A stretch of 64,000 bases of DNA from Argopecten irradians (Eukaryota > Mollusca > Bivalvia > Pectinida > Pectinidae). Numbering within the stretch: position 1 is the stretch's first letter; every line of letters starts with the position of its first letter. The notes below the pieces were generated by a model. That model saw nothing but the letters and a program-made list of their open reading frames with translations. It was not told where the DNA came from and made no database searches. Position numbers and translations under genes: made by a program. Shown piece after piece: positions 1-64,000 of this stretch. The DNA lies in NCBI RefSeq assembly GCF_041381155.1, contig NC_091134.1:16494008-16558007 (forward strand), read 5' to 3'.

Positions 1-1600
1 TGATATATATAAATATATCCTGTCCATTTTTACTGGAAGACCACAAATAAGAGGTTAAGAAAAGTCCTCATAATGGTCATGTCAATGCAATAATATTGTA
101 TTTTTACCTGTACATGGTGCATTTTGTTCCCTATAGAACAAAGATACCCTATAATCGATAGCTCTTTACCTGGTATAATTTTTCATGTCTAATTTTCTAT
201 TTTGTTTATGTTGCAGGTATGGAAACCCCCATAATATAAGAAGAATTTCTTGAGGCTACACATACCTTTTCTATATGTAAAAACCAGACAGTATTAAATG
301 CATGGAAACCATAATATTTTTTTTTATTTCCTGAGTTTATCATCTGTTACAAAATTTCTTTTGTTCATTGGAAAACTGCAGCATTCAGCATTTAGCACAA
401 TAATTTTGGAACATATTGTCATATACAAACCTATATGAAGACGTGAATGTCTCAGAAAATGGTTTTACTGTGAAATTAAGTATGATTTTTAAGAAAAAAG
501 ATCTAGTTTATAACTGGAATTGCCCTAATTATGCTTGTTAATTTTCAGTAAATACATTACAGCACTCATTAATATATCAATTTGTTCTTTCTTTAAAGTT
601 ATAATACTGGGAATCACAATATAGAGTATGCATGGTAATAGTATAGGTACAGGCAATATATACCTGGTACATGTACATTTATACTTGTAGGTACTAGGTA
701 ATACATGCAGGTACACTGTATAATTGCATATTAAGTTCATTAGTGGATAAAAATGGATGCAATAGGGCCTAAGGAGGTAGTACAGTTTCATTTAAACACA
801 ACAATACTGAACACACAATTACAATTCTTACAATATCTTTTTACAAGTTACAGATGAAAATAAATGATCCACGTTTGTTCAATTCAGGATCACTTGCAAT
901 TGGAATATGAATTATCTATACATGTATGTGTATACATGGCCTCACATTGATATTAGTTTTGATGCTATGCACTGACCATATTTTGGTTGGTATATCAATA
1001 TTGATTCCTATAAACACAGTTTTCAGAAATGCAGAATTTGTCATACCTGTTTAAGAATTTTTATATCTATATATTATATTTTATAACATTGCAACTTTAA
1101 ATCAAGAATACAACTACCTTTTTAATGTAAATAGAAAAGATGGAGAGAGAGAATAAATGAAATATTTGTGAGCAATGTCTTCTATATAATGAAAGATCTA
1201 GGATGTACATGTAAGTTTCAATGTTATATTTTTTCCATGACTGCATGTGACATTAAATCCCAATGGTGATTCTCAACACTGATCCAGTTTATTGCTGTTT
1301 TTGTGTAATGAACTCTATTAACAATGAAATAGTATTTGCCTGCAAATCTGGATTAAGTCATTTTATAATTTTGAGGAACCACTTTAAAAAAATCTACTGA
1401 GATACTGCTTACATTAAGTTACATGTATCTGTACTGAGTACATTTGTATGTCATTGTCTTGGGGAAATGTCAATGGTCTGTTGTTTGATTATCTCATTTT
1501 ATTTAAGACAAAAAATCATATGGTGTACATGTAGGTTATCTTACAATCTTAATGATTAATAGACAGAAAGTAATAATTGACACCAACACATAATACATAT
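1..1600. other. AT-rich non-coding stretch
   Basis: No supported gene. Open frames are short, have no domain character and lack convincing splice sites. Words such as CATGTACATGTA recur, as they do elsewhere in the window. It could be intergenic or a long intron of a gene outside the window. Confidence 0.6.
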
Positions 1601-1609
1601 CCTTGCTAT

Positions 1610-2035
1610 AAATCCGGATCTCATTAAACCCCCAACTGGGAACCTGGCCTGGTAGATCGTTTTAGTCAGCAACGTTGAGGCATGCGCATTGGTAGTAAAA
1701 ACAAAAATGGCGAAGCGGGATTTTTGAATTGCGGTGTTACACTAAGAAAAGTGGCGTATCTGCGCTAATGAAAGAGGTATCGTTATGAAAATGATATCCG
1801 AAGAATTTTAGTGATATAGAGATTTATTTAATGCGTTTACTTTAGATGAAAACGGATAACAATGTAGCATAAAATAGCCGTCGAATGGCTCAACGGCACC
1901 CACTGCTAACATTTACGGCCATTTCGCCCATTTCGATGTAGGCTTATAGGAATATAATCTAGACGATCGAAGTCAAATTTGGTGAAGCTTAAATTGTCAT
2001 TTTATACTTGTATTTTCAAATCACAATAGTATAAA
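1610..2035. other. CpG-richer stretch without a clear gene
   Basis: More CpG than its surroundings (around 1,680-1,760 and 1,870-1,940), with scattered ATGs but only tiny frames. It might be an untranslated first exon or promoter region, or the diverged 5' part of the repeat that follows. Nothing in the sequence decides this. Confidence 0.25.
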
Positions 2036-2039
2036 TAAC

Positions 2040-2497
2040 AAAACACAGTAACTAGGGCCTAGGGGACAGATCCCTTAGAGGGGAAAACCCTAATTTTGTA
2101 CCAAAAGACCGGGTCCCAAAATGCCATGTACCAAATAGGGCCCTAGGGGAAACCTACAGTGTGAAATTTGAGATACAGATCCCTTCAAAACTTTCTGAGA
2201 AATAGCGGTAACAAATTTTTAACTATCAAAATCCAGAAGATGGCCGCCCAGTCGGCCATCTTGTTGACCGATTTGGTCCCAAAAATGCAATATGCACACT
2301 AGGGCCCTAGGGGGAACCTACATGTGGAAATTTTTGAGAAAGATCCCTTCTGTACTTTCTGAGCAAATAGCGGGTACAAGAATTGTTAACGACCGGACGG
2401 ACGGACTGGACGGAAGAAGGACGGACGGTACGGACGACGACGGACCACGGACGAAAGGCGATTTGAATTACCCACCTTCTGATGATGGTGGGCTAAA
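2040..2497 (+). mobile_element. Helitron-like non-autonomous repeat with GGACGG tract and terminal hairpin
   Basis: Contains an internal repeat of about 180 bp in roughly two copies (each with CTAGGGCCCTAGG-type words and an 'AGATCCCTTC' motif), a stem AGATGGCCG/CGGCCATCT near 2,240, then a GGACGG-rich tract (about 2,393-2,440). It ends in a hairpin CCCACC...GGTGGG (2,471-2,476 with 2,487-2,492) followed by CTAA. Hairpin plus CTRR is the 3'-end pattern of Helitrons. The layout (tandem repeat, GGACGG tract, hairpin, CTAA) matches the larger element at 61,100-63,760, although the hairpin sequences differ. The 5' limit is uncertain and no Rep/helicase gene is present. A 72-codon open frame at 2,292-2,510 lies wholly in this repeat and is not taken as a gene. 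Confidence 0.6.
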
Positions 2498-2811
2498 AAG
2501 TTTTACATAAAATGCCATTATTGTTGGAACTTCATTATTGTGTTTGCATTTGTTCACATTATGTTCCTCATGTCAATCCTTAATGAAAAATAATTGGTCT
2601 TCCACTTATATTGCATATATTCCTCCGGCATCATTTAGTCCTAAGTTTAATCATATACTTCACATTGTTTTTTCCAAATTTCATACTCTTAAGTTGTTTT
2701 AACATAGGTATTCTTAAGTAGTATTTCCTTATCATACTTAAGTTAGTTCCATTGTTGTTAATACAGTAGCCTTCATAAAAATTGAAGCGGGGGGCTGTTC
2801 ACATGTTTCTA

Positions 2812-3162
2812 TCATCGGTACTCAGGGGCTTCCGAGCACTTACGATCTCTACACCCATGGGACTATATCATAGATAGAAAATTGAAGCGCCAGCTCAGAG
2901 AGGAAACAATTAGGGAACTCACAGAATCACAGGCTAGCAAAAGATTTCCTGTGAACGACTACAGGAGAGGAGCGAACGCCTAAACATCTAAGCCACACAG
3001 TTCAACCACAGTGTTACCGTTATACGGCTCTTTTGATGTACATCAAATGACTTAAAATTACCTGTTCTATTCTGGTTGCTCTCCAGTTTTACTATGAGAT
3101 TAGTCCTGGGGTTTGTAGGAGATCGAAAGTGCATCGGAACCCCTGGGAGTATCGAGGATGTC
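2812..3162. repeat. Short element with imperfect inverted ends
   Basis: The left end (about 2,812-2,850, 'ATCGGTACTC...CTTACGATCTC') is an imperfect reverse complement of the right end (about 3,119-3,160, 'GAGATCGAAAG...GAGTATCGAGGATG'). This gives a structure of about 350 bp with inverted ends and no coding content. A MITE or SINE-like remnant is possible; no clear target duplication was seen. A weakly similar patch lies near 12,240-12,280. Confidence 0.4.
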
Positions 3163-3648
3163 ATCTTTATGTGCTCGTTGTATTTTTTAACGAAAATTTA
3201 AGGACCACCCCCTATAATTCTTCCGTGCTTTAAAGCAAGTGTTTAATAACGTTGAGAAATTTAATAGATAATTCTCTTTATTTCCTTCCAAAAATTGAAA
3301 AAAAATCAATAAAATAATGGCATTTAAAGTTTAAGCTTATTAGGTGCCGTAAATATTCATACTTACGAATCAGTTTATTTGATAATAACAATACTTACAA
3401 TGCCTACGTTTTGATTTTACAAACACAAATAAAAACTTAAAATGAAATTTGTCAGTATTGCCAAAAATAATGATTTACAGTGTTTTTTGTAATTGTAGGC
3501 CCTAAAGTGATTTCTGCAGGTATATTAAATTTCTATCTAAACATTCATAAGGAATGCAGGAAAGAATTTTACAGTGGATACAAATTCTCTGTTATAAGTA
3601 ATGCTTCTAAAATATATCATTAATGTTTATCTGTCCATTTAAACAAAC
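3163..3648. other. Non-coding spacer
   Basis: AT-rich, no open frame of interest, no recognised repeat. Confidence 0.5.
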
Positions 3649-5056
3649 CAGAGATTTAAATAGTAATTGGGATAAGTAACTAGGGCTGTTCTCGCGATAT
3701 CAACCCACCTTTGTTATCGTAAACGGATGAACGGTTACCGCGAGACCAAGCCGTGCGTCTGCGCACTATGGAGGCGAGTTATCATAGTGTTAGCCCATGA
3801 AGCTGTGTACGGCATATTTCACTATATACAAACCAATAAACATCGAAAAGTATCTCATAGCTTTTTTACTGTTGCATTAGAGACGCTCATCTCATGCATG
3901 TATTTACATTTCTGTGTTGTTTTTATGAAAATTTGTTAGATTACAACCTAAAATGTATGCATTTAAAATTCTGTAAGTAATGATCAAAATGTAGGTAAAA
4001 AAGCTTTTCTTGATTCGTAAGAATGAAAAATACGACACATATAAATTTAATGAGTTAGACCCTGGATTTAATTCGGCTTTAGTAAAAGAAATTGCTTGGT
4101 AAAGCAAGATATTTAAATATATCATATTCAAATCTCTGGTAAAGCGGAATATTTACATTTCACTTAGAATTGACTTTTATTTCAATATGGTTCTATGCAT
4201 TATAAATAAAGTTGTTTGGGAAAATTAAGATTAGAAAAATCTTATCTAATTTACAAACTTACTGTATAGCCTTCGAGACTCAAACACAGGTAAATAGACC
4301 CCAATTGAGTTACGTGAGGCGATGACCTGGGGCGGTAGGTGTTCTGGCCGACGGTTCACCTAATGACAGTATGACACCTGTGATTATAGCAGTTGCAAAT
4401 CACTTTCCGTTAATTAGATATCAAATTATGCTATCTATCACAGCTCGATCGGCACTGTATCTCTTCGCTATGGTATATTGGGTACCTTCGATAATTTGTT
4501 AACACTTGTACTTGAGCTTTAAAAGTTTCCATATTTACAAACTCAATCATTAGAAAATTAATATTTGAAAACTAAATAAATGGAAATCAGTCAATTATTG
4601 ATATCAGAATACGTGGTTTAAATTGTGCTATCTTTCACGATCCTATCTGAACAGTATCGTCGTCATTATAAATTTAGGGTAGCTTCGATGATTTGTGTAC
4701 AGTTTTACCACCAAAAATTCAAAAGGTTCAATATGTTCAAATTGGATCAATTTAATATTTTATCATTTAAAACTTACCGAGCAACAAATATTTGAAAAAT
4801 AAATGGAAATTGGTCAATTATTGAAGTCAGAGTATGTGGGTTTTATTATATTGATATTTCACGGGGCGATCTATTGTACCGATCGAGGAAGTAACCATGC
4901 CGGGATCAGGAAATCACAGTTAACATTACGTTTATTTAAATAATAAGTTTAACACCTCTACAATTATGAAAATGTAATAGATTATTCAAATAAATTACAT
5001 TTTCATTAAAGAGCAAACTTTGGGCTATTTATTTTTTTTATGCTCATCTCCTGAAT

Positions 5057-5237
5057 TATAGCAGAGATTTATTTGCATAATTGGGATAAGAAGGTAGCTC
5101 ATAGCCTTACTTAACGACGCCCGCAGCGGAAGCTATCCCAGAGTGCATCGCGTGTCTAAATTACAGTCGAGTACAGTCTAACGACGCCATATTGAAACTA
5201 ACTTGTTACGCTTCGTCCAATGAAGCGATCTAGGCTA
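5057..5237. mobile_element. Small repeat at the centre of the palindrome
   Basis: Starts with CAGAGATTTATTTGCATAAT and ends near GGCTATAATTC. It carries a segment (TATCCCAGAGTGCATCGCG, ACAGTCGAGTACAGTC) found in reverse complement, interrupted, at 8,093-10,000. It therefore serves as an uninterrupted paralogue showing where later insertions in that second copy took place. Confidence 0.55.
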
Positions 5238-6535
5238 TAATTCAGGAGATGAACAGAAAAAAACCCCAAATAGCTTTAAGTTTGCTCTTTATTGAAAATG
5301 TAATTTATATGAATAATCCATCACATTTTCATAATTGTAGAAGTGTTACACTAAATATAGGCGCTCTTTTAGGCCGCACCTTCACTCAAAATTCTTTTCG
5401 ATAAATAATTTGGGTTAAGTAAAAATAAATATTTTCGGCCGCCTTCATAAAAGGTGAGCCAGTTTTCTGCCAAAAATCCTTGTTGCGTTGTTTATTCTTG
5501 ATTATTCATTTTGAGTAAACAGAGCTTGCTGCTTTATGAGAGAGCATACAGAACTGAGGGATACAAAGAAGTGGTCTTTCGATTTTTGTATACGAATAAG
5601 GGGAAAAAACGTAATATCTTCATCCCGGCATGATTACTTCCTCGATCGGTACAATCGATCGCCCCGTGAAATATTAATATAATAAAACCCACATACTCTG
5701 ATTTCAATAATTGACCCATTTCCATTTAGTTTTCAAATATGTGTTGCTTGGTAAATTTTAAATGTTAATATATTAAATTGACCTAATTTGAACATATTGA
5801 ACCTTTTGAATTTTCGGAGGTAAAACTGTACACAAATCATTTAAGCTACCCTAAATTTATAATGACGACGATACTGTTCCGATAGGGTCGTGAAAGATAG
5901 CACAATTGACCCACATACTCTGAATTCAACAATTGACTGATTTCCATTAAAATTTCAAATATTTGTTGCTTGGTAAATTTTACATGATAAAATATTAAAT
6001 TGATTGAATTTGAACATATTAAACCTTTTGAATTTTTGGTTGTAAAACTGTACACAAATCATCGAAGTTACCCTAAATTTATAATGGGGACGATACTGTT
6101 CAGATAGGGTCGTGAAAGATATCACAATTAAAACCACGTACTCTGATTACAATAATTGACTGATTTCCATTTAGTTTTCAAATATTAATTTTCTATTGAT
6201 TGAGTTAGTACATATGGAAAATTTTAAAGCTCAAGTACAAGTGTTAACAAATTATCGAAGGTACCCAATATATCATGGCGAAGAGATACAGTGCCGATCG
6301 AGCTGTGATAGATAGCATAATTTGATATCTAATTAACGGAAAGTGATTTGCAACTACCATAAGCACAGATGTCATACTGTCATCAACCGTCGGCCAGAAC
6401 ACCTGGCCACCACCCCAGGTCATCGCCTCACTTAACTCAACGGGGTTCCATTTACCTGTGTTTGAGTCTCGAAGGCTATACCAATTCAGGTACAACCAAT
6501 TCTTTATTTTCCTTGAGTTTACAACTTCTTGGAAT

Positions 6536-7818
6536 TGTGCAAAATACGCACATATACATATATATACAACCACATAGTAATTAGTACAATATCATAGACA
6601 AGTTACAAATGTACTATACATTGAAATCAAAATGTGTATTATATAAAGGCTACATAACTAACAGGTTAAGTATACTACATTAAAATTAGTGTACTGAAAT
6701 TATTGGAGGCGGGATCGTATTTTCATGGCCTCAAATATAAATTTTGCTAATTTACGTAGATCACTTATATTTTCGCAACATAATAATTGTATCAACTTGT
6801 ACATAGATGGTTTACGCCAATAAAAAGGTTTTACATATTTCTTTATTAAATCATGATAATGATACAGTAAGTTTGTAAATTAGATAATATTTTTCTAATC
6901 TTAATTTTCTCAAACAGCTTTATTTATAATGCATAGAACCATATTGAAATAAAAGTCAATTCTAAGTGAAATGTAAATATTCCGCTTTACCAGAGTTTGA
7001 ATATAATTTATTTAAATATATTGCTTTACCAAGCAATTTTCTTTTACTAAAGCCTTTTATAATATGTCATTAATCACCAAAATTTACCAACATTTTGATC
7101 ATTACTTTCAATGCATAGGTTTTAATTTTACAAATTTTCATAAAAAACAACACAGAAATATATATACATGCATGAGATGTGCAAAATACGCACATATACA
7201 TATATATACAACCACATAGTAATTAGTACAATATCATAGACAAGTTACAAATGTACTATACATTGAAATCAAAATGTGTATTATATAAAGGCTACATAAC
7301 TAACAGGTTAAGTATACTACATTAAAATTAGTGTACTGAAATTATTGGAGGCGGGATCGTATTTTCATGGCCTCAAATATAAATTTTGCTAATTTACGTA
7401 GATCACTTATATTTTCGCAACATAATAATTGTATCAACTTGTACATAGATGGTTTACGCCAATAAAAAGGTTTTACATATTTCTTTATTAAATCATGATA
7501 ATGATACAGTAAGTTTGTAAATTAGATAATATTTTTCTAATCTTAATTTTCTCAAACAGCTTTATTTATAATGCATAGAACCATATTGTAATAAAAGTCA
7601 ATTCTAAGTGAAATGTAAATATTCCGCTTTACCAGAGTTTGAATATAATTTATTTAAAAATATTGCTTTACCAAGCAATTTTCTTTTACTAAAGCCTTTT
7701 ATAATATGTCATTAATCACCAAAATTTACCAACATTTTGATCATTACTTTCAATGCATAGGTTTTAATTTTACAATTTTTCATAAAAAACAACACAGAAA
7801 TATATATACATGCATGAG
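6536..7818. repeat. Direct tandem duplication, unit about 641 bp
   Basis: The block beginning GTGCAAAATACGCACATATA at 6,536 starts again at 7,177 and runs nearly unchanged to the ATGCATGAGAT motif (about 7,166 and 7,809). Only a handful of base differences were seen, so the event is recent. It lies wholly in the right arm of the palindrome and doubles part of that arm. The 641-bp unit also contains a GGCGGGATCGTATTTTCATGG stretch absent from the left arm. A sequencing or assembly duplication cannot be ruled out. Confidence 0.75.
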
Positions 7819-8160
7819 ATGAGCGTCTCTAATGCAAAAGTAAAAAAGCTATGAGATACTTTTCGATGTTTATTGGTTTGTATAAAATGCCGTCAAATAT
7901 GTCAAATGTCAAATATGCCGTACACAGCTTCATGGGCTAACACTATGATAACTCGCCTCCAGCTATGAGTGCGCAGACGCACGGCTTGGTCTCGCGGTAA
8001 CCGTTCATCCGTTTACGATAACAATAGGCGGGTACGTGATATCGCGAGAACAGCCCTAGTTACTTATCCCTACTATTTAAATCTCTGATTATAGCCTAAA
8101 TCGCTTTATCGGACGTAGCGTAGTTTCAATATAGCGTCGTTAGACTGTACTCGACTGTTA

Positions 8161-8811
8161 TGGTGGCAGTGTACAGTAGATTTGAAAAATTCAGCAAAAT
8201 AAAGTGCAGGCTTTAATTATGTACAGACAGCTTTTTAACCTTAAATAACATCTATATAAAAGTACATATATTTTTAATCTACACAACATTTGCAATAGTT
8301 GTGCAGAGTTCAATTTTGGACAGGTCCGCTTTTTGTGGTTTTGTGAGCCTGTAAAAACCATGGTAACCAAATTAGTTTTTTTGAAAAAATGCAAAAAATT
8401 GGGATTTTCAACCCAAAATTACACCCCCTCTAGGAGAATTTTTTTTCTTGAACATAGTTTAAAACCAAGCATCACTGCCGTGATAGCGGAACTGAGCCTA
8501 TTTCGACATAGGTATATCATTAAACTTTTGAGCAATCTTACCTCGTACCCCAGCTATCAATTTCTGCTGCTACAGTATTGAGTTTTTCCATCTTAGACGC
8601 ACATTGGGATACTCTCTAAACCATTAATCTCGAACCCATTTTGGGGAATTTCTTTATGCAAATGTGAAGCCTGCATATAATTCTCTAGATTGAATTCACC
8701 AATTTTAGGACATGTACATTTTTTATTTTTTTATGCATATAATAAAACAGGGGCTTTCTGCTTAATAAAAATCTCACCCATGGCCATTCGGTCTTACTGT
8801 ACACTGCTACC
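8161..8811. mobile_element. MITE with TA target duplication
   Basis: Inverted ends GGTGGCAGTGTACAGTA and TACTGTACACTGCTACC (17 bp, one mismatch) are flanked by TA on both sides (8,159-8,160 and 8,812-8,813). The paralogue at about 5,160-5,175 lacks the insertion, giving an empty site that joins the same flanks. 651 bp, no transposase. TA duplication points to the Tc1/mariner-type group, but the TIRs were not recognised as a named family. Open frames of 67-82 codons inside it are not supported. Confidence 0.7.
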
Positions 8812-8889
8812 TATTTAGACACGCGATGCACTCTGGGATAGCTTCCGCTGCGGACGTCGTTAAGTAAGGCTATGAGGTACATTCTTATC

Positions 8890-9970
8890 CACAGGGACCT
8901 GGCACGAAATTTTTTAACCAATAGTATACATATATATATTATAGTATCAAGGGTATGAACTCGGCGGTCGAGAAAAACGGACCTATTTTTTTAAAACCGT
9001 GATTATTTTAATAAATAGGTTATATACAACATTGACGGATATCTTACCTTAAAGAGAAATAATTTATCTTTCCATTGAATGCTTGATGAACAAAATTGGC
9101 CAAGTATTGACGAAGTTATGGCTTGATGAATTGGGAAATTTACGAAAAATATGCTAGGTAGACATTTCCCTGTCCGGTCGAAATGTCGTCTCGGCTCTAA
9201 TGGGTACCTCAAAAACCAAGCCAAAATCACAAAATCTACGCTTGTGGTGGTAAACAGTATCCAGAACTGTGTTCATCCACAATCTCCTTTGGAGGTGTCA
9301 TGACCCGTACTTTGTAGAAACTCCATTTAAACATCGTGTAACAGTTAGCGCACATACTTTAACCGTCACCGCCATGTTCATTTCTTCTTCGGAACGCTTC
9401 TTGAGTTTACACACAAGCACAACATAACGTAATTTGCATAATGTAGTCACGATATGTAAAGTCGAGAAGCGTTCCGAGAGAAAAATGAACATGGCGGTGA
9501 CGGTTAAAGTAAGTGAGCTACACGATGTTTAAATGGAGTTTCTACAAAGTACGGGTCATGACACCTCCAAAGGAGATTGTGGATGAACACAGTTCTGGGT
9601 ACTGTTTACCAACTCAAGCGTAGATTTTGTGATTTTGGCTTGGTTTTTGAGATACCCATTAGAGCCGAGACGACATTTCGACCGGACAGGGAAATGTCTA
9701 CCTAGCATGTTTTTCGTAAATTTCCCAATTCATCAAGCCATAACTTCGTGAATACTTGGCAAATTTTGTTCATCAAACACTCAACGGAAAGATAAATTAT
9801 TTCTCATTAAGGTAAGATATCCGTCAATGTTGTATATAACCTATTTATTAAAATGATCACGGTTTTAAAAAAAATAGGTCCGTTTTTCTCGACCGCCGAG
9901 TTCATACCCTTGATACTATAATATATATATGTATACTATTGGTTAAAAATTTTCGTGCCAGGTCCCTGTG
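8890..9970. mobile_element. Foldback (long-TIR) MITE, probably hAT-like
   Basis: The arms are reverse complements over more than 500 bp each (about 8,890-9,418 and 9,455-9,970), beginning CACAGGGACCTGGCACGAAA and ending in its complement, with an unpaired centre of a few tens of bases near 9,420-9,450. TTCTTATC is duplicated at 8,882-8,889 and 9,971-9,978 and occurs once in the uninterrupted paralogue near 5,085-5,092 (opposite strand). An 8-bp duplication suggests hAT-type mobilisation. The arms contain matching open frames on opposite strands (for example 9,003-9,230) that exist only because of the palindrome. The near-perfect arms suggest recent insertion. Confidence 0.75.
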
Positions 9971-10000
9971 TTCTTATCCCTACTATTTAAATCTCTGAAC

Positions 10001-10910
10001 AAACCATATGGTTTTCAATAGATTTCTAAAGAAAAAAAAAACATCAGAAATTTAAATATATTTAAATCTCTGATAACATGTAGAAATTTTCGTGAAAAAG
10101 GTGTGGCACAAAGAAATGTAATGAAATATTTGAAATTGACATTTGTCATGGCATTAAGTATTTTACAAAATATACAGTACGTTCAAGTCCTATAATTAGT
10201 ACAGTAATTAGTTGTACTGTACGTGTGTGCCATATACAACGTAAAGATCTTATTCTAGTTACGTATGAAGTGTTTATAAATAGACTATTTTCAGCCAAGG
10301 AGGTACATACAATGAATATGTATAAATCCTTGTTTACAACCCTAAAAATCTTGTAATGTTATAGATGATTTAAAGCCAAGGACGTATATATACAATGTAT
10401 ATGTATAAATCCTTGTTTACAACCCTAAAAATCTAAATTTGAATACAAAGTCTCAACGTTTTTAGAAATAAATTTGAATATTGACAAAATACTGCAATGT
10501 CTGAGCAAGGAGTATTTGATACAACGGTGTGCTTTCTACCTTTACTTCACTATGTGGTGACCACTTTCCTGTATATTGAGAATCATTGCAGAGTTACTTC
10601 CCCGCACTAATTTGGATGTTATCAATAAAACTGATATTTATTCCTTACATGATTAATATTTTAATGCAATTTATTTTGTACAATATATATTTATATATAG
10701 TTATACACATTTATCATATTTTATACAATTTGTTGAATATATATATATATAAAAAATTAAGGTCCTATTTTTACTTAGCTGGGAAAATGTATTTATTATA
10801 TTATATAGTAAAAACGGTCACGTTTGTGCAGTCCTTAAATGACCATTTTCTGGAAATAAAGGGTTGCAAAGATGCGCCTTTTATTAAATATCTGAAAAGA
10901 TGAAGCCCAA
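10001..10910. other. Non-coding stretch with a small direct repeat
   Basis: AT-rich. A unit of about 78 bp is present twice (about 10,296-10,352 and 10,373-10,434), sharing GTATAAATCCTTGTTTACAA. A 105-codon frame at 10,586-10,903 is composed of AT-rich low-complexity residues and is not supported as a gene. Confidence 0.45.
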
Positions 10911-10914
10911 AAAC

Positions 10915-11045
10915 CCGTTCATTATAGACGTTCGATTCCCGACCAGGGGCTTGTACTAGTGACAAATACAATTGAGCGGTTTACATATTGTGTACATGAC
11001 TCAAGGTCTAACCAGAAATAAACATATATATATTGTACTTACACA
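10915..11045 (+). mobile_element. Probable tRNA-derived SINE fragment
   Basis: GACGTTCGATTCCCGACC resembles a pol III B box (GGTTCGANNCC) and is followed by a non-coding body with ACTCAAGGTCTAACCAGAAA. A clear A box is not seen upstream, so only a 5'-eroded fragment is proposed. Confidence 0.35.
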
Positions 11046-11884
11046 ACAGATGTCACTTAAAGGCCTGAAGCTAAATACTTGTATATACATCTAGATGTGT
11101 CAGTTTGACGGGTCAACATACAACTGTAGAATGTAGAATGAATACGCAATTTAACCCATTAACTCCCAAAAATTTTAGCAGAATTCTCGAAAATCTGACA
11201 TTTTCTTTCAAAGTGATTTTTCATCCTTTTGCGCAGCAATATTTTTGGTAATAAATCCATATATATTTAGAAACTTCAGATCACAACCTTTTCAAATTTA
11301 GTAAGAAAAAGAATGTTTTCACATTAATTACGTTAATTACCATAGCAACCGAAATTTTGGACTAACTCTTAAGACAATGAAAGTTATTTAGATTTATCAA
11401 CCTAACAATCAAGTATATTATTGCAGAAGTGTTAAACTTTTTATTGAATGCCATACTTTCAATTTACTTTTTAATGTTACCATGGTTATCAACAAAATTA
11501 AAAACCCTCGATTTTTTGAACATGCTTAAGTTATGTTTCAACTGTCTTGCTTCAACTAGAGAAAGTTTGATTTTATATAACAGGCTTAGTAATCTTTTAA
11601 CTTTCATGTTAACTTTAAAAGAGAACTTGGCCAGAATTGATATCAAATCATTAATCTTTAGCGTAAAAAATGTTACCATCACAACCAAAATATAAACTAC
11701 GGAAAATGCAATTTTACACTGATAGAACCATTTTCATGGGCTTCCAGTTATTTAAAATATCAAATAAAATAATTGCAAAAGCACCAGATATTCCGTTTGG
11801 TTAAAGAACTCCTACAATGCAATTTACTAGTAAATCATAATTTGTGATTGTACCCCAACGTCCAAAATGTGTTTACTTTTGTTT
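11046..11884. other. Non-coding stretch
   Basis: Overlapping open frames on both strands near 11,430-11,695 are AT-rich and show no domain, splice or start context. Nothing else seen. Confidence 0.45.
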
Positions 11885-12205
11885 TGGCAGGGTTCTGTCA
11901 ACATTGTGACTGAATATATAGACTTACCTGACCAGTGCTCGAAAAAAAACCACCTGTCATCCTCGGTTTTATTCGGATGCATTATAAATAAAGCTGTTTG
12001 GGAAAATTAAGATTAGAAAAATCTTATCTAATTTACAAACTTACTGTATAGCCTTCGAGACTCAAACACAGGTAACTAGACCCCAATTGAGTTAAGTGAG
12101 GCGATGCAGGGTTCAGTCACCATTGTGACTGAATATATAGACTTACCTGACCAGTGCTCGAAAAAAAAAACCTGTCATCCTCGGTTTTATTCGGGTGCCT
12201 TCAGA
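11885..12205. repeat. Split direct repeat enclosing a fragment of the palindromic element
   Basis: A segment of about 90 bp (TTGTGACTGAATATATAGAC through CATCCTCGGTTTTATTCGG) occurs at 11,885-11,976 and again at 12,110-12,196. Between them, 11,985-12,106 is a direct copy of 4,197-4,322 (AATCTTATCTAATTTACAAA, AGCCTTCGAGACTCAAACAC). The simplest reading is capture of a piece of the 3.6-8.1 kb element, accompanied by duplication of the flanking sequence. Confidence 0.6.
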
Positions 12206-12709
12206 TTTATTATGAGATAGTCGTGTGGTGGATATAACGTCAATGATAGCATCCCCTTGAGTATTGAGGGTGGGAAACTGTAATATACTCTTTTCTTTAG
12301 CGTCCGTTATCTACAAGATGTTAATATAGTCTGCAATATTAAGAACGTTGTGACATCTAAACCGTAATAATGCCAACTTGGTCAAAAAAAAAAATCAAAC
12401 ATATAAGAATAAATACTTTATGAAATTTTATGAAAAAAACCCATTTAGATCATTTGTACCTGCATATGCATTATTATTTAGGGAATTCCCCTTTATTTTC
12501 CAGCAAACGGAATTTTCCCAATACATTTTCAAATACTTATGGGAATATTCTTGTCTGCATTATCAAATATATACGAAATTAATGATAATAAACTAGAACA
12601 ATAATCTTGTAGTTTATCAACCATAGCTTCACAACACATGCCAATTTGAAAACACAAATGAAAACAAAGCATTTTTTTTGTTTTGTATAAGTATCATTAT
12701 GCAAACAAA

Positions 12710-12757
12710 ATGGCGCTGGCAAAATACACCTGCGTAATATATGTCACAATTGTACAG
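12710..12757 (+). CDS. Candidate first coding exon (signal peptide) of the TNFR-like gene
   Basis: ATG in AACAAAATGGCG context, then 16 codons (MALAKYTCVIYVTIVQ), then a strong donor CAG|GTGAGT. The short hydrophobic stretch after a Lys fits the start of a signal peptide. It splices in phase 0 to the next candidate exon at 12,921. Assignment to the receptor gene beginning at 19,269 is inferred from strand, order and lack of any other gene between them. It could instead belong to an unrelated small gene. Confidence 0.4.
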
Positions 12758-12920
12758 GTGAGTACAAGAGATTCGTTGTTGTAAATACATGGGTATTCTT
12801 TTAACAATAGATAAAACGTGTGTATTACAAAAGATTATTTAATACAAAGTGAAGCAATTTTAGTTTATGCATTAGACGCTGATTTTATTTTGAAAAAGGT
12901 CTGCATGTATATATTTGCAG

Positions 12921-13012
12921 ATATCAACAGCAAAACCGATTTTACCTAGTACCTCATCTATTGTCTGGGAAGCCCGTCAACTGCATACCCGTGGAATGTC
13001 GGAAAGGTTTCC
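12921..13012 (+). CDS. Candidate second coding exon of the TNFR-like gene
   Basis: Acceptor TATATTTGCAG| and donor CC|GTAAGT bound 92 nt that stay open in the frame set by the upstream candidate exon (ISTAKPILPSTSSIVWEARQ, then LHTRGMSERF and CC). It ends in phase 2, whereas the exon at 19,269 needs phase 1, so at least one further exon is missing. A 29-nt microexon at 13,067-13,095 would restore the phase but would leave an intron of only 54 nt; it is not asserted. Confidence 0.4.
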
Positions 13013-16000
13013 GTAAGTAATCTGCAAGAAATAGCGTAACTTATCTACTTTACATTAATTGTGTAGTATGAAAAGGAAACATGTCATGATCAGAGGTAAA
13101 CATTGCTTACAAGCATGTTTGCTTTTATTTTCACAATTTGAGGACAGTAAAAAGCATTTGCATACAATGTTCACTGCATATGCATGTGAAATAAAACAAA
13201 AAAATATTTTCGAAGGGAATAGATAATTTCCTTTGCATATTTAAATAGTGAGCTGTCAACCAAAATGTAAACACTATATCTGTGTCAATCTATAAATAAA
13301 TACAGACTATACAGACTGGAAACTTTGTTACGTCATACTATCAAAAAGCATTGTGTATAACGTTATTGAGCACACCGTACACAGTTCGAGTAAAAAGCTG
13401 AGCATGTTAAGTGGTGCACATTAAAACTAATGAAATACTATGATCGACATCAATGTTGATGTTTTCCATGTAAATATAGTTTTAAATATATATTGACATG
13501 CACCATACATTTCTACACTCATGATCACCGCCCGTGTTATGTTGGCATGGTGCCAAGTAGTGTTATGGCGATCGGTATCATGTATATTGCTATCTACGAC
13601 ACGGCTGAACGATTCCCTGTATTTACGCATTTATTTTTGGATACACGTAATTTTTACACTAAAAGTAAATTAATTTGTATTAAATACAAATATAGAGTTA
13701 CATAGCACCAGTGTTTTTAAAAACAGTGGTTTTTTATTAAAAACTATATTTTGTGTGATTGTTTAAATGTTGATGGGCTGAACAGTCCAAAGCTAATCAA
13801 AACATAAAAACACACACACACACACACAAACACTATGCAATCGGACGATTATCTATCTTTTAAACTAATTATTGTACGTAAATTATGACATGATAGAACG
13901 TTCTTTTTAAAATGACTACAAATTATATACATGTACCTTCAAACTAGATCCATTATTTAATCAAAGTACTGAAAGTACTGCTGCGGTAAAACTTCTGGAT
14001 GATAGGAGTTGATTCGAGTGGTAAAGATTGATAAGTCAATGGTTATATTATCAGTATAACTGCAAATTGGAAAACGATCCAAAGAAAACAGGACTTAAAC
14101 TAAGGCTGAAAAACTAATACAAATAATTGTTTTTTATTTGGTCGTAATAATTTATCACATTGATTTATTTTCTCACATTTTGTACAGGTCCAGTTATTCT
14201 AAATACACATAATGCATTTCAGTGCAGAACCTTCAATCAAAGAGGAAGTATTTATTTTGTCAGGTTTTATATAAAGAAAAGTTTCAGCATTATGGTGACT
14301 TGTAATGTCAAATTAAATTGATTTTTTTTTTTGTTAAAAACTAAACAGGCATTCTTCAGATATCAAGAAAAAACTTACTGGTTATATTATATAAAATCTC
14401 ATATAATGTTTAAGCGATACCGTACACGTATTTGACCTTTAATGACTAATATGAATGACATCAAGGATTTCCTTTTTAACAAAAATGTATCTAGCAAGTT
14501 TAAGAACACCATACTATCTATAAGTACAAAATTTAATGGTTGTCAGACCGTGTAACATATATAACTAACGTATATTGTCATAAAGGATGACTTTCATGCT
14601 TCATAACTTCACGAATACTACTTTGGCAACATATCAGGGAGAAAGAGGGGAAAGAGAGGGAAAGAGAGAAAAAAAAATCTCTGTCAGCTATCAGCTGTTT
14701 ACCGGTATATGCTTTATCAAGTTTCAAGTACATGAATGTATATATATTAACTAAAGAACTAAATAACCTGAGTTAATTAACTAAACGACATGTAAATGGC
14801 ACGAAGGATGTTTTTTGTCAAAACATGTTAATATTTTTTCTCTATGTCTATCAAGTTTGTAGTACATTACAACATATATTCTAACAAACGGTAACGGCAC
14901 GAGTTACCTAAATGACAGATATTGTCATCAGTGTCCTTTTCTAACTACAATTTGTAAATATCTTCTTATTAAACATTATGGAAAGTTGTTCAGCAAAATT
15001 TGGAGCAAGGATAGGTCCAAAATTCGGATCGCAAATTCACTCAGAAATTTTACTTTGACATGATAATTTACTTTGAAATTTGACTATTGGTTCCAAAACT
15101 GTTTTCATAAGGCTTGAACATGATAATTTACTTTGAAATATGAATATTGGTAGAAAAACTGTTCTTATAAGGCTTGGTTCAAGAAAAACATAATTGTAGT
15201 ATATGAATTAATGAAGGATAGTGACACGCTTACTTTTTACTGTTTTGATGAATTGATACAAATCTATCAGATTAGTACTAATTTTGTGGAATATCACGGT
15301 TTTAGTATCTGCTATCAGAGAATACCTGAATTAGGCTGGACTCTGAAATATGTCAAATTTGTTTCCTACTTACATTAAATATTTCATATTGATCTGTACA
15401 ATGTAATGAAAAAATAACATGCTCCTACCGGGAGGAGAAGATGGGAAGACTTAATTAGTTCAGTCGAATCATTTGAAATGGGTTGATATTTCTAAAATTT
15501 CCTTTACAGTAACGAAAATTATAAGCTTCAGTGGTTTCAATATATATTATAGCAGATTCACTCAGCAATTTTACTTTGACATGATAATCTACTCTGAAAA
15601 AACATTGTGTTACAAATTATATAAGTACATTTGCCTAGTACAGAATAGTACGTACATGTATTACAATTTCATTTATATTTTAAACACCTCCAAATTTTCA
15701 TTTCATTTGCATAAACAACCAAACGATAAGATTTCGTTATAAAATGACACTTAATCCTCTAAACAATAGAACAGCCAACTCTAGATCACTGCTTATTGTT
15801 TTGATATTTTCCAAAAGAATTTATGATTTGTCCTTCCTTATATGTACATATTTTCTACTTGTCAAATTTTTGAAATTGATATTTATATATTATGTTTCTC
15901 TATACAATGTATTTGTCAAAGAGAACTAATAAAGAAACTTGATGTGGTCATGATCAATGTATCACACCTTCACGCTTGGCTGCACACTGCTACAGATACG

Positions 16001-16175
16001 AAGAGATGTATATATGGGGTGGTTATCTATCCTTTAATCTTTGAAATATTTTTCTCGAAAACCCAGCTCCCTACCGCTCCGAACCGCTGTAAATGAAAAT
16101 GTGTATGAGCAAGGGACGTCAGACACATTATATAACATGTGTTGAGAATATGTATAACAGTATTTACATTAAAAC
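13013..16175. other. Non-coding (probable intron) with simple repeats
   Basis: Contains a (CA)n run at 13,810-13,828, a purine GGGA/GAAA tract at about 14,636-14,680 and a tandem pair of about 62 bp (about 15,055-15,178, sharing CATGATAATTTACTTTGAAA). Small open frames here show no domain or splice support. Confidence 0.45.
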
Positions 16176-16177
16176 CT

Positions 16178-16300
16178 ATCTATTAAAACCACCCAGTGGT
16201 CCGAGTAAAAGTGGTCTTAATAGCGAGGTGGTCTTAATTCTGAAGTGGACCAGGTTTCTTCTATGATCATGACGATCAAGAACAGAAACTCTGTATCCTA
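16178..16300. repeat. GTGGTCTTAATAG-type dispersed repeat fragment
   Basis: Degenerate internal repetition of GTGGTCTTAATAGCGAGG and GTGGTCTTAATTCTG. A more diverged relative lies at about 17,595-17,735 (TGGCCGTAATAGTGGGATG). It appears to be an old dispersed repeat; the family is not named. Confidence 0.4.
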
Positions 16301-17881
16301 GCTGACCGGTACATAATATATGTACTGTATTTTTGTTTCAAAATTGAAATTTTATGAAAAATGCAATATACATGTATATATAAATGTATATTATATATAT
16401 ATTTTTTTTATTTTTTTGTTCAATTTTTTGCATTTAACACATTTACAAATACATGGGACATCAACATAAACTTGACATGACATATACATTACATTTATAT
16501 AAAAAACATAAGAAACATAACATAGCATGCTGAGTATGTACATGTACGTGTGGGGAAAAAACCAGTTTGATATATTTTGGTTAAGATAAATTTGCAAATT
16601 ACTATATTTGATCAATTAGTTTTGTCGGCCATTAGAATCTTAATCATATCATATTTTAATGCATGCGTATCTAATCAAAACCAATAATTTACAAATATTT
16701 TTTAAAGATTGATAAATTAGGGACATATAATGACTATACCATTTATTTCTAGAGCATAGACATATTTTTTTCTTTAAATTAAGTTAATGGTGTGTGCTTA
16801 CTTAAATCTTAAACTGAATTTCACTGAAGTAATTGTTGACAATCTAAATGAAAATACTTTTTCATTACTTTCTATTATGTTTTAATTATAATTCAAATAC
16901 ATATCGTTAGTTTAATCAGAGATTTAGATAGTTATTAAATTATCTATGTCTCTGGTTTAATTATCACATAGTATCACCTGAGGTAAATGAGAATCTATGT
17001 GTTTTAAAATTGGTATTGATCTGTGTAAATTATTATTAATATTTACGTAAATCGATTTTAATTACCCCGCCATGTGCAATGATTGGTCAAATAATAACTT
17101 ACGATCACAATCGGTAAAGTGTTTGAAAGACTACTGTGCAATAGTCAAGCGTACTTTTAACTAATGCAAAACACCGATTGTTTACCGCAACAAAATAGAT
17201 GACACATCTATTGAAATGAGATGATTGACGTACGGTACTTCATAAATATCTGAAATAAGATCAATATATCTCATACATTAAAGAATTTTAATTCCATTGG
17301 CGTTACACGTATGAGAAAGAACTGCCTAAATCGTTCGATCTCGCCACCAGAGCTATCGAAAGAACGTTGCATTACTTGTGGTTTCGATCACGTCAACTGC
17401 CAGTCACAAGTATGCAAATGATGGTGATTAACACTCTCCTAGTACAGGTAGATAATCTGATAATTAGGTCGACGGAAACAAAAGACTGACTGATGTACCT
17501 GCGGGTAGTTGTTCACGGGTTGCTGCGTGCGGGAAGGTGAGGCACAGCGAGGTGTGAAGTCACATGTGCCTGTGGTCATAATCAAATGGTCAATTAGTGT
17601 TAATTTAGTGGTCGTTGGGACTAATAAAATTGGTCGTAAAAACGGAATAGCGGTGTGATTGTATTTCTGAAGAGAAAAAAAAATCGGAACTGAAAATAAG
17701 TGGCCGTAATAGTGGGATGTTCGTAATTTAGTGTATATGCTATACATGTCTATGTTTGGAATAAACTTTTGGAAAATAAAAATAAAATAAAACAAAAATA
17801 AATATAAAGACAAAATAAAGAATATTTTCAAGCATGGTGAATTAACAACAAATAAAAATATGAAATAAAAAAAAAAAAATT

Positions 17882-17956
17882 AACCTGCCGACGATAAGGG
17901 TTGAACCCGGGCCATCAGCTTAGAAAGCTCAGGACTTACCACGACACCACTTGTAC
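17882..17956 (-). mobile_element. tRNA-like segment (SINE head or tRNA pseudogene)
   Basis: On the minus strand: TGGTGTCGTGGTAAGTCCTG resembles an A box and CCCGGGTTCAACCC a B box, with a 7-base loop TTTCTAA between AGC and GCT. The T and acceptor stems pair poorly, so this is not offered as a functional tRNA. Most likely the head of a SINE or a decayed tRNA copy. Confidence 0.45.
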
Positions 17957-17959
17957 CTG

Positions 17960-19268
17960 TTGATTGCCTCGGGAATATTATTAAGTTACTAATGAAATGC
18001 AGTTCACTATATTTTCTTATTTTCTTCGCAATCCACTTAAAATGATATTGATGCTGCTGAATAAGTTTACAGAATGATTCTAAACTAGTTTATATTGTAT
18101 CTGGGTGCAAATTACAACTACATATACCACAAAGGTGTGGTTATTCAGTTTATTCTTCACGACACCAGCCGGGGGGGTAAAAAGCTAGTTCCGGAATTGC
18201 GATACCAATACTGGTAAAACCAAGTTTTACCGTAAAAACTATTTTTGTTTCTTATTCATGAGACCTTCGTGTTTTCCAGTGGTTTACATTGTACAATTTT
18301 TGTATATTGACGTTCCAAAGCAACTCTACAGTAATAATGAATATATTACATACAAGATCACAATTGTAGAGTTAAAGTAGATACAAGACACGCGTATACA
18401 ATATATTCTTGTGCTCTATTGTTTTTCGTCTAGACTACATTTTGTAATACGCTGTTTAAGTTGTAAAGTGATCTCTCTGATATGACTGCCTGTTTCGACA
18501 AGGCAGTATTTGTACAAATTAATGCCTAGATTTTTTTAGTATTTTATTTAAATCTTATTCTATGTAGATTAAATATTAAACGAAAATCGTCTTGAAAATC
18601 ACAAGTTCACCAAATTTTATAAACACTATTCAAATACTTCGATAAGATAACCTACTCGGTCTAAATATATAGTAACTTCTATTGACAGATGATGATCTCA
18701 GATATAGTAATTTTACCGGAGAAAAATATTTCAAAAAAGAATTTTTTGCATTAAAAGTCTATCAATATGTGTCTAGGTGATTGTCATTTTATGTTAGATA
18801 TGGGGGAGGGGTATTTGTCTTTTGAAATGAAATATGGGTGAATATATTGCTGAATAACCAAATTATTCCGTTATCAAATCGTCAAAGAATACTCCTGTAG
18901 AATTCGTAATGCTATGATAGACATTTAATTAAAAACTTGGTGCACCGTTACCGTTGTTTCAATTCCGTAATGTACATTTGGGCAAGAAATCTACCCAATG
19001 AACACACACTACATGTAATTTGGCAATGAATGCAGAATTTATTCCCGATTTGTGATAAATCAATATACAAAAACAGAAAGAAATGCGGAGAAATAATGTA
19101 ATTAAATCCAATTATTTTTCGTGTGTGCAATAATAACCCTAGACAAAAATATGCTCGTTGTGTATCTAAATCCCATTCGAGACAAGGAAAACAAAAAAGT
19201 TTTAAGGTTTATTTTGATAATTCTATCCACATCTTTACCTTTCAAAAAAGGATACTTTCATTCCATAG
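17960..19268. other. Non-coding (probable intron)
   Basis: No supported exon or repeat seen upstream of the acceptor at 19,268. At least one exon linking 13,012 to 19,269 may lie in 13,013-19,268, but none could be chosen with confidence. Confidence 0.4.
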
Positions 19269-19421
19269 AGCTGTCGTTTTGCAAGAGAAACAGAACAACC
19301 GACTATTGTCACCTGTGTCCTCCTGGAAGTAAGCAGGACCAAGCTGTCTACTCTGGAATGGTCCGTTCTGAAGAGGACATTCCGAAATGTCAACGTATCG
19401 ACACTACGTGTCTTATGCCAG
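19269..19421 (+). CDS. TNFR-like gene, exon encoding first visible cysteine-rich part
   Basis: Acceptor TTTCATTCCATAG|, donor GCCAG|GTTTGT, phase 1 in and out. Encodes ELSFCKRNRTTDYCHLCPPG and on to DTTCLMP: five cysteines with the CxxCPPG pattern of TNFR repeats. The last 16 bases (19,406-19,421) recur exactly 32 bp downstream as the seed of the intronic array. Confidence 0.85.
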
Positions 19422-22400
19422 GTTTGTGGATTAGATAACGTGTCTTATGCCAGGTTTTTGGATTACATTTGTAAATGACGCATCTTATTTCAGGTTTGTG
19501 GATTTAATTACGTATCTTGTGCCATGTTTGTGGTTTAGACATCTTATTTCAGGTTTGTGGATAAAATGACGCATCTTATTTCAGGTTTGTGGATTAAAAG
19601 GCGCATCGTATTTCAGGTTTGTGGATTAAATTACGTACATGTATCTTATGCCAGGTTTGCGGATTAAATGACTTATCTTATTTCAGGTTTGTGGATTAAA
19701 TGACGCATCTTATTTCAGGTTTGTGGATTAAATGACTTATCTTATTTCAGGTTTATGGATTAAATGACGCATCTTATGCCAGGTTTGTGGTTGAATGACT
19801 TACGTTATTTCAGCTTTGTGGATTAAATGACGCATTTTATTTGAGGTTTTTGGATTAAATGACTCATCTGATGCCAGGTTTGTGGATTAAATGACGAATC
19901 TTATTTTAGGTTTGCGGATTAAATGACGCATCTAATGCCAGGTTTGTGGATGAAATGACTTATCGTTTGTGGATTAAATGACGCATCTTATTTCAGTTTG
20001 TGGATTAAATGACGCATCTAATTTGAGGTTTGTGGATTAAATGACGCATCTAATGCCAGGTTTGTGGATGAAATGACTTATCTTATTTCAGGTTTGTGGA
20101 TTAAATGGCGCATCTAATGCCCTGTTTGTGGATGAAATGACTTATCTTATTTCAAGTTTGTGGATTAAATGACGCATCTTATTTCAGGTTTGTGGTTAAA
20201 TGACTTATTTTATTTCAGGTTTGTGGATTAAATAACGAATCTTATTTGACGTTTGTGGATTAAACGACGCATTTTATTTGAGGTTTATGGATTAAATGAC
20301 GCATCTGATGCCAGGTTTGTGGATTAAGTGACAAATCTTATTCGAGGTTTGTGGATTAAATGACTTATCTTATTTCAGGTTTTTGGATTAAATGACGCAT
20401 CTTATTTGAGTTTTGTGGATTTAATGACGCATCTTATTTCAGGTTTGTTGATTAAATGACGCATCTTATTTTAGGTTTGTGGATTAAAAGGCGCATCATA
20501 TTTCAGGTTTGTGGATTAAATTACGTACATGTATCTTATGCCAGGTTTGCGGATTAAATGACGAATTTTATTTCAGGTTTGTGGATTAAATGACGCATCT
20601 TATTTCAGATTTGTGGATTAAATGACTTATCTTATTTCAGGTTTGTGGATTAAATGACGCATCTTATTTGAGTTTTGTGGATTTAATGACGCATCTTATT
20701 TCAGGTTTGTGGAGTAAATGACGCATCTTATGCCAGGTTTGTCGATTAAATGACGCATCTTATTTTAGGTTTGTGGATTAAATGACGCATCTTATTTCAG
20801 TTTTGTGGATTAAATGACGCATCTTATTTCAGGTTTGTGGATTAAATTACGTACATGTATCTTATGCCAGGTTTGCGGATTAAATGACGAATTTTATTTC
20901 AGGTTTGTGGATTAAATGACGCATCTTATTTCAGCTTTGTGGATTAAATGACGCATTTTATTTGAGGTTTTTGGATTAAATGACTCATCTGATGCCAGGT
21001 TTGTGGATTAAATGACGAATCTTATTTTAGGTTTGCGGATTAAATGACGCATCTAATGCCAGGTTTGTGGATGAAATGACTTATCTTATTTCAAGTTTGT
21101 GGATTAAATGACGCATCTTATTTCAGGTTTGTGGTTAAATGACTTATTTTATTTGAGGTTTGTGGATTAAATAACGAATCTTATTTGACGTTTAAGGATT
21201 AAACGACGCATTTTATTTGAGGTTTATGGATTAAATGACGCATCTGATGCCAGGTTTGTGGATTAAGTGACAAATATTATTCGAGGTTTGTGGATTAAAT
21301 GACTTATCTTATTTCAGGTTTGTGGATTAAATGACGCATCTTATGCCAGGTTTGTCGATTAAATGACGCATCTTATTTTAGGTTTGTGGATTAAAAGGCG
21401 CATCATATTTCAGGTTTGTGGATTAAATTACGTACATGTATCTTATGCCAGGTTTGCAGATTAAATGACTTATCTTATTTCAGCTTTGTGGATTAAATGA
21501 CGCATTTTATTTGAGGTTTTTGGATTAAATGACTCATCTGATGCCAGGTTTATGGATTAAATGACGAATCTTATTTGAGGTTTGTGGATTAAATGACGCA
21601 TCTAATGCCAGGTTTGTGGATGAAATGACTTATCTTATTTCAGGTTTGTGGATTAAATGACGCATCTAATGCCCTGTTTGTGGATGAAATGACTTATCTT
21701 ATTTCAAGTTTGTGGATTAAATGACGCATCTTATTTCAGGTGTGTGGTTAAATGACTTATTTTATTTCAGGTTTGTGGATTAAATAACGAATCTTATTTG
21801 ACGTTTGTGGATTAAACGACGCATTTTATTTGAGGTTTATGGATTAAATGACGCATCGGATGCCAGGTTTGTGGATTAAGTGACAAATCTTATTCGAGGT
21901 TTGTGGATTAAATGACTTATCTTATTTCAGGTTTGTGGATTAAATGACGCATCTTATTTGAGTTTTGTGGATTTAATGACACATCTTATTTCAGGTTTGT
22001 GGAGTAAATGACGCATCTTATGCCAGGTTTGTCGATTAAATGACGCATCTTATTTTAGGTTTGTGGATTAAATGACGCATCTTATTTCAGTTTTGTGGAT
22101 TAAATGACGCATCTTATTTCAGGTTTATGGATTAAATGACGAATTTTATTTCAGGTTTGTGGATTAAATGACGCATCTTATTTGAGGTTTGTGGATTAAA
22201 TGAAATTTGTGTGTGTGTCTGGGGTGTCTAAAATGATAACATATTGGTACATTTAGTTTTATATCATGACATTAATTATTTTTTGTTTTGCAATGTATTA
22301 AAGTTTGGCCTTATCAATGAAATCATAAGTTTAATTAGAATTTAACTGTAAGTTACTATTGTATACATGTACATTGTAAATTTTGTTGGTATCGTCGGAA

Positions 22401-25400
22401 ACCCACGGTAAATTGCACTTACGTTACGCTTCACTTGTGATAAGTGAAGCGTAGCGTTGTGCAATCGTACAGCCAACCGTGATTAGTGTAGCGAAGCATA
22501 GTGCAATCAACCGTGGGCCTCCGACGATGTACTGTACTGTTTAAGGCTTTGTTTATGTGTCATCAATATAAATGTCTGGACTACCTGATTATTATCCGAG
22601 TTTATAGTCATATGAAAACGCTTATACTTGTATGACCACTCATGGATAGTTGCGAAGAAAAGGATAAGCCGGACTTAAGACCAACCCGGCAACTGCGCAT
22701 GCCCCACAAATGTTAATTTTGAGAAGATTTTGATAAGTTACAAAAAAGGACATTTAAAACAAACAAACAAACACAAAAAACACATTTGAATACTAATATA
22801 ACAATACATTATAATACAACATTAAATTACAATAACTACATAGTAATCTTGTGATATTAAAAGAAATTAACATTTTCTATTTTATAGAAACAATTTCTAT
22901 TGTTGAAAATGGACGCGTTCACTGTGTGTGTGATATATCCCGAGGATATATTGGAGACGATGCGTTCTGCATAAGAATGGGAAGCTGTTCCCCAGGAATG
23001 GAACTCACTAAAACAGGTATGCAGTTATTTATCTAATTCATTTTTGTTTGGTTTGATCAGGGTCATGTAAGAATCGACGTGCCAGGTTTATTGGAGGAGT
23101 AAACCTGAGTAACCTGAGTAAAACCACCGACAGCGGTCAGTACCAGACAACTGCCCCACATAGGATTCGAACTCGTAACCAAGAGGTGGAGGGCTTGTGT
23201 GGATGAGCTGGGACATCTTAACCACTCCCGACATATTTTCACAAGCAATCCACCTCTGGGTCGCGAGTTCGAATCCCGTGTGGGGCAGTTGTCAGGTACT
23301 GACCGCTGGTCGGTGTTTTTATTTATTTAAAGCAATGTTAATACAGCCATCACATTGCATAACATCGCTTTAATCAAGCTTATCTTGACACTTTGAATTA
23401 CATTTCCAAAGTGAAATTATAACAATTCATATATTGTATAGGATTCAAGAATTATTTCTTAGAAACAGTGTAAAAATCAAATGGTATTGTAATAATTAAC
23501 GCCAATTAATCTCGCCCTTAAGAGCTTATTTATAATTTCAGCCTCTTGTACTAATATCATCGCGAGCTGAAACTACAATGTTTAGAGATTCATCATCCTA
23601 TCTTTGAAAATGCTAATTTTCTGTTGCTAAGGTGGTCGATGCATGCCCTGTCCTCAAGGAACATACAAGGCAACGGAAGACTATACATTCTGTCAGCCAC
23701 ATACCAGGTTTGATATTAAGATGCGGGTGCCCTATAGTAATCATGTTGTCCGTCCGTCCGTCCGTCTATCCATTTTATTATTTTCATACAATTATGATGA
23801 GAGGAAATATACTGAGGCTCTCAAATTTGGTAGGATGATTTCCCATGTTATTTAGACATGGTGCGTAACGTTTTGGACTAACCAGATTCAAAATAGTTGT
23901 TCAGCAGCCATATTGGATTTAGCGATGGAGAAATATATGGAAGTTTCAAAACTAGCTTATAAATATTTCGTAATAACATTTTGAAGCAAATTTGTTATCG
24001 TTGTAACCATGTTTTACTATAATGTCATCAGTCATTTTCAAGTCATCTTCGACTGTACATTTCATTGTCAAGATACTATTTTTCTAATCGTAAGACACAT
24101 TAAGCGGGGCCTTTTCGGGCGTGTCTGTGTTCTAGTTCGTGTGTATGAAAGATTTATGTTCATCGCAAACTTTCACCTCATGCTACGGTACATGTAGATA
24201 GACCGTACTGTTATTTGTGCTTTTACAGCTATCTGCATATTTTTTTCTAGATAAATGCCTAGTTACAATATTTAATTGGTAATATAAAAATAATACAATG
24301 ACCTAATACAGTTCATACAATATTATAATTTGGTTTTACAAATGTATATTGTTATAAGTCTTATCAACACTTGACGTAATTTAAGGATGGTATGTACAAT
24401 GTGTTGGGTGTGTTTTTGGAGGCAGCGGTATGTTCGTGCTGTGTCTCCATGTATGTAGGAAAAATAATCACTATTTCGTACTTTATCAATACGTTTTATT
24501 AAAGTGTTGATCAGGTGATTGTATTTCTTCTATTTTCGCGGACTACGTGAAGGGAATGTCCAAACTGTCAATAAATGAAATTACCCATTAGAAATAACTT
24601 TCAAAAGAAGGAAGAGTTTTGACAAATATCAAGCGATCTTGAGTTATTTTCTTTTAAAACATGAACAGTTTTTTGCTGAACTTTGGAAAATAAATTTTAC
24701 GAAATTCGTTAACGTGGTACGTCACATATTTTCGTTCTGACGCTAATGAACGGTTAATTACATATATAGAGAATACATGGTCAGTGTCAAAAAAATATGA
24801 GCTGTATCAGTTGATGTGGACTTCAAACAAGACCATGACGAGTCCTAAACGAATACAGCTAAACTTTATGTGGTACGTGTATACAGCTTAAGATACTGAC
24901 AATGTATAGTGTATGTTTTTATCCTGCAGCATTCATTTAAGACATTTTTCAGCTTAAAAGCATCAAAAATGTTGCAAAATATGTCTTGTCTTCCAAACAA
25001 GTTTCGTTTCGGAAGTAGTTTAATCGAATATACAACTGTTTTCCATCAGTGTCGAATACCGAAAAAGTATAAATATATGTGGTGCATTTTTTCCGTGTAT
25101 TCCGACAACGCCAATGTAGTTGTGTGATAAATTATATTTATACCTATAAAAGGAAATTAACGATATATATACCAATTGAAAATCTTATTCCCTTTGATAT
25201 CGCTAAATGGTTAAATTGTTCAGATATTTTATTTTGTATTATTACGCTTAATCAAACAATAATACGATTGACAGTTGTGATGCGAATGGTAGGGAGACTG
25301 TTGAAGAGGGAAATGCAATCTCGGATACCGTTTGTGGACGGTATTTACAGACAACAAAACAGCTGAAAAGCGTTCACTTGACACCGACCACCGTCGTTAT

Positions 25401-28400
25401 GACCACTTTACCAGATTTCACCGGGAAGACAGATCCGATGATTTTGAAACAGGTGGAACCGAGTTCGACTCACCTGGTCGCTACCCAAAGCGATCCTGAA
25501 TACTCTCTTAGGTTACTACCCTTCCAAATAATTTCCCCTAAAAATTCAGAAGAGTATCAAAGATCTTGACATCAAATGGAACACTCAATATAGATTCTCT
25601 ATGAATTGATGACCATAACCCCCTTCGCATATTTTTAATACTCATGAAGTATGTGTAAATAGAACCTAACTATATCTTTGCCAAAAGATATTGCAAACTT
25701 GATATATAAAAACAAATGTGTGAAAAATAATCAATTACACTTAGATCATCAGAACATGTATACCTATGGTTTGAGATGAAGTTAAAACACCAAGCAAGAT
25801 TCCCTTTATGTTAACATTGAAGGTTCATTTCACTAAATTGTTGTCTGCCGACAGCGGGAAGCATTAGACGACGACATGCCTTATAAAAAATTTCATTAAA
25901 TTTATCTATTCAAAATTGTTTAGGAACTATGTGTTGTATTTATGGTAAACCAATTATTTTTAGGACTGTGCAAAATTATAAAATCTTATTTTACAATCAC
26001 AATTAAAAAAATCGTTTCTGTTAAGGTGTGTACCTTTAAGCTATGCTAAAGTTTTTATGATAGTAAACCATTTGAGTAACTATGTTATTCATTGCTATAC
26101 TGACCTGTTTTTTTCATCTGTTTTCTAGCTTGCTGTACGTTCTTGTAATCCTTGTCGTTGTTCTCCAGTTGATGAGTTTTGGATTCATCGTGTATAGACT
26201 TAATGGAAGATGTTTTAAAAGTAATGTCATAGACATTTTAGCAAAACATTTCCCCGATTTTAAAGCCCCATTATGTTTTTGGGTGAACAAATATCGTCAT
26301 AAAGTACCAAACTTATATAAGCATATAAGCATATATCCTTATGAAAATATCCGCTAATAATAAATGCCCAACATTTCCATGGTTTTCAAAAACAACAGAA
26401 AACCCCTCTTTGGAGAGGAGGGAATCCGTAGTTCCGCCCAAGACCCAAAACAATCTAGTACGCATGCGTAGGCACATAAAAAGTGGAACTTCAACATCAT
26501 GGCAAACGCACTTAATTGTCAGCGGACACACGTGGGTCCGTTGTCTTCAAACAACCACGATTTAGCGGTCAAGTTGCTCAATCGCGATCGACTGCACGTT
26601 ACGAACCCACGCATTCCACGCGCAAACCTACTAATACGATTATGTTGTACATAACCACGTGTTTATATTTGTACGATAAAATACCCCAAATGGTGCCCCA
26701 TCTATGCTTTTCACCATTTACATCCACTATTTGTCGATTATTACGATAATTATAGCATTGCATTACTTAACGTTTGCTCAAAACTGCCCTCTCTCTCGGC
26801 CATGCTTGTTTTGTTTACTATCTGGGTATCGAACATATACGTATACACGAGGTATTTTCAACTATGCAAATCAACCCGTTCTATTTTAAAAATTCTTTAC
26901 TAATTGATTATTGCGTAATTATCTTCATTGGAAAGAAACCAAATGAAGAACCTTTCATAAGGGATGTTAATGTATATTTTAGCAAAATTTGATGAAAGCA
27001 TAATGGGACTTTAACATTAAAGTTATATACGTGCCGTGAATACCAACCAATCAGGCTTTATGTATAATATTCAGCACAAAAACAACAACATATTTAGATC
27101 ACAATATTTACAATGCAAAGAATTGGCGGGGTTAAGTGACTCCATGTACACACCGAGACAATCGGTGGACTACATCATAATTTCATATTTTTACAGTATT
27201 ATCCGTGATTGCAAAGTGAATGTTTTCTAATGTTTTCATTTGATAATGCATGCATAGAAAATTAGGAGTAAATATTCTCCATGGAATAAAGTCTGTATTG
27301 TTGCTAATGTTAATAATACATTAATTGTACAGCTTATTTCAACAGAATTTATGGTTTTCTATAGATTTCATAAGAGAATAAAAATTTGAATTTTCGACCA
27401 GCTGTGGCACTTACAACACCAAGTACAGCACTAAAGGCATATGCAAAACATGTAGCTAGTAAAACCTAAATAATACGGTTACCGGTAAGATATAGTTACA
27501 TACAGCAATCGTTTCCAACAAATCAAATTTTCTTTAATGTCATGTTTTGAAAGCGAAATTACCAAAACATGTTGAGTTGAATGTGTTCTGAAAATGTGAA
27601 TGTACACTCATAGTGTTGCAGAATGTTTATTTTTAGTTATCTTAGATCAGACCTAAAAGTAACACAGCCTAGTCATAATACTAATTTGCCCTTCAATGGC
27701 GGTCTTCAATATGTATTTTTATCTTTTATTTGAAGAACTTGGAAGACCCTATCCGAGGGACAATTATGTCGACATGACAACGATAACTCTTGAAACAGGT
27801 AAAAAAAAGCTTCTGATACACTTATCCTTAAAAGAGTATAATGCCATTCCCATTCTTATCTCTGTCAATGACCCAGTAACTGTCATAGACTCATTATCTG
27901 TCAATGATTCAGTGTCTGTCAATGACTCAGTATCTGTCAGTGACTCGGTGTCTGTCAATGACTCAGTAACTGTCATAGGCTCAGTATCTGTCAATGACTC
28001 AGTTATTATCAATGACTCAGTATCTGTCAGTGACTCAGTTATTGTCAAAGAAAAAGTATCTGTCAATGACTCAGTATCTGTAAATGACTCAGTTACTGTC
28101 AAAGACAATGTATTTGTAAATGACTCAGTTATTGTCAAAGACAAAGTATCTGTCAATGACTCAGTATCTGTCAATGACTCAGTATCTGTCAATGACACAG
28201 TATCTGTCAATGACTCAGTTATTGTCAAAGAAAAAGTATCTGTCAATGACTCAGTATCTGTCAATGACTCAGTATCTGTCAATGACTCAGTGTCTGTCAA
28301 TGACTCAGTATCTGTCAATGACTCAGTTATTGTCAAAGACAAAGTATCTGTCAATGACTCAGTATCTGTCAATGACTCAGTATCTGTCAATGACACAGTA

Positions 28401-31400
28401 TCTGTCAATGACTCAGTTATTTCAAAGAAAAAGTATCTGTCAATGACTCAGTATCTGTAAATGACTCAGTTACTGTCAAAGACAAAGTATCTGTCAATGA
28501 CTCAGTATCTGTCAATGACTCAGTATCTGTAAATGACTCAGTTACTGTCAAAGACAATGTATCTGTCAATGACTCAGTATCTGTCAATGACTCAGTATCT
28601 GTCAATGACTAAGTTATTGTCAAAGATAAAGTATCTGTCAATGACTCAGTTATTGTCAAAGAAAAAGTATCTGTCAATGACTCAGTATCTGTAAATGACT
28701 CAGTTACTGTCAAAGACAAAGTATATGTCAATGACTCAGTATCTGTCAATGACTCAGTGTCTGTCAATGACTCAGTATTTGTCAATGACTCAGTGACGCT
28801 GATTGTTGATCAAATATCGATCAATATACAAATCTAGACCATTTACTTCTTTACTTACACCAGACAGTAAATAAACCGATACCATTTCGCAAATATATTT
28901 ATATAAAAAAGATATGCACTGTTTTTCAACTCATTGGATAATACATGGTCACATGAGACATAAAGCTTTGTCAGTTTAGAAACATCGAGTCAAAATTCCT
29001 TCTGTGACGTCATCAGACAAACTTTGAGTTCTTCAGGGTAACGTCCTATTGCCATCGTTCTTTTTGTAGCGATATATCACCATATATCCTCCCACCCCAC
29101 CTCCGGAATTTCCATTATTGATATCCACTCTCACTGCTCATTTTACCACAAAAGTTCAAAATATTTTTAGTGTTAACGAAACTGTTAAAAACAAAGCAAA
29201 ATTAAATACAGTTTATAACATCGTATCTGCCATGTCATCGTCGGTTATCAGCCTACACTACGTTGCATTCCGAGAGTGCTGCCATATGTGCATATACCAT
29301 ATTTGTAAATAATTCAATTTTGCTTGAAACGAGCATTTGCATTGGCTTAAAAAGTTACTCTATCAGCCCATAAAAGAAAAATATGGCGTTGCTGTTTGTA
29401 ACGTCACTTCTGATTGGATGATATGACGGCGTAATGATGTCATTGACGAGAGAGCCCCAAAATGAAATTTGAATATATAAGAGATTATCTTTAGTAAATT
29501 GAATTACATGGATTAATTTGAATATATGTTTATGTCATGTAAATAAAATATAACAAAAATCTTAATGTACTCTCATCATAAACCGCTTCGCGGTTTATTT
29601 CGGATACTCTCAGAATTTTGTGTTATATCTCCATAACATAAAAATATATTCAAGTTAATCCTTAAATAAGGAAGTGTTTTTAAATGATTATAATCGCGAT
29701 CCCTATAATATGACACTTAGGATGCTACATATGCCTGTACTCAAAACGCAATACTATAAGACTCTTTCATATGTAATTACGGAGAATAGGGATACTCTAC
29801 CTGAAGGTCACAAAATGTAGTTAACCCGAGGCTTGTCGAGGTTTTTAGCACATTTTGTGATCCTGAGGGTAAAATATCCCTCATATCCAGATAAGAAAGA
29901 GTATTGTTCTTTCATACCTCGACGTTTTATTGCAATTTGGCAATTATAATATCCCGCCATTTTGAAATGAGTTCGAAGAAAACCGCGACTGCAAGTCGAT
30001 TCTCCATACTACAAATTACTTGACATTTTCAACGGAAATCCCGTTGTTTGCCACTTTTATAGTAAAACCAGTCTAGTTTCTAAATATTTTTTTTTTAAAT
30101 TGTACAAACAAAGTAGTAATTGTGTTGACGCCGTGACGTCACGAAGCATTATTGCATGGGTAGCTATGTAATACAGCCTCAGGCGACATGAGTGTATTGT
30201 ATCGACCAGCCATGCAGTATTACATCCGTAGGTATAAAAGAAAATATGATCTACCCTATTTCGTCTCTACATGCTACAGAGAAGTCTCTCTGGCGGGAAG
30301 GTTTCAATTGCCATGTCATTAATTTATTAGATTGACATCGTTTTCTCCGAAAATTATGACGTTATTTTGAAAATATGACAACACAAACAAGAGCAGATAA
30401 CTTTTTACTATTCAAGGAAGGAATATCTATCCCGATAAATTACGTCTTCGATATAATGATTTTGAAATTTGGCATCTTAAAATTATTTGTTAATGTTTAA
30501 GTACTGTTTCTTGAAGACTACTGATGCTGTATAATATTGGTGAGGATATGGAATTGAGATAATTCGAATGCTTTTGATTCCATTTCAGTATCTTCTACAG
30601 ATGACAGCGTTAGAAGAAACCAAAAAGAAAGAGCAGGTTAAAATGTGCTGGCTTTATTTTGAAATTGTCATTTTATCGAATCAGATGAAATTATATTCGT
30701 GTTCACCGGGAAACAATTATTGCTTCTTTTTGTTTTATTTAGTTCCTTACACAATGATTCCATTTTTTTCTACTGGGTTCTCATCAGAGATTATCTTGAT
30801 TTAGACCGGATTTATTTTTCGTGAAGTTTGCCGTAATTTAAGTGGGTGCATTGGTTAAATTATTTTGTACACTATACTTTTTCGTGATTTTCATTTAAAG
30901 TCTTCATTTTTTTTATATCGGTGCGGGAATAGAGCAGGTACATGTATACGAATCGGTAAAACATGTAGACCGGGCTAGAGCTAGTATGTCCCTGGCTCGC
31001 CGCTTCTCTTCTGTTACAAAATTGATGTTAATCTAAATACACATAATCTATTAATGTACTTCGAGTTATTTTCGTTTGCAATTATTTACGAAATTGTTAT
31101 AGTTGAACGTTCCTGGGATCGCACTGGTAAACCATCATGTAGATAGTGAATTTGAAATTCCTAAAAATCAATAGTTTTACGGCATATAAATACATGTCAT
31201 TATAAAGTATTATAAATAAACATTTCTAAAACAACTGTGGTAGAAGTTATCATTCTTTGTGACCGGGATGGGATGGTGGCGAATTAATGTGGTTGAGCAG
31301 GTGTTGCTTTACCTCTTTCTTCATATCCGATAGGGGAATTGAACCCCGGTCGTTCTGGTGAAAGGCTAATGTGTTAACACTGTCCAATCTGACCGTTCGA

Positions 31401-32795
31401 TTAATCATTCAAAGATCGAGCAGAATTCTGTATACTTGCTAAATCCTTTGTAAAAATTTACGATTTATATTTTTTAATTTTTAACATGGAGGCCTTTGGA
31501 ATCATCATTCACACGACAGGCTCTAATATGTAAAACCATAACTTTGATAAATTTCGAGAGATACATGTATTAATTTTCGCGAATTATACGAAACTAAACC
31601 CCCGCGAATATTAGCAACTATGGAGTAGATTGATACGATATCAAGGTCTGAGTATTCTCTATGAAGAACAAAAATGAAATAGCGCATGCTTCAAATTAAT
31701 TAAAAAAATGTAAGTCTAAAGGAAATTCATTTTTATTTTCAGCATCATCCTCGTTTAGAGGCGTTCAAGTTAGCGACGACAAAAGACATGCCAAGGGAAG
31801 ATCAGGTTACTGTTATTTTCTTTAATTAGTGCGATCTTTTTCCAAATTCATTTTGATCTTCTTCATTATAATATTTATGCCCCATTCAAATGTATTACAA
31901 ATATGATACAAAAAAACCCAGTGTTGTTGCAATTCAAAGCATTGATGTATTCCAAAATTAAAAATCATACCAAGCAATATTTCATCTTTTATCCTTAGAT
32001 GCAGAACAGGAAGCTATGCTGGAGGAGAATGGGCCAGGTAAAACGTCATTATGCTACAAATTTTATTTTGATATCGTCATGTATTTGATATATCAATATC
32101 GATATATATTTTAATGAATGCAACTAATTTCATATACCACGTGGTGTCCTATAACGTTTGTGCGGGACTAGCATCTTCAGTAATGTAACTTTTTGTAATC
32201 TTCTTGCTGAAAGGACGTTAGAGCAGGATATCTTCTAACGTCATCCCATGACCGATAGAAACAATAGTCCCGCACAAATATATCAGGTATCACGTGGTAC
32301 GTGAATTAGTCCCATTGACCCATCTATATAGAAACTATACTGATGATTAAGTCTTGATCCATCCATTCCTATATGGATTTCTAAATTGAGACACGTTAAG
32401 TGTCTACCAACATCTCAGTAGGAGTCGCATTCTAATGTCATGTTTTACTTCAGTCGAAATACACATCTGTCTAGTCCAGCGGGAAACGCTGCTTATATGT
32501 TGGTTAATTCGATTTGTAAAAAATGGCAATTGACTATATCTAAAAAGGAAACTGCACTTTCTAGATTTTAGAATGATTAATTTGATTGGACAATCATGAC
32601 CCCTATTGCGATGTTGTCAGATCTATGTAAGTGAGATTAAGGATAGGCAGTGATTTACACCTGCCTTTTTAATCATCCTATTTGAACATTGTAGCTACGT
32701 TTTATCCTCCAATCAACGAACATCCAGCGGAACCCACCGCACCGGATTTATCCACTGCACCATTGATCTATCCACAACTTACAGGTCCAGGATAG
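19269..32795 (+). CDS. TNF receptor superfamily member, no death domain (spliced, ten exons plus probable upstream exons)
   Basis: Exons: 19,269-19,421; 22,888-23,016; 23,632-23,707; 25,275-25,511; 26,129-26,220; 27,736-27,798; 30,589-30,636; 31,743-31,805; 31,999-32,037; 32,695-32,795 (stop TAG). Every junction is AG/GT and every phase agrees, mostly phase 1. The product has cysteine-rich extracellular domains. The last is complete, with six cysteines running from GSCSPGMEL through RCMPCPQGTYK and FCQPHTSCDANG to AISDTVCG, the typical end of a TNFR repeat. Then come a Thr/Ser/Pro-containing stalk, one transmembrane helix (LLYVLVILVVVLQLM) and a cytoplasmic tail of about 130 residues. TNFRs bind trimeric TNF-family ligands at the plasma membrane and signal through TRAFs or death-domain adaptors. 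No death domain is visible in the tail. AEQE fits the loose TRAF2-type motif (P/S/A/T)-x-(Q/E)-E. The end of the tail has PTAP and YPQL. The 5' end is incomplete; which TNFR subfamily it belongs to is not clear. Confidence 0.85.
19422..22204 (+). repeat. 32-bp intronic minisatellite derived from a splice donor
   Basis: About 85 tandem units of 32 bp (GTTTGTGGATTAAATGACGC followed by ATCTTATTTCAG), with variants ending ATGCCAG, TTTGAG or TTTTAG. The first unit boundary coincides with the exon/intron junction: exon bases 19,406-19,421 (ACGTGTCTTATGCCAG) are repeated exactly at 19,438-19,453. Higher-order blocks are visible: the variant GATTAAATTACGTACATGTA recurs near 19,626, 20,513, 20,842 and 21,420. 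Many units contain TTATTTCAG|GTTTGT, an acceptor abutting a donor. It occupies most of the intron between 19,421 and 22,888. Confidence 0.9.
22391..22528. repeat. Small palindromic repeat (foldback MITE-like)
   Basis: Outer arms ATCGTCGGA...TCCGACGAT and CCACGGT...ACCGTGG enclose an inner hairpin ACGCTTCACTT/AAGTGAAGCGT around 22,427-22,453. 138 bp, non-coding, inside the intron upstream of the exon at 22,888. Confidence 0.6.
22888..23016 (+). CDS. TNFR-like gene, second cysteine-rich exon
   Basis: Acceptor TTCTATTTTATAG|, donor AACAG|GTATGC, phase 1 in and out. Encodes a segment with HCVCDISRGYIGDDAFC and GSCSPGMELTKT. The GYIGDDAFC stretch recalls an EGF-like turn, but the spacing continues into a TNFR repeat. 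It follows the minisatellite intron directly. Confidence 0.85.
23055..23236 (-). mobile_element. tRNA-derived SINE
   Basis: On the minus strand: A box in TGTCGGGAGTGGTTAAG, B box GAGTTCGAATCC, then CTGACCGCTGTCGGTGGTTT and a body ending near ACATGACCCTGATC. The order A box, B box, conserved central segment is that of tRNA-head SINEs widespread in molluscs. It lies in the intron after the exon ending 23,016. Confidence 0.65.
23247..23325 (+). mobile_element. Second SINE fragment, inverted relative to its neighbour
   Basis: GCGAGTTCGAATCCCGTGTG (B box) followed by GGGGCAGTTGTC and ACTGACCGCTGGTCGGTG on the plus strand, the same family as the SINE just upstream but in the opposite orientation. 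Its A box is missing. Together the pair could fold as a hairpin in RNA. Confidence 0.6.
23632..23707 (+). CDS. TNFR-like gene, third cysteine-rich exon
   Basis: Acceptor GTTGCTAAG|, donor ACCAG|GTTTGA, phase 1 in, phase 2 out. Encodes GGRCMPCPQGTYKATEDYTF, then CQPHT. The CPQGTY motif is diagnostic of TNFR cysteine-rich domains. Confidence 0.85.
23738..23880 (+). repeat. Repeat fragment starting with a (CCGT)n tract
   Basis: Begins GTCCGTCCGTCCGTC and continues into sequence with no coding potential. Overlapping open frames of 68-70 codons from 23,632 include the real exon but run past its splice donor into this repeat. Family not identified. Confidence 0.35.
23881..25274. other. Intron of the TNFR-like gene
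   Basis: No other feature seen. Frames at 24,009, 24,909 and 25,079 are not supported. Confidence 0.5.
25275..25511 (+). CDS. TNFR-like gene, end of last repeat and stalk
   Basis: Acceptor ATTGACAG|, donor CTTAG|GTTACT, phase 2 in and out. Starts SCDANGRETVEEGNAISDTV then CG, closing the cysteine-rich region. About 60 residues rich in Thr, Ser and Pro follow, without cysteine, reading as an extracellular stalk likely to be O-glycosylated or cleaved. Confidence 0.85.
26129..26220 (+). CDS. TNFR-like gene, transmembrane exon
   Basis: Acceptor TTTTCTAG|, donor TAAAA|GTAATG, phase 2 in, phase 1 out. Encodes a hydrophobic helix of about 20 residues (LLYVLVILVVVLQLM) followed by FGFIVYRLNGRCFK, with positive residues on the cytoplasmic side. 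Confidence 0.85.
26221..27735. other. Intron of the TNFR-like gene
   Basis: Several frames of 61-77 codons lie here without splice signals or domains. Nothing else seen. Confidence 0.5.
27736..27798 (+). CDS. TNFR-like gene, cytoplasmic exon 1
   Basis: Acceptor TCTTTTATTTGAAG|, donor AACAG|GTAAAA, phase 1 in and out. Encodes KLGRPYPRDNYVDM and TTITLETG. The reading frame stays open into the following intron, through the 18-bp repeat to about 28,460. Confidence 0.75.
27868..28795 (+). repeat. 18-bp intronic minisatellite
   Basis: About 50 units of GTATCTGTCAATGACTCA with variants (GTTATTGTCAAAGA, GTTACTGTCAAAGA) arranged in longer blocks. As 18 is a multiple of three and the unit lacks stops, frames stay open on both strands (SVNDSV, YLSMTQ on plus; ESLTDT on minus). 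It sits just after the donor of the exon ending 27,798. These long frames are by-products of the repeat, not genes. Confidence 0.9.
28796..30588. other. Intron remainder of the TNFR-like gene
   Basis: Holds repeat-like sequence: a hairpin AAACCGCTTCGCGGTTT near 29,581 and the element described at 29,755-30,240. The frame at 29,118-29,312 is unsupported. Confidence 0.45.
29755..30240. repeat. Dispersed repeat (TTCTTTCATACC / GGTATAAAAG ends)
   Basis: Includes GGTCACAAAATGTAGTTAAC, CCCGAGGCTTGTCGAGG and CACATTTTGTGATCC, the last two forming part of an inverted arrangement with the first. A related piece lies at 50,460-50,560 (GATCACAAAATGTTGTAAAA, CCCGAGGCTTGCAGAG). Probably an old non-autonomous DNA element; ends are uncertain. 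Confidence 0.4.
30589..30636 (+). CDS. TNFR-like gene, cytoplasmic exon 2
   Basis: Acceptor TTCCATTTCAG|, donor GCAG|GTTAAA, phase 1 in and out. Encodes VSSTDDSVRRNQKERA, a charged, Ser-containing segment with no recognised domain. Confidence 0.7.
31262..31402 (-). mobile_element. tRNA-derived SINE
   Basis: On the minus strand: GGTCAGATTGGACAGTGTTA (A-box region), loop CTTTCAC, GGGGTTCAATTCCCC (a well paired T arm), then a body GAAAGAGGTAAAGCAACACC. The anticodon stem is unpaired, so it is a SINE head rather than a working tRNA. It lies in an intron of the TNFR-like gene. Confidence 0.6.
31743..31805 (+). CDS. TNFR-like gene, cytoplasmic exon 3
   Basis: Acceptor TTTTATTTTCAG|, donor TCAG|GTTACT, phase 1 in and out. 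Encodes ASSSFRGVQVSDDKRHAKGR and S. Basic and serine-rich; no recognised domain. Confidence 0.7.
31999..32037 (+). CDS. TNFR-like gene, cytoplasmic exon 4 with TRAF-like motif
   Basis: Acceptor TTTATCCTTAG|, donor CCAG|GTAAAA, phase 1 in and out. Encodes DAEQEAMLEENGP. AEQE matches the permissive TRAF2-binding pattern (P/S/A/T)-x-(Q/E)-E; this is a short motif and only suggestive. Confidence 0.65.
32695..32795 (+). CDS. TNFR-like gene, last exon with PTAP and YPQL motifs
   Basis: Acceptor ACATTGTAG|, phase 1 in, ends at TAG 32,793-32,795. Encodes a proline-rich tail: ATFYPPINEHPAEPTAPDLS, then TAPLIYPQLTGPG. It contains PTAP (TSG101-type) and YPQL (YPxL, ALIX-type) short motifs. No AATAAA was seen in the 110 bp before the triplicated block, so the poly(A) site is unclear. 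Confidence 0.75.
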
Positions 32796-32905
32796 CCCAC
32801 ATTGTAGGTACTGTTACATTTGAAGTGCATCACCCACGTAATGTAACATCCATAGTATAGGTGGACAGGTGGACCAGCAACAAATGTCTAGTTGAATGAA
32901 TGTAA

Positions 32906-35900
32906 TATCACAAGAATTTTGTGATAAATTTTAAAGTGCTTTGAACTTGCGTTTTAATAGTTGCTAAATTTTAACATCAATATATCAGTTAATACTATTG
33001 GTTGTGTAATTTGACATTCCTAAGGTTATATTCTTGATCATATTTACGTTTGTGACATTTGAGATAAAGAACACCCAACATATGTGTGATAATGCAGTGT
33101 ATATCCTCTGGCTATGTTATTACTATTGATAACCTTTTCTGAAGAATATTTTAAGTTCCATTCTATTGACGTAAAACCGGATAAGATGTCACGGACCAAA
33201 CCTAATAAGCCTAAAGGACACTCTGACCACGGCTGATGTAATCTGTCAATCATAATTTCTGTAATTTTTTTATTGTATGTACATTATTTAAGCATGAAAT
33301 ATTTAGATTTAGTAAGGCAAGTTTAGGTCTCCTACTTTGTACTGAACACAACATGCAATATTCTGACACTCCCAGAATAGCCATCCGTCAAGTCAAAGTT
33401 AATCATCTATTATAATTGCCAAAGTTACTACTTCAACATTTTTCTTTCGTCCATCTTTTCCATCGGTGAACAAAACGTGCGGAAGTTTTCCGTATTGTTA
33501 ATTGGTGGAGAGAATCCGGGTAGTACTCCAGCTTCTACGCTGGGTACGCTTTTTCCCGAAACCTCAACTGCCAAGCAAGTATTTCCCGCGAGTGACTCAA
33601 AGAAGGACCAACTCTCTTTCGAATCACACGGACTGGATTTTAACCAAGAACTGTGTTCGCCATACTTTGGAGTTAACCAGGTAACGTTTTTGACTGTAAC
33701 CATTCAGGATGCATTAATGCTATAGATGTGGAGGCCACTTCGCCCCAAACCATCCGATGTGTTGTCCAGCAAACGGATGTTACTGTTTACCGATGTGGAA
33801 ACATTGGGGCCACTTTTCGAGAATGTGTTTTTAATCGAACCGGACATTGTACTACAAATGTTGTACAACACAGGATATTATCCCTGGACCAGTCAGCGAC
33901 AACTGCCTATCCATCCTGTTCCCTGTCCCGAAAAAACTCTTCGCACAGTAAGTCCGTTATTTCGCACTGCACCAAAGAAAAAGGCCAAGTCAACATCTAA
34001 AGCGCGGCGAGATTCTGAACGTCTCAGGAAATTCCGAGAAACCAAAAAGGTATTGTGTATTTTTCCATTCAGTAACATTGAAAATAGTGAACTTCAAAAC
34101 GATTTCCAGAAAGACTCTAACTACAGGCAACCATAATTTCATTACAGTCAAAACTTGTTCGTACCAAAATTACCATCTCCCAAAATATCAGAAAAGTGTG
34201 CAAAATTACAAAGATCAAACGAAATTCTAGAAGAAGGAATGTGCGCGCGTCAAAAATGTGAATATAACCAATTATGTGTCCTCAAATTAAGGAACTAGAA
34301 AAAGCATTGGACAACAGAAAGAAAAATTATGAAAAAGCAAAGACGAAACAATCAGTACATTACAAACAACCGCGAAACAAAAAGAACAGACACAACGACA
34401 GATTGCGAATTTAAAGTTCAAAATTTCGGAGAAGGACGAGGAATTAAAACAGAGAAACAAAACATAATCACAAGCCTCCAAAAATCAACTTAGTTACTAC
34501 AGCGCTCCAAATACTACCAGACCGAATACCTTTTCCCGGACCACGAAACCAACCACAAAATAATTCACGACGCCAGCGACCACACATTTTCCTATGAAAA
34601 TCGAGCGAATAGACTCCATCAAAACAGAGGACAGTTTAATTAAGACGCGGGACGCGTCTTCCCGGAGCGGAAGGAAGTTATCACAAGAATTTTTGTGATA
34701 AATTTTAAAGTGCTTTGAACTTGCGTTAATAGTGCTAAATTTTAAACATCAATTATCACAGTTAATACTAGTGTGTGTAATTTGACATTCCTTAAGGTTA
34801 TATTATCGATCATATTGACGTTTGTTGTGACATAGTGAGATAATACCGCATATGTGTGATAAACCGGTGTAATTTCCTCATGCAATATACTTTGATACCT
34901 ATACTGAAAGATTTTAAAGTTCGCATTCTATAACGTAACCTAATAAATGTTCACGGCCATCCTAATTTCGCTCAAATGACATCTGACCACATGCTTATTA
35001 ATCAGCCAATAGAGCGATATCTGATCAATCATACTTTCTTTAATTTTGATTGTAAGCTACCATTAATTTAAGCATGAAATATTTTTATTCTGTAAGGCAT
35101 TTAGGTCTCCGACCTTGTATCGTAACACAACAGCTAAATTTCTGGACACTCCAGAATAGCCATCCGACAAGGTCCAAAGTATTATCATCATTAAATTCCA
35201 TCGTGACAAAAACGTGCGGGAAGTTTCCAGTTTGTTAATTGAAAGGAATCCGGGTAGTACCCACTTCTCTGGGTACGCTTTTCCGAAACCTCAACTGCCA
35301 AGCAAGTAATTTCCCGCGAGTTCAACTCTATTCGGAAGCACACGGACATTTACTTTCGTCACTGTCCTTCATCGTGACAAAACGTGCGGAAGTTTCCGAG
35401 ACAAAATTGGCCACTTTTCGAGGAATGTGTTTTTTAATCGGAACCGGGACATTGTATACAAATGTTGGTACAACAGGATATTATCCCTGGACCAGTCAGC
35501 GACAACTGCCTATCCATCCTGTTCCTGTCCCGAAAAACTCTTCGGACAGTAAGTCCGTTATTCGCACTGCACCAAAGAAAAAAGGCCAAGTCAACATCTA
35601 AACGGCGGCGAGATTCTGAACGTCTCAGGAAATTACCGAGAAACCAAAAAGGTATTGTGTATTTTTCCATTCAGTAACATTGAAAATAGTGAACTTCAAA
35701 ACGATTTCCAGAAAGACTCTAACTACAGCAACCAGATAATTTCATTACAGTCAAAACTTGTTCGTACCAAAATTACCATCTCCAAAAATATCAGAAAAGT
35801 GTGCAAAATTACAAAGATCAAACGAAATTCTAGAAGAGGAATGTGCGCGCGTCAAAAACTGTGTGAATATAACCAATTATGTGTCTCAAAATTAAGGAAC

Positions 35901-37800
35901 TAGAAAAAGCATTGGACAACAGAAAGAAAATTATGAAAAGCAAAGACGAAACAATCAGTACATTACAAACAACCGCGAAACAAAAAGAACAGACACAACG
36001 ACAGATTGCGAATTTAAAGTTCAAAATTTCGGATGAAGGACGAGGAATTAAAACAGAAACAAAACATAATCACCAAGCCTCCAAAAACAACTTAGTTACT
36101 ACAGCGCTCCAAATACCTACCAGACGAATACTTTTCCCGGACCACGAAACCAACCACAAAAATAATTCACGACGCAGCGACCCACACATTTCCTATGAAA
36201 ACCGAGCGAATAGACTCCATCAAAACAGAGGACAGTTTAATTAAGGTCGCGGGAACGCGTCTTTCCCGGACGGCGGAAGGAAGTTATCACAAAGAATTTT
36301 GTGATAAAAAATTTTAAAGTGCTTTGAACTTTGCGTTAATAGTTGCTAAATTTTAACATCAATTATCAGTTAATACTATTGTGTGTAATTTGACATTCCT
36401 AAGGTTATATTCTTGATCATATTTACGTTTGTGACATTTGAGATAAAATCCCATATGTGTGATAACTGTGTATATCCTCTGGCAATTTACTTTGAACCTT
36501 TTCTGAAAGATTTTACGAGTTCCATTCTATTACGTAACCGGATTAATGTCACGGCCATCCTAATTGCCTAAAGGACACTGACCACGGCTGATTAATCTGC
36601 CAATGAGCGATATCTGTCAATCATAATTCTGTAATTTTATTGTATGTACATTATTTAAGCATGAAATATTTTATTTGTAAAGCAGTTAGGTCTCCGACTT
36701 TGTACGGAACACAACGGCTATATTCTGGACACTCCAGAATAGCCATCCGTCAAGTCAAAGTTATCATCATTAAATTCTAAAGTTCTTAACGTTCTTGTAC
36801 TTCTTGACAAAATGCGGAAGTTTATCGTATGTTAGTGTTGGCGGACAGCGTCATCTTTTACATCGTGACAAAACGTGCGGAAGTTTCCGTCATATGCCTA
36901 AAAAAAAAGTCAACATTTTTTCACCAAAACTTCATTCTTCCCTTTCGTAACTTTCCATATCGTACATTGAAAAAATCAACTCGATTTAGTACTCCTAATG
37001 TTACACAAAAATTTCATTACAGTTCAAAAATAGAACACATAAAATATCAGTATTTTCAAATTACATATCAAAGAAGCTTAGTATAACAAAAATGTGAATG
37101 TAACAAATGTATTAAGGAACATACCTAACCAACATGAAAGCTGAACATATCAACATAGCATTACACAACACACCGCGAAACAAAAAGAAACTCAACGACA
37201 GATTGACAAAGTTCAATATTCAACATAGATCGAGGAAATTGAATGTACTCCAAAAACATCAACATAGAGTACACAAATCTACAAGTGAATACTTTTCCCG
37301 GAAAACAACCACAAAATAATCACGACAGCATTTGTAGACGACATTCCATAATTAAACATAGGACAGTTTAATGTCTTAAATTTTGGAATCGTTAGTAAAC
37401 AACATCAAAACAAACATAGTAAAGTACATGGACAACAATTCTTAATAATTTAAGTTGACATCCGTTATGTGTGATAACTGTGTCCAAATAGAACAATAAC
37501 AACGGAAAAATGTCACGAAAATGATATCGACCTTGAAAAATGAGGCGATCAAATATAAGGTCCAATCATAGTAGTACATTTACAGCATGAAATATACATA
37601 GTAGAAAAAATTTAACATTGAGGACTTTATACACGGCTATATTCTACACAAAATGGACGTAATAAACATAAAAGAACACAACACATCATCAATAGTAAAC
37701 AATCATTGATCATCAAACAATAGTAAAAACAAGACATATGTCAGAGTAATGGCGACAGCGAGAAATTTTTTGAATATTTCACACAAGGTCCACCACCACA
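32906..37800 (+). repeat. Three tandem degraded copies of a 1.6-1.8-kb unit
   Basis: Each copy starts with a palindrome ATCACAAGAATTTTGTGAT-like word (32,909; 34,681; 36,288) followed by AAAGTGCTTTGAACT, TAAGCATGAAATAT, AACGTGCGGAAG and, later, a region that looks coding: a Pro/Ser/Thr and basic segment (RRDSERLRKF) and a coiled-coil-like segment (ETISTLQTTAKQKEQTQRQ). Similarity falls from copy to copy, and copy 3 (36,288-37,800) is badly scrambled. The repeat looks like a broken mobile-element-type sequence; family and type are not determined. Its many length differences could also be uncorrected sequencing error. No intact gene is claimed. Confidence 0.6.
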
Positions 37801-38246
37801 GTCAGGACATCATAAAATTCATATCGTTTACAAAAATAGCACAAATGCCGAACAATGACAGGCTGTTTCCTTTAACGTGTGTGATAGGCTCGAAATCATA
37901 AGGTCAGCGAACATGTCGCGACAATCTCGAAATACAACCAACCTAAAACCATATAAACATCCAACAGATAAAAAACGGGTACTCTGAAAAGTAATACTCA
38001 AATCGTATGATACCCAAACACATAGTATACATGGACATATAACAGCATGGATAAAATATAAATGAAGACCCACTGAACAGTGCGCTTTATGAGTTATTTA
38101 CGTGCAGGCGCGTGTTTGTTCAAAGCACGCTTTCTCATTATAGAGGCGCGAAAGACTTGCATTGTCAGTTTTAAGATTTGATCTACTTTTAACACTTATT
38201 TTGAACCGGGAAAATTGTTTTAGTAAAAATATTCCTTTCGTTGTAG

Positions 38247-38475
38247 AGTCTAACAGAACAAGTTAGAAGAATAGCGGAATACCTAGAGGTAACCTTTACG
38301 GATTCACTGATTGCCGACATTGCGCATGCGTGTGAGTTTCAAAATATGAAAGCTGCAAAGTCGAAAAAGAAAGCCAATATGATGAAGCGAATTGATGAGG
38401 GTATACGTAAATCAGAACATATTTCACTTGATGACGTCAACGAAAACTTCCTCGAAAACAGTGTTATTCGGAAAG
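38247..38475 (+). CDS. Cytosolic sulfotransferase, penultimate exon (gene partial)
   Basis: Acceptor TTTCGTTGTAG|, donor GAAAG|GTAAAG. Encodes SLTEQVRRIAEYLEVTFTDS, then IADIAHACEFQNMKAAKSK, ending ENSVIRKG. This fits the C-terminal part of the SULT family: the helix leading to the '(C)xFxxMK' segment, then the start of the PAPS-binding RKGxxGDWK signature. SULTs transfer a sulfonate group from PAPS to hydroxyl or amine acceptors in the cytosol. No upstream SULT exons (P-loop-like TYPKSGTxW) were found in the window; the block at 32,906-37,800 lies where they would be expected. Either a 5'-truncated gene or exons lost in poorly resolved sequence. Confidence 0.85.
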
Positions 38476-38992
38476 GTAAAGGCTTTATCGTCTTGATAAA
38501 AACATCTATATCTATAAACTTAATTGTAATTGGCATTCAGCGCTTTTGATTCATGTAGGGCAAACACATAATAATGCCAGGGTCAAATTATATTTATAAT
38601 GGAATAGAAATGACCGACAGCAATGGTAATGGGATTTTCCTTCAAACTTTTTATTGTTTTTTTTTTTCAAATAAATAGTGTCATAAAACTTTATTAATAA
38701 AAGTGCGAATTGAAAAAAAATATATATATATATTTACACATTCTTGCATATGCTTAAAAATAATTTTGTTTTCTGTCTAATATGTTATGAATCGGCTGTA
38801 ACATATATATAAGAAGAATATATATATCACAACCAATCTGATTAAATTTACCTGCGCATGACTTCGTATACTTCGTTTATCAGTAATGCGCATGAAAGAA
38901 AGTTGAGAACAAACCGTAAATATATGATTTTAATCAGATTGTGCTGAGATGATGGAAACCTGGACAATTTAACGAGTGTGTTTCTGTTCCAG

Positions 38993-39126
38993 GTATTGTC
39001 GGTGACTGGAAAAGTTTATTTACTGCGGCCCAGATGGAACAATTCAATAGGGTATACCGGGACAGGGCTATAGAGAACCATCCATTGTCATTTACAGAAT
39101 ATGCAGATAGTACACCTGTAGAGTGA
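38993..39126 (+). CDS. Cytosolic sulfotransferase, last exon
   Basis: Acceptor TTTCTGTTCCAG|, phase 1 in, stop TGA at 39,124-39,126. Encodes GIVGDWKSLFTAAQMEQFNR and VYRDRAIENHPLSF, then a short acidic end. Joined to the previous exon it completes RKGIVGDWKSLFT, the conserved SULT region that contacts the 3'-phosphate of PAPS, followed by the usual FxxxY helix. The junction phase agrees exactly. Confidence 0.9.
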
Positions 39127-39670
39127 ACATGTTCATTTTTTTCTGGTGCGCGTATAGCCTTGTTGTTTTCTTGCTGGCTATTTCATCTATGTGCCATGTA
39201 TTTTTGTTTTCAAATCCAAAGATGTACATGCACATTTTATTGTCAAGCTTTCAATGATATGTTTGACTATTTTTATGAACATGATACATGAATATTGATA
39301 TAACATTTCCAAAATTCTAGTGAAACATTATTTATGAAAATTTTGAAAGGAACCTAACAGACACTGGTTATTAATACGACGGTTAACAAACACCGTAATG
39401 AAAATTGAAATTTTAATCAGAAATAATTTTGACTTTCAATCGTTCAAAAATGCTTTTTAAGTCACATCTGATGAACATCAATAAATATTCATAGTACCAT
39501 CAGAAAGCAGGAGAAAGACTTATGAAAGGCTAGCTGAGCAGAACATTTAATGATAAAAAAAAACATATTTTATATTTCAGCCTTAACATATTAATGTAAA
39601 CAATACTAACATATATCTCTGTAGAAATTACTCCGAGATACATGTACAAGCGTAAAAGTAGTTTAAAATG
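39127..39670. other. Sulfotransferase 3' flank
   Basis: AT-rich, no gene. An AATAAA lies near 39,480, possibly the poly(A) signal. Confidence 0.4.
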
Positions 39671-39674
39671 TTCT

Positions 39675-40245
39675 AGGAATCCGAGGGTTGAAAATGATAA
39701 GATAATGGAAATTTAGCAGACATTGAGGACTGAAAATAATAAGATAGCGGTAGTTAAGCAGACATTAAGGACTGACAATGATAAGATAGCGGTAGTTTAG
39801 CAGACATCGAGGACTGACAATGATAAGATAGCGGTAGTTTAGGAGAATTTGGGGATTGAAAATGATAAGAAGCAGAATCTGTGGGTTGAAAATGATAAGA
39901 TAGCGGTAGTTTAGCAGAATCTGGGGGTTGAAAATGATAAGATAAGGTGGTATAGCAGACATTTAGGACTGACAGTGATAAGATAAGTTGGTTTAACAGA
40001 CATTAAGGACTGACAGTGATAAGATAGCGGTAGTTTAGCCCACATTAAGGACTGAAAATGATAAGATAGCGGTAGTTTAAGAGAATTTGGGGATTGAAAA
40101 TGATAAGAAGTAGAATCTGTGGGTTGAAAATGATAGGATAAGGTGGTTTATCAGATTATGGAGGCTGAAAATGTTAAGATAGCGGTAGTTTAGCAGACAT
40201 TGAGGACTGACAGTGATAAGATAGTGGTAGTTTAGCAGATTGTAG
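39675..40245. repeat. 42-bp minisatellite, array A
   Basis: About 13 units of AAGGACTGACAATGATAAGA followed by TAGCGGTAGTTTAGCAGACATT. Variants contain GGGGATTGAAAATGATAAG. It ends at GCAGATTGTAGGGTAAGATAATG, where the duplicated segment begins. Confidence 0.85.
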
Positions 40246-43171
40246 GGTAAGATAATGAGACGCTGGGCCCGTAAATTGTAGGTAGACCTAGTTAGAAAAT
40301 ACAATTTGTGCATCACAGTGATCGACTTATAAAAGAATTGATCGGTTGCACTGTGTTATTAATAGCCTATTACTTGATTACTATATGATGATCTTAAATC
40401 ATTTGATATATATGTGTTGCGGTCAATTCTTAAGCATTGGTTGTCGTATTTTTTGACATGCATTAGTATTTCACTTACATTGGATAATCAAACATGTACT
40501 ATGTTGCGCGTAAATATGCTAGAAAACCCAATGTGTGTTAGTCACGAATCCACGTCAAAATATTACAACCATTGCATTACATCATTTGATGGAACAGTCG
40601 ATGATTTGCCTTTGAATTTCAGTAAGTTTCGGTCACTTCCAAACAAAAACAGTAAATAGATAAGTTCCATCGACAAACAGGATTTGCAAAGATATATTTT
40701 AATTCCAATGCAGTTGTATATTGACCAATTTTAAAGAATATATTTTCACACAAGTGCGAACCCAGTATTTTCTTGTCCTCTCAAACTCTGATGCACATAT
40801 TACTACGCCAGATCTTAACTTCCAATGTAAACACCTAAAGTCATTAATATATTGAGATTAATAGAAACATATTGCCACTGTGCAAAGACGACCTAAATAT
40901 GAATGGATGCAGTGTATATCTTATCATGTGACATACGTTTATAAATTTACTAATTATGGGATTATTAAAATAAATACAGTAACACATAACTAACACTAGA
41001 TGCGGTCATTTAAAAAAGATTTTATTCTAATAAAATAATTTAACAAAATTCTGCTAGTTCCTTTTTTATATAATACACCATTAAAACACAAATAATTTAG
41101 GTTTTTGTTTATTTATAACGGTTTTATTAAAAAAAACAGTGCTAGTATCACTTCAGCCTCTGCCAAATGTATAGTTCATATCACGTAACTGATCAGCTAG
41201 GTGGCACGAATCTTGATTTAAAACATCGCTCCACTACATGATTGGTCTACAAGATATCCAGACTTTTTGGTTCTTAGTAGTAGACAGAAGTTTAACATTT
41301 AGATCTATCAGAGTTATTCCCCTTTGTTTCACTCCGTAATGACTCAGATAACTCAGAATGACGTATACGTACTCTGTAAGTATAATGAATGAATATACAA
41401 AACATATATAACATCACCTACCACAAAAGCTTACTAACAAATATATCTGTTATAGGAAAAATATACCAAAAAAGTACGAATTATTATTCCATCACTTGAA
41501 AATAATTTTTCTTTAATTATGTTTAAAATCCAGTATAATTCTGTAAATCCAACTTTTAAGAACTCTTTTTTTTCTTGAAATCATTGCGCTGTTGTTTTAA
41601 TCAATTAGAGACAGTGTTATAAATAACGACGTCATTGTTTACGTTATGAGATGATAACATAATTTATTAACCAATGAAAATGCTGTTTACAAGCAAGATT
41701 GAATTATATTACGGATCTCATATATTGTTTTCTTCGTTGAGGAATTACACCCACAAATGTTTATTACTTTTTTAAATTAACACGTGGAAGACTCATTAAA
41801 AATTCAAAGTTGTTATCCTGTAAGAGCTTTTATTATTTTATCAAAGTTACATAGTCCGCCACTTTACCAAGCGTTTCATATTGATTTCTGTCCGTATGTA
41901 CACTGTTCTTTATTCTATGAAGTAGTTTTGGAATTTAAAACAATGGTTATCATATTTTTTAAATAAAAAAAACTTTGGAAGAATATGCTAGATTAAATTA
42001 TGATACATATATTTAAAGTTATGGATGTTGATAAAACGGGTATTTAGAAAAATGTGTTCATGTCTTATGAAAATGTTGTACCTTTACCGGTTTAGACACA
42101 AATAAGGATGTCTTTTGAAAATATTTTGACTTAACCGAATTAGGTAAACATGAATTTCTCTTATAAAAATGTCTCAAGAAAAAAATTCAACTTCATCGTT
42201 TTAGATTCATTTCTCTCACATGGATGACTTACAAAGAAACTGTGTCTTCACCTGATTAGGCATACTTTTATGAAGATATTTTGACTTCACCAGTTTAGGC
42301 ATATTTCGTTTATGATGATGTCCATATTAAAATGCATTTGAACCAAAACCAGGTTTCCTTACAAAACGGTTTCGGGAACGCATTTTGTTGTTTTTCGAAA
42401 CTTTCTTTTCATGACTTTTCCTAAGATAGTTCCAGACCTTTTTGAAGGCATCTTCTGACTTGAAATCGTGATAAGCGATCTGATCAGGGTCCTTGAAAAC
42501 GTCATGATGGAGTAAGTTTAATTTCTTTTCGTCACTTACTTTTATTCCCCACTTATATGCCACTATACCAAGGTAACAGTCATCGATACCCATATATTTT
42601 ACATACGGAAAAGAAAAAACGAAACGTTTGGCTACGTTAGGAGCAACCATGAAGATCCCACCGGACAGATAGGGAGGCCAGTACATAAATGGATATTCCT
42701 CTTCCGAAATAAACCATTTTTTTGTGATTTGCCTGACAACTTTTGCGTTCACATTGAGATGTCCTACCATATCTGGTGTTTTATTCTCCCGATGCATAAT
42801 TATATAATTAAACAGATTAGGCAGGATAAGATAAAGGTCATCATCAATAAAAACAAAGTGCGTAGCATGGCTACAGTGCTCAACAGCCCAATTAAACGTC
42901 ATGATTGTTTTATATGTATTATTCATGTAGGCATCGATGAAAGACTCTTGAACAATATCTCCGTAAATCTTTGCTTCTGTATCAACTGCACCTTGGGTGC
43001 TCGCATTGTAGCCAAGCATGAAAACTATTCTCACATTCTTATACTCTGTCGTATTTCCCCAAGTGATGCGAATTGATTTCCGTAAATGGGCGTTGCTTAC
43101 TGCAGATTTCACCAAAATAACCAATGAAATATTATTCATTGTCTCACATTTACAATGACTTGTATGTAGAT
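40246..43171 (-). repeat. Segmental duplication, copy 1
   Basis: Matches 45,216-48,731 nearly base for base (for example GCATTGGTTGTCGTATTTTT, the GT31 gene body). Differences seen: a 24-bp gap near 40,695 relative to copy 2, a small rearrangement near 40,830, a few substitutions, and absence of the 571-bp MITE of copy 2. It stops abruptly inside the GT31 coding region at 43,171, where array B begins. Real recent tandem duplication or unmerged haplotypes are both possible. Confidence 0.85.
42060..42310. repeat. Degenerate tandem repeat in the GT31 3' flank, copy 1
   Basis: Loose units of about 60 bp containing GAAAATATTTTGACTT and variants of ACCGGTTTAGACAC or ACCAGTTTAGGCAT, just past the stop codon. 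Probably in the 3' UTR. The same region is present at about 47,620-47,870. Confidence 0.5.
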
Positions 43172-43184
43172 AAAGGACTGACAA
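42327..43184 (-). pseudogene. 5'-truncated copy of the GT31 glycosyltransferase gene
   Basis: From YLHTSHCKCETMNN to the stop it is identical in protein to the full gene at 47,885-49,255, including the catalytic-domain motifs RKSIRITWG, FIDDDLY, YWPPYLSGGIF and GIDDCYLGI. The N-terminal 180 residues or so (membrane anchor and stem) are absent. The first few codons of the open frame (MSVL) come from the 42-bp repeat, not from the gene. Without the signal anchor the product could not reach the Golgi in the usual way, so it is treated as a non-functional copy, though the domain itself is intact. Confidence 0.8.
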
Positions 43185-45215
43185 TGATAAGATAGCGGTA
43201 GTTTAGCAGACATTAAGGACTGACAATGATAAGATAGCGGTAGTTTAGCAGACATTAAGGACTGACAATGATAAGATAGCGGTAGTTTAGCAGACATTAA
43301 GGACTGACAATGATAAGATAGCGGTAGTTTAGCAGACATCGAGGACTGACAATGATAAGATAGCGGTAGTTTAGCAGACATTGTGGACTGACAATGATAA
43401 GATAGCGGTAGTTTAGCAGACATTCGAGGACTGACAATGATAAGATAGCGGTAGTTTAGCAGACATTGAGGACTGACAATGATAAGATAGCGGTAGTTTA
43501 GCAGACATCGAGGACTGACAATGATAAGATAGCGGTAGTTAAGCAGACATTGAGGACTGACAATGATAAGATAGCGGTAGATTAGCAGAATCTGGGGGTT
43601 GAAAATGATTAGATAAGGTGGTTTATCAGAATCTGGGGGTTGAAAATGATAAGATAGCGGTAGTTTAGCAGACATCGAGGACTGAAAATGATCAGATAAC
43701 GGTAGTTTAGCAGACATTAAGGACTGACAATGATAAGATAGCGGTAGTTTAGCAGACATCGAGGACTGAAAATGATAAGATAGCGGTAGTTTAGCAGACA
43801 TTAAGGACTGACAATGATAAGATAGCGGTAGTTTAGCAGACATTAAGGACTGACAATGATAAGATAGCGGTAGTTTAGCAGACATCGAGGACTGAAAATG
43901 ATAAGATAGCGGTAGTTTAGCAGACATTGAGGACTGACAGTGATAAGATAGCGGTAGTTTAGCCCACATTAAGGACTGACAATGATAAGATAGCGGTAGT
44001 TTAGTAGACATCGAGAACTGAAAATGATAAGATAGCGGCAGTTTAGCAGACATTAAGGACTTACAGTGATAAGATAGCGGTAGTTTAGCCCACATCGAGG
44101 ACTGACAGTGATAAGATAGCGGTAGTTTAGGAGAATTTAGGGATTGAAAATGATAAGAAGCAGAATCTGTGGGTTGACAATGATAAGATAGCGGTAGTTT
44201 AGCAGAATCTGGGGGTTGAAAATTATAAGATAGCGGTCGTTTAGCAGACATTAAGGACTGACAATGATAAGATAGCGGTAGTTTAGCAGACATCGAGAAC
44301 TGAAAATGATAAGATAGTGGCAGTTTAGGAGAATTTGGGGATTGAAAATGATAAGAAGCAGAATCTGTGGGTGGAAAATGATAAGATAGCGGTAGTTTAG
44401 GAGAATTTGGGGATTGAAAATGATAAAAAGCAGAATCTGTATCTTGAAAATGATAAGATAGCGGTAGTTTAGCAGACATTAAGGACTGACAGTGATAAGA
44501 TAGCGGTAGTTTAGCAGACATTAAGGACTGACAATGATAAGATAGCGGTAGTTTAGCAGACATCGAGAACTGAAAATGATAAGATAGCGGCAGTTTAGGA
44601 GTATTTGGGGATTGAAAATGATAAGAAGCAGAATCAGGGAGTTGAAAATGATAAGATAGCGGTAGTTTAGCAGACATTAAGGACTGCCAATGATAAGATA
44701 GCGGTAGTTTAACAGACATTAAGGACTGCCAATGATAAGATAGCGGTAGTTTAGCAGACATTAAGGACTGACAATGATAAGATAGCGGTAGTTTTAACAG
44801 ACATTAAGGACTGACAATGATAAGATGGCGATAGTTAAGCAGACATTGAGGACAGACAATGATAAGATAGCGGTAGTTTAGCAGACATTAAGGACTGACA
44901 ATGATAAGATAGCGGTAGTTTAGCAGACATTAAGGACTGACAATGATAAGATAGCGGTAGTTTAGCAGACATCGAGGACTGAAAATGATAAAATAGCGGC
45001 AGTTTAGGAGAATTTGGGGATTGAAAATAATAAGAAGCAGAATCTGTGGGTTGATAATGATAAGATAGCGGTAGTTTAGCAGAATCTGGGGGTTGAAAAT
45101 GATAGGATAAGGTGGTTTATCAGATTATGGAGGCTGAAAATGTTAAGATAGCGGTAGTTTAGCAGACATTGAGGACTGGCAGTGATAAGATATTGGTAGT
45201 TTAGCAGATTGTAGG
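43172..45215. repeat. 42-bp minisatellite, array B
   Basis: About 48 units of the same 42-bp repeat as array A. The unit is 14 codons long with no stop on the minus strand, which creates a 541-codon open frame (43,136-44,761) reading SAKLPLSYHCQSLM over and over. Blocks with GAATTTGGGGATTGAAAATG and GCAGAATCTGTGGG recur, showing higher-order structure. It joins the truncated GT31 copy on its left to duplicated copy 2 on its right. Confidence 0.9.
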
Positions 45216-46362
45216 GTAAGATAATGAGACGCTGGGCCCGTAAATTGTAGGTAGACCTAGTTAGAAAATACAATTTGTGCATCACAGTGATCGAATTATA
45301 AAAGAATTGATCGATTGCACTGTGTTATTAATAGCCTATTACTTGATTACTATATGATGATCTTAAATCATTTGATATATATGTGTTGCGGTCAATTCTT
45401 AAGCATTGGTTGTCGTATTTTTGACATGCATTAGTATTTCACTTACATTGGATAATCAAACATGTACTATGTTGCGCGTAAATATGCTAGAAAACCCAAT
45501 GTGTGTTAGTCACGAATCCACGTCAAAATATTACAACCATTGCATTACATCATTTGATGGAACAGTCGATGATTTGCCTTTGAATTTCAGTAAGTTTCGG
45601 TCACTTCCAAACAAAAACAGTAAATAGATAAGTTCCATCGACAAACGGGATTTGCAAAGATATATACAAAACTTCAAACTTTCATTATATTTTAATTCCA
45701 ATGCAGTTGTATATTGACCAATTTTAAAGAATGTATTTTCACACAAGTGCGAACCCAGTATTTTCTTGTCCTCTCAAACTCTGATGCACATATTACTACG
45801 CCAGATCTTAACTTCCAATGTAAACATAAATACTTTGAGATTAATAGAAACATATTGCCACTGTGCAAAGACGACCTAAATATGAATGGATGCAGTGTAA
45901 ATCTTATCATGTGACATACGTTTATAAATTTACTAATTATGGGATTATTAAAATAAATACAGTAACATATAACTAACACTAGATGCGGTCATTTAAAAAA
46001 GATTTTATTCTAATAAAATAATTTAACAAAATTCTGCTAGTTCCTTTTTTATATAATACACCATTAAAACACAAATAATTTAGGTTTTTGTTTATTTATA
46101 ACGGTTTTATTAAAAAAAACAGTGCTAGTATCACTTCAGCCTCTGCCAAATGTATAGTTCATATCACGTAACTGATCAGCTAGGTGGCACGAATCTTGAT
46201 TTAAAACATCGCTCCACTACATGATTGGTCTACAAGATATCCAGACTTTTTGGTTCTTAGTAGTAGACAGAAGTTTAACATTTAGATCTATCAGAGTTAT
46301 TCCCCTTTGTTTCACTCCGTAATGACTCAGATAACTCAGAATATGACCGTACTGGTAGTTAA

Positions 46363-46933
46363 AGGGACAATTCACTCAGGCTAATTCTTTACATAACCAA
46401 GAAGCAAAATATGGCATAAATGTATTGTTCTACATTTCTTATGAAACATATAACATAAAATATTGACAAATTCCACGTCATTGTTTAGTATTTTAATTAA
46501 TATCGTTGAAATATCAAATCGTTGATCAATACGATTAAGCAGGTACAATACGGACGCTGTACCCATACCCGAGCCAAAGTCACGCACGTTAAACAAATAA
46601 GCTACATAACCACTGAGAAGGTGATAAAATGATTTTTAGGCAAGACAATTCACCTAATAAGGTAAACACACTACTATCAGAGCGATTTGAGCAGTTCTAG
46701 ACAAAAGTTGCATTACTCTAAGAGCAAGGGATAGGGTTCGGCATACAAGAAGTTCGACCACAATGTGTAATGGCGGAAATCGAGCTAGTTTGAACATCTA
46801 CACACATGTCACAACCATGGGCTTTTCAGGCATATCACAGTAAAACCGACTGATCTAATTTCCATTAGAACTTGTTTTTTCCGATATATGTACAAATTTT
46901 AATGTTCTCTTAGACAGAGACTGAATTGTCCCT
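46363..46933. mobile_element. MITE with TTAA flanks (AGGGACAATTCA ends)
   Basis: Ends AGGGACAATTCACTC and GACTGAATTGTCCCT form TIRs of 12 bp, extended to 16 by the TTAA on each side (46,359-46,362 and 46,934-46,937). 571 bp, no transposase. It is missing from the duplicated copy 1 at about 41,375, where flanking sequence reads CTGTAAGTATAATG. TTAA duplication is typical of the piggyBac superfamily; the link is inferred from the target site only. Confidence 0.75.
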
Positions 46934-47619
46934 TTAAGTATAATGAATGAATATACAAAACATATATAACATCACCTACCACAAAAGCTTACTAACAAAT
47001 ATATCTGTTATAGGAAAAATATACTAAAAAAGTACGAATTATTATTCCATCACTTGAAAATTATTTGTCTTTAGTTATGTTTAAAATCCAGTATAATTCT
47101 GTAAATCCAACTTTTAAGAACTCTTTTTTTTCTTGAAATCATTGCGCTGTTGTTTTAATCAATTAGAGACAGTGTTATAAATAACGACGTCATTGTTTAC
47201 GTTATGAGATGATAACATAATTTATTAACCAATGAAAATGCTGTTTACAAGCAAGATTGAATTATGTTACGGATATCATATATTGTTTTCTTCGTTGATG
47301 AATTACACCCACAAATGTCTATTACTTTTTTAAATTAACACGTGGAAGACTCATTAAAAATTCAAAGTTGTTATCCTGTAAGAGCTTTTATTATTTTATC
47401 AAAGTTACAGTATCCGCCACTTTACCAAGCGTTTCATATTGATTTCTGTCCGTATATACACTGTTCTTTATTCTATGAAGTAGTTTTGGAATTTAAAACA
47501 ATGGTTATCATATTTTTTAAATAAAAAAAACTTTGGAAGAATATGCTAGATTAAATTATGATACATATATTTAAAGTTATGGATGTTGATAAAACGGGTA
47601 TTTAGAAAAATGCGTTCAT

Positions 47620-47870
47620 GTCTTATGAAAATGTTGTACCTTTACCGGTTTAGACACAAATAAGGATGTCTTTTGAAAATATTTTGACTTAACCGAATTA
47701 GGTAAACATGAATTTCTCTTATAAAAATGTCTCAAGAAAAAAATTCAACTTCATCGTTTTAGATTCATTTCTCTCACATGGATGACTTACAAAGAAACTG
47801 TGTCTTCACCTGATTAGGCATACTTTTATGAAAATATTTTGACTTCACCAGTTTAGGCATATTTCGTTTA
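47620..47870. repeat. Degenerate tandem repeat in the GT31 3' flank, copy 2
   Basis: Same as 42,060-42,310: loose units of about 60 bp with GAAAATATTTTGACTT, beginning just after the stop codon of the full gene. Confidence 0.5.
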
Positions 47871-47884
47871 TGATGATGTCCATA

Positions 47885-49255
47885 TTAAAATGCATTTGAA
47901 CCAAAACCAGGTTTCCTTACAAAACGGTTTCGGGAACGCATTTTGTTGTTTTTCGAAACTTTCTTTTCATGACTTTTCCTAAGATAGTTCCAGACCTTTT
48001 TGAAGGCATCTTCTGACTTGAAATCGTGATAAGCGATCTGATCAGGGTCCTTGAAAACGTCATGATGGAGTAAGTTTAATTTCTTTTCGTCACTTACTTT
48101 TATTCCCCACTTATATGCCACTATACCAAGGTAACAGTCATCGATACCCATATATTTTACATACGGAAAAGAAAAAACGAAACGTTTGGCTACGTTAGGA
48201 GCAACCATGAAGATCCCACCGGACAGATAGGGAGGCCAGTACATAAATGGATATTCCTCTTCCGAAATAAACCATTTTTTTGTGATTTGCCTGACAACTT
48301 TTGCGTTCACATTGAGATGTCCTACCATATCTGGTGTTTTATTCTCCCGATGCATAATTATATAATTAAACAGATTAGGCAGGATAAGATAAAGGTCATC
48401 ATCAATAAAAACAAAGTGCGTAGCATGGCTACAGTGCTCAACAGCCCAATTAAACGTCATGATTGTTTTATATGTATTATTCATGTAGGCATCGATGAAA
48501 GACTCTTGAACAATATCTCCGTAAATCTTTGCTTCTGTATCAACTGCACCTTGGGTGCTCGCATTGTAGCCAAGCATGAAAACTATTCTCACATTCTTAT
48601 ACTCTGTCGTATTTCCCCAAGTGATGCGAATTGATTTCCGTAAATGGGCGTTGCTTACTGCAGATTTCACCAAAATAACCAATGAAATATTATTCATTGT
48701 CTCACATTTACAATGACTTGTATGTAGATATCTGAAGTCATGTGGATTAACTGGTTCCAAAGCTTTACTCATAAGGCCAGTAGTTCTGAACTCCTCATAC
48801 ATACTTGGAAAGTCTAAATCCGAAGGATAAGAGAAATTGGAATTGGTTGACGGAAACGGAGTGGTAGTGACAGGCTTTGGTTTAATTTGTGGCCTGTAGA
48901 TATGTCTCCTAACAGGTTTTGTTTTTTGTGGCCTGTAAATATGTCTCCTAACAGGTTTTGTTTTGTGTTGTAATCGGTATTTTAAAGTTTTATTCTTGAA
49001 TGGAGTCCGTAGATGTTTTTGAATCACCGATGACACTGTTGATGTACTACTTAGAATGGCGGATGGTGACGGTGATGTACTATTAATAATGGCGGGCGAT
49101 GTCGGTCTGATTATCACAACCTCTGGTAAACGAATCGCTCGCCGCATTACACCTCTCCTGTTCACACTTACGTCTCTAAGCAATGTACGTATGCACCAAA
49201 GTTCGAAGATAATGAATATCGAAAATAAATACTTGAGTTTGAAACAGATTTTCAT
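47885..49255 (-). CDS. GT31 family glycosyltransferase (beta-1,3-galactosyltransferase-like), complete
   Basis: Single-exon gene of 456 aa, start context ACAACAATGAAA. Residues about 7-25 (LKYLFSIFIIFELWCI) form a signal anchor after a short basic cytoplasmic end, as in type II Golgi enzymes. A Pro/Ser/Thr-rich stem of about 150 residues follows, with a small in-frame tandem repeat (KPVRRHIYRPQ twice). The catalytic domain spans about 190-430: RKSIRITWG, the DxD-type metal/UDP-sugar motif in FIDDDLY, YWPPYLSGGIF and GIDDCYLGI (family form EDVYxG). GT31 enzymes transfer Gal or GlcNAc in beta-1,3 linkage onto glycans. The acceptor cannot be told from sequence. ASTQG and NNT/NTT sites allow N-glycosylation. 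It duplicates in part at 42,327-43,184. Confidence 0.9.
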   Translation of the reverse strand: MKICFKLKYLFSIFIIFELWCIRTLLRDVSVNRRGVMRRAIRLPEVVIIRPTSPAIINSTSPSPSAILSSTSTVSSVIQKHLRTPFKNKTLKYRLQHKTKPVRRHIYRPQKTKPVRRHIYRPQIKPKPVTTTPFPSTNSNFSYPSDLDFPSMYEEFRTTGLMSKALEPVNPHDFRYLHTSHCKCETMNNISLVILVKSAVSNAHLRKSIRITWGNTTEYKNVRIVFMLGYNASTQGAVDTEAKIYGDIVQESFIDAYMNNTYKTIMTFNWAVEHCSHATHFVFIDDDLYLILPNLFNYIIMHRENKTPDMVGHLNVNAKVVRQITKKWFISEEEYPFMYWPPYLSGGIFMVAPNVAKRFVFSFPYVKYMGIDDCYLGIVAYKWGIKVSDEKKLNLLHHDVFKDPDQIAYHDFKSEDAFKKVWNYLRKSHEKKVSKNNKMRSRNRFVRKPGFGSNAF

Positions 49256-49434
49256 TGTTGTCGATGTTTCTTGGTGAGTTATAAAAAATAAGTATTAAGT
49301 TTTGATAGTACGTATCACTGACCATCCAGAAGTGTATGCACTGGTGTTCCGTTTTAGGGTTTCCTATAAAACACAAAACATAGATCAGTATGACGTTATA
49401 TAAACATACAAATGTCATGTGGTATCCAGCAAGG

Positions 49435-49503
49435 AAGAGAGAGAGGGGGGGGAGGGAGGGAGGGAGGGAGAGAGGGAGGGAGAGAGAGAGAGAGAGAGCA
49501 GGG
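49435..49503. repeat. GA/GGGA microsatellite
   Basis: Purine tract of GAGAGA and GGGAGGGA units, about 69 bp, upstream of the GT31 gene (its 5' side, as the gene is on the minus strand). Confidence 0.9.
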
Positions 49504-49575
49504 GAAAATATTTAAAGCAAAAATATCAATGATGTGACTATTGGAGTCATTAGTTGTAGCTAGGGACTTATTCAT

Positions 49576-49919
49576 AGATGCTCCATCGCCGACAGCATAA
49601 ACGGTCCTCAACTTTTGAACAATAATTGTGTTTATTCGTGTATATATAATTAACACAAAAAATAATGTGTTGAAATAATTTATTTTGCTTTTTGTGTATG
49701 AGCAAGCAAAACTTTATTCCATATCGGACATAGTGACGCGGACTTTTTACGGAACACAAGAAATCGCTTTTAATATATTCATTTTGAAGTAAAATTAGAA
49801 GCTCAAACTTTTCAATGGTGGTAATTGCGTAAAGTAAATAACTTTCGTAACTGAAGAAAAATACTATGTTGTCAATTCCTTGATAGAGAAAAAATACCAT
49901 TTGTCAGAGGTGGAGTATA
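49576..49919. mobile_element. Diverged MITE, AGATGCTCCAC family
   Basis: Left end AGATGCTCCATCGCCGACAG. The body shares AATTAGAAGCTCAAACTTTT and AACTGAAGAAAAATACT with the better preserved copy at 53,306-53,655, and ends TTGTCAGAGGTGGAGTAT. Decayed ends and no clear TTAA pair. No coding capacity. Confidence 0.65.
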
Positions 49920-50454
49920 TTTGAATTGTATTTAAATTATGGAGATATAAATGTATTACAACATACATATTTCAATATCAGTATCAATACTCTAAAACAC
50001 TATCATTAAGGGCTTCCTTACATGCCATTTGCTTTTAACCATTCAAAAGCCTTGCAATTACTACTTGAATGATATCATTTTTAATTTTCTTCTTCGAAAT
50101 TGTTCCCTTTTCAGATGTGGAAAGAAATATGGTAAAAGTGGGACGAGATTAAGCGAGATAGGCCAATGTTCGCAAATACGGTTTTCATGGCAATGTCACA
50201 CAGTTTAGTTTGGGTGTTTTACTTCACAACCATTTTAATCAGAGTTACTCCCCTTCGTTCCGTTTCGTCATTACTGACATTCTGATTTTAGTTAGTTTTA
50301 GTTAGTTAGTTGTTTGTACTAACGGAGTGAAATGAAAAGCCTTGATTGATCAGAATGTTTAAAACCCATATACAGTACTTTTTCATATTGTGCAAACAGA
50401 GAACAATTTATAGCCTAAATAGTAATATGGTGACTACATGATATAGAAATTTTC

Positions 50455-50560
50455 AGCACACATATAATATAAGAGATCCTTTCATATCTGGATATGAAGG
50501 ATAGGGATATGAGGATCACAAAATGTTGTAAAACCCGAGGCTTGCAGAGAAAAAAAAATT
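50455..50560. repeat. Fragment related to the 29.8-kb dispersed repeat
   Basis: GGATCACAAAATGTTGTAAA and CCCGAGGCTTGCAGAG correspond to sequence near 29,808-29,845. Short and eroded. Confidence 0.35.
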
Positions 50561-52145
50561 AAACACGAAACTATCAAGTGTAGGTTACAGGGATATCTCA
50601 ACTCTCATGAAAGATTTTGGCCTTGGCATTCCTCGGATTGATTGAGATATCCCTGTCCACTTGACAGACCCATGTAGGATTCTATAAAGTGCAGTTGCAC
50701 TTAAAATTGGAATTATATAATAAGTAATGTACTGTAACAGTAAATATACGTCTGTAATATCCGAGACACGCATGTAGTTACTTAAATCCAGAAATACAGA
50801 AATCTAATAACACCCGAGGGCCTATCGTTGTGTTTGTGAAATCGCGATTACGTGTACATATCATTGTACATATCTACATAAAGGTAAGTGTATGGGATAA
50901 ATGACTATTTCCATTTCTTGCAACTGTCATGAACAAAACGAATAACATATATTTTGATAATTATAGCTATTTGCAAATACGTTCGAAAATATGCAACATA
51001 GTTTTGCATAATTTTATCATTTCATTTTTACACGACATACTATCATAAACTTAAAAAAATGGCGGAATCAGAATACCAAAATACAATCTACATATACTAC
51101 ATTGTAAATTAGTGCTGTGAATGATCACCTTATACGAAAACAATTAAACTATGTTTGGTTTTAGTTAAAGATGAGTTCCTGCTTATATATATATAATTAA
51201 GTGCATCCGATATTGGTTCTAAACACTACTTCGTTTTTTGGGATTTTTTGTTGTTGTATTTTTTGTACTTTTTGTCTTCTGTTGTATAGAATATTAAATT
51301 TATAAAAAGTAAAAATCATTCTTCAAAACATTTTTGAGTAAAAGTGATTAAAATATTCTTTTTATGAATTATTTCAATACAAAATAAATACAATATAATT
51401 AATACGTGTAATAAGATAACTTTGAAAGTTTGATTAAAATACATATTTATGACGTGCCAGATTCCTTACTAGATGATATAGTATAACTAACCTTAAGTCA
51501 GTATTTCCACTGCTTTTGAATTGGCGATCTTTCTGTGGCTGCCTACACGGCGTAGCGATACCTTAACGAGTGCTCGCATTTTCACATGTAGATTTACTAT
51601 ATCTCATACCCAAATTTTCAATTCTTTATTGTAAAAAAATGTTAAAATGTATTTACACCATGGTACATTGTGGTTGCTGGATTTCGGTGATATTAAAAGC
51701 CTTTAGCCTATTAGTACACATTATGTTCATGTAATGCGTCTAATGTTTCGAAGGTTTTATCAAACTTTATAAATCTTTTATAGTAGATTCAAATAATCGA
51801 TTTAAGTAATGTTCCCATAATAATTTTGGAAGATAATTTGCAATGCATAGTATCTTTAACGTTTTCTGTGTAGAAATTATATGCTGACTATTCTTATTTT
51901 CTTGAAGGTCTATCCAAGTAATGATTTTTATTATGATATGTAATTGACATTTTATTAGAACTGATACTTTGATTTATGGTAACCAATCTTTTGAAAGACT
52001 TTCTTACCTTCCCTTTTCATTTTGAATTTTTATTACTGATACTTACATATGAAAGACTTATCTTACCATTCCCTTTTCATTATATGATGTATTAAAGGGG
52101 TTTTATAAAAAAACTGCCCGTACTTTAAACCACCATAGTAGCTTT
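50561..52145. other. Non-coding stretch
   Basis: AT-rich. GGATATCTCAACTCTCATGA and its partner TTGATTGAGATATCCCTGT (about 50,590 and 50,640) hint at a small inverted repeat. A possible degenerate tRNA-like patch lies around 51,515-51,585 on the minus strand. No gene seen. Confidence 0.4.
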
Positions 52146-52149
52146 CAAC

Positions 52150-52262
52150 ATGACCACCAAATACAAGGCTGTTGGATTCAATCTTCTTCTCTGTTCAAAG
52201 CCTTATGTTCGGATTTGGAGGTACGGAAAGCCGGGGATATCCGGACGAAAAACCCACCGCAA
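52150..52262 (-). mobile_element. SINE-like core fragment
   Basis: Minus strand reads GCGGTGGGTTTTTCGTCCGG then ATATCCCCGGCTTTCCGTAC, resembling the 'CGGTGGTTTT...CCGG...CTTTCC' core seen in many molluscan tRNA-SINEs and in the SINE at 23,055. No A or B box remains. Confidence 0.4.
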
Positions 52263-53300
52263 TAAATTTACGTAGCAATTGATCTATTGAGTTTGTAATT
52301 ACATGGCAGCTTGATTTTGACTAGTTTACACATTAATTTAGATATCGTCTGTAACGAATATTTTATATGACCGTGTACGGTGCTGTTGATAGGACGTTAA
52401 TGATTGTAAACCTGTAACCAATTCGTTTCAGAATTAGCACATATATTGAAAATGATATAGTGCATTTTGTCAATATACATTATGTTTTATGAAAAAAAGG
52501 TGTATTGGTATTGTTTAAATCGGATAACTTTAGCGAAACTCTAAGGGGGACAGCGGTAAGCGGTTTACAAGGTAAGCACAGAGCCACAAATTCAGAAAAA
52601 ATTATATGCTTAACAGATCGAGTCTACGCTGTCAACTGGTACATCAAGGCGCTAAGTATTTTTTTTTATTTTTTTAAGAGGAATTCAATTTTATTTTTTA
52701 TATATTTATAATTAGTGTTCTGTATTTTTATTTTTTTTTCACAGTACAAATATTTTATCCCCCAGCTGTGTATGATGTGTATATACATTTGAGGCATTGC
52801 AACAAATGTATTCACACATCGGTAATTTGGTGAGAGCTGCCAGGTCAACTCCCCGAACAATAATGTCCTCGCACAGGAGGGCTCTCGCACAGCATGCATC
52901 AATTTAAACGAATAAATATAATTCTTTAGAGCCATTATAGTTAAAGGGAAAAAAGGAACAACTTTTTAAGAAAAGTGTTAAGCATTCGTTAAGATTTCTG
53001 AAGTGCTTTTACAACAGGTGTTTACCTTGACCGTTACGTAAAACACGGGTGACGACATAAACGGACTGCTATTAAGATCCACGTAGAGATAATAATGAAA
53101 CACAATTACTCTTCGGGCTAAATATGTATATCAGTTATACACTATATACGTGGCATATAAATAGCAGAAAGGAGAAAGTAGAATAAAAGTATGAACATGC
53201 GCATATCTTGTGTGTGCGGGGATGGTGGTATTTTCAATTGAATTTGTCATATCTATTGTACTTTCTCAGTCCTACTATCTCCCGACATTTTTGTAGTTCT
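52263..53300. other. Non-coding stretch
   Basis: Small frames at 52,505-52,711 (+) and 52,666-52,935 (-) lack domains and splice context. No recognised repeat. Confidence 0.4.
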
Positions 53301-53305
53301 ATTAA

Positions 53306-53655
53306 AGATGCTCCACCGCCGACAGAGCATAAATGATATTCATTATTTGAACAATATTTGGTGTTCAATCGTGTGTATGTATGTCTTATTAATACAAAAA
53401 ATAATATATATATTTTCATTTTGCCTTATGTGCATGCGCAATCAGTACTTCATTCCATATAGGAAATAGTGCGTCGGAATTTTTTCGGGATGCAATTAAT
53501 TATTTTTCATATATTTAACTTGACGTAGAATTAGAAGCTCAAACTTTCGAATGGTGGTTATGGTGTAAAGTAAGTAGTTTTTGTAACTGAAGAAAAATAC
53601 TTAATCGTCGGCTCCTGTTTTTGAAAAAATACTATTTGTCGGCGGTGGAGCATCT
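53306..53655. mobile_element. MITE with TTAA flanks (AGATGCTCCACCGCCGACA ends)
   Basis: Perfect inverted ends AGATGCTCCACCGCCGACA, flanked by TTAA at 53,302-53,305 and 53,656-53,659. 350 bp, no coding capacity. A second, decayed copy is at 49,576-49,919. The intact ends suggest a younger insertion. Confidence 0.8.
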
Positions 53656-53659
53656 TTAA

Positions 53660-56370
53660 ATAACCTTTTTTAGTTCTACAGCCTGGTTTTCCTATTTCTA
53701 CCAACATATACAAAACTCAGTCCTACCACCAAACGAATTTCTAATACAAACAAAAGACAAACTTCTGAGTTTAAACATCTTACACAGTTTTAAGTCAAAC
53801 CAGTGGACAACTTTATCGGTACTACATCTAGACCTACATATTTGGATGAAAAGTAATAAAAACGTTTGTATTTTAAGATTATGAACTTCTGTACACATTA
53901 TTATTACTATCATTGTTATCAACGATTTATAATTAATGGCCAGATTTATTATTTATATTTATCAGTACATTGATGTACATGTATAAATGCACTTCTTATT
54001 TCTTTCACCCTTTCTATCGAACCCTCTCCATGTTGTCGTGCTAATACACTTTCTACAATTAAGTCGGATTTAAAGTCATTTAAGTCATGCATAGCGTTTA
54101 ATAATAAGGTACATTGAATCAAACACTATCATTATCATTGAAACCAATTACGAACGTCTGCGTAAAATTATTAATATCTATTATTTATACTAAACAACCT
54201 ATCGGTAGTTACAAGGCCTACGTTCTCTGGACTGGGGTTCGATTAATGTGATGTTATTCCTTTTACATATTTTCTCCCAAACTATAGGCTTTTTTCTAGA
54301 CGACATCAGAAGGGATTTGCTTAGATTGTATAACTTAATTGTTTCTCAATGGATGTAAGATAACCTTCCTTTTAAGTTTAAATAATGCATTTATATTTTA
54401 GAGATTTTTTATACAATTGGACGAAATACAAATTAGGTGCAGGTTAGGAAGTTGATTGCAATAAGGACTTATAATTGTGAATGTTATGTTATGATATTTT
54501 TTCAAAATAAAAACTTACCTTTTTCATTTGCAAGTTGTTGATGCACCTCAACAAGTACTCAATCCCCTTCCCAGAATATTGTTTTTTTTTGTAAAATGGT
54601 AATGTGTGAATTTTTCCTTCCTAGGTTAACTTAATTCTAAGCGTTTGAACTGCGTCCTAACTGTATGGTATACTTAACATGCCATAAATGTATATACGTC
54701 ATTATATGTCATATCATTCTCATATCAATAGCCTTGAGCGATGAAATCAAAATTACGTGGCCGGCCAATACTTTTAGGTGGTACATTCAATTATCATATG
54801 TAAACAGAAACATATATACATAGATATTGGAAACTCCTTCTTCGTCTTTGTTGACCTCCGGTTTATAGGCATTTTGCCTTGGCTAACTTCTTTTAAGTGT
54901 GTTCTTTTAAACATGATATTTTTGCATCAACACAAAGTTTAAACATTATATCATGGTTTGATGTGATCAGTTTTCCCGATTGATGTTATTTAATATGATT
55001 TTTGAAAGCACGAAAATAAGCAATTTTACCTGGTATTTCGAAAATCAGGCATTCAAAACCGGAAGTGCGTTTTGTTTTGTTAATAGAGAAGTTAAGATAT
55101 TCCAAAATCGTACTTAATCCGTCTAGAAATTACTGAACTTTTACAACATTTCAAAGTTATTCTTTTATATTCAACTATTTAAGAGTTTATCTTAAACCCC
55201 TAAGCACATACACAAATGTACAGAAGTTCATCTGCCGATCGCAAAATTTGAGGAGTTTCCAATCTCTATGTTTATATGTTTCTAATGTAAAGTACTTATA
55301 GTCTACACATGTACATGTATATGGATGTGTATTCGATTCCGTATAAATCAGGTGGATTAAAACTTGTAATTCAGCTACCATGTGTACCGTCCATTTATTG
55401 AAACATCATATGTTTAAAACTTTAATTAAACCACTCATACCAATATTAACGCGTCTTCCTGTATGAGTGGTTGCACCGCTATGGTCATTCAACTGATATT
55501 ATTATTCCTCGCCGTTATAACAGTGCCTAACAGCTAGCGTCACGTGTCCTTAAAACAAAATAATATGTTTATTTTCATAACGCGGGTCGTATTATGTTTC
55601 CCGCCGTCGTCCTAAATACCGCGCTGTAGTTGACTATCACTGCTCCAGACGTCAAAACAGCGAATTGACTCTCCACTGTTTTCATATATTACGCAGGCAA
55701 TCTTGCATATGTTTGGTGTCGTAACCTTATTTTAGATCATCGGTATGCATTTTCTGGTGTTATTAATGTTTTTTAAGAAACCTTTATATTTTGCTCCGGA
55801 AAGGTTATGGGCCTTTAAATATCACTACTGTCCATTAAATCTACTATTTGTAAACCGGTACATGTGTCGGCGACTCGCTTGGCTGCTGTGAGGGTTTATT
55901 CGGACGGGAAAATGACGAGAAACTCCTCCATCTGTTATGCGTCACATTTATTTTCATTCCATTACAAAACTATCTCCTTCTGGAGAGTTCACATAAAGGG
56001 AGGTAATAACAAACTTTTTTATATGCTCATACGAGTTATCTCCCCTCTCATGACACCCGTATACACTAATACAGAACATCCGCCCCCTAAAATATTAAAC
56101 TTTTATCAAAATTTTAAGCACGGGTTCATGAGAGTGGAAAACTCAAAATGAGGACTTACAAGATGTACAAAGTAGATATGATCAATGAACATAACGAACA
56201 ATAGTGAAGAAAAACAAGTAATAGAATGAAATGGTTACACTATCCAATGGAGATAATTATATCATAAGCCACCTTAACTACAAATGTGAAAAAAAAAATG
56301 TAAGGTACAGTATATGGCCCTATGCAAAACATTACCTATAGCAACATTGTGCAAGGTGTCATGATGTTAC
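53660..56370. other. Non-coding stretch
   Basis: No supported exon. A CpG-containing patch at about 55,590-55,670 and 55,860-55,920 might be a promoter or untranslated exon. The 95-codon frame at 55,864-56,151 shows no recognised domain. Confidence 0.4.
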
Positions 56371-56377
56371 ATATTAA

Positions 56378-59300
56378 AGCCGCATGATCCGTATCTTTCA
56401 GGGTCCGTAAAACAAACAGTGACAAGATATGGTGTAATATCCCTAAAAAGTTATGAACTTTCCCCAAATTACAAGTCTAGAAAGTTAAGAGGTCCAAAGA
56501 TATAAATATACAAAATTTTATTTTAGACTTATGCGCGGTCCGACAGAAAGTCAAAAGTGAACGCCCCCAAAGCTTAGAAATGCTACTTTGCGCATGTCCG
56601 GAAATAAAAGTTGTTTACCGCAATGGAGCGAGCTTTGCAGTGAAAGCTCGGCGGCTTAGAATCAACTGCTGATTCGAAGTGAATAAGGAAATTATTTAAA
56701 CTAAGAAATGTTGTGAATTGCTGAGAATATTATATGGAAACGAATTCGAGCTATGACAACAACTATGATTTATGAATGATCTACCAAAACCACATTAACT
56801 GACTTCTCTTCGTCTCTATAAGGTGAGTGGGGCCCCGAAGGGGTAACAGTTTTATATTCTATAAGTGTTTGGTCGCTTTTTGGAATTGGTACCATAGTAA
56901 AATAAAGATTAGAAATCAGGAAAAGTATTGATAAATTGGGGAACATATTACAGATTTAATCTTGGGTTACAACAGAAGCATTAATAGAGTCGTATTATAC
57001 GCGTTTCCTTAAAAGATGATCACATTCTTCAGTGTTATACATGTACGATATACATGTAGCTACTGTTACAGGCTTACAGCGTCAGGAGTGTGATATCTTT
57101 TCCGATATCTATTTGTGTATTTATGTATATCAGTGATATATATCCTTTAACTATATGTATGCTATGGATATTACTGAATTAAAGAAGCCACTTTCAAACT
57201 TACAAATGTACTTCATCAGTGCTCGCGTGTGTAAGATTGTACATGTATTTTTTAGACTTACAGTCACTTAGTCACGTAGTCGTTATCCTATCTGCTGGTC
57301 TAAATTATATAAAATTCACACCAATACATCATAAGTGGTGTAAGTAAAGAATAGTAATTGACTTTTAATATATGTATTATATATTATGTCCAATAAATTT
57401 AGGCTTCATAAATTCTGGCACCAATTAGTACCATTATTCTTCACATGAAAATGCCTAGACCCCTGTAATTCAAGAAATGACTAACTTGTTAGTATCTAGT
57501 GAGGTTTGATTTTGATAAACGTGTTCAAAAGATGTGTAATTGTTATAAATTTGTGTTTGACAGAAAACAATTGGAACTAGTTTGTTTTACATGTAGGCTT
57601 ACACTGAAAGATTATGTACATGCATGTATACAGTATTTATCTATGTACATAACTGACATTTACTCCATGTTTTCTTTATAGAATGTATGGGACCTTCAAC
57701 CGGATGACAGAAGTGCAAGATGTGATGGCAGCTCGCCCAAAAATAAAAGGGAAAAACAACTACATGTATCTCTGAGATCAAAACTGACAGTAAAAAATAA
57801 AGTCTGTTTGTAATGTACCCATTATGAACCAGAAAGAAATTATTTTCAAGAAGGAAGGACAGAACAAACCTAGCATAGTTCTTTACTATTATCACCAGGA
57901 TATTTTCAAATTAATTTCTTCTTCACACAAATGAAAAAAGGAATAATAATGATTATTGCATGTTTACATACCTAGTATGTATAACTTTTGAATAATTTAT
58001 ATGGGACAAGGATGTAATTCCAATTTATGAACAGTAAACCAATTAAAATAATAAATGTCATTTGTCTGAGTTGTTTAATTATGTAGTGTTCATTTTAGAA
58101 ATGTTCAAATACAGAAAATAAATAGCAAACAAGACTGGAGCTAGATCAAAGGTTATTTGGGTCAAAAGTCAGTGTCAAATCTCAAGATTTTGGATCTATA
58201 GATATACATATATCCCTATGTGTAATAAAAAAAATCTTGTTGCTGTGTAATACACAGATTGCACATATATATAAGAATATCCATATATCTGTAGAGACAA
58301 TAGCCTGTGATGTATGTTGTTAAATTGCATTATTCATTATTGACTATTTTAAGTTGCAATGTTTTGATTGAATTAGAAAGGAATAGACTGACAATAACTT
58401 CTAATTAGTCCAGGTCAATCAAGGTCTACATGTATAAGCTCTTAGCAACTTCACTTAGTGTTTGGAGCAAGATCACACTAAAGGAATCAGTATTGTTTGA
58501 ATATATAAAGAAAAAACTAACAATATACAACTAATAAAGTTAGATTTTCCACCAGGTTAGACTATTTACATACTGAAATTGAATTTTACTGCAATTACTC
58601 TGATGACATGAGAATCACACGCTATGGTCAGCTTATTTACTACTGGATACTATTTTGAACTCCAGTCATTTTTTTATTGACTTAAAATTCAATGCACAAT
58701 ATGTGTACATGTACACTATACAATGTACATTGTATATCTCAGAATGTGCTATTTGTGCATGAATATGATTGTATAAGAAACACATAGGTCTTTCATTATA
58801 CATGTTTCTGATTCATTTGATTCAGAGGCAAATTCACGGCTGGACATCATATTATATGGTAGCTATATGGTTCATTGGCAAGCTATCATATACATGTACA
58901 TCACAAATTTAACCAAGGGAGCTGTATTCATTATCTACATTATCAGAAAATATATACAGTACATAATTGCATGTTAGACATTCAGAACTTTTAACACACA
59001 TTAAACCGCCTTATTGCAACCTCAACCCCATTCTTTCTTTTATTTTTTTTTTATTTTCTGTAATCCCTGAAATCATATATATAACCAATTGTTTATAGTC
59101 TCACCAGAAATTTATCATCATGTTTTTAACGAACATGGAGCTTTTCCAACATAAATATCCGAAATATACATACAATAACATGCATGTATTAGGTTTTATA
59201 CTCGTTTGGCGGTACATGGTGATTTTTTAACTAATAGATATGTATGTATACATGTACATGTACATACACATATGACATTGAACAAAAATGCATATTATGT

Positions 59301-60065
59301 CAAGTTTGCTCTCCGTGCTTATTTTACTTGATTTATTATTTTATTTTATTTGGACCTTTATAAAACAAGTTATATGGTTATCCAAGGCAAGTCAAATATC
59401 GTCTGAGATATTTATTTTAGAAAATATCACCAGAGATTTACATGTAGATAACCATTTTCGTCTCTATATAGTACGATGTGTCTTGTCTATTTCATCATTT
59501 ATCAATTCCATTATTTATTTATCTGGTATATGTTTGTACAATTTATTATCTTGTCTAGTACGATGTATGGTATCGCAACACGTATTTTATACGAAGTTTA
59601 AATACCGTTCCCACAAAAATCCCTCCGATGGCCCCCGGAAATTAGGCAAAGCATAGTCAACCGATCGCCGTATTGTAAACACTCAAAATGACCGAATGTA
59701 AGTATTGTTCACACGACGATAATGTATATATATTGTTCTGGGGGACCCTTTAACTTCATTAAATAACAAAACATTCACTTGTTCATGAAAAGTAATAAGT
59801 TCTTCCGTAGAAGTTCCTGCTAACATGAACGACACACTTTTGACTGGGCACGCCATTTCGTTTGGTCTGGAAAGTCACGTGATCGTCTACGATTGAAAAT
59901 GCATATTCAAACACTCTCGATATCGAATTCTTAATCATCAATTTCTTTTGAACTCGGGACTTTTTGGGTGTGTAATTAGGGGAAAGTTGATAACTTTTTA
60001 TAATATATGTACCCTAATTTTCTTTTGTTGATTTACGGACCCTGAAAGATACGGATTATGCGGCT
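56378..60065. mobile_element. 3.7-kb DNA element with 34-bp TIRs and TTAA flanks
   Basis: The left end AGCCGCATGATCCGTATC continues TTTCAGGGTCCGTAAA, and the right end is its reverse complement with one mismatch (34 bp). TTAA lies on both sides (56,374-56,377 and 60,066-60,069). No transposase frame is visible. The interior holds a donor ATAAG|GTGAGT at 56,822, a good acceptor TTTTCTTTATAG| at 57,681 and AATAAA near 57,797, and is otherwise AT-rich. The target site suggests piggyBac-type mobilisation, but the interior may be captured host sequence. Confidence 0.7.
57682..57815 (+). other. Possible terminal exon inside the 3.7-kb element
   Basis: Follows a pyrimidine-rich acceptor (TTTTCTTTATAG) and is followed by AATAAA. 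Open frames are short (30-44 codons, for example one starting MYGTFNRMTEVQDVMAAR) and match nothing recognised. Could be a non-coding transcript's last exon or chance. Confidence 0.25.
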
Positions 60066-60891
60066 TTAAAGTGAAAGTATAAATGACCTGTCATAATTAC
60101 ATTCGAATGACAAATTTAGAAATAAAATTCAAAGTATAGGTATTTCAATAATGGATTATATAAGTGATTTCAACTAGATGCTTAAATCTGAGAGAAGCAT
60201 GTATTTCACAGAGTGAACATATATAAGAGGTGAAATTCTTTAACTCTGTGTAAATGGACAAGCAGCAGGTACCATTTATCAGTAAAATGTACTATTTTAT
60301 ATACACATTATGTGTCACAACGCTGTATCCATAAACTTGACAAATGTCACATAAGAAACACCTTCTAAACCAGGGTCATAGAGTGAGCATCTATAAAATC
60401 TGGCATATAAGTCCTGTTACAAGTCTGACAATTCTAAACAAATGGAAGAAATACCTTAATTAATCAAGATCTCATAATCCAGAACATGTAAATTACAGAT
60501 ATATAACCTTCATACAATGGAGTATCATAAACATATTGTATTACATGTTACATGATCAACTCTATGAACAATTGCTAACCTTGATAAGTGACCAAATTTT
60601 GGCAAAAATCTATCAAAACCTTGAAACAATAAATGTTTTAACTTCAAACAGTGAACATAATAACAATCTTTTCAAGAAAATACATTATACAACTAACAAA
60701 ACCGTAAAGTTCTCGTTGAACATCAGGAAAGTTCAGCAGGTATATATAAGACAGCGGACGACGACATCGTTGTCTGTACGATCTGGGCCGGGTTGATACA
60801 AAGTAGCAAGTATTCCTGCATGGGATGGGCTGATAGTATACGGGCCGGGCTCGCTGGACGGACAGTTTAAAGATCGGACAATAACTGATTT

Positions 60892-61038
60892 ATGATCAAA
60901 CACGAAGACGGAATTCCTTTCCTTGGAAAACTAAATCATCACAAGCTGACCATCGGTGACGTCATCGACGAGGAAAAATCCACACATCAGAGTAGAATCA
61001 AAGTCAATAAAGGCATAACGGTAAAAATGCAGCAATGA
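60892..61038 (+). CDS. Small unrecognised open frame (48 aa)
   Basis: ATG to TGA: MIKHEDGIPFLGKLNHHKLT, IGDVIDEEKSTHQSRIKVNK, then GITVKMQQ. An in-frame stop lies just before the ATG. The composition (balanced charge, few low-complexity residues) looks more protein-like than the other short frames nearby. It may be a first or last exon of a gene extending beyond the window or a remnant. Function unknown. Confidence 0.25.
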   Translation: MIKHEDGIPFLGKLNHHKLTIGDVIDEEKSTHQSRIKVNKGITVKMQQ

Positions 61039-61158
61039 CATGCATTATAAATGTCACCACGAATACGTAATCATCATTCAAGGAATATAGAATCCAATGA
61101 TATACAAGAGGCCCATGGGCCTTAACGGTCATCTGACTAATAGTACAATACAACATAG

Positions 61159-63638
61159 TCGTTTAAAGATCTTAGCCTATTTGACCCCTATGACCTTGAA
61201 TGAAGATCAAGGTCATTCATTTGAACAAAATTGGTAGCCCTTCATCCCAGCATGCGACAGGCCTAATATCAGGTCTCTAGGCCTCTTAGTTATTCACAAG
61301 AACTTGTTTAAAGGATTTTAGCCTATTTGACCCCTGTGACCTTGAATGAAGGTCATAAGTCATTTATTTGAACAGACTTGGTAGCCCTTCATCCATGCGC
61401 ATCCTGCAGGCCCAATATCAGTACCCTAGGCCTTCTGGTTCTTGAGAAGAAATCGTTTAAAGATTTTAGCCTATTTGACCCCTATGACCTTGAAAGAAGG
61501 TCAAGGTCATTTATTTGAACAAACTTGGTAGCCCTTCATCCCAGCATTCTACAGGCCTAATATCAGGTCTCTAGGCCTCTTAGTTATTCACAAGAAGTTG
61601 TTTAAAGGATTCTAGCCTTTTTGACCCCTTTGACCCTGAATGAACGTCAAGGTCATTTATTTGAACAAACTTGGTAGCCCTTCATCCATGCATCCTACAG
61701 GCCCAATATCAGTACCCTGGGCCTTCTGGTTCTTGAGAAGAAGTCGTTTAAAGATTTTAGCCTTTTTGACCCCTTTGACCTTGAATGAAGGTCAAGGTCA
61801 TTCATTTGAACAAACTTGGTAGCCCTTCATCCCAGCATGTCACAGGCCCAATATCAGTACCTTGGGCCTTCTGGTTCTCGAGAAGAATTCGTTTAAAGAT
61901 TTTAGCCTATTTGACCCCTTTGACCTTGAATGAAGGTCAAGGTCATTCATTTGAACAAACTTGGTAGCCCTTCATCCCAGCATGCCACAGGCCTAATATC
62001 AGGTCTCTAGGCCTCTTAGTTATTCACAAGAAGTTGTTTAAAGGATTTTAGCCTATTTGACCCCTGTGACCTTGAATGAAGGTCAAGGTCATTTATTTGA
62101 ACAAACTTGGTAGCCCTTCATCCCAGCATCCTACAGGCCCAATATCAGTACCCAAGGCCTTCTGGTTCTTGAGAAGAAATCGTTTAAAGATTTTAGCCTA
62201 TTTGACCCCTATGACCTTGAAAGAAGGTCAAGGTCATTTATTTGAACAAACTTGGTAGCCCTTCATCCCAGCATTCTACAGGCCTAATATCAGGTCTCTA
62301 GGCCTCTTAGTTATTCACAAGAAGTTGTTTAAAGGATTTTAGCCTATTTGACCCCTGTGACCTTGAATGAAGGTCAAGGTCATTTATTTGAACAAACTTG
62401 GTAGCCCTTCATCCCAGCATCCTACAGGCCCAATATCAGTACCCAAGGCCTTCTGGTTCTTGAGAAGAAATCGTTTAAAGATTTTAGCCTATTTGACCCC
62501 TATGACCTTGAAAGAAGGTCAAGGTCATTTATTTGAACAAACTTGGTAGCCCTTCATCCCAGCATTCTACAGGCCTAATATCAGGTCTCTAGGCCTCTTA
62601 GTTATTCACAAGAAGTTGTTTAAAGGATTTTAGCCTATTTGACCCCTTTGACCTTGAATGAAGGTCAAGGTCATTCATTTGAACAAACTTGGTAGCCCTT
62701 CATCCCAGCATGTCACAGGCCCAATATCAGTACCCTGGGCCTTCTGGTTCTTGAGAAGAAGTCGTTTAAAGATTTTAGCCTTTTTGACCCCTTTGACCCT
62801 GAATGAAGGTCAAGGTCATTTATTTGAACAAACTTGGTAGCCCTTCATCCATGCATCCTACAGGCCCAATATCAGTACCCTGGGCCTTCTGGTTCTTGAG
62901 AAGAAGTCGTTTAAAGATTTTAGCCTATTTGACCCCTTTGACCTTGAATGAAGGTCAAGGTCATTCATTTGAACAAACTTGGTAGCCCTTCATCCCAGCA
63001 TGTCACAGGCCCAATATCAGTACCCTGGGCCTTCTGGTTCTTGAGAAGAAGTCGTTTAAAGATTTTAGCCTATTTGACCCCTTTGACCTTGAATGAAGGT
63101 CAAGGTCATTCATTTGAACAAACTTGGTAGCCCTTCATCCCAGCATGCCACAGGCCTAATATCAGGTCTCTAGGCCTCTTAGTTATTCACAAGAAGTTGT
63201 TTAAAGGATTTTAGCCTATTTGACCCCTGTGACCTTGAATGAAGGTCAAGGTCATTTATTTGAACAAACTTGGTAGCCCTTCATCCCAGCATCCTACAGG
63301 CCGAATATCAGTACCCTGGGCCTTCTGGTTCTTGAGAAGAAGTTGTTTAAAGGATTTTAGCCTATTTGACCCTGTGACCTTAAATGAAGGTCAAGGTCAT
63401 TTATTTGAACAAACTTGGTAGCCCTTCATCCCAGCATCCTACAGGCCGAATATCAGTACCCTGGGCCTTCTGGTTTTTGAGAAGAAGTCGTTTAAAGATT
63501 TTAGCCTATTTGACCCCTGTGACCTTGAATGAAGGTCAAGGTCATTCATTTGAACAAACTTGGTAGCCCTTCATCCCAGCAACCTACAGGCCAAATATGA
63601 GTACCCTGGGCCTTCCGGTTATTGAGAAGAAGTCGTTT
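61159..63638 (+). repeat. 145-bp satellite array inside the Helitron-like element
   Basis: About 17 units of 145-146 bp, each with TTTAGCCTATTTGACCCC, GGTCAAGGTCATT and CTTGGTAGCCCTTCATCC. Two variants exist: one with CAGTACCCTGGGCCTTCTGG, one with AGGTCTCTAGGCCTCTTAG. They alternate in places, giving a 291-bp dimer; two successive dimers (about 62,040-62,330 and 62,331-62,621) are almost identical. Confidence 0.9.
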
Positions 63639-63649
63639 GAATGAAAAGT

Positions 63650-63712
63650 TTACGGACGGCGGACGGCGGACGGCGGACGGCGGACGGCGGACGGCGCACG
63701 ACGACGGACGGT
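63650..63712 (+). repeat. GGACGGC tract
   Basis: Seven-base GGACGGC repeats, about six units, then imperfect GGACGG. Part of the 3' region of the Helitron-like element; a comparable tract occurs at 2,393-2,440. Confidence 0.9.
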
Positions 63713-63760
63713 GCATGATGACAATAGGTCATCCTGACCCTTTGGGTCAGATGACCTAAA

Positions 63761-64000
63761 AAGTTACCTGAAGTCCACAATATACAATACAGTTTCCCGC
63801 CAAAAAGCACATGGTACGGGAACAATGTCTGTCTGGCCGGCAAGCCAAGACCCGACGATAGACTGGTTCCCTCCCCTTAGTTCTCTACTCTCCGCCAGGC
63901 TGCGCTCCGCTCACTAGGGACCGGTAGCGGGTAACCATGATGATTTTTTTGATTGGTCAATCTACATATCCGGTTCGCTGGTATCACTTTTTTTAGACGT
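63761..64000. other. Flank after the Helitron-like element
   Basis: A GC-richer patch at 63,830-63,940 (CGCCAGGCTGCGCTCCGCTC) without a usable frame. Possibly the edge of a promoter or exon outside the window. Confidence 0.3.

Follow-up and report, generated by a model that had tools for sequence, protein, structure and literature searches.

The closest described relative of the locus analysed here is a human minisatellite that reportedly supplies splice donors, several of which, going by the title of the report (Turri, from 1995), are said to be used in the transcript. We take the gene in question to be 6-16 (the 6-16/IFI6 type), with the array presumably at an exon-intron junction, and the unit is said to measure 12 bp and to occur in about 26 copies. 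The type is, we assume, defined by units with donor-like sites in an array that includes the real donor. The array in our window (the whole stretch of 64,000 nucleotides of Argopecten irradians DNA that was analysed) is likewise a minisatellite with donor units, its donor-like sites being known from sequence alone: AG/GT stands in 67 of 87 units (a slash marks the splice boundary throughout), and unit 1 carries what is probably the real donor. It differs in its 32-bp unit and 87-91 copies, against 12 bp and about 26 there, and in that array-free paralogs give the polarity of its founder exon end. Interference with gene splicing appears among the functions of minisatellites in a passage of PMC3618361, where Turri 1995 is cited for it; the same work is also listed among the references of PMC2572611.

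A second comparison is with the gain of introns through tandem duplication of exon segments that carry AGGT (the Rogers model, with ATP2A1 and the fission yeast SPOG_01682 and SOCG_00815 as cases, in passages of PMC4974935 and PMC3629103). For the fission yeast cases, the motif is given as AGGT in the former passage and as AGGC in the latter. The likeness is that a short segment bearing proto-splice sites, once copied in tandem, gives rise to several alternative splice sites (passages of PMC4974935 and PMC3629103). However, intron gain by this route implies an intron missing from relatives without the duplication, whereas the intron in the window also occurs, with identical place and phase, in two array-free paralogs; the copies thus enlarge an existing intron and create none.

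The likeness to the Drosophila ratchet points treated in a passage of PMC8605326 lies in the AG/GT juxtaposition and nothing more, and the locus differs from them in that a 3.5-kb intron contains tens of copies, one every 32 bp. Ordinary intronic minisatellites or VNTRs (units some 10-100 bp long, tandemly repeated in arrays that exceed several hundred bp; here 32 bp in 85-87 copies) share its unit length, variant repeats, block duplications and haplotype length difference, but here the left edge lies in a coding exon and the splice donor is included. Beyond these named systems, no further array of the splice-donor kind was found in the open-licence literature, searched mostly by titles and abstract openings, and the locus looks like a member of a rare, already described kind of repeat. 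Its best explanation as a whole, in which we have high confidence, is a donor-spanning 32-bp tandem duplication that grew into a passive, unstable minisatellite. It also offers a natural experiment in the choice of a 5′ splice site by the spliceosome among dozens of near-identical copies at 32-base steps. Since the founder, the copies, two haplotypes of unequal length and array-free paralogs occur in one genome, donor choice can be measured directly against copy number.

Host gene and array structure

The exon that borders the array (Table 1) encodes ...ELSFCKRNRTTDYCHLCPPGSKQDQAVYSGMVRSEEDIPKCQRIDTTCLMP, its first codon being completed by an upstream exon that was not found. It matches two distinct paralogs (E 2.0e-12 and 7.6e-15), in which the junction has the same phase, so the exon-intron junction at 19421 is supported by homology. 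A fourth exon, from about 25273, also matches, and the four exons occur in matching order in paralogs A and B. The predicted host protein has a cysteine-rich, TNFR/ephrin-receptor-like ectodomain, a name that is descriptive and implies no family membership. Among the listed Pfam matches of the three-exon peptide none reached its curated cut-off (Ephrin_rec_like, 20.5 bits against 23.1; TNFR_ELAPOR1_6th, 19.5 against 33.2; DUF5874, 18.8 against 27.1), and a curated cysteine-rich domain above cut-off, as expected of a TNF-receptor-like ectodomain proper, is thus lacking. Matches to solved structures were weak, the best being decoy receptor 3 (E 0.14). Further downstream, positions 28994-29059 show 73% protein-level similarity to paralog A, with an in-frame stop here (TLSSSG*RPIA). 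Because the window and the paralog A locus do not agree in the order of this segment relative to 30013, it may be non-coding conserved DNA or a repeat.

Table 1. Positions in the window of the array, the flanking exons and the sites relevant to splicing.
Feature	Position	Strand	Remarks
Exon	19269-19421	+	153 bp, phase 1 at both ends (from frame and acceptor); ends ...TTCLMP-G; homologous in two paralogs
Founder unit	19406-19437	+	16 exon and 16 intron bases across the donor; 16/16 repeat at 19438-19453
Array	19406-22202	+	87 units of about 32 bp; 38 exact CAG/GTTTGT, 67 AG/GT, 78 GT; block (higher-order) duplications
Predicted authentic donor, CAG/GTTTGT	19419-19427 (boundary 19421/19422)	+	Position and phase as for the predicted donors of the array-free paralogs
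Host intron	19422-22887	+	3466 bp, of which array 2781 bp; acceptor TATTTTATAG; paralog introns 923 and 1137 bp
In-frame TAA	19436-19438	+	After GLWIR; any downstream decoy would put TAA in the mRNA; same letters in C157
Unit 2 exon half, now intronic	19438-19453	+	Repeats the final 16 bases of the exon exactly; its donor GTTTTT
First exact decoy donor, CAG/GTTTGT (unit 3)	19491-19499 (boundary 19493/19494)	+	72 bases past the true donor
Next coding exon	22888-23016	+	129 bp, phase 1 at both ends; donor CAG/GTATGC; homologous in paralogs
Third homologous exon	23632-23707	+	GGRCMPCPQGTY...CQPHT; 3′ end uncertain

The last 16 bases of the exon, ACGTGTCTTATGCCAG (19406-19421), recur exactly, 16 of 16, at an offset of 32 bp, as the sequence-only reading had claimed. 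Given that the match falls in the register of the array, chance is no serious alternative as its source. Wrap-around alignment resolved 87 units with the left edge inside the exon, which bears out the earlier estimate of about 85 units of 32 bp with a correction of the count; TRF reports 85.2 copies of a 32-bp unit at 19472-22203. The units range from 24 to 40 bp: 69 measure 32 bp, six 31 bp, four 36 bp and another four 34 bp, and lengths of 40, 30, 29 and 24 bp occur once each. Each was also supposed to carry a copy or variant of the donor: the exact CAG/GTTTGT is present in 38/87 units (37/86 without unit 1) and AG/GT in 67/87, but GT occupies the donor position in 78/87 and not in all. All 38 exact copies of this 9-mer lie on the + strand of the array, with none on its - strand and none on either strand of the remaining 61.2 kb of the window.

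In the 16-mer register, unit 1 is half exonic and half intronic. The array unit consensus is ACGCATCTTATTTCAG/GTTTGTGGATTAAATG, and its exon half differs from the exon by four substitutions. Over 59 distinct units, the exon half is more drifted than the intron half (mean deviation 0.143 versus 0.061). Counted over aligned letters with insertions uncounted, the exon half of unit 2 is at distance 0 from the exon, and those of units 8, 36, 46 and 64 are one substitution away.

Two assembled copies of the array

The array is present a second time on a 71-kb contig (C157), with 91 units against the 87 in C1, the contig of the window. Three flank alignments contain many gaps and show 14 mismatches over 1152 columns, 12 over 1331 and 2 over 340; the overall flank identity is 93-96% when gaps are counted. 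The exon 19269-19421 is identical in C157, and the next exon is not letter-identical. Judged from these flanks, C157 is presumed to be the second haplotype, or allele, of the window locus; an assembly error or a recent duplicate is a possible reading instead. The two assembled copies thus differ in length in the manner of VNTR alleles, with the allele status of C157 presumed. Unit-level alignment of C1 and C157 paired 86 units, of which 71 are identical; it contains 19 edits across 2,765 bases and three gaps at the level of units (+1, -1 and +4).

Comparisons at increasing lags, with units 1 and 2 left out, showed that immediate neighbours (lag 1) differ by a mean of 6.0 edits in both copies, above lags 2-4, with no identical pairs among 84 (C1) or 88 (C157). 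At lag 52 in C157, the identical pairs number 20/37 (mean 2.4 edits); for C1, the figure at lag 48 is 8/37 (mean 4.1 edits). The divergence at lag 1 together with the identity at lags 48 and 52 suggests that the first-order growth in 32-bp steps is old and that later growth proceeded by large blocks.

At least five other tandem arrays occur in the window, at 5681-6186, 27861-28794, 39677-40258, 43174-45208 and 61157-63638, with units of 222, 18, 42, 42 and 145 bp, respectively. The 18-bp array sits in a long open frame, 27663-28460 (+), with VNDSVSVNDSV repeats. Since tandem arrays are common in the 64-kb window, one array touching an exon is less surprising.

Direction of copying

Both paralogs lie on the same contig as the window: paralog A at C1:20.33 Mb (a further, near-identical copy of it lies at 20.29 Mb) and paralog B at C1:12.51 Mb on the - strand. 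The pair at 20329.5k and 20290.9k was treated as a single paralog, which leaves two distinct relatives as the basis of the polarity. The two copies of A (L012/L019 and L013/L020) are separated by 38.6 kb and have the same letters in their exons and at the starts of their introns, which marks a recent duplication or conversion. Weak further matches on C2, C9 and C13 (E 0.44, 2.78 and 4.87) were unconvincing on inspection and were dropped.

The exon in the window ends ACG TGT CTT ATG CCA G/GTTTGT. Paralog A has GAG TGC, no third codon, then ATG CCG G/GTACGT (predicted donor CGG/GTACGT), and paralog B has GAT TGT, again no third codon, then CCG CCA G/GTAAAA (predicted donor CAG/GTAAAA). In the same register, the array consensus reads ACG CAT CTT ATT TCA G/GTTTGT. 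At the four positions that distinguish exon from array, the exon has T, G, G and C and the array C, A, T and T; paralogs A and B both have T, G, G and C. Their introns, of 923 bp in A and 1137 bp in B, are identical to the window intron in place and phase. TRF on fetched 10-kb pieces found no 32-bp array in A (L019) or B (L021), a check that covered these two pieces and left out the twin of A (L020). Paralog B has an array of its own, with units of about 71 bp (L021, 815-2196; 16.6 copies over 815-1990), downstream and away from the homologous donor.

The unit is confined to one locus. In the 846-Mb genome, the consensus 32-mer with at most three mismatches gave 105 forward and no reverse matches, and its backwards control none; all 105 were placed, 52 in the window array and 53 in the C157 array. 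The exon-like 28-mer gave 22 matches genome-wide, all 22 at the window locus and C157, with no match for its backwards control. These counts are complete and not lower bounds. A dispersed origin of the unit, which would have told against the sequence-only reading, is therefore rejected: every counted match, 105/105 and 22/22, lies at the locus or its presumed allele. The agreement at 4/4 positions argues strongly for polarity only jointly with this confinement, because coding constraint alone would also retain the exon states. Together, the confinement to the locus and the exon states in two array-free paralogs support the earlier proposal that the array was seeded by the gene's own donor.

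In the opposite direction of events, an existing intronic array would have spread to the left and overwritten the exon end by conversion, or shifted the donor. The CTT codon, present in the window exon and in the array unit and missing from both distinct paralogs, is consistent with this and leaves a small opening for array-exon exchange or conversion of the exon end. So is the identity of the exon halves of units 1 and 2 (19406-19477), whose intron halves differ, in both haplotypes; this pattern may also reflect a later exchange between the exon and unit 2, the first intronic copy. However, the array-free paralogs conserve the Cys and Pro codons at the end of the exon and carry the exon states at all four diagnostic positions, the genome-wide search gave no source of the unit elsewhere, and the array would have to resemble the exon by chance. 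We consider such a leftward spread highly improbable.

We infer instead that a 32-bp stretch over the splice donor, 16 exon and 16 intron bases, underwent tandem duplication at some point in the history of the gene. The second copy would have been intronic, hence without coding constraint, and slippage or unequal exchange, followed by block duplications, would have expanded the repeat to about 90 units. The coding copy would have retained the founder letters while the intronic copies drifted from TGTCTTATGCCAG to CATCTTATTTCAG, and the donor-like sites would be relics of the origin of the array. This suggests the ends of coding exons as a starting point from which minisatellites can arise.

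Decoy donors and splicing

Donors were scored with a generic matrix and, as a second measure, by U1 pairing energy. The set of real donors numbered nine, with those of window E3, paralog A E2 and paralog A E3 (where the cut lay one base off or the exon end is uncertain) left out. On the generic matrix, the predicted true donor scores 1.69, and 38/86 decoys in C1 and 41/90 in C157 score at least as high; 34/86 and 38/90, respectively, pair with U1 at least as well. The sequence-only reading had the spliceosome choosing between the true donor and dozens of decoys, and this is supported at the level of sequence. The nearest decoy (unit 2, boundary 19453) is weakened at +5, as GTTTTT.

Since the predicted true donor is weak on the generic matrix, its use is not assured by strength. 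The site GAA/GTAAGC at 19329, inside its own exon, outscores it (3.04 versus 1.69, generic matrix), as do three non-array sites between 22300 and 23100 (including ones near 22348 and 23067), one of which is the donor of the next exon. The first donor is presumably dominant, and would be the one mostly used because it closes an exon of normal size, 153 nt. Minor use of decoys would lead to an early stop and loss of the mRNA.

The repeated donors could instead have a function, as a bank of decoys or a platform for U1 binding that lowers or tunes receptor output or makes truncated forms, with the dose set by unit number. The two alleles carry 37 (C1) and 40 (C157) exact intronic donor copies, or 38 and 41 with unit 1, and their unit numbers differ; any decoy gives a stop after GLWIR, and the 153-nt exon has equal phases (phase 1 on both sides), so that its loss by skipping would preserve the frame. 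More specifically, a length-variable bank of cloned donors might tune the receptor, more units giving more intronic U1 capture and more stop-containing or exon-skipped mRNA. If true, the dose of such an (immune-type) receptor would be set by allele length in natural populations. We regard a functional array in general as very unlikely, and give this dosage version as little credence.

Donor-critical columns are kept no better than others. Raw per-unit change counts are inflated by block duplication, and the donor columns were therefore compared over the 59 distinct unit types, with unit 1 left out. Positions -1, +1, +2 and +5 had 24 changes, against a mean of 17.9 for all four-column sets from -3 to +16, 21% of which are as high as the donor-column sum. 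Over these 59 units the decoy donors thus show no clear preservation and no preferential loss by selection, which suggests a passive, unstable minisatellite. Moreover, the 300 nt folded (19268-19567) showed no RNA structure better than shuffles (z 1.02; 168/200 shuffles fold at least as well).

Finally, each unit might serve as a joined acceptor and donor (TTTCAG/GTTTGT), the intron being removed stepwise by recursive splicing. YAG/GT is present in 54/87 units and TTTYAG/GT in 34/87, and ratchet points are juxtaposed acceptor and donor sites in a passage of PMC8605326. The same paper describes them as abundant within long introns, whereas this intron has just 3.5 kb. We find stepwise removal scarcely credible here: the pyrimidine stretch, read from the letters, is short and interrupted, and a spacing of 32 bp between copies is unlike that of ordinary ratchet points.
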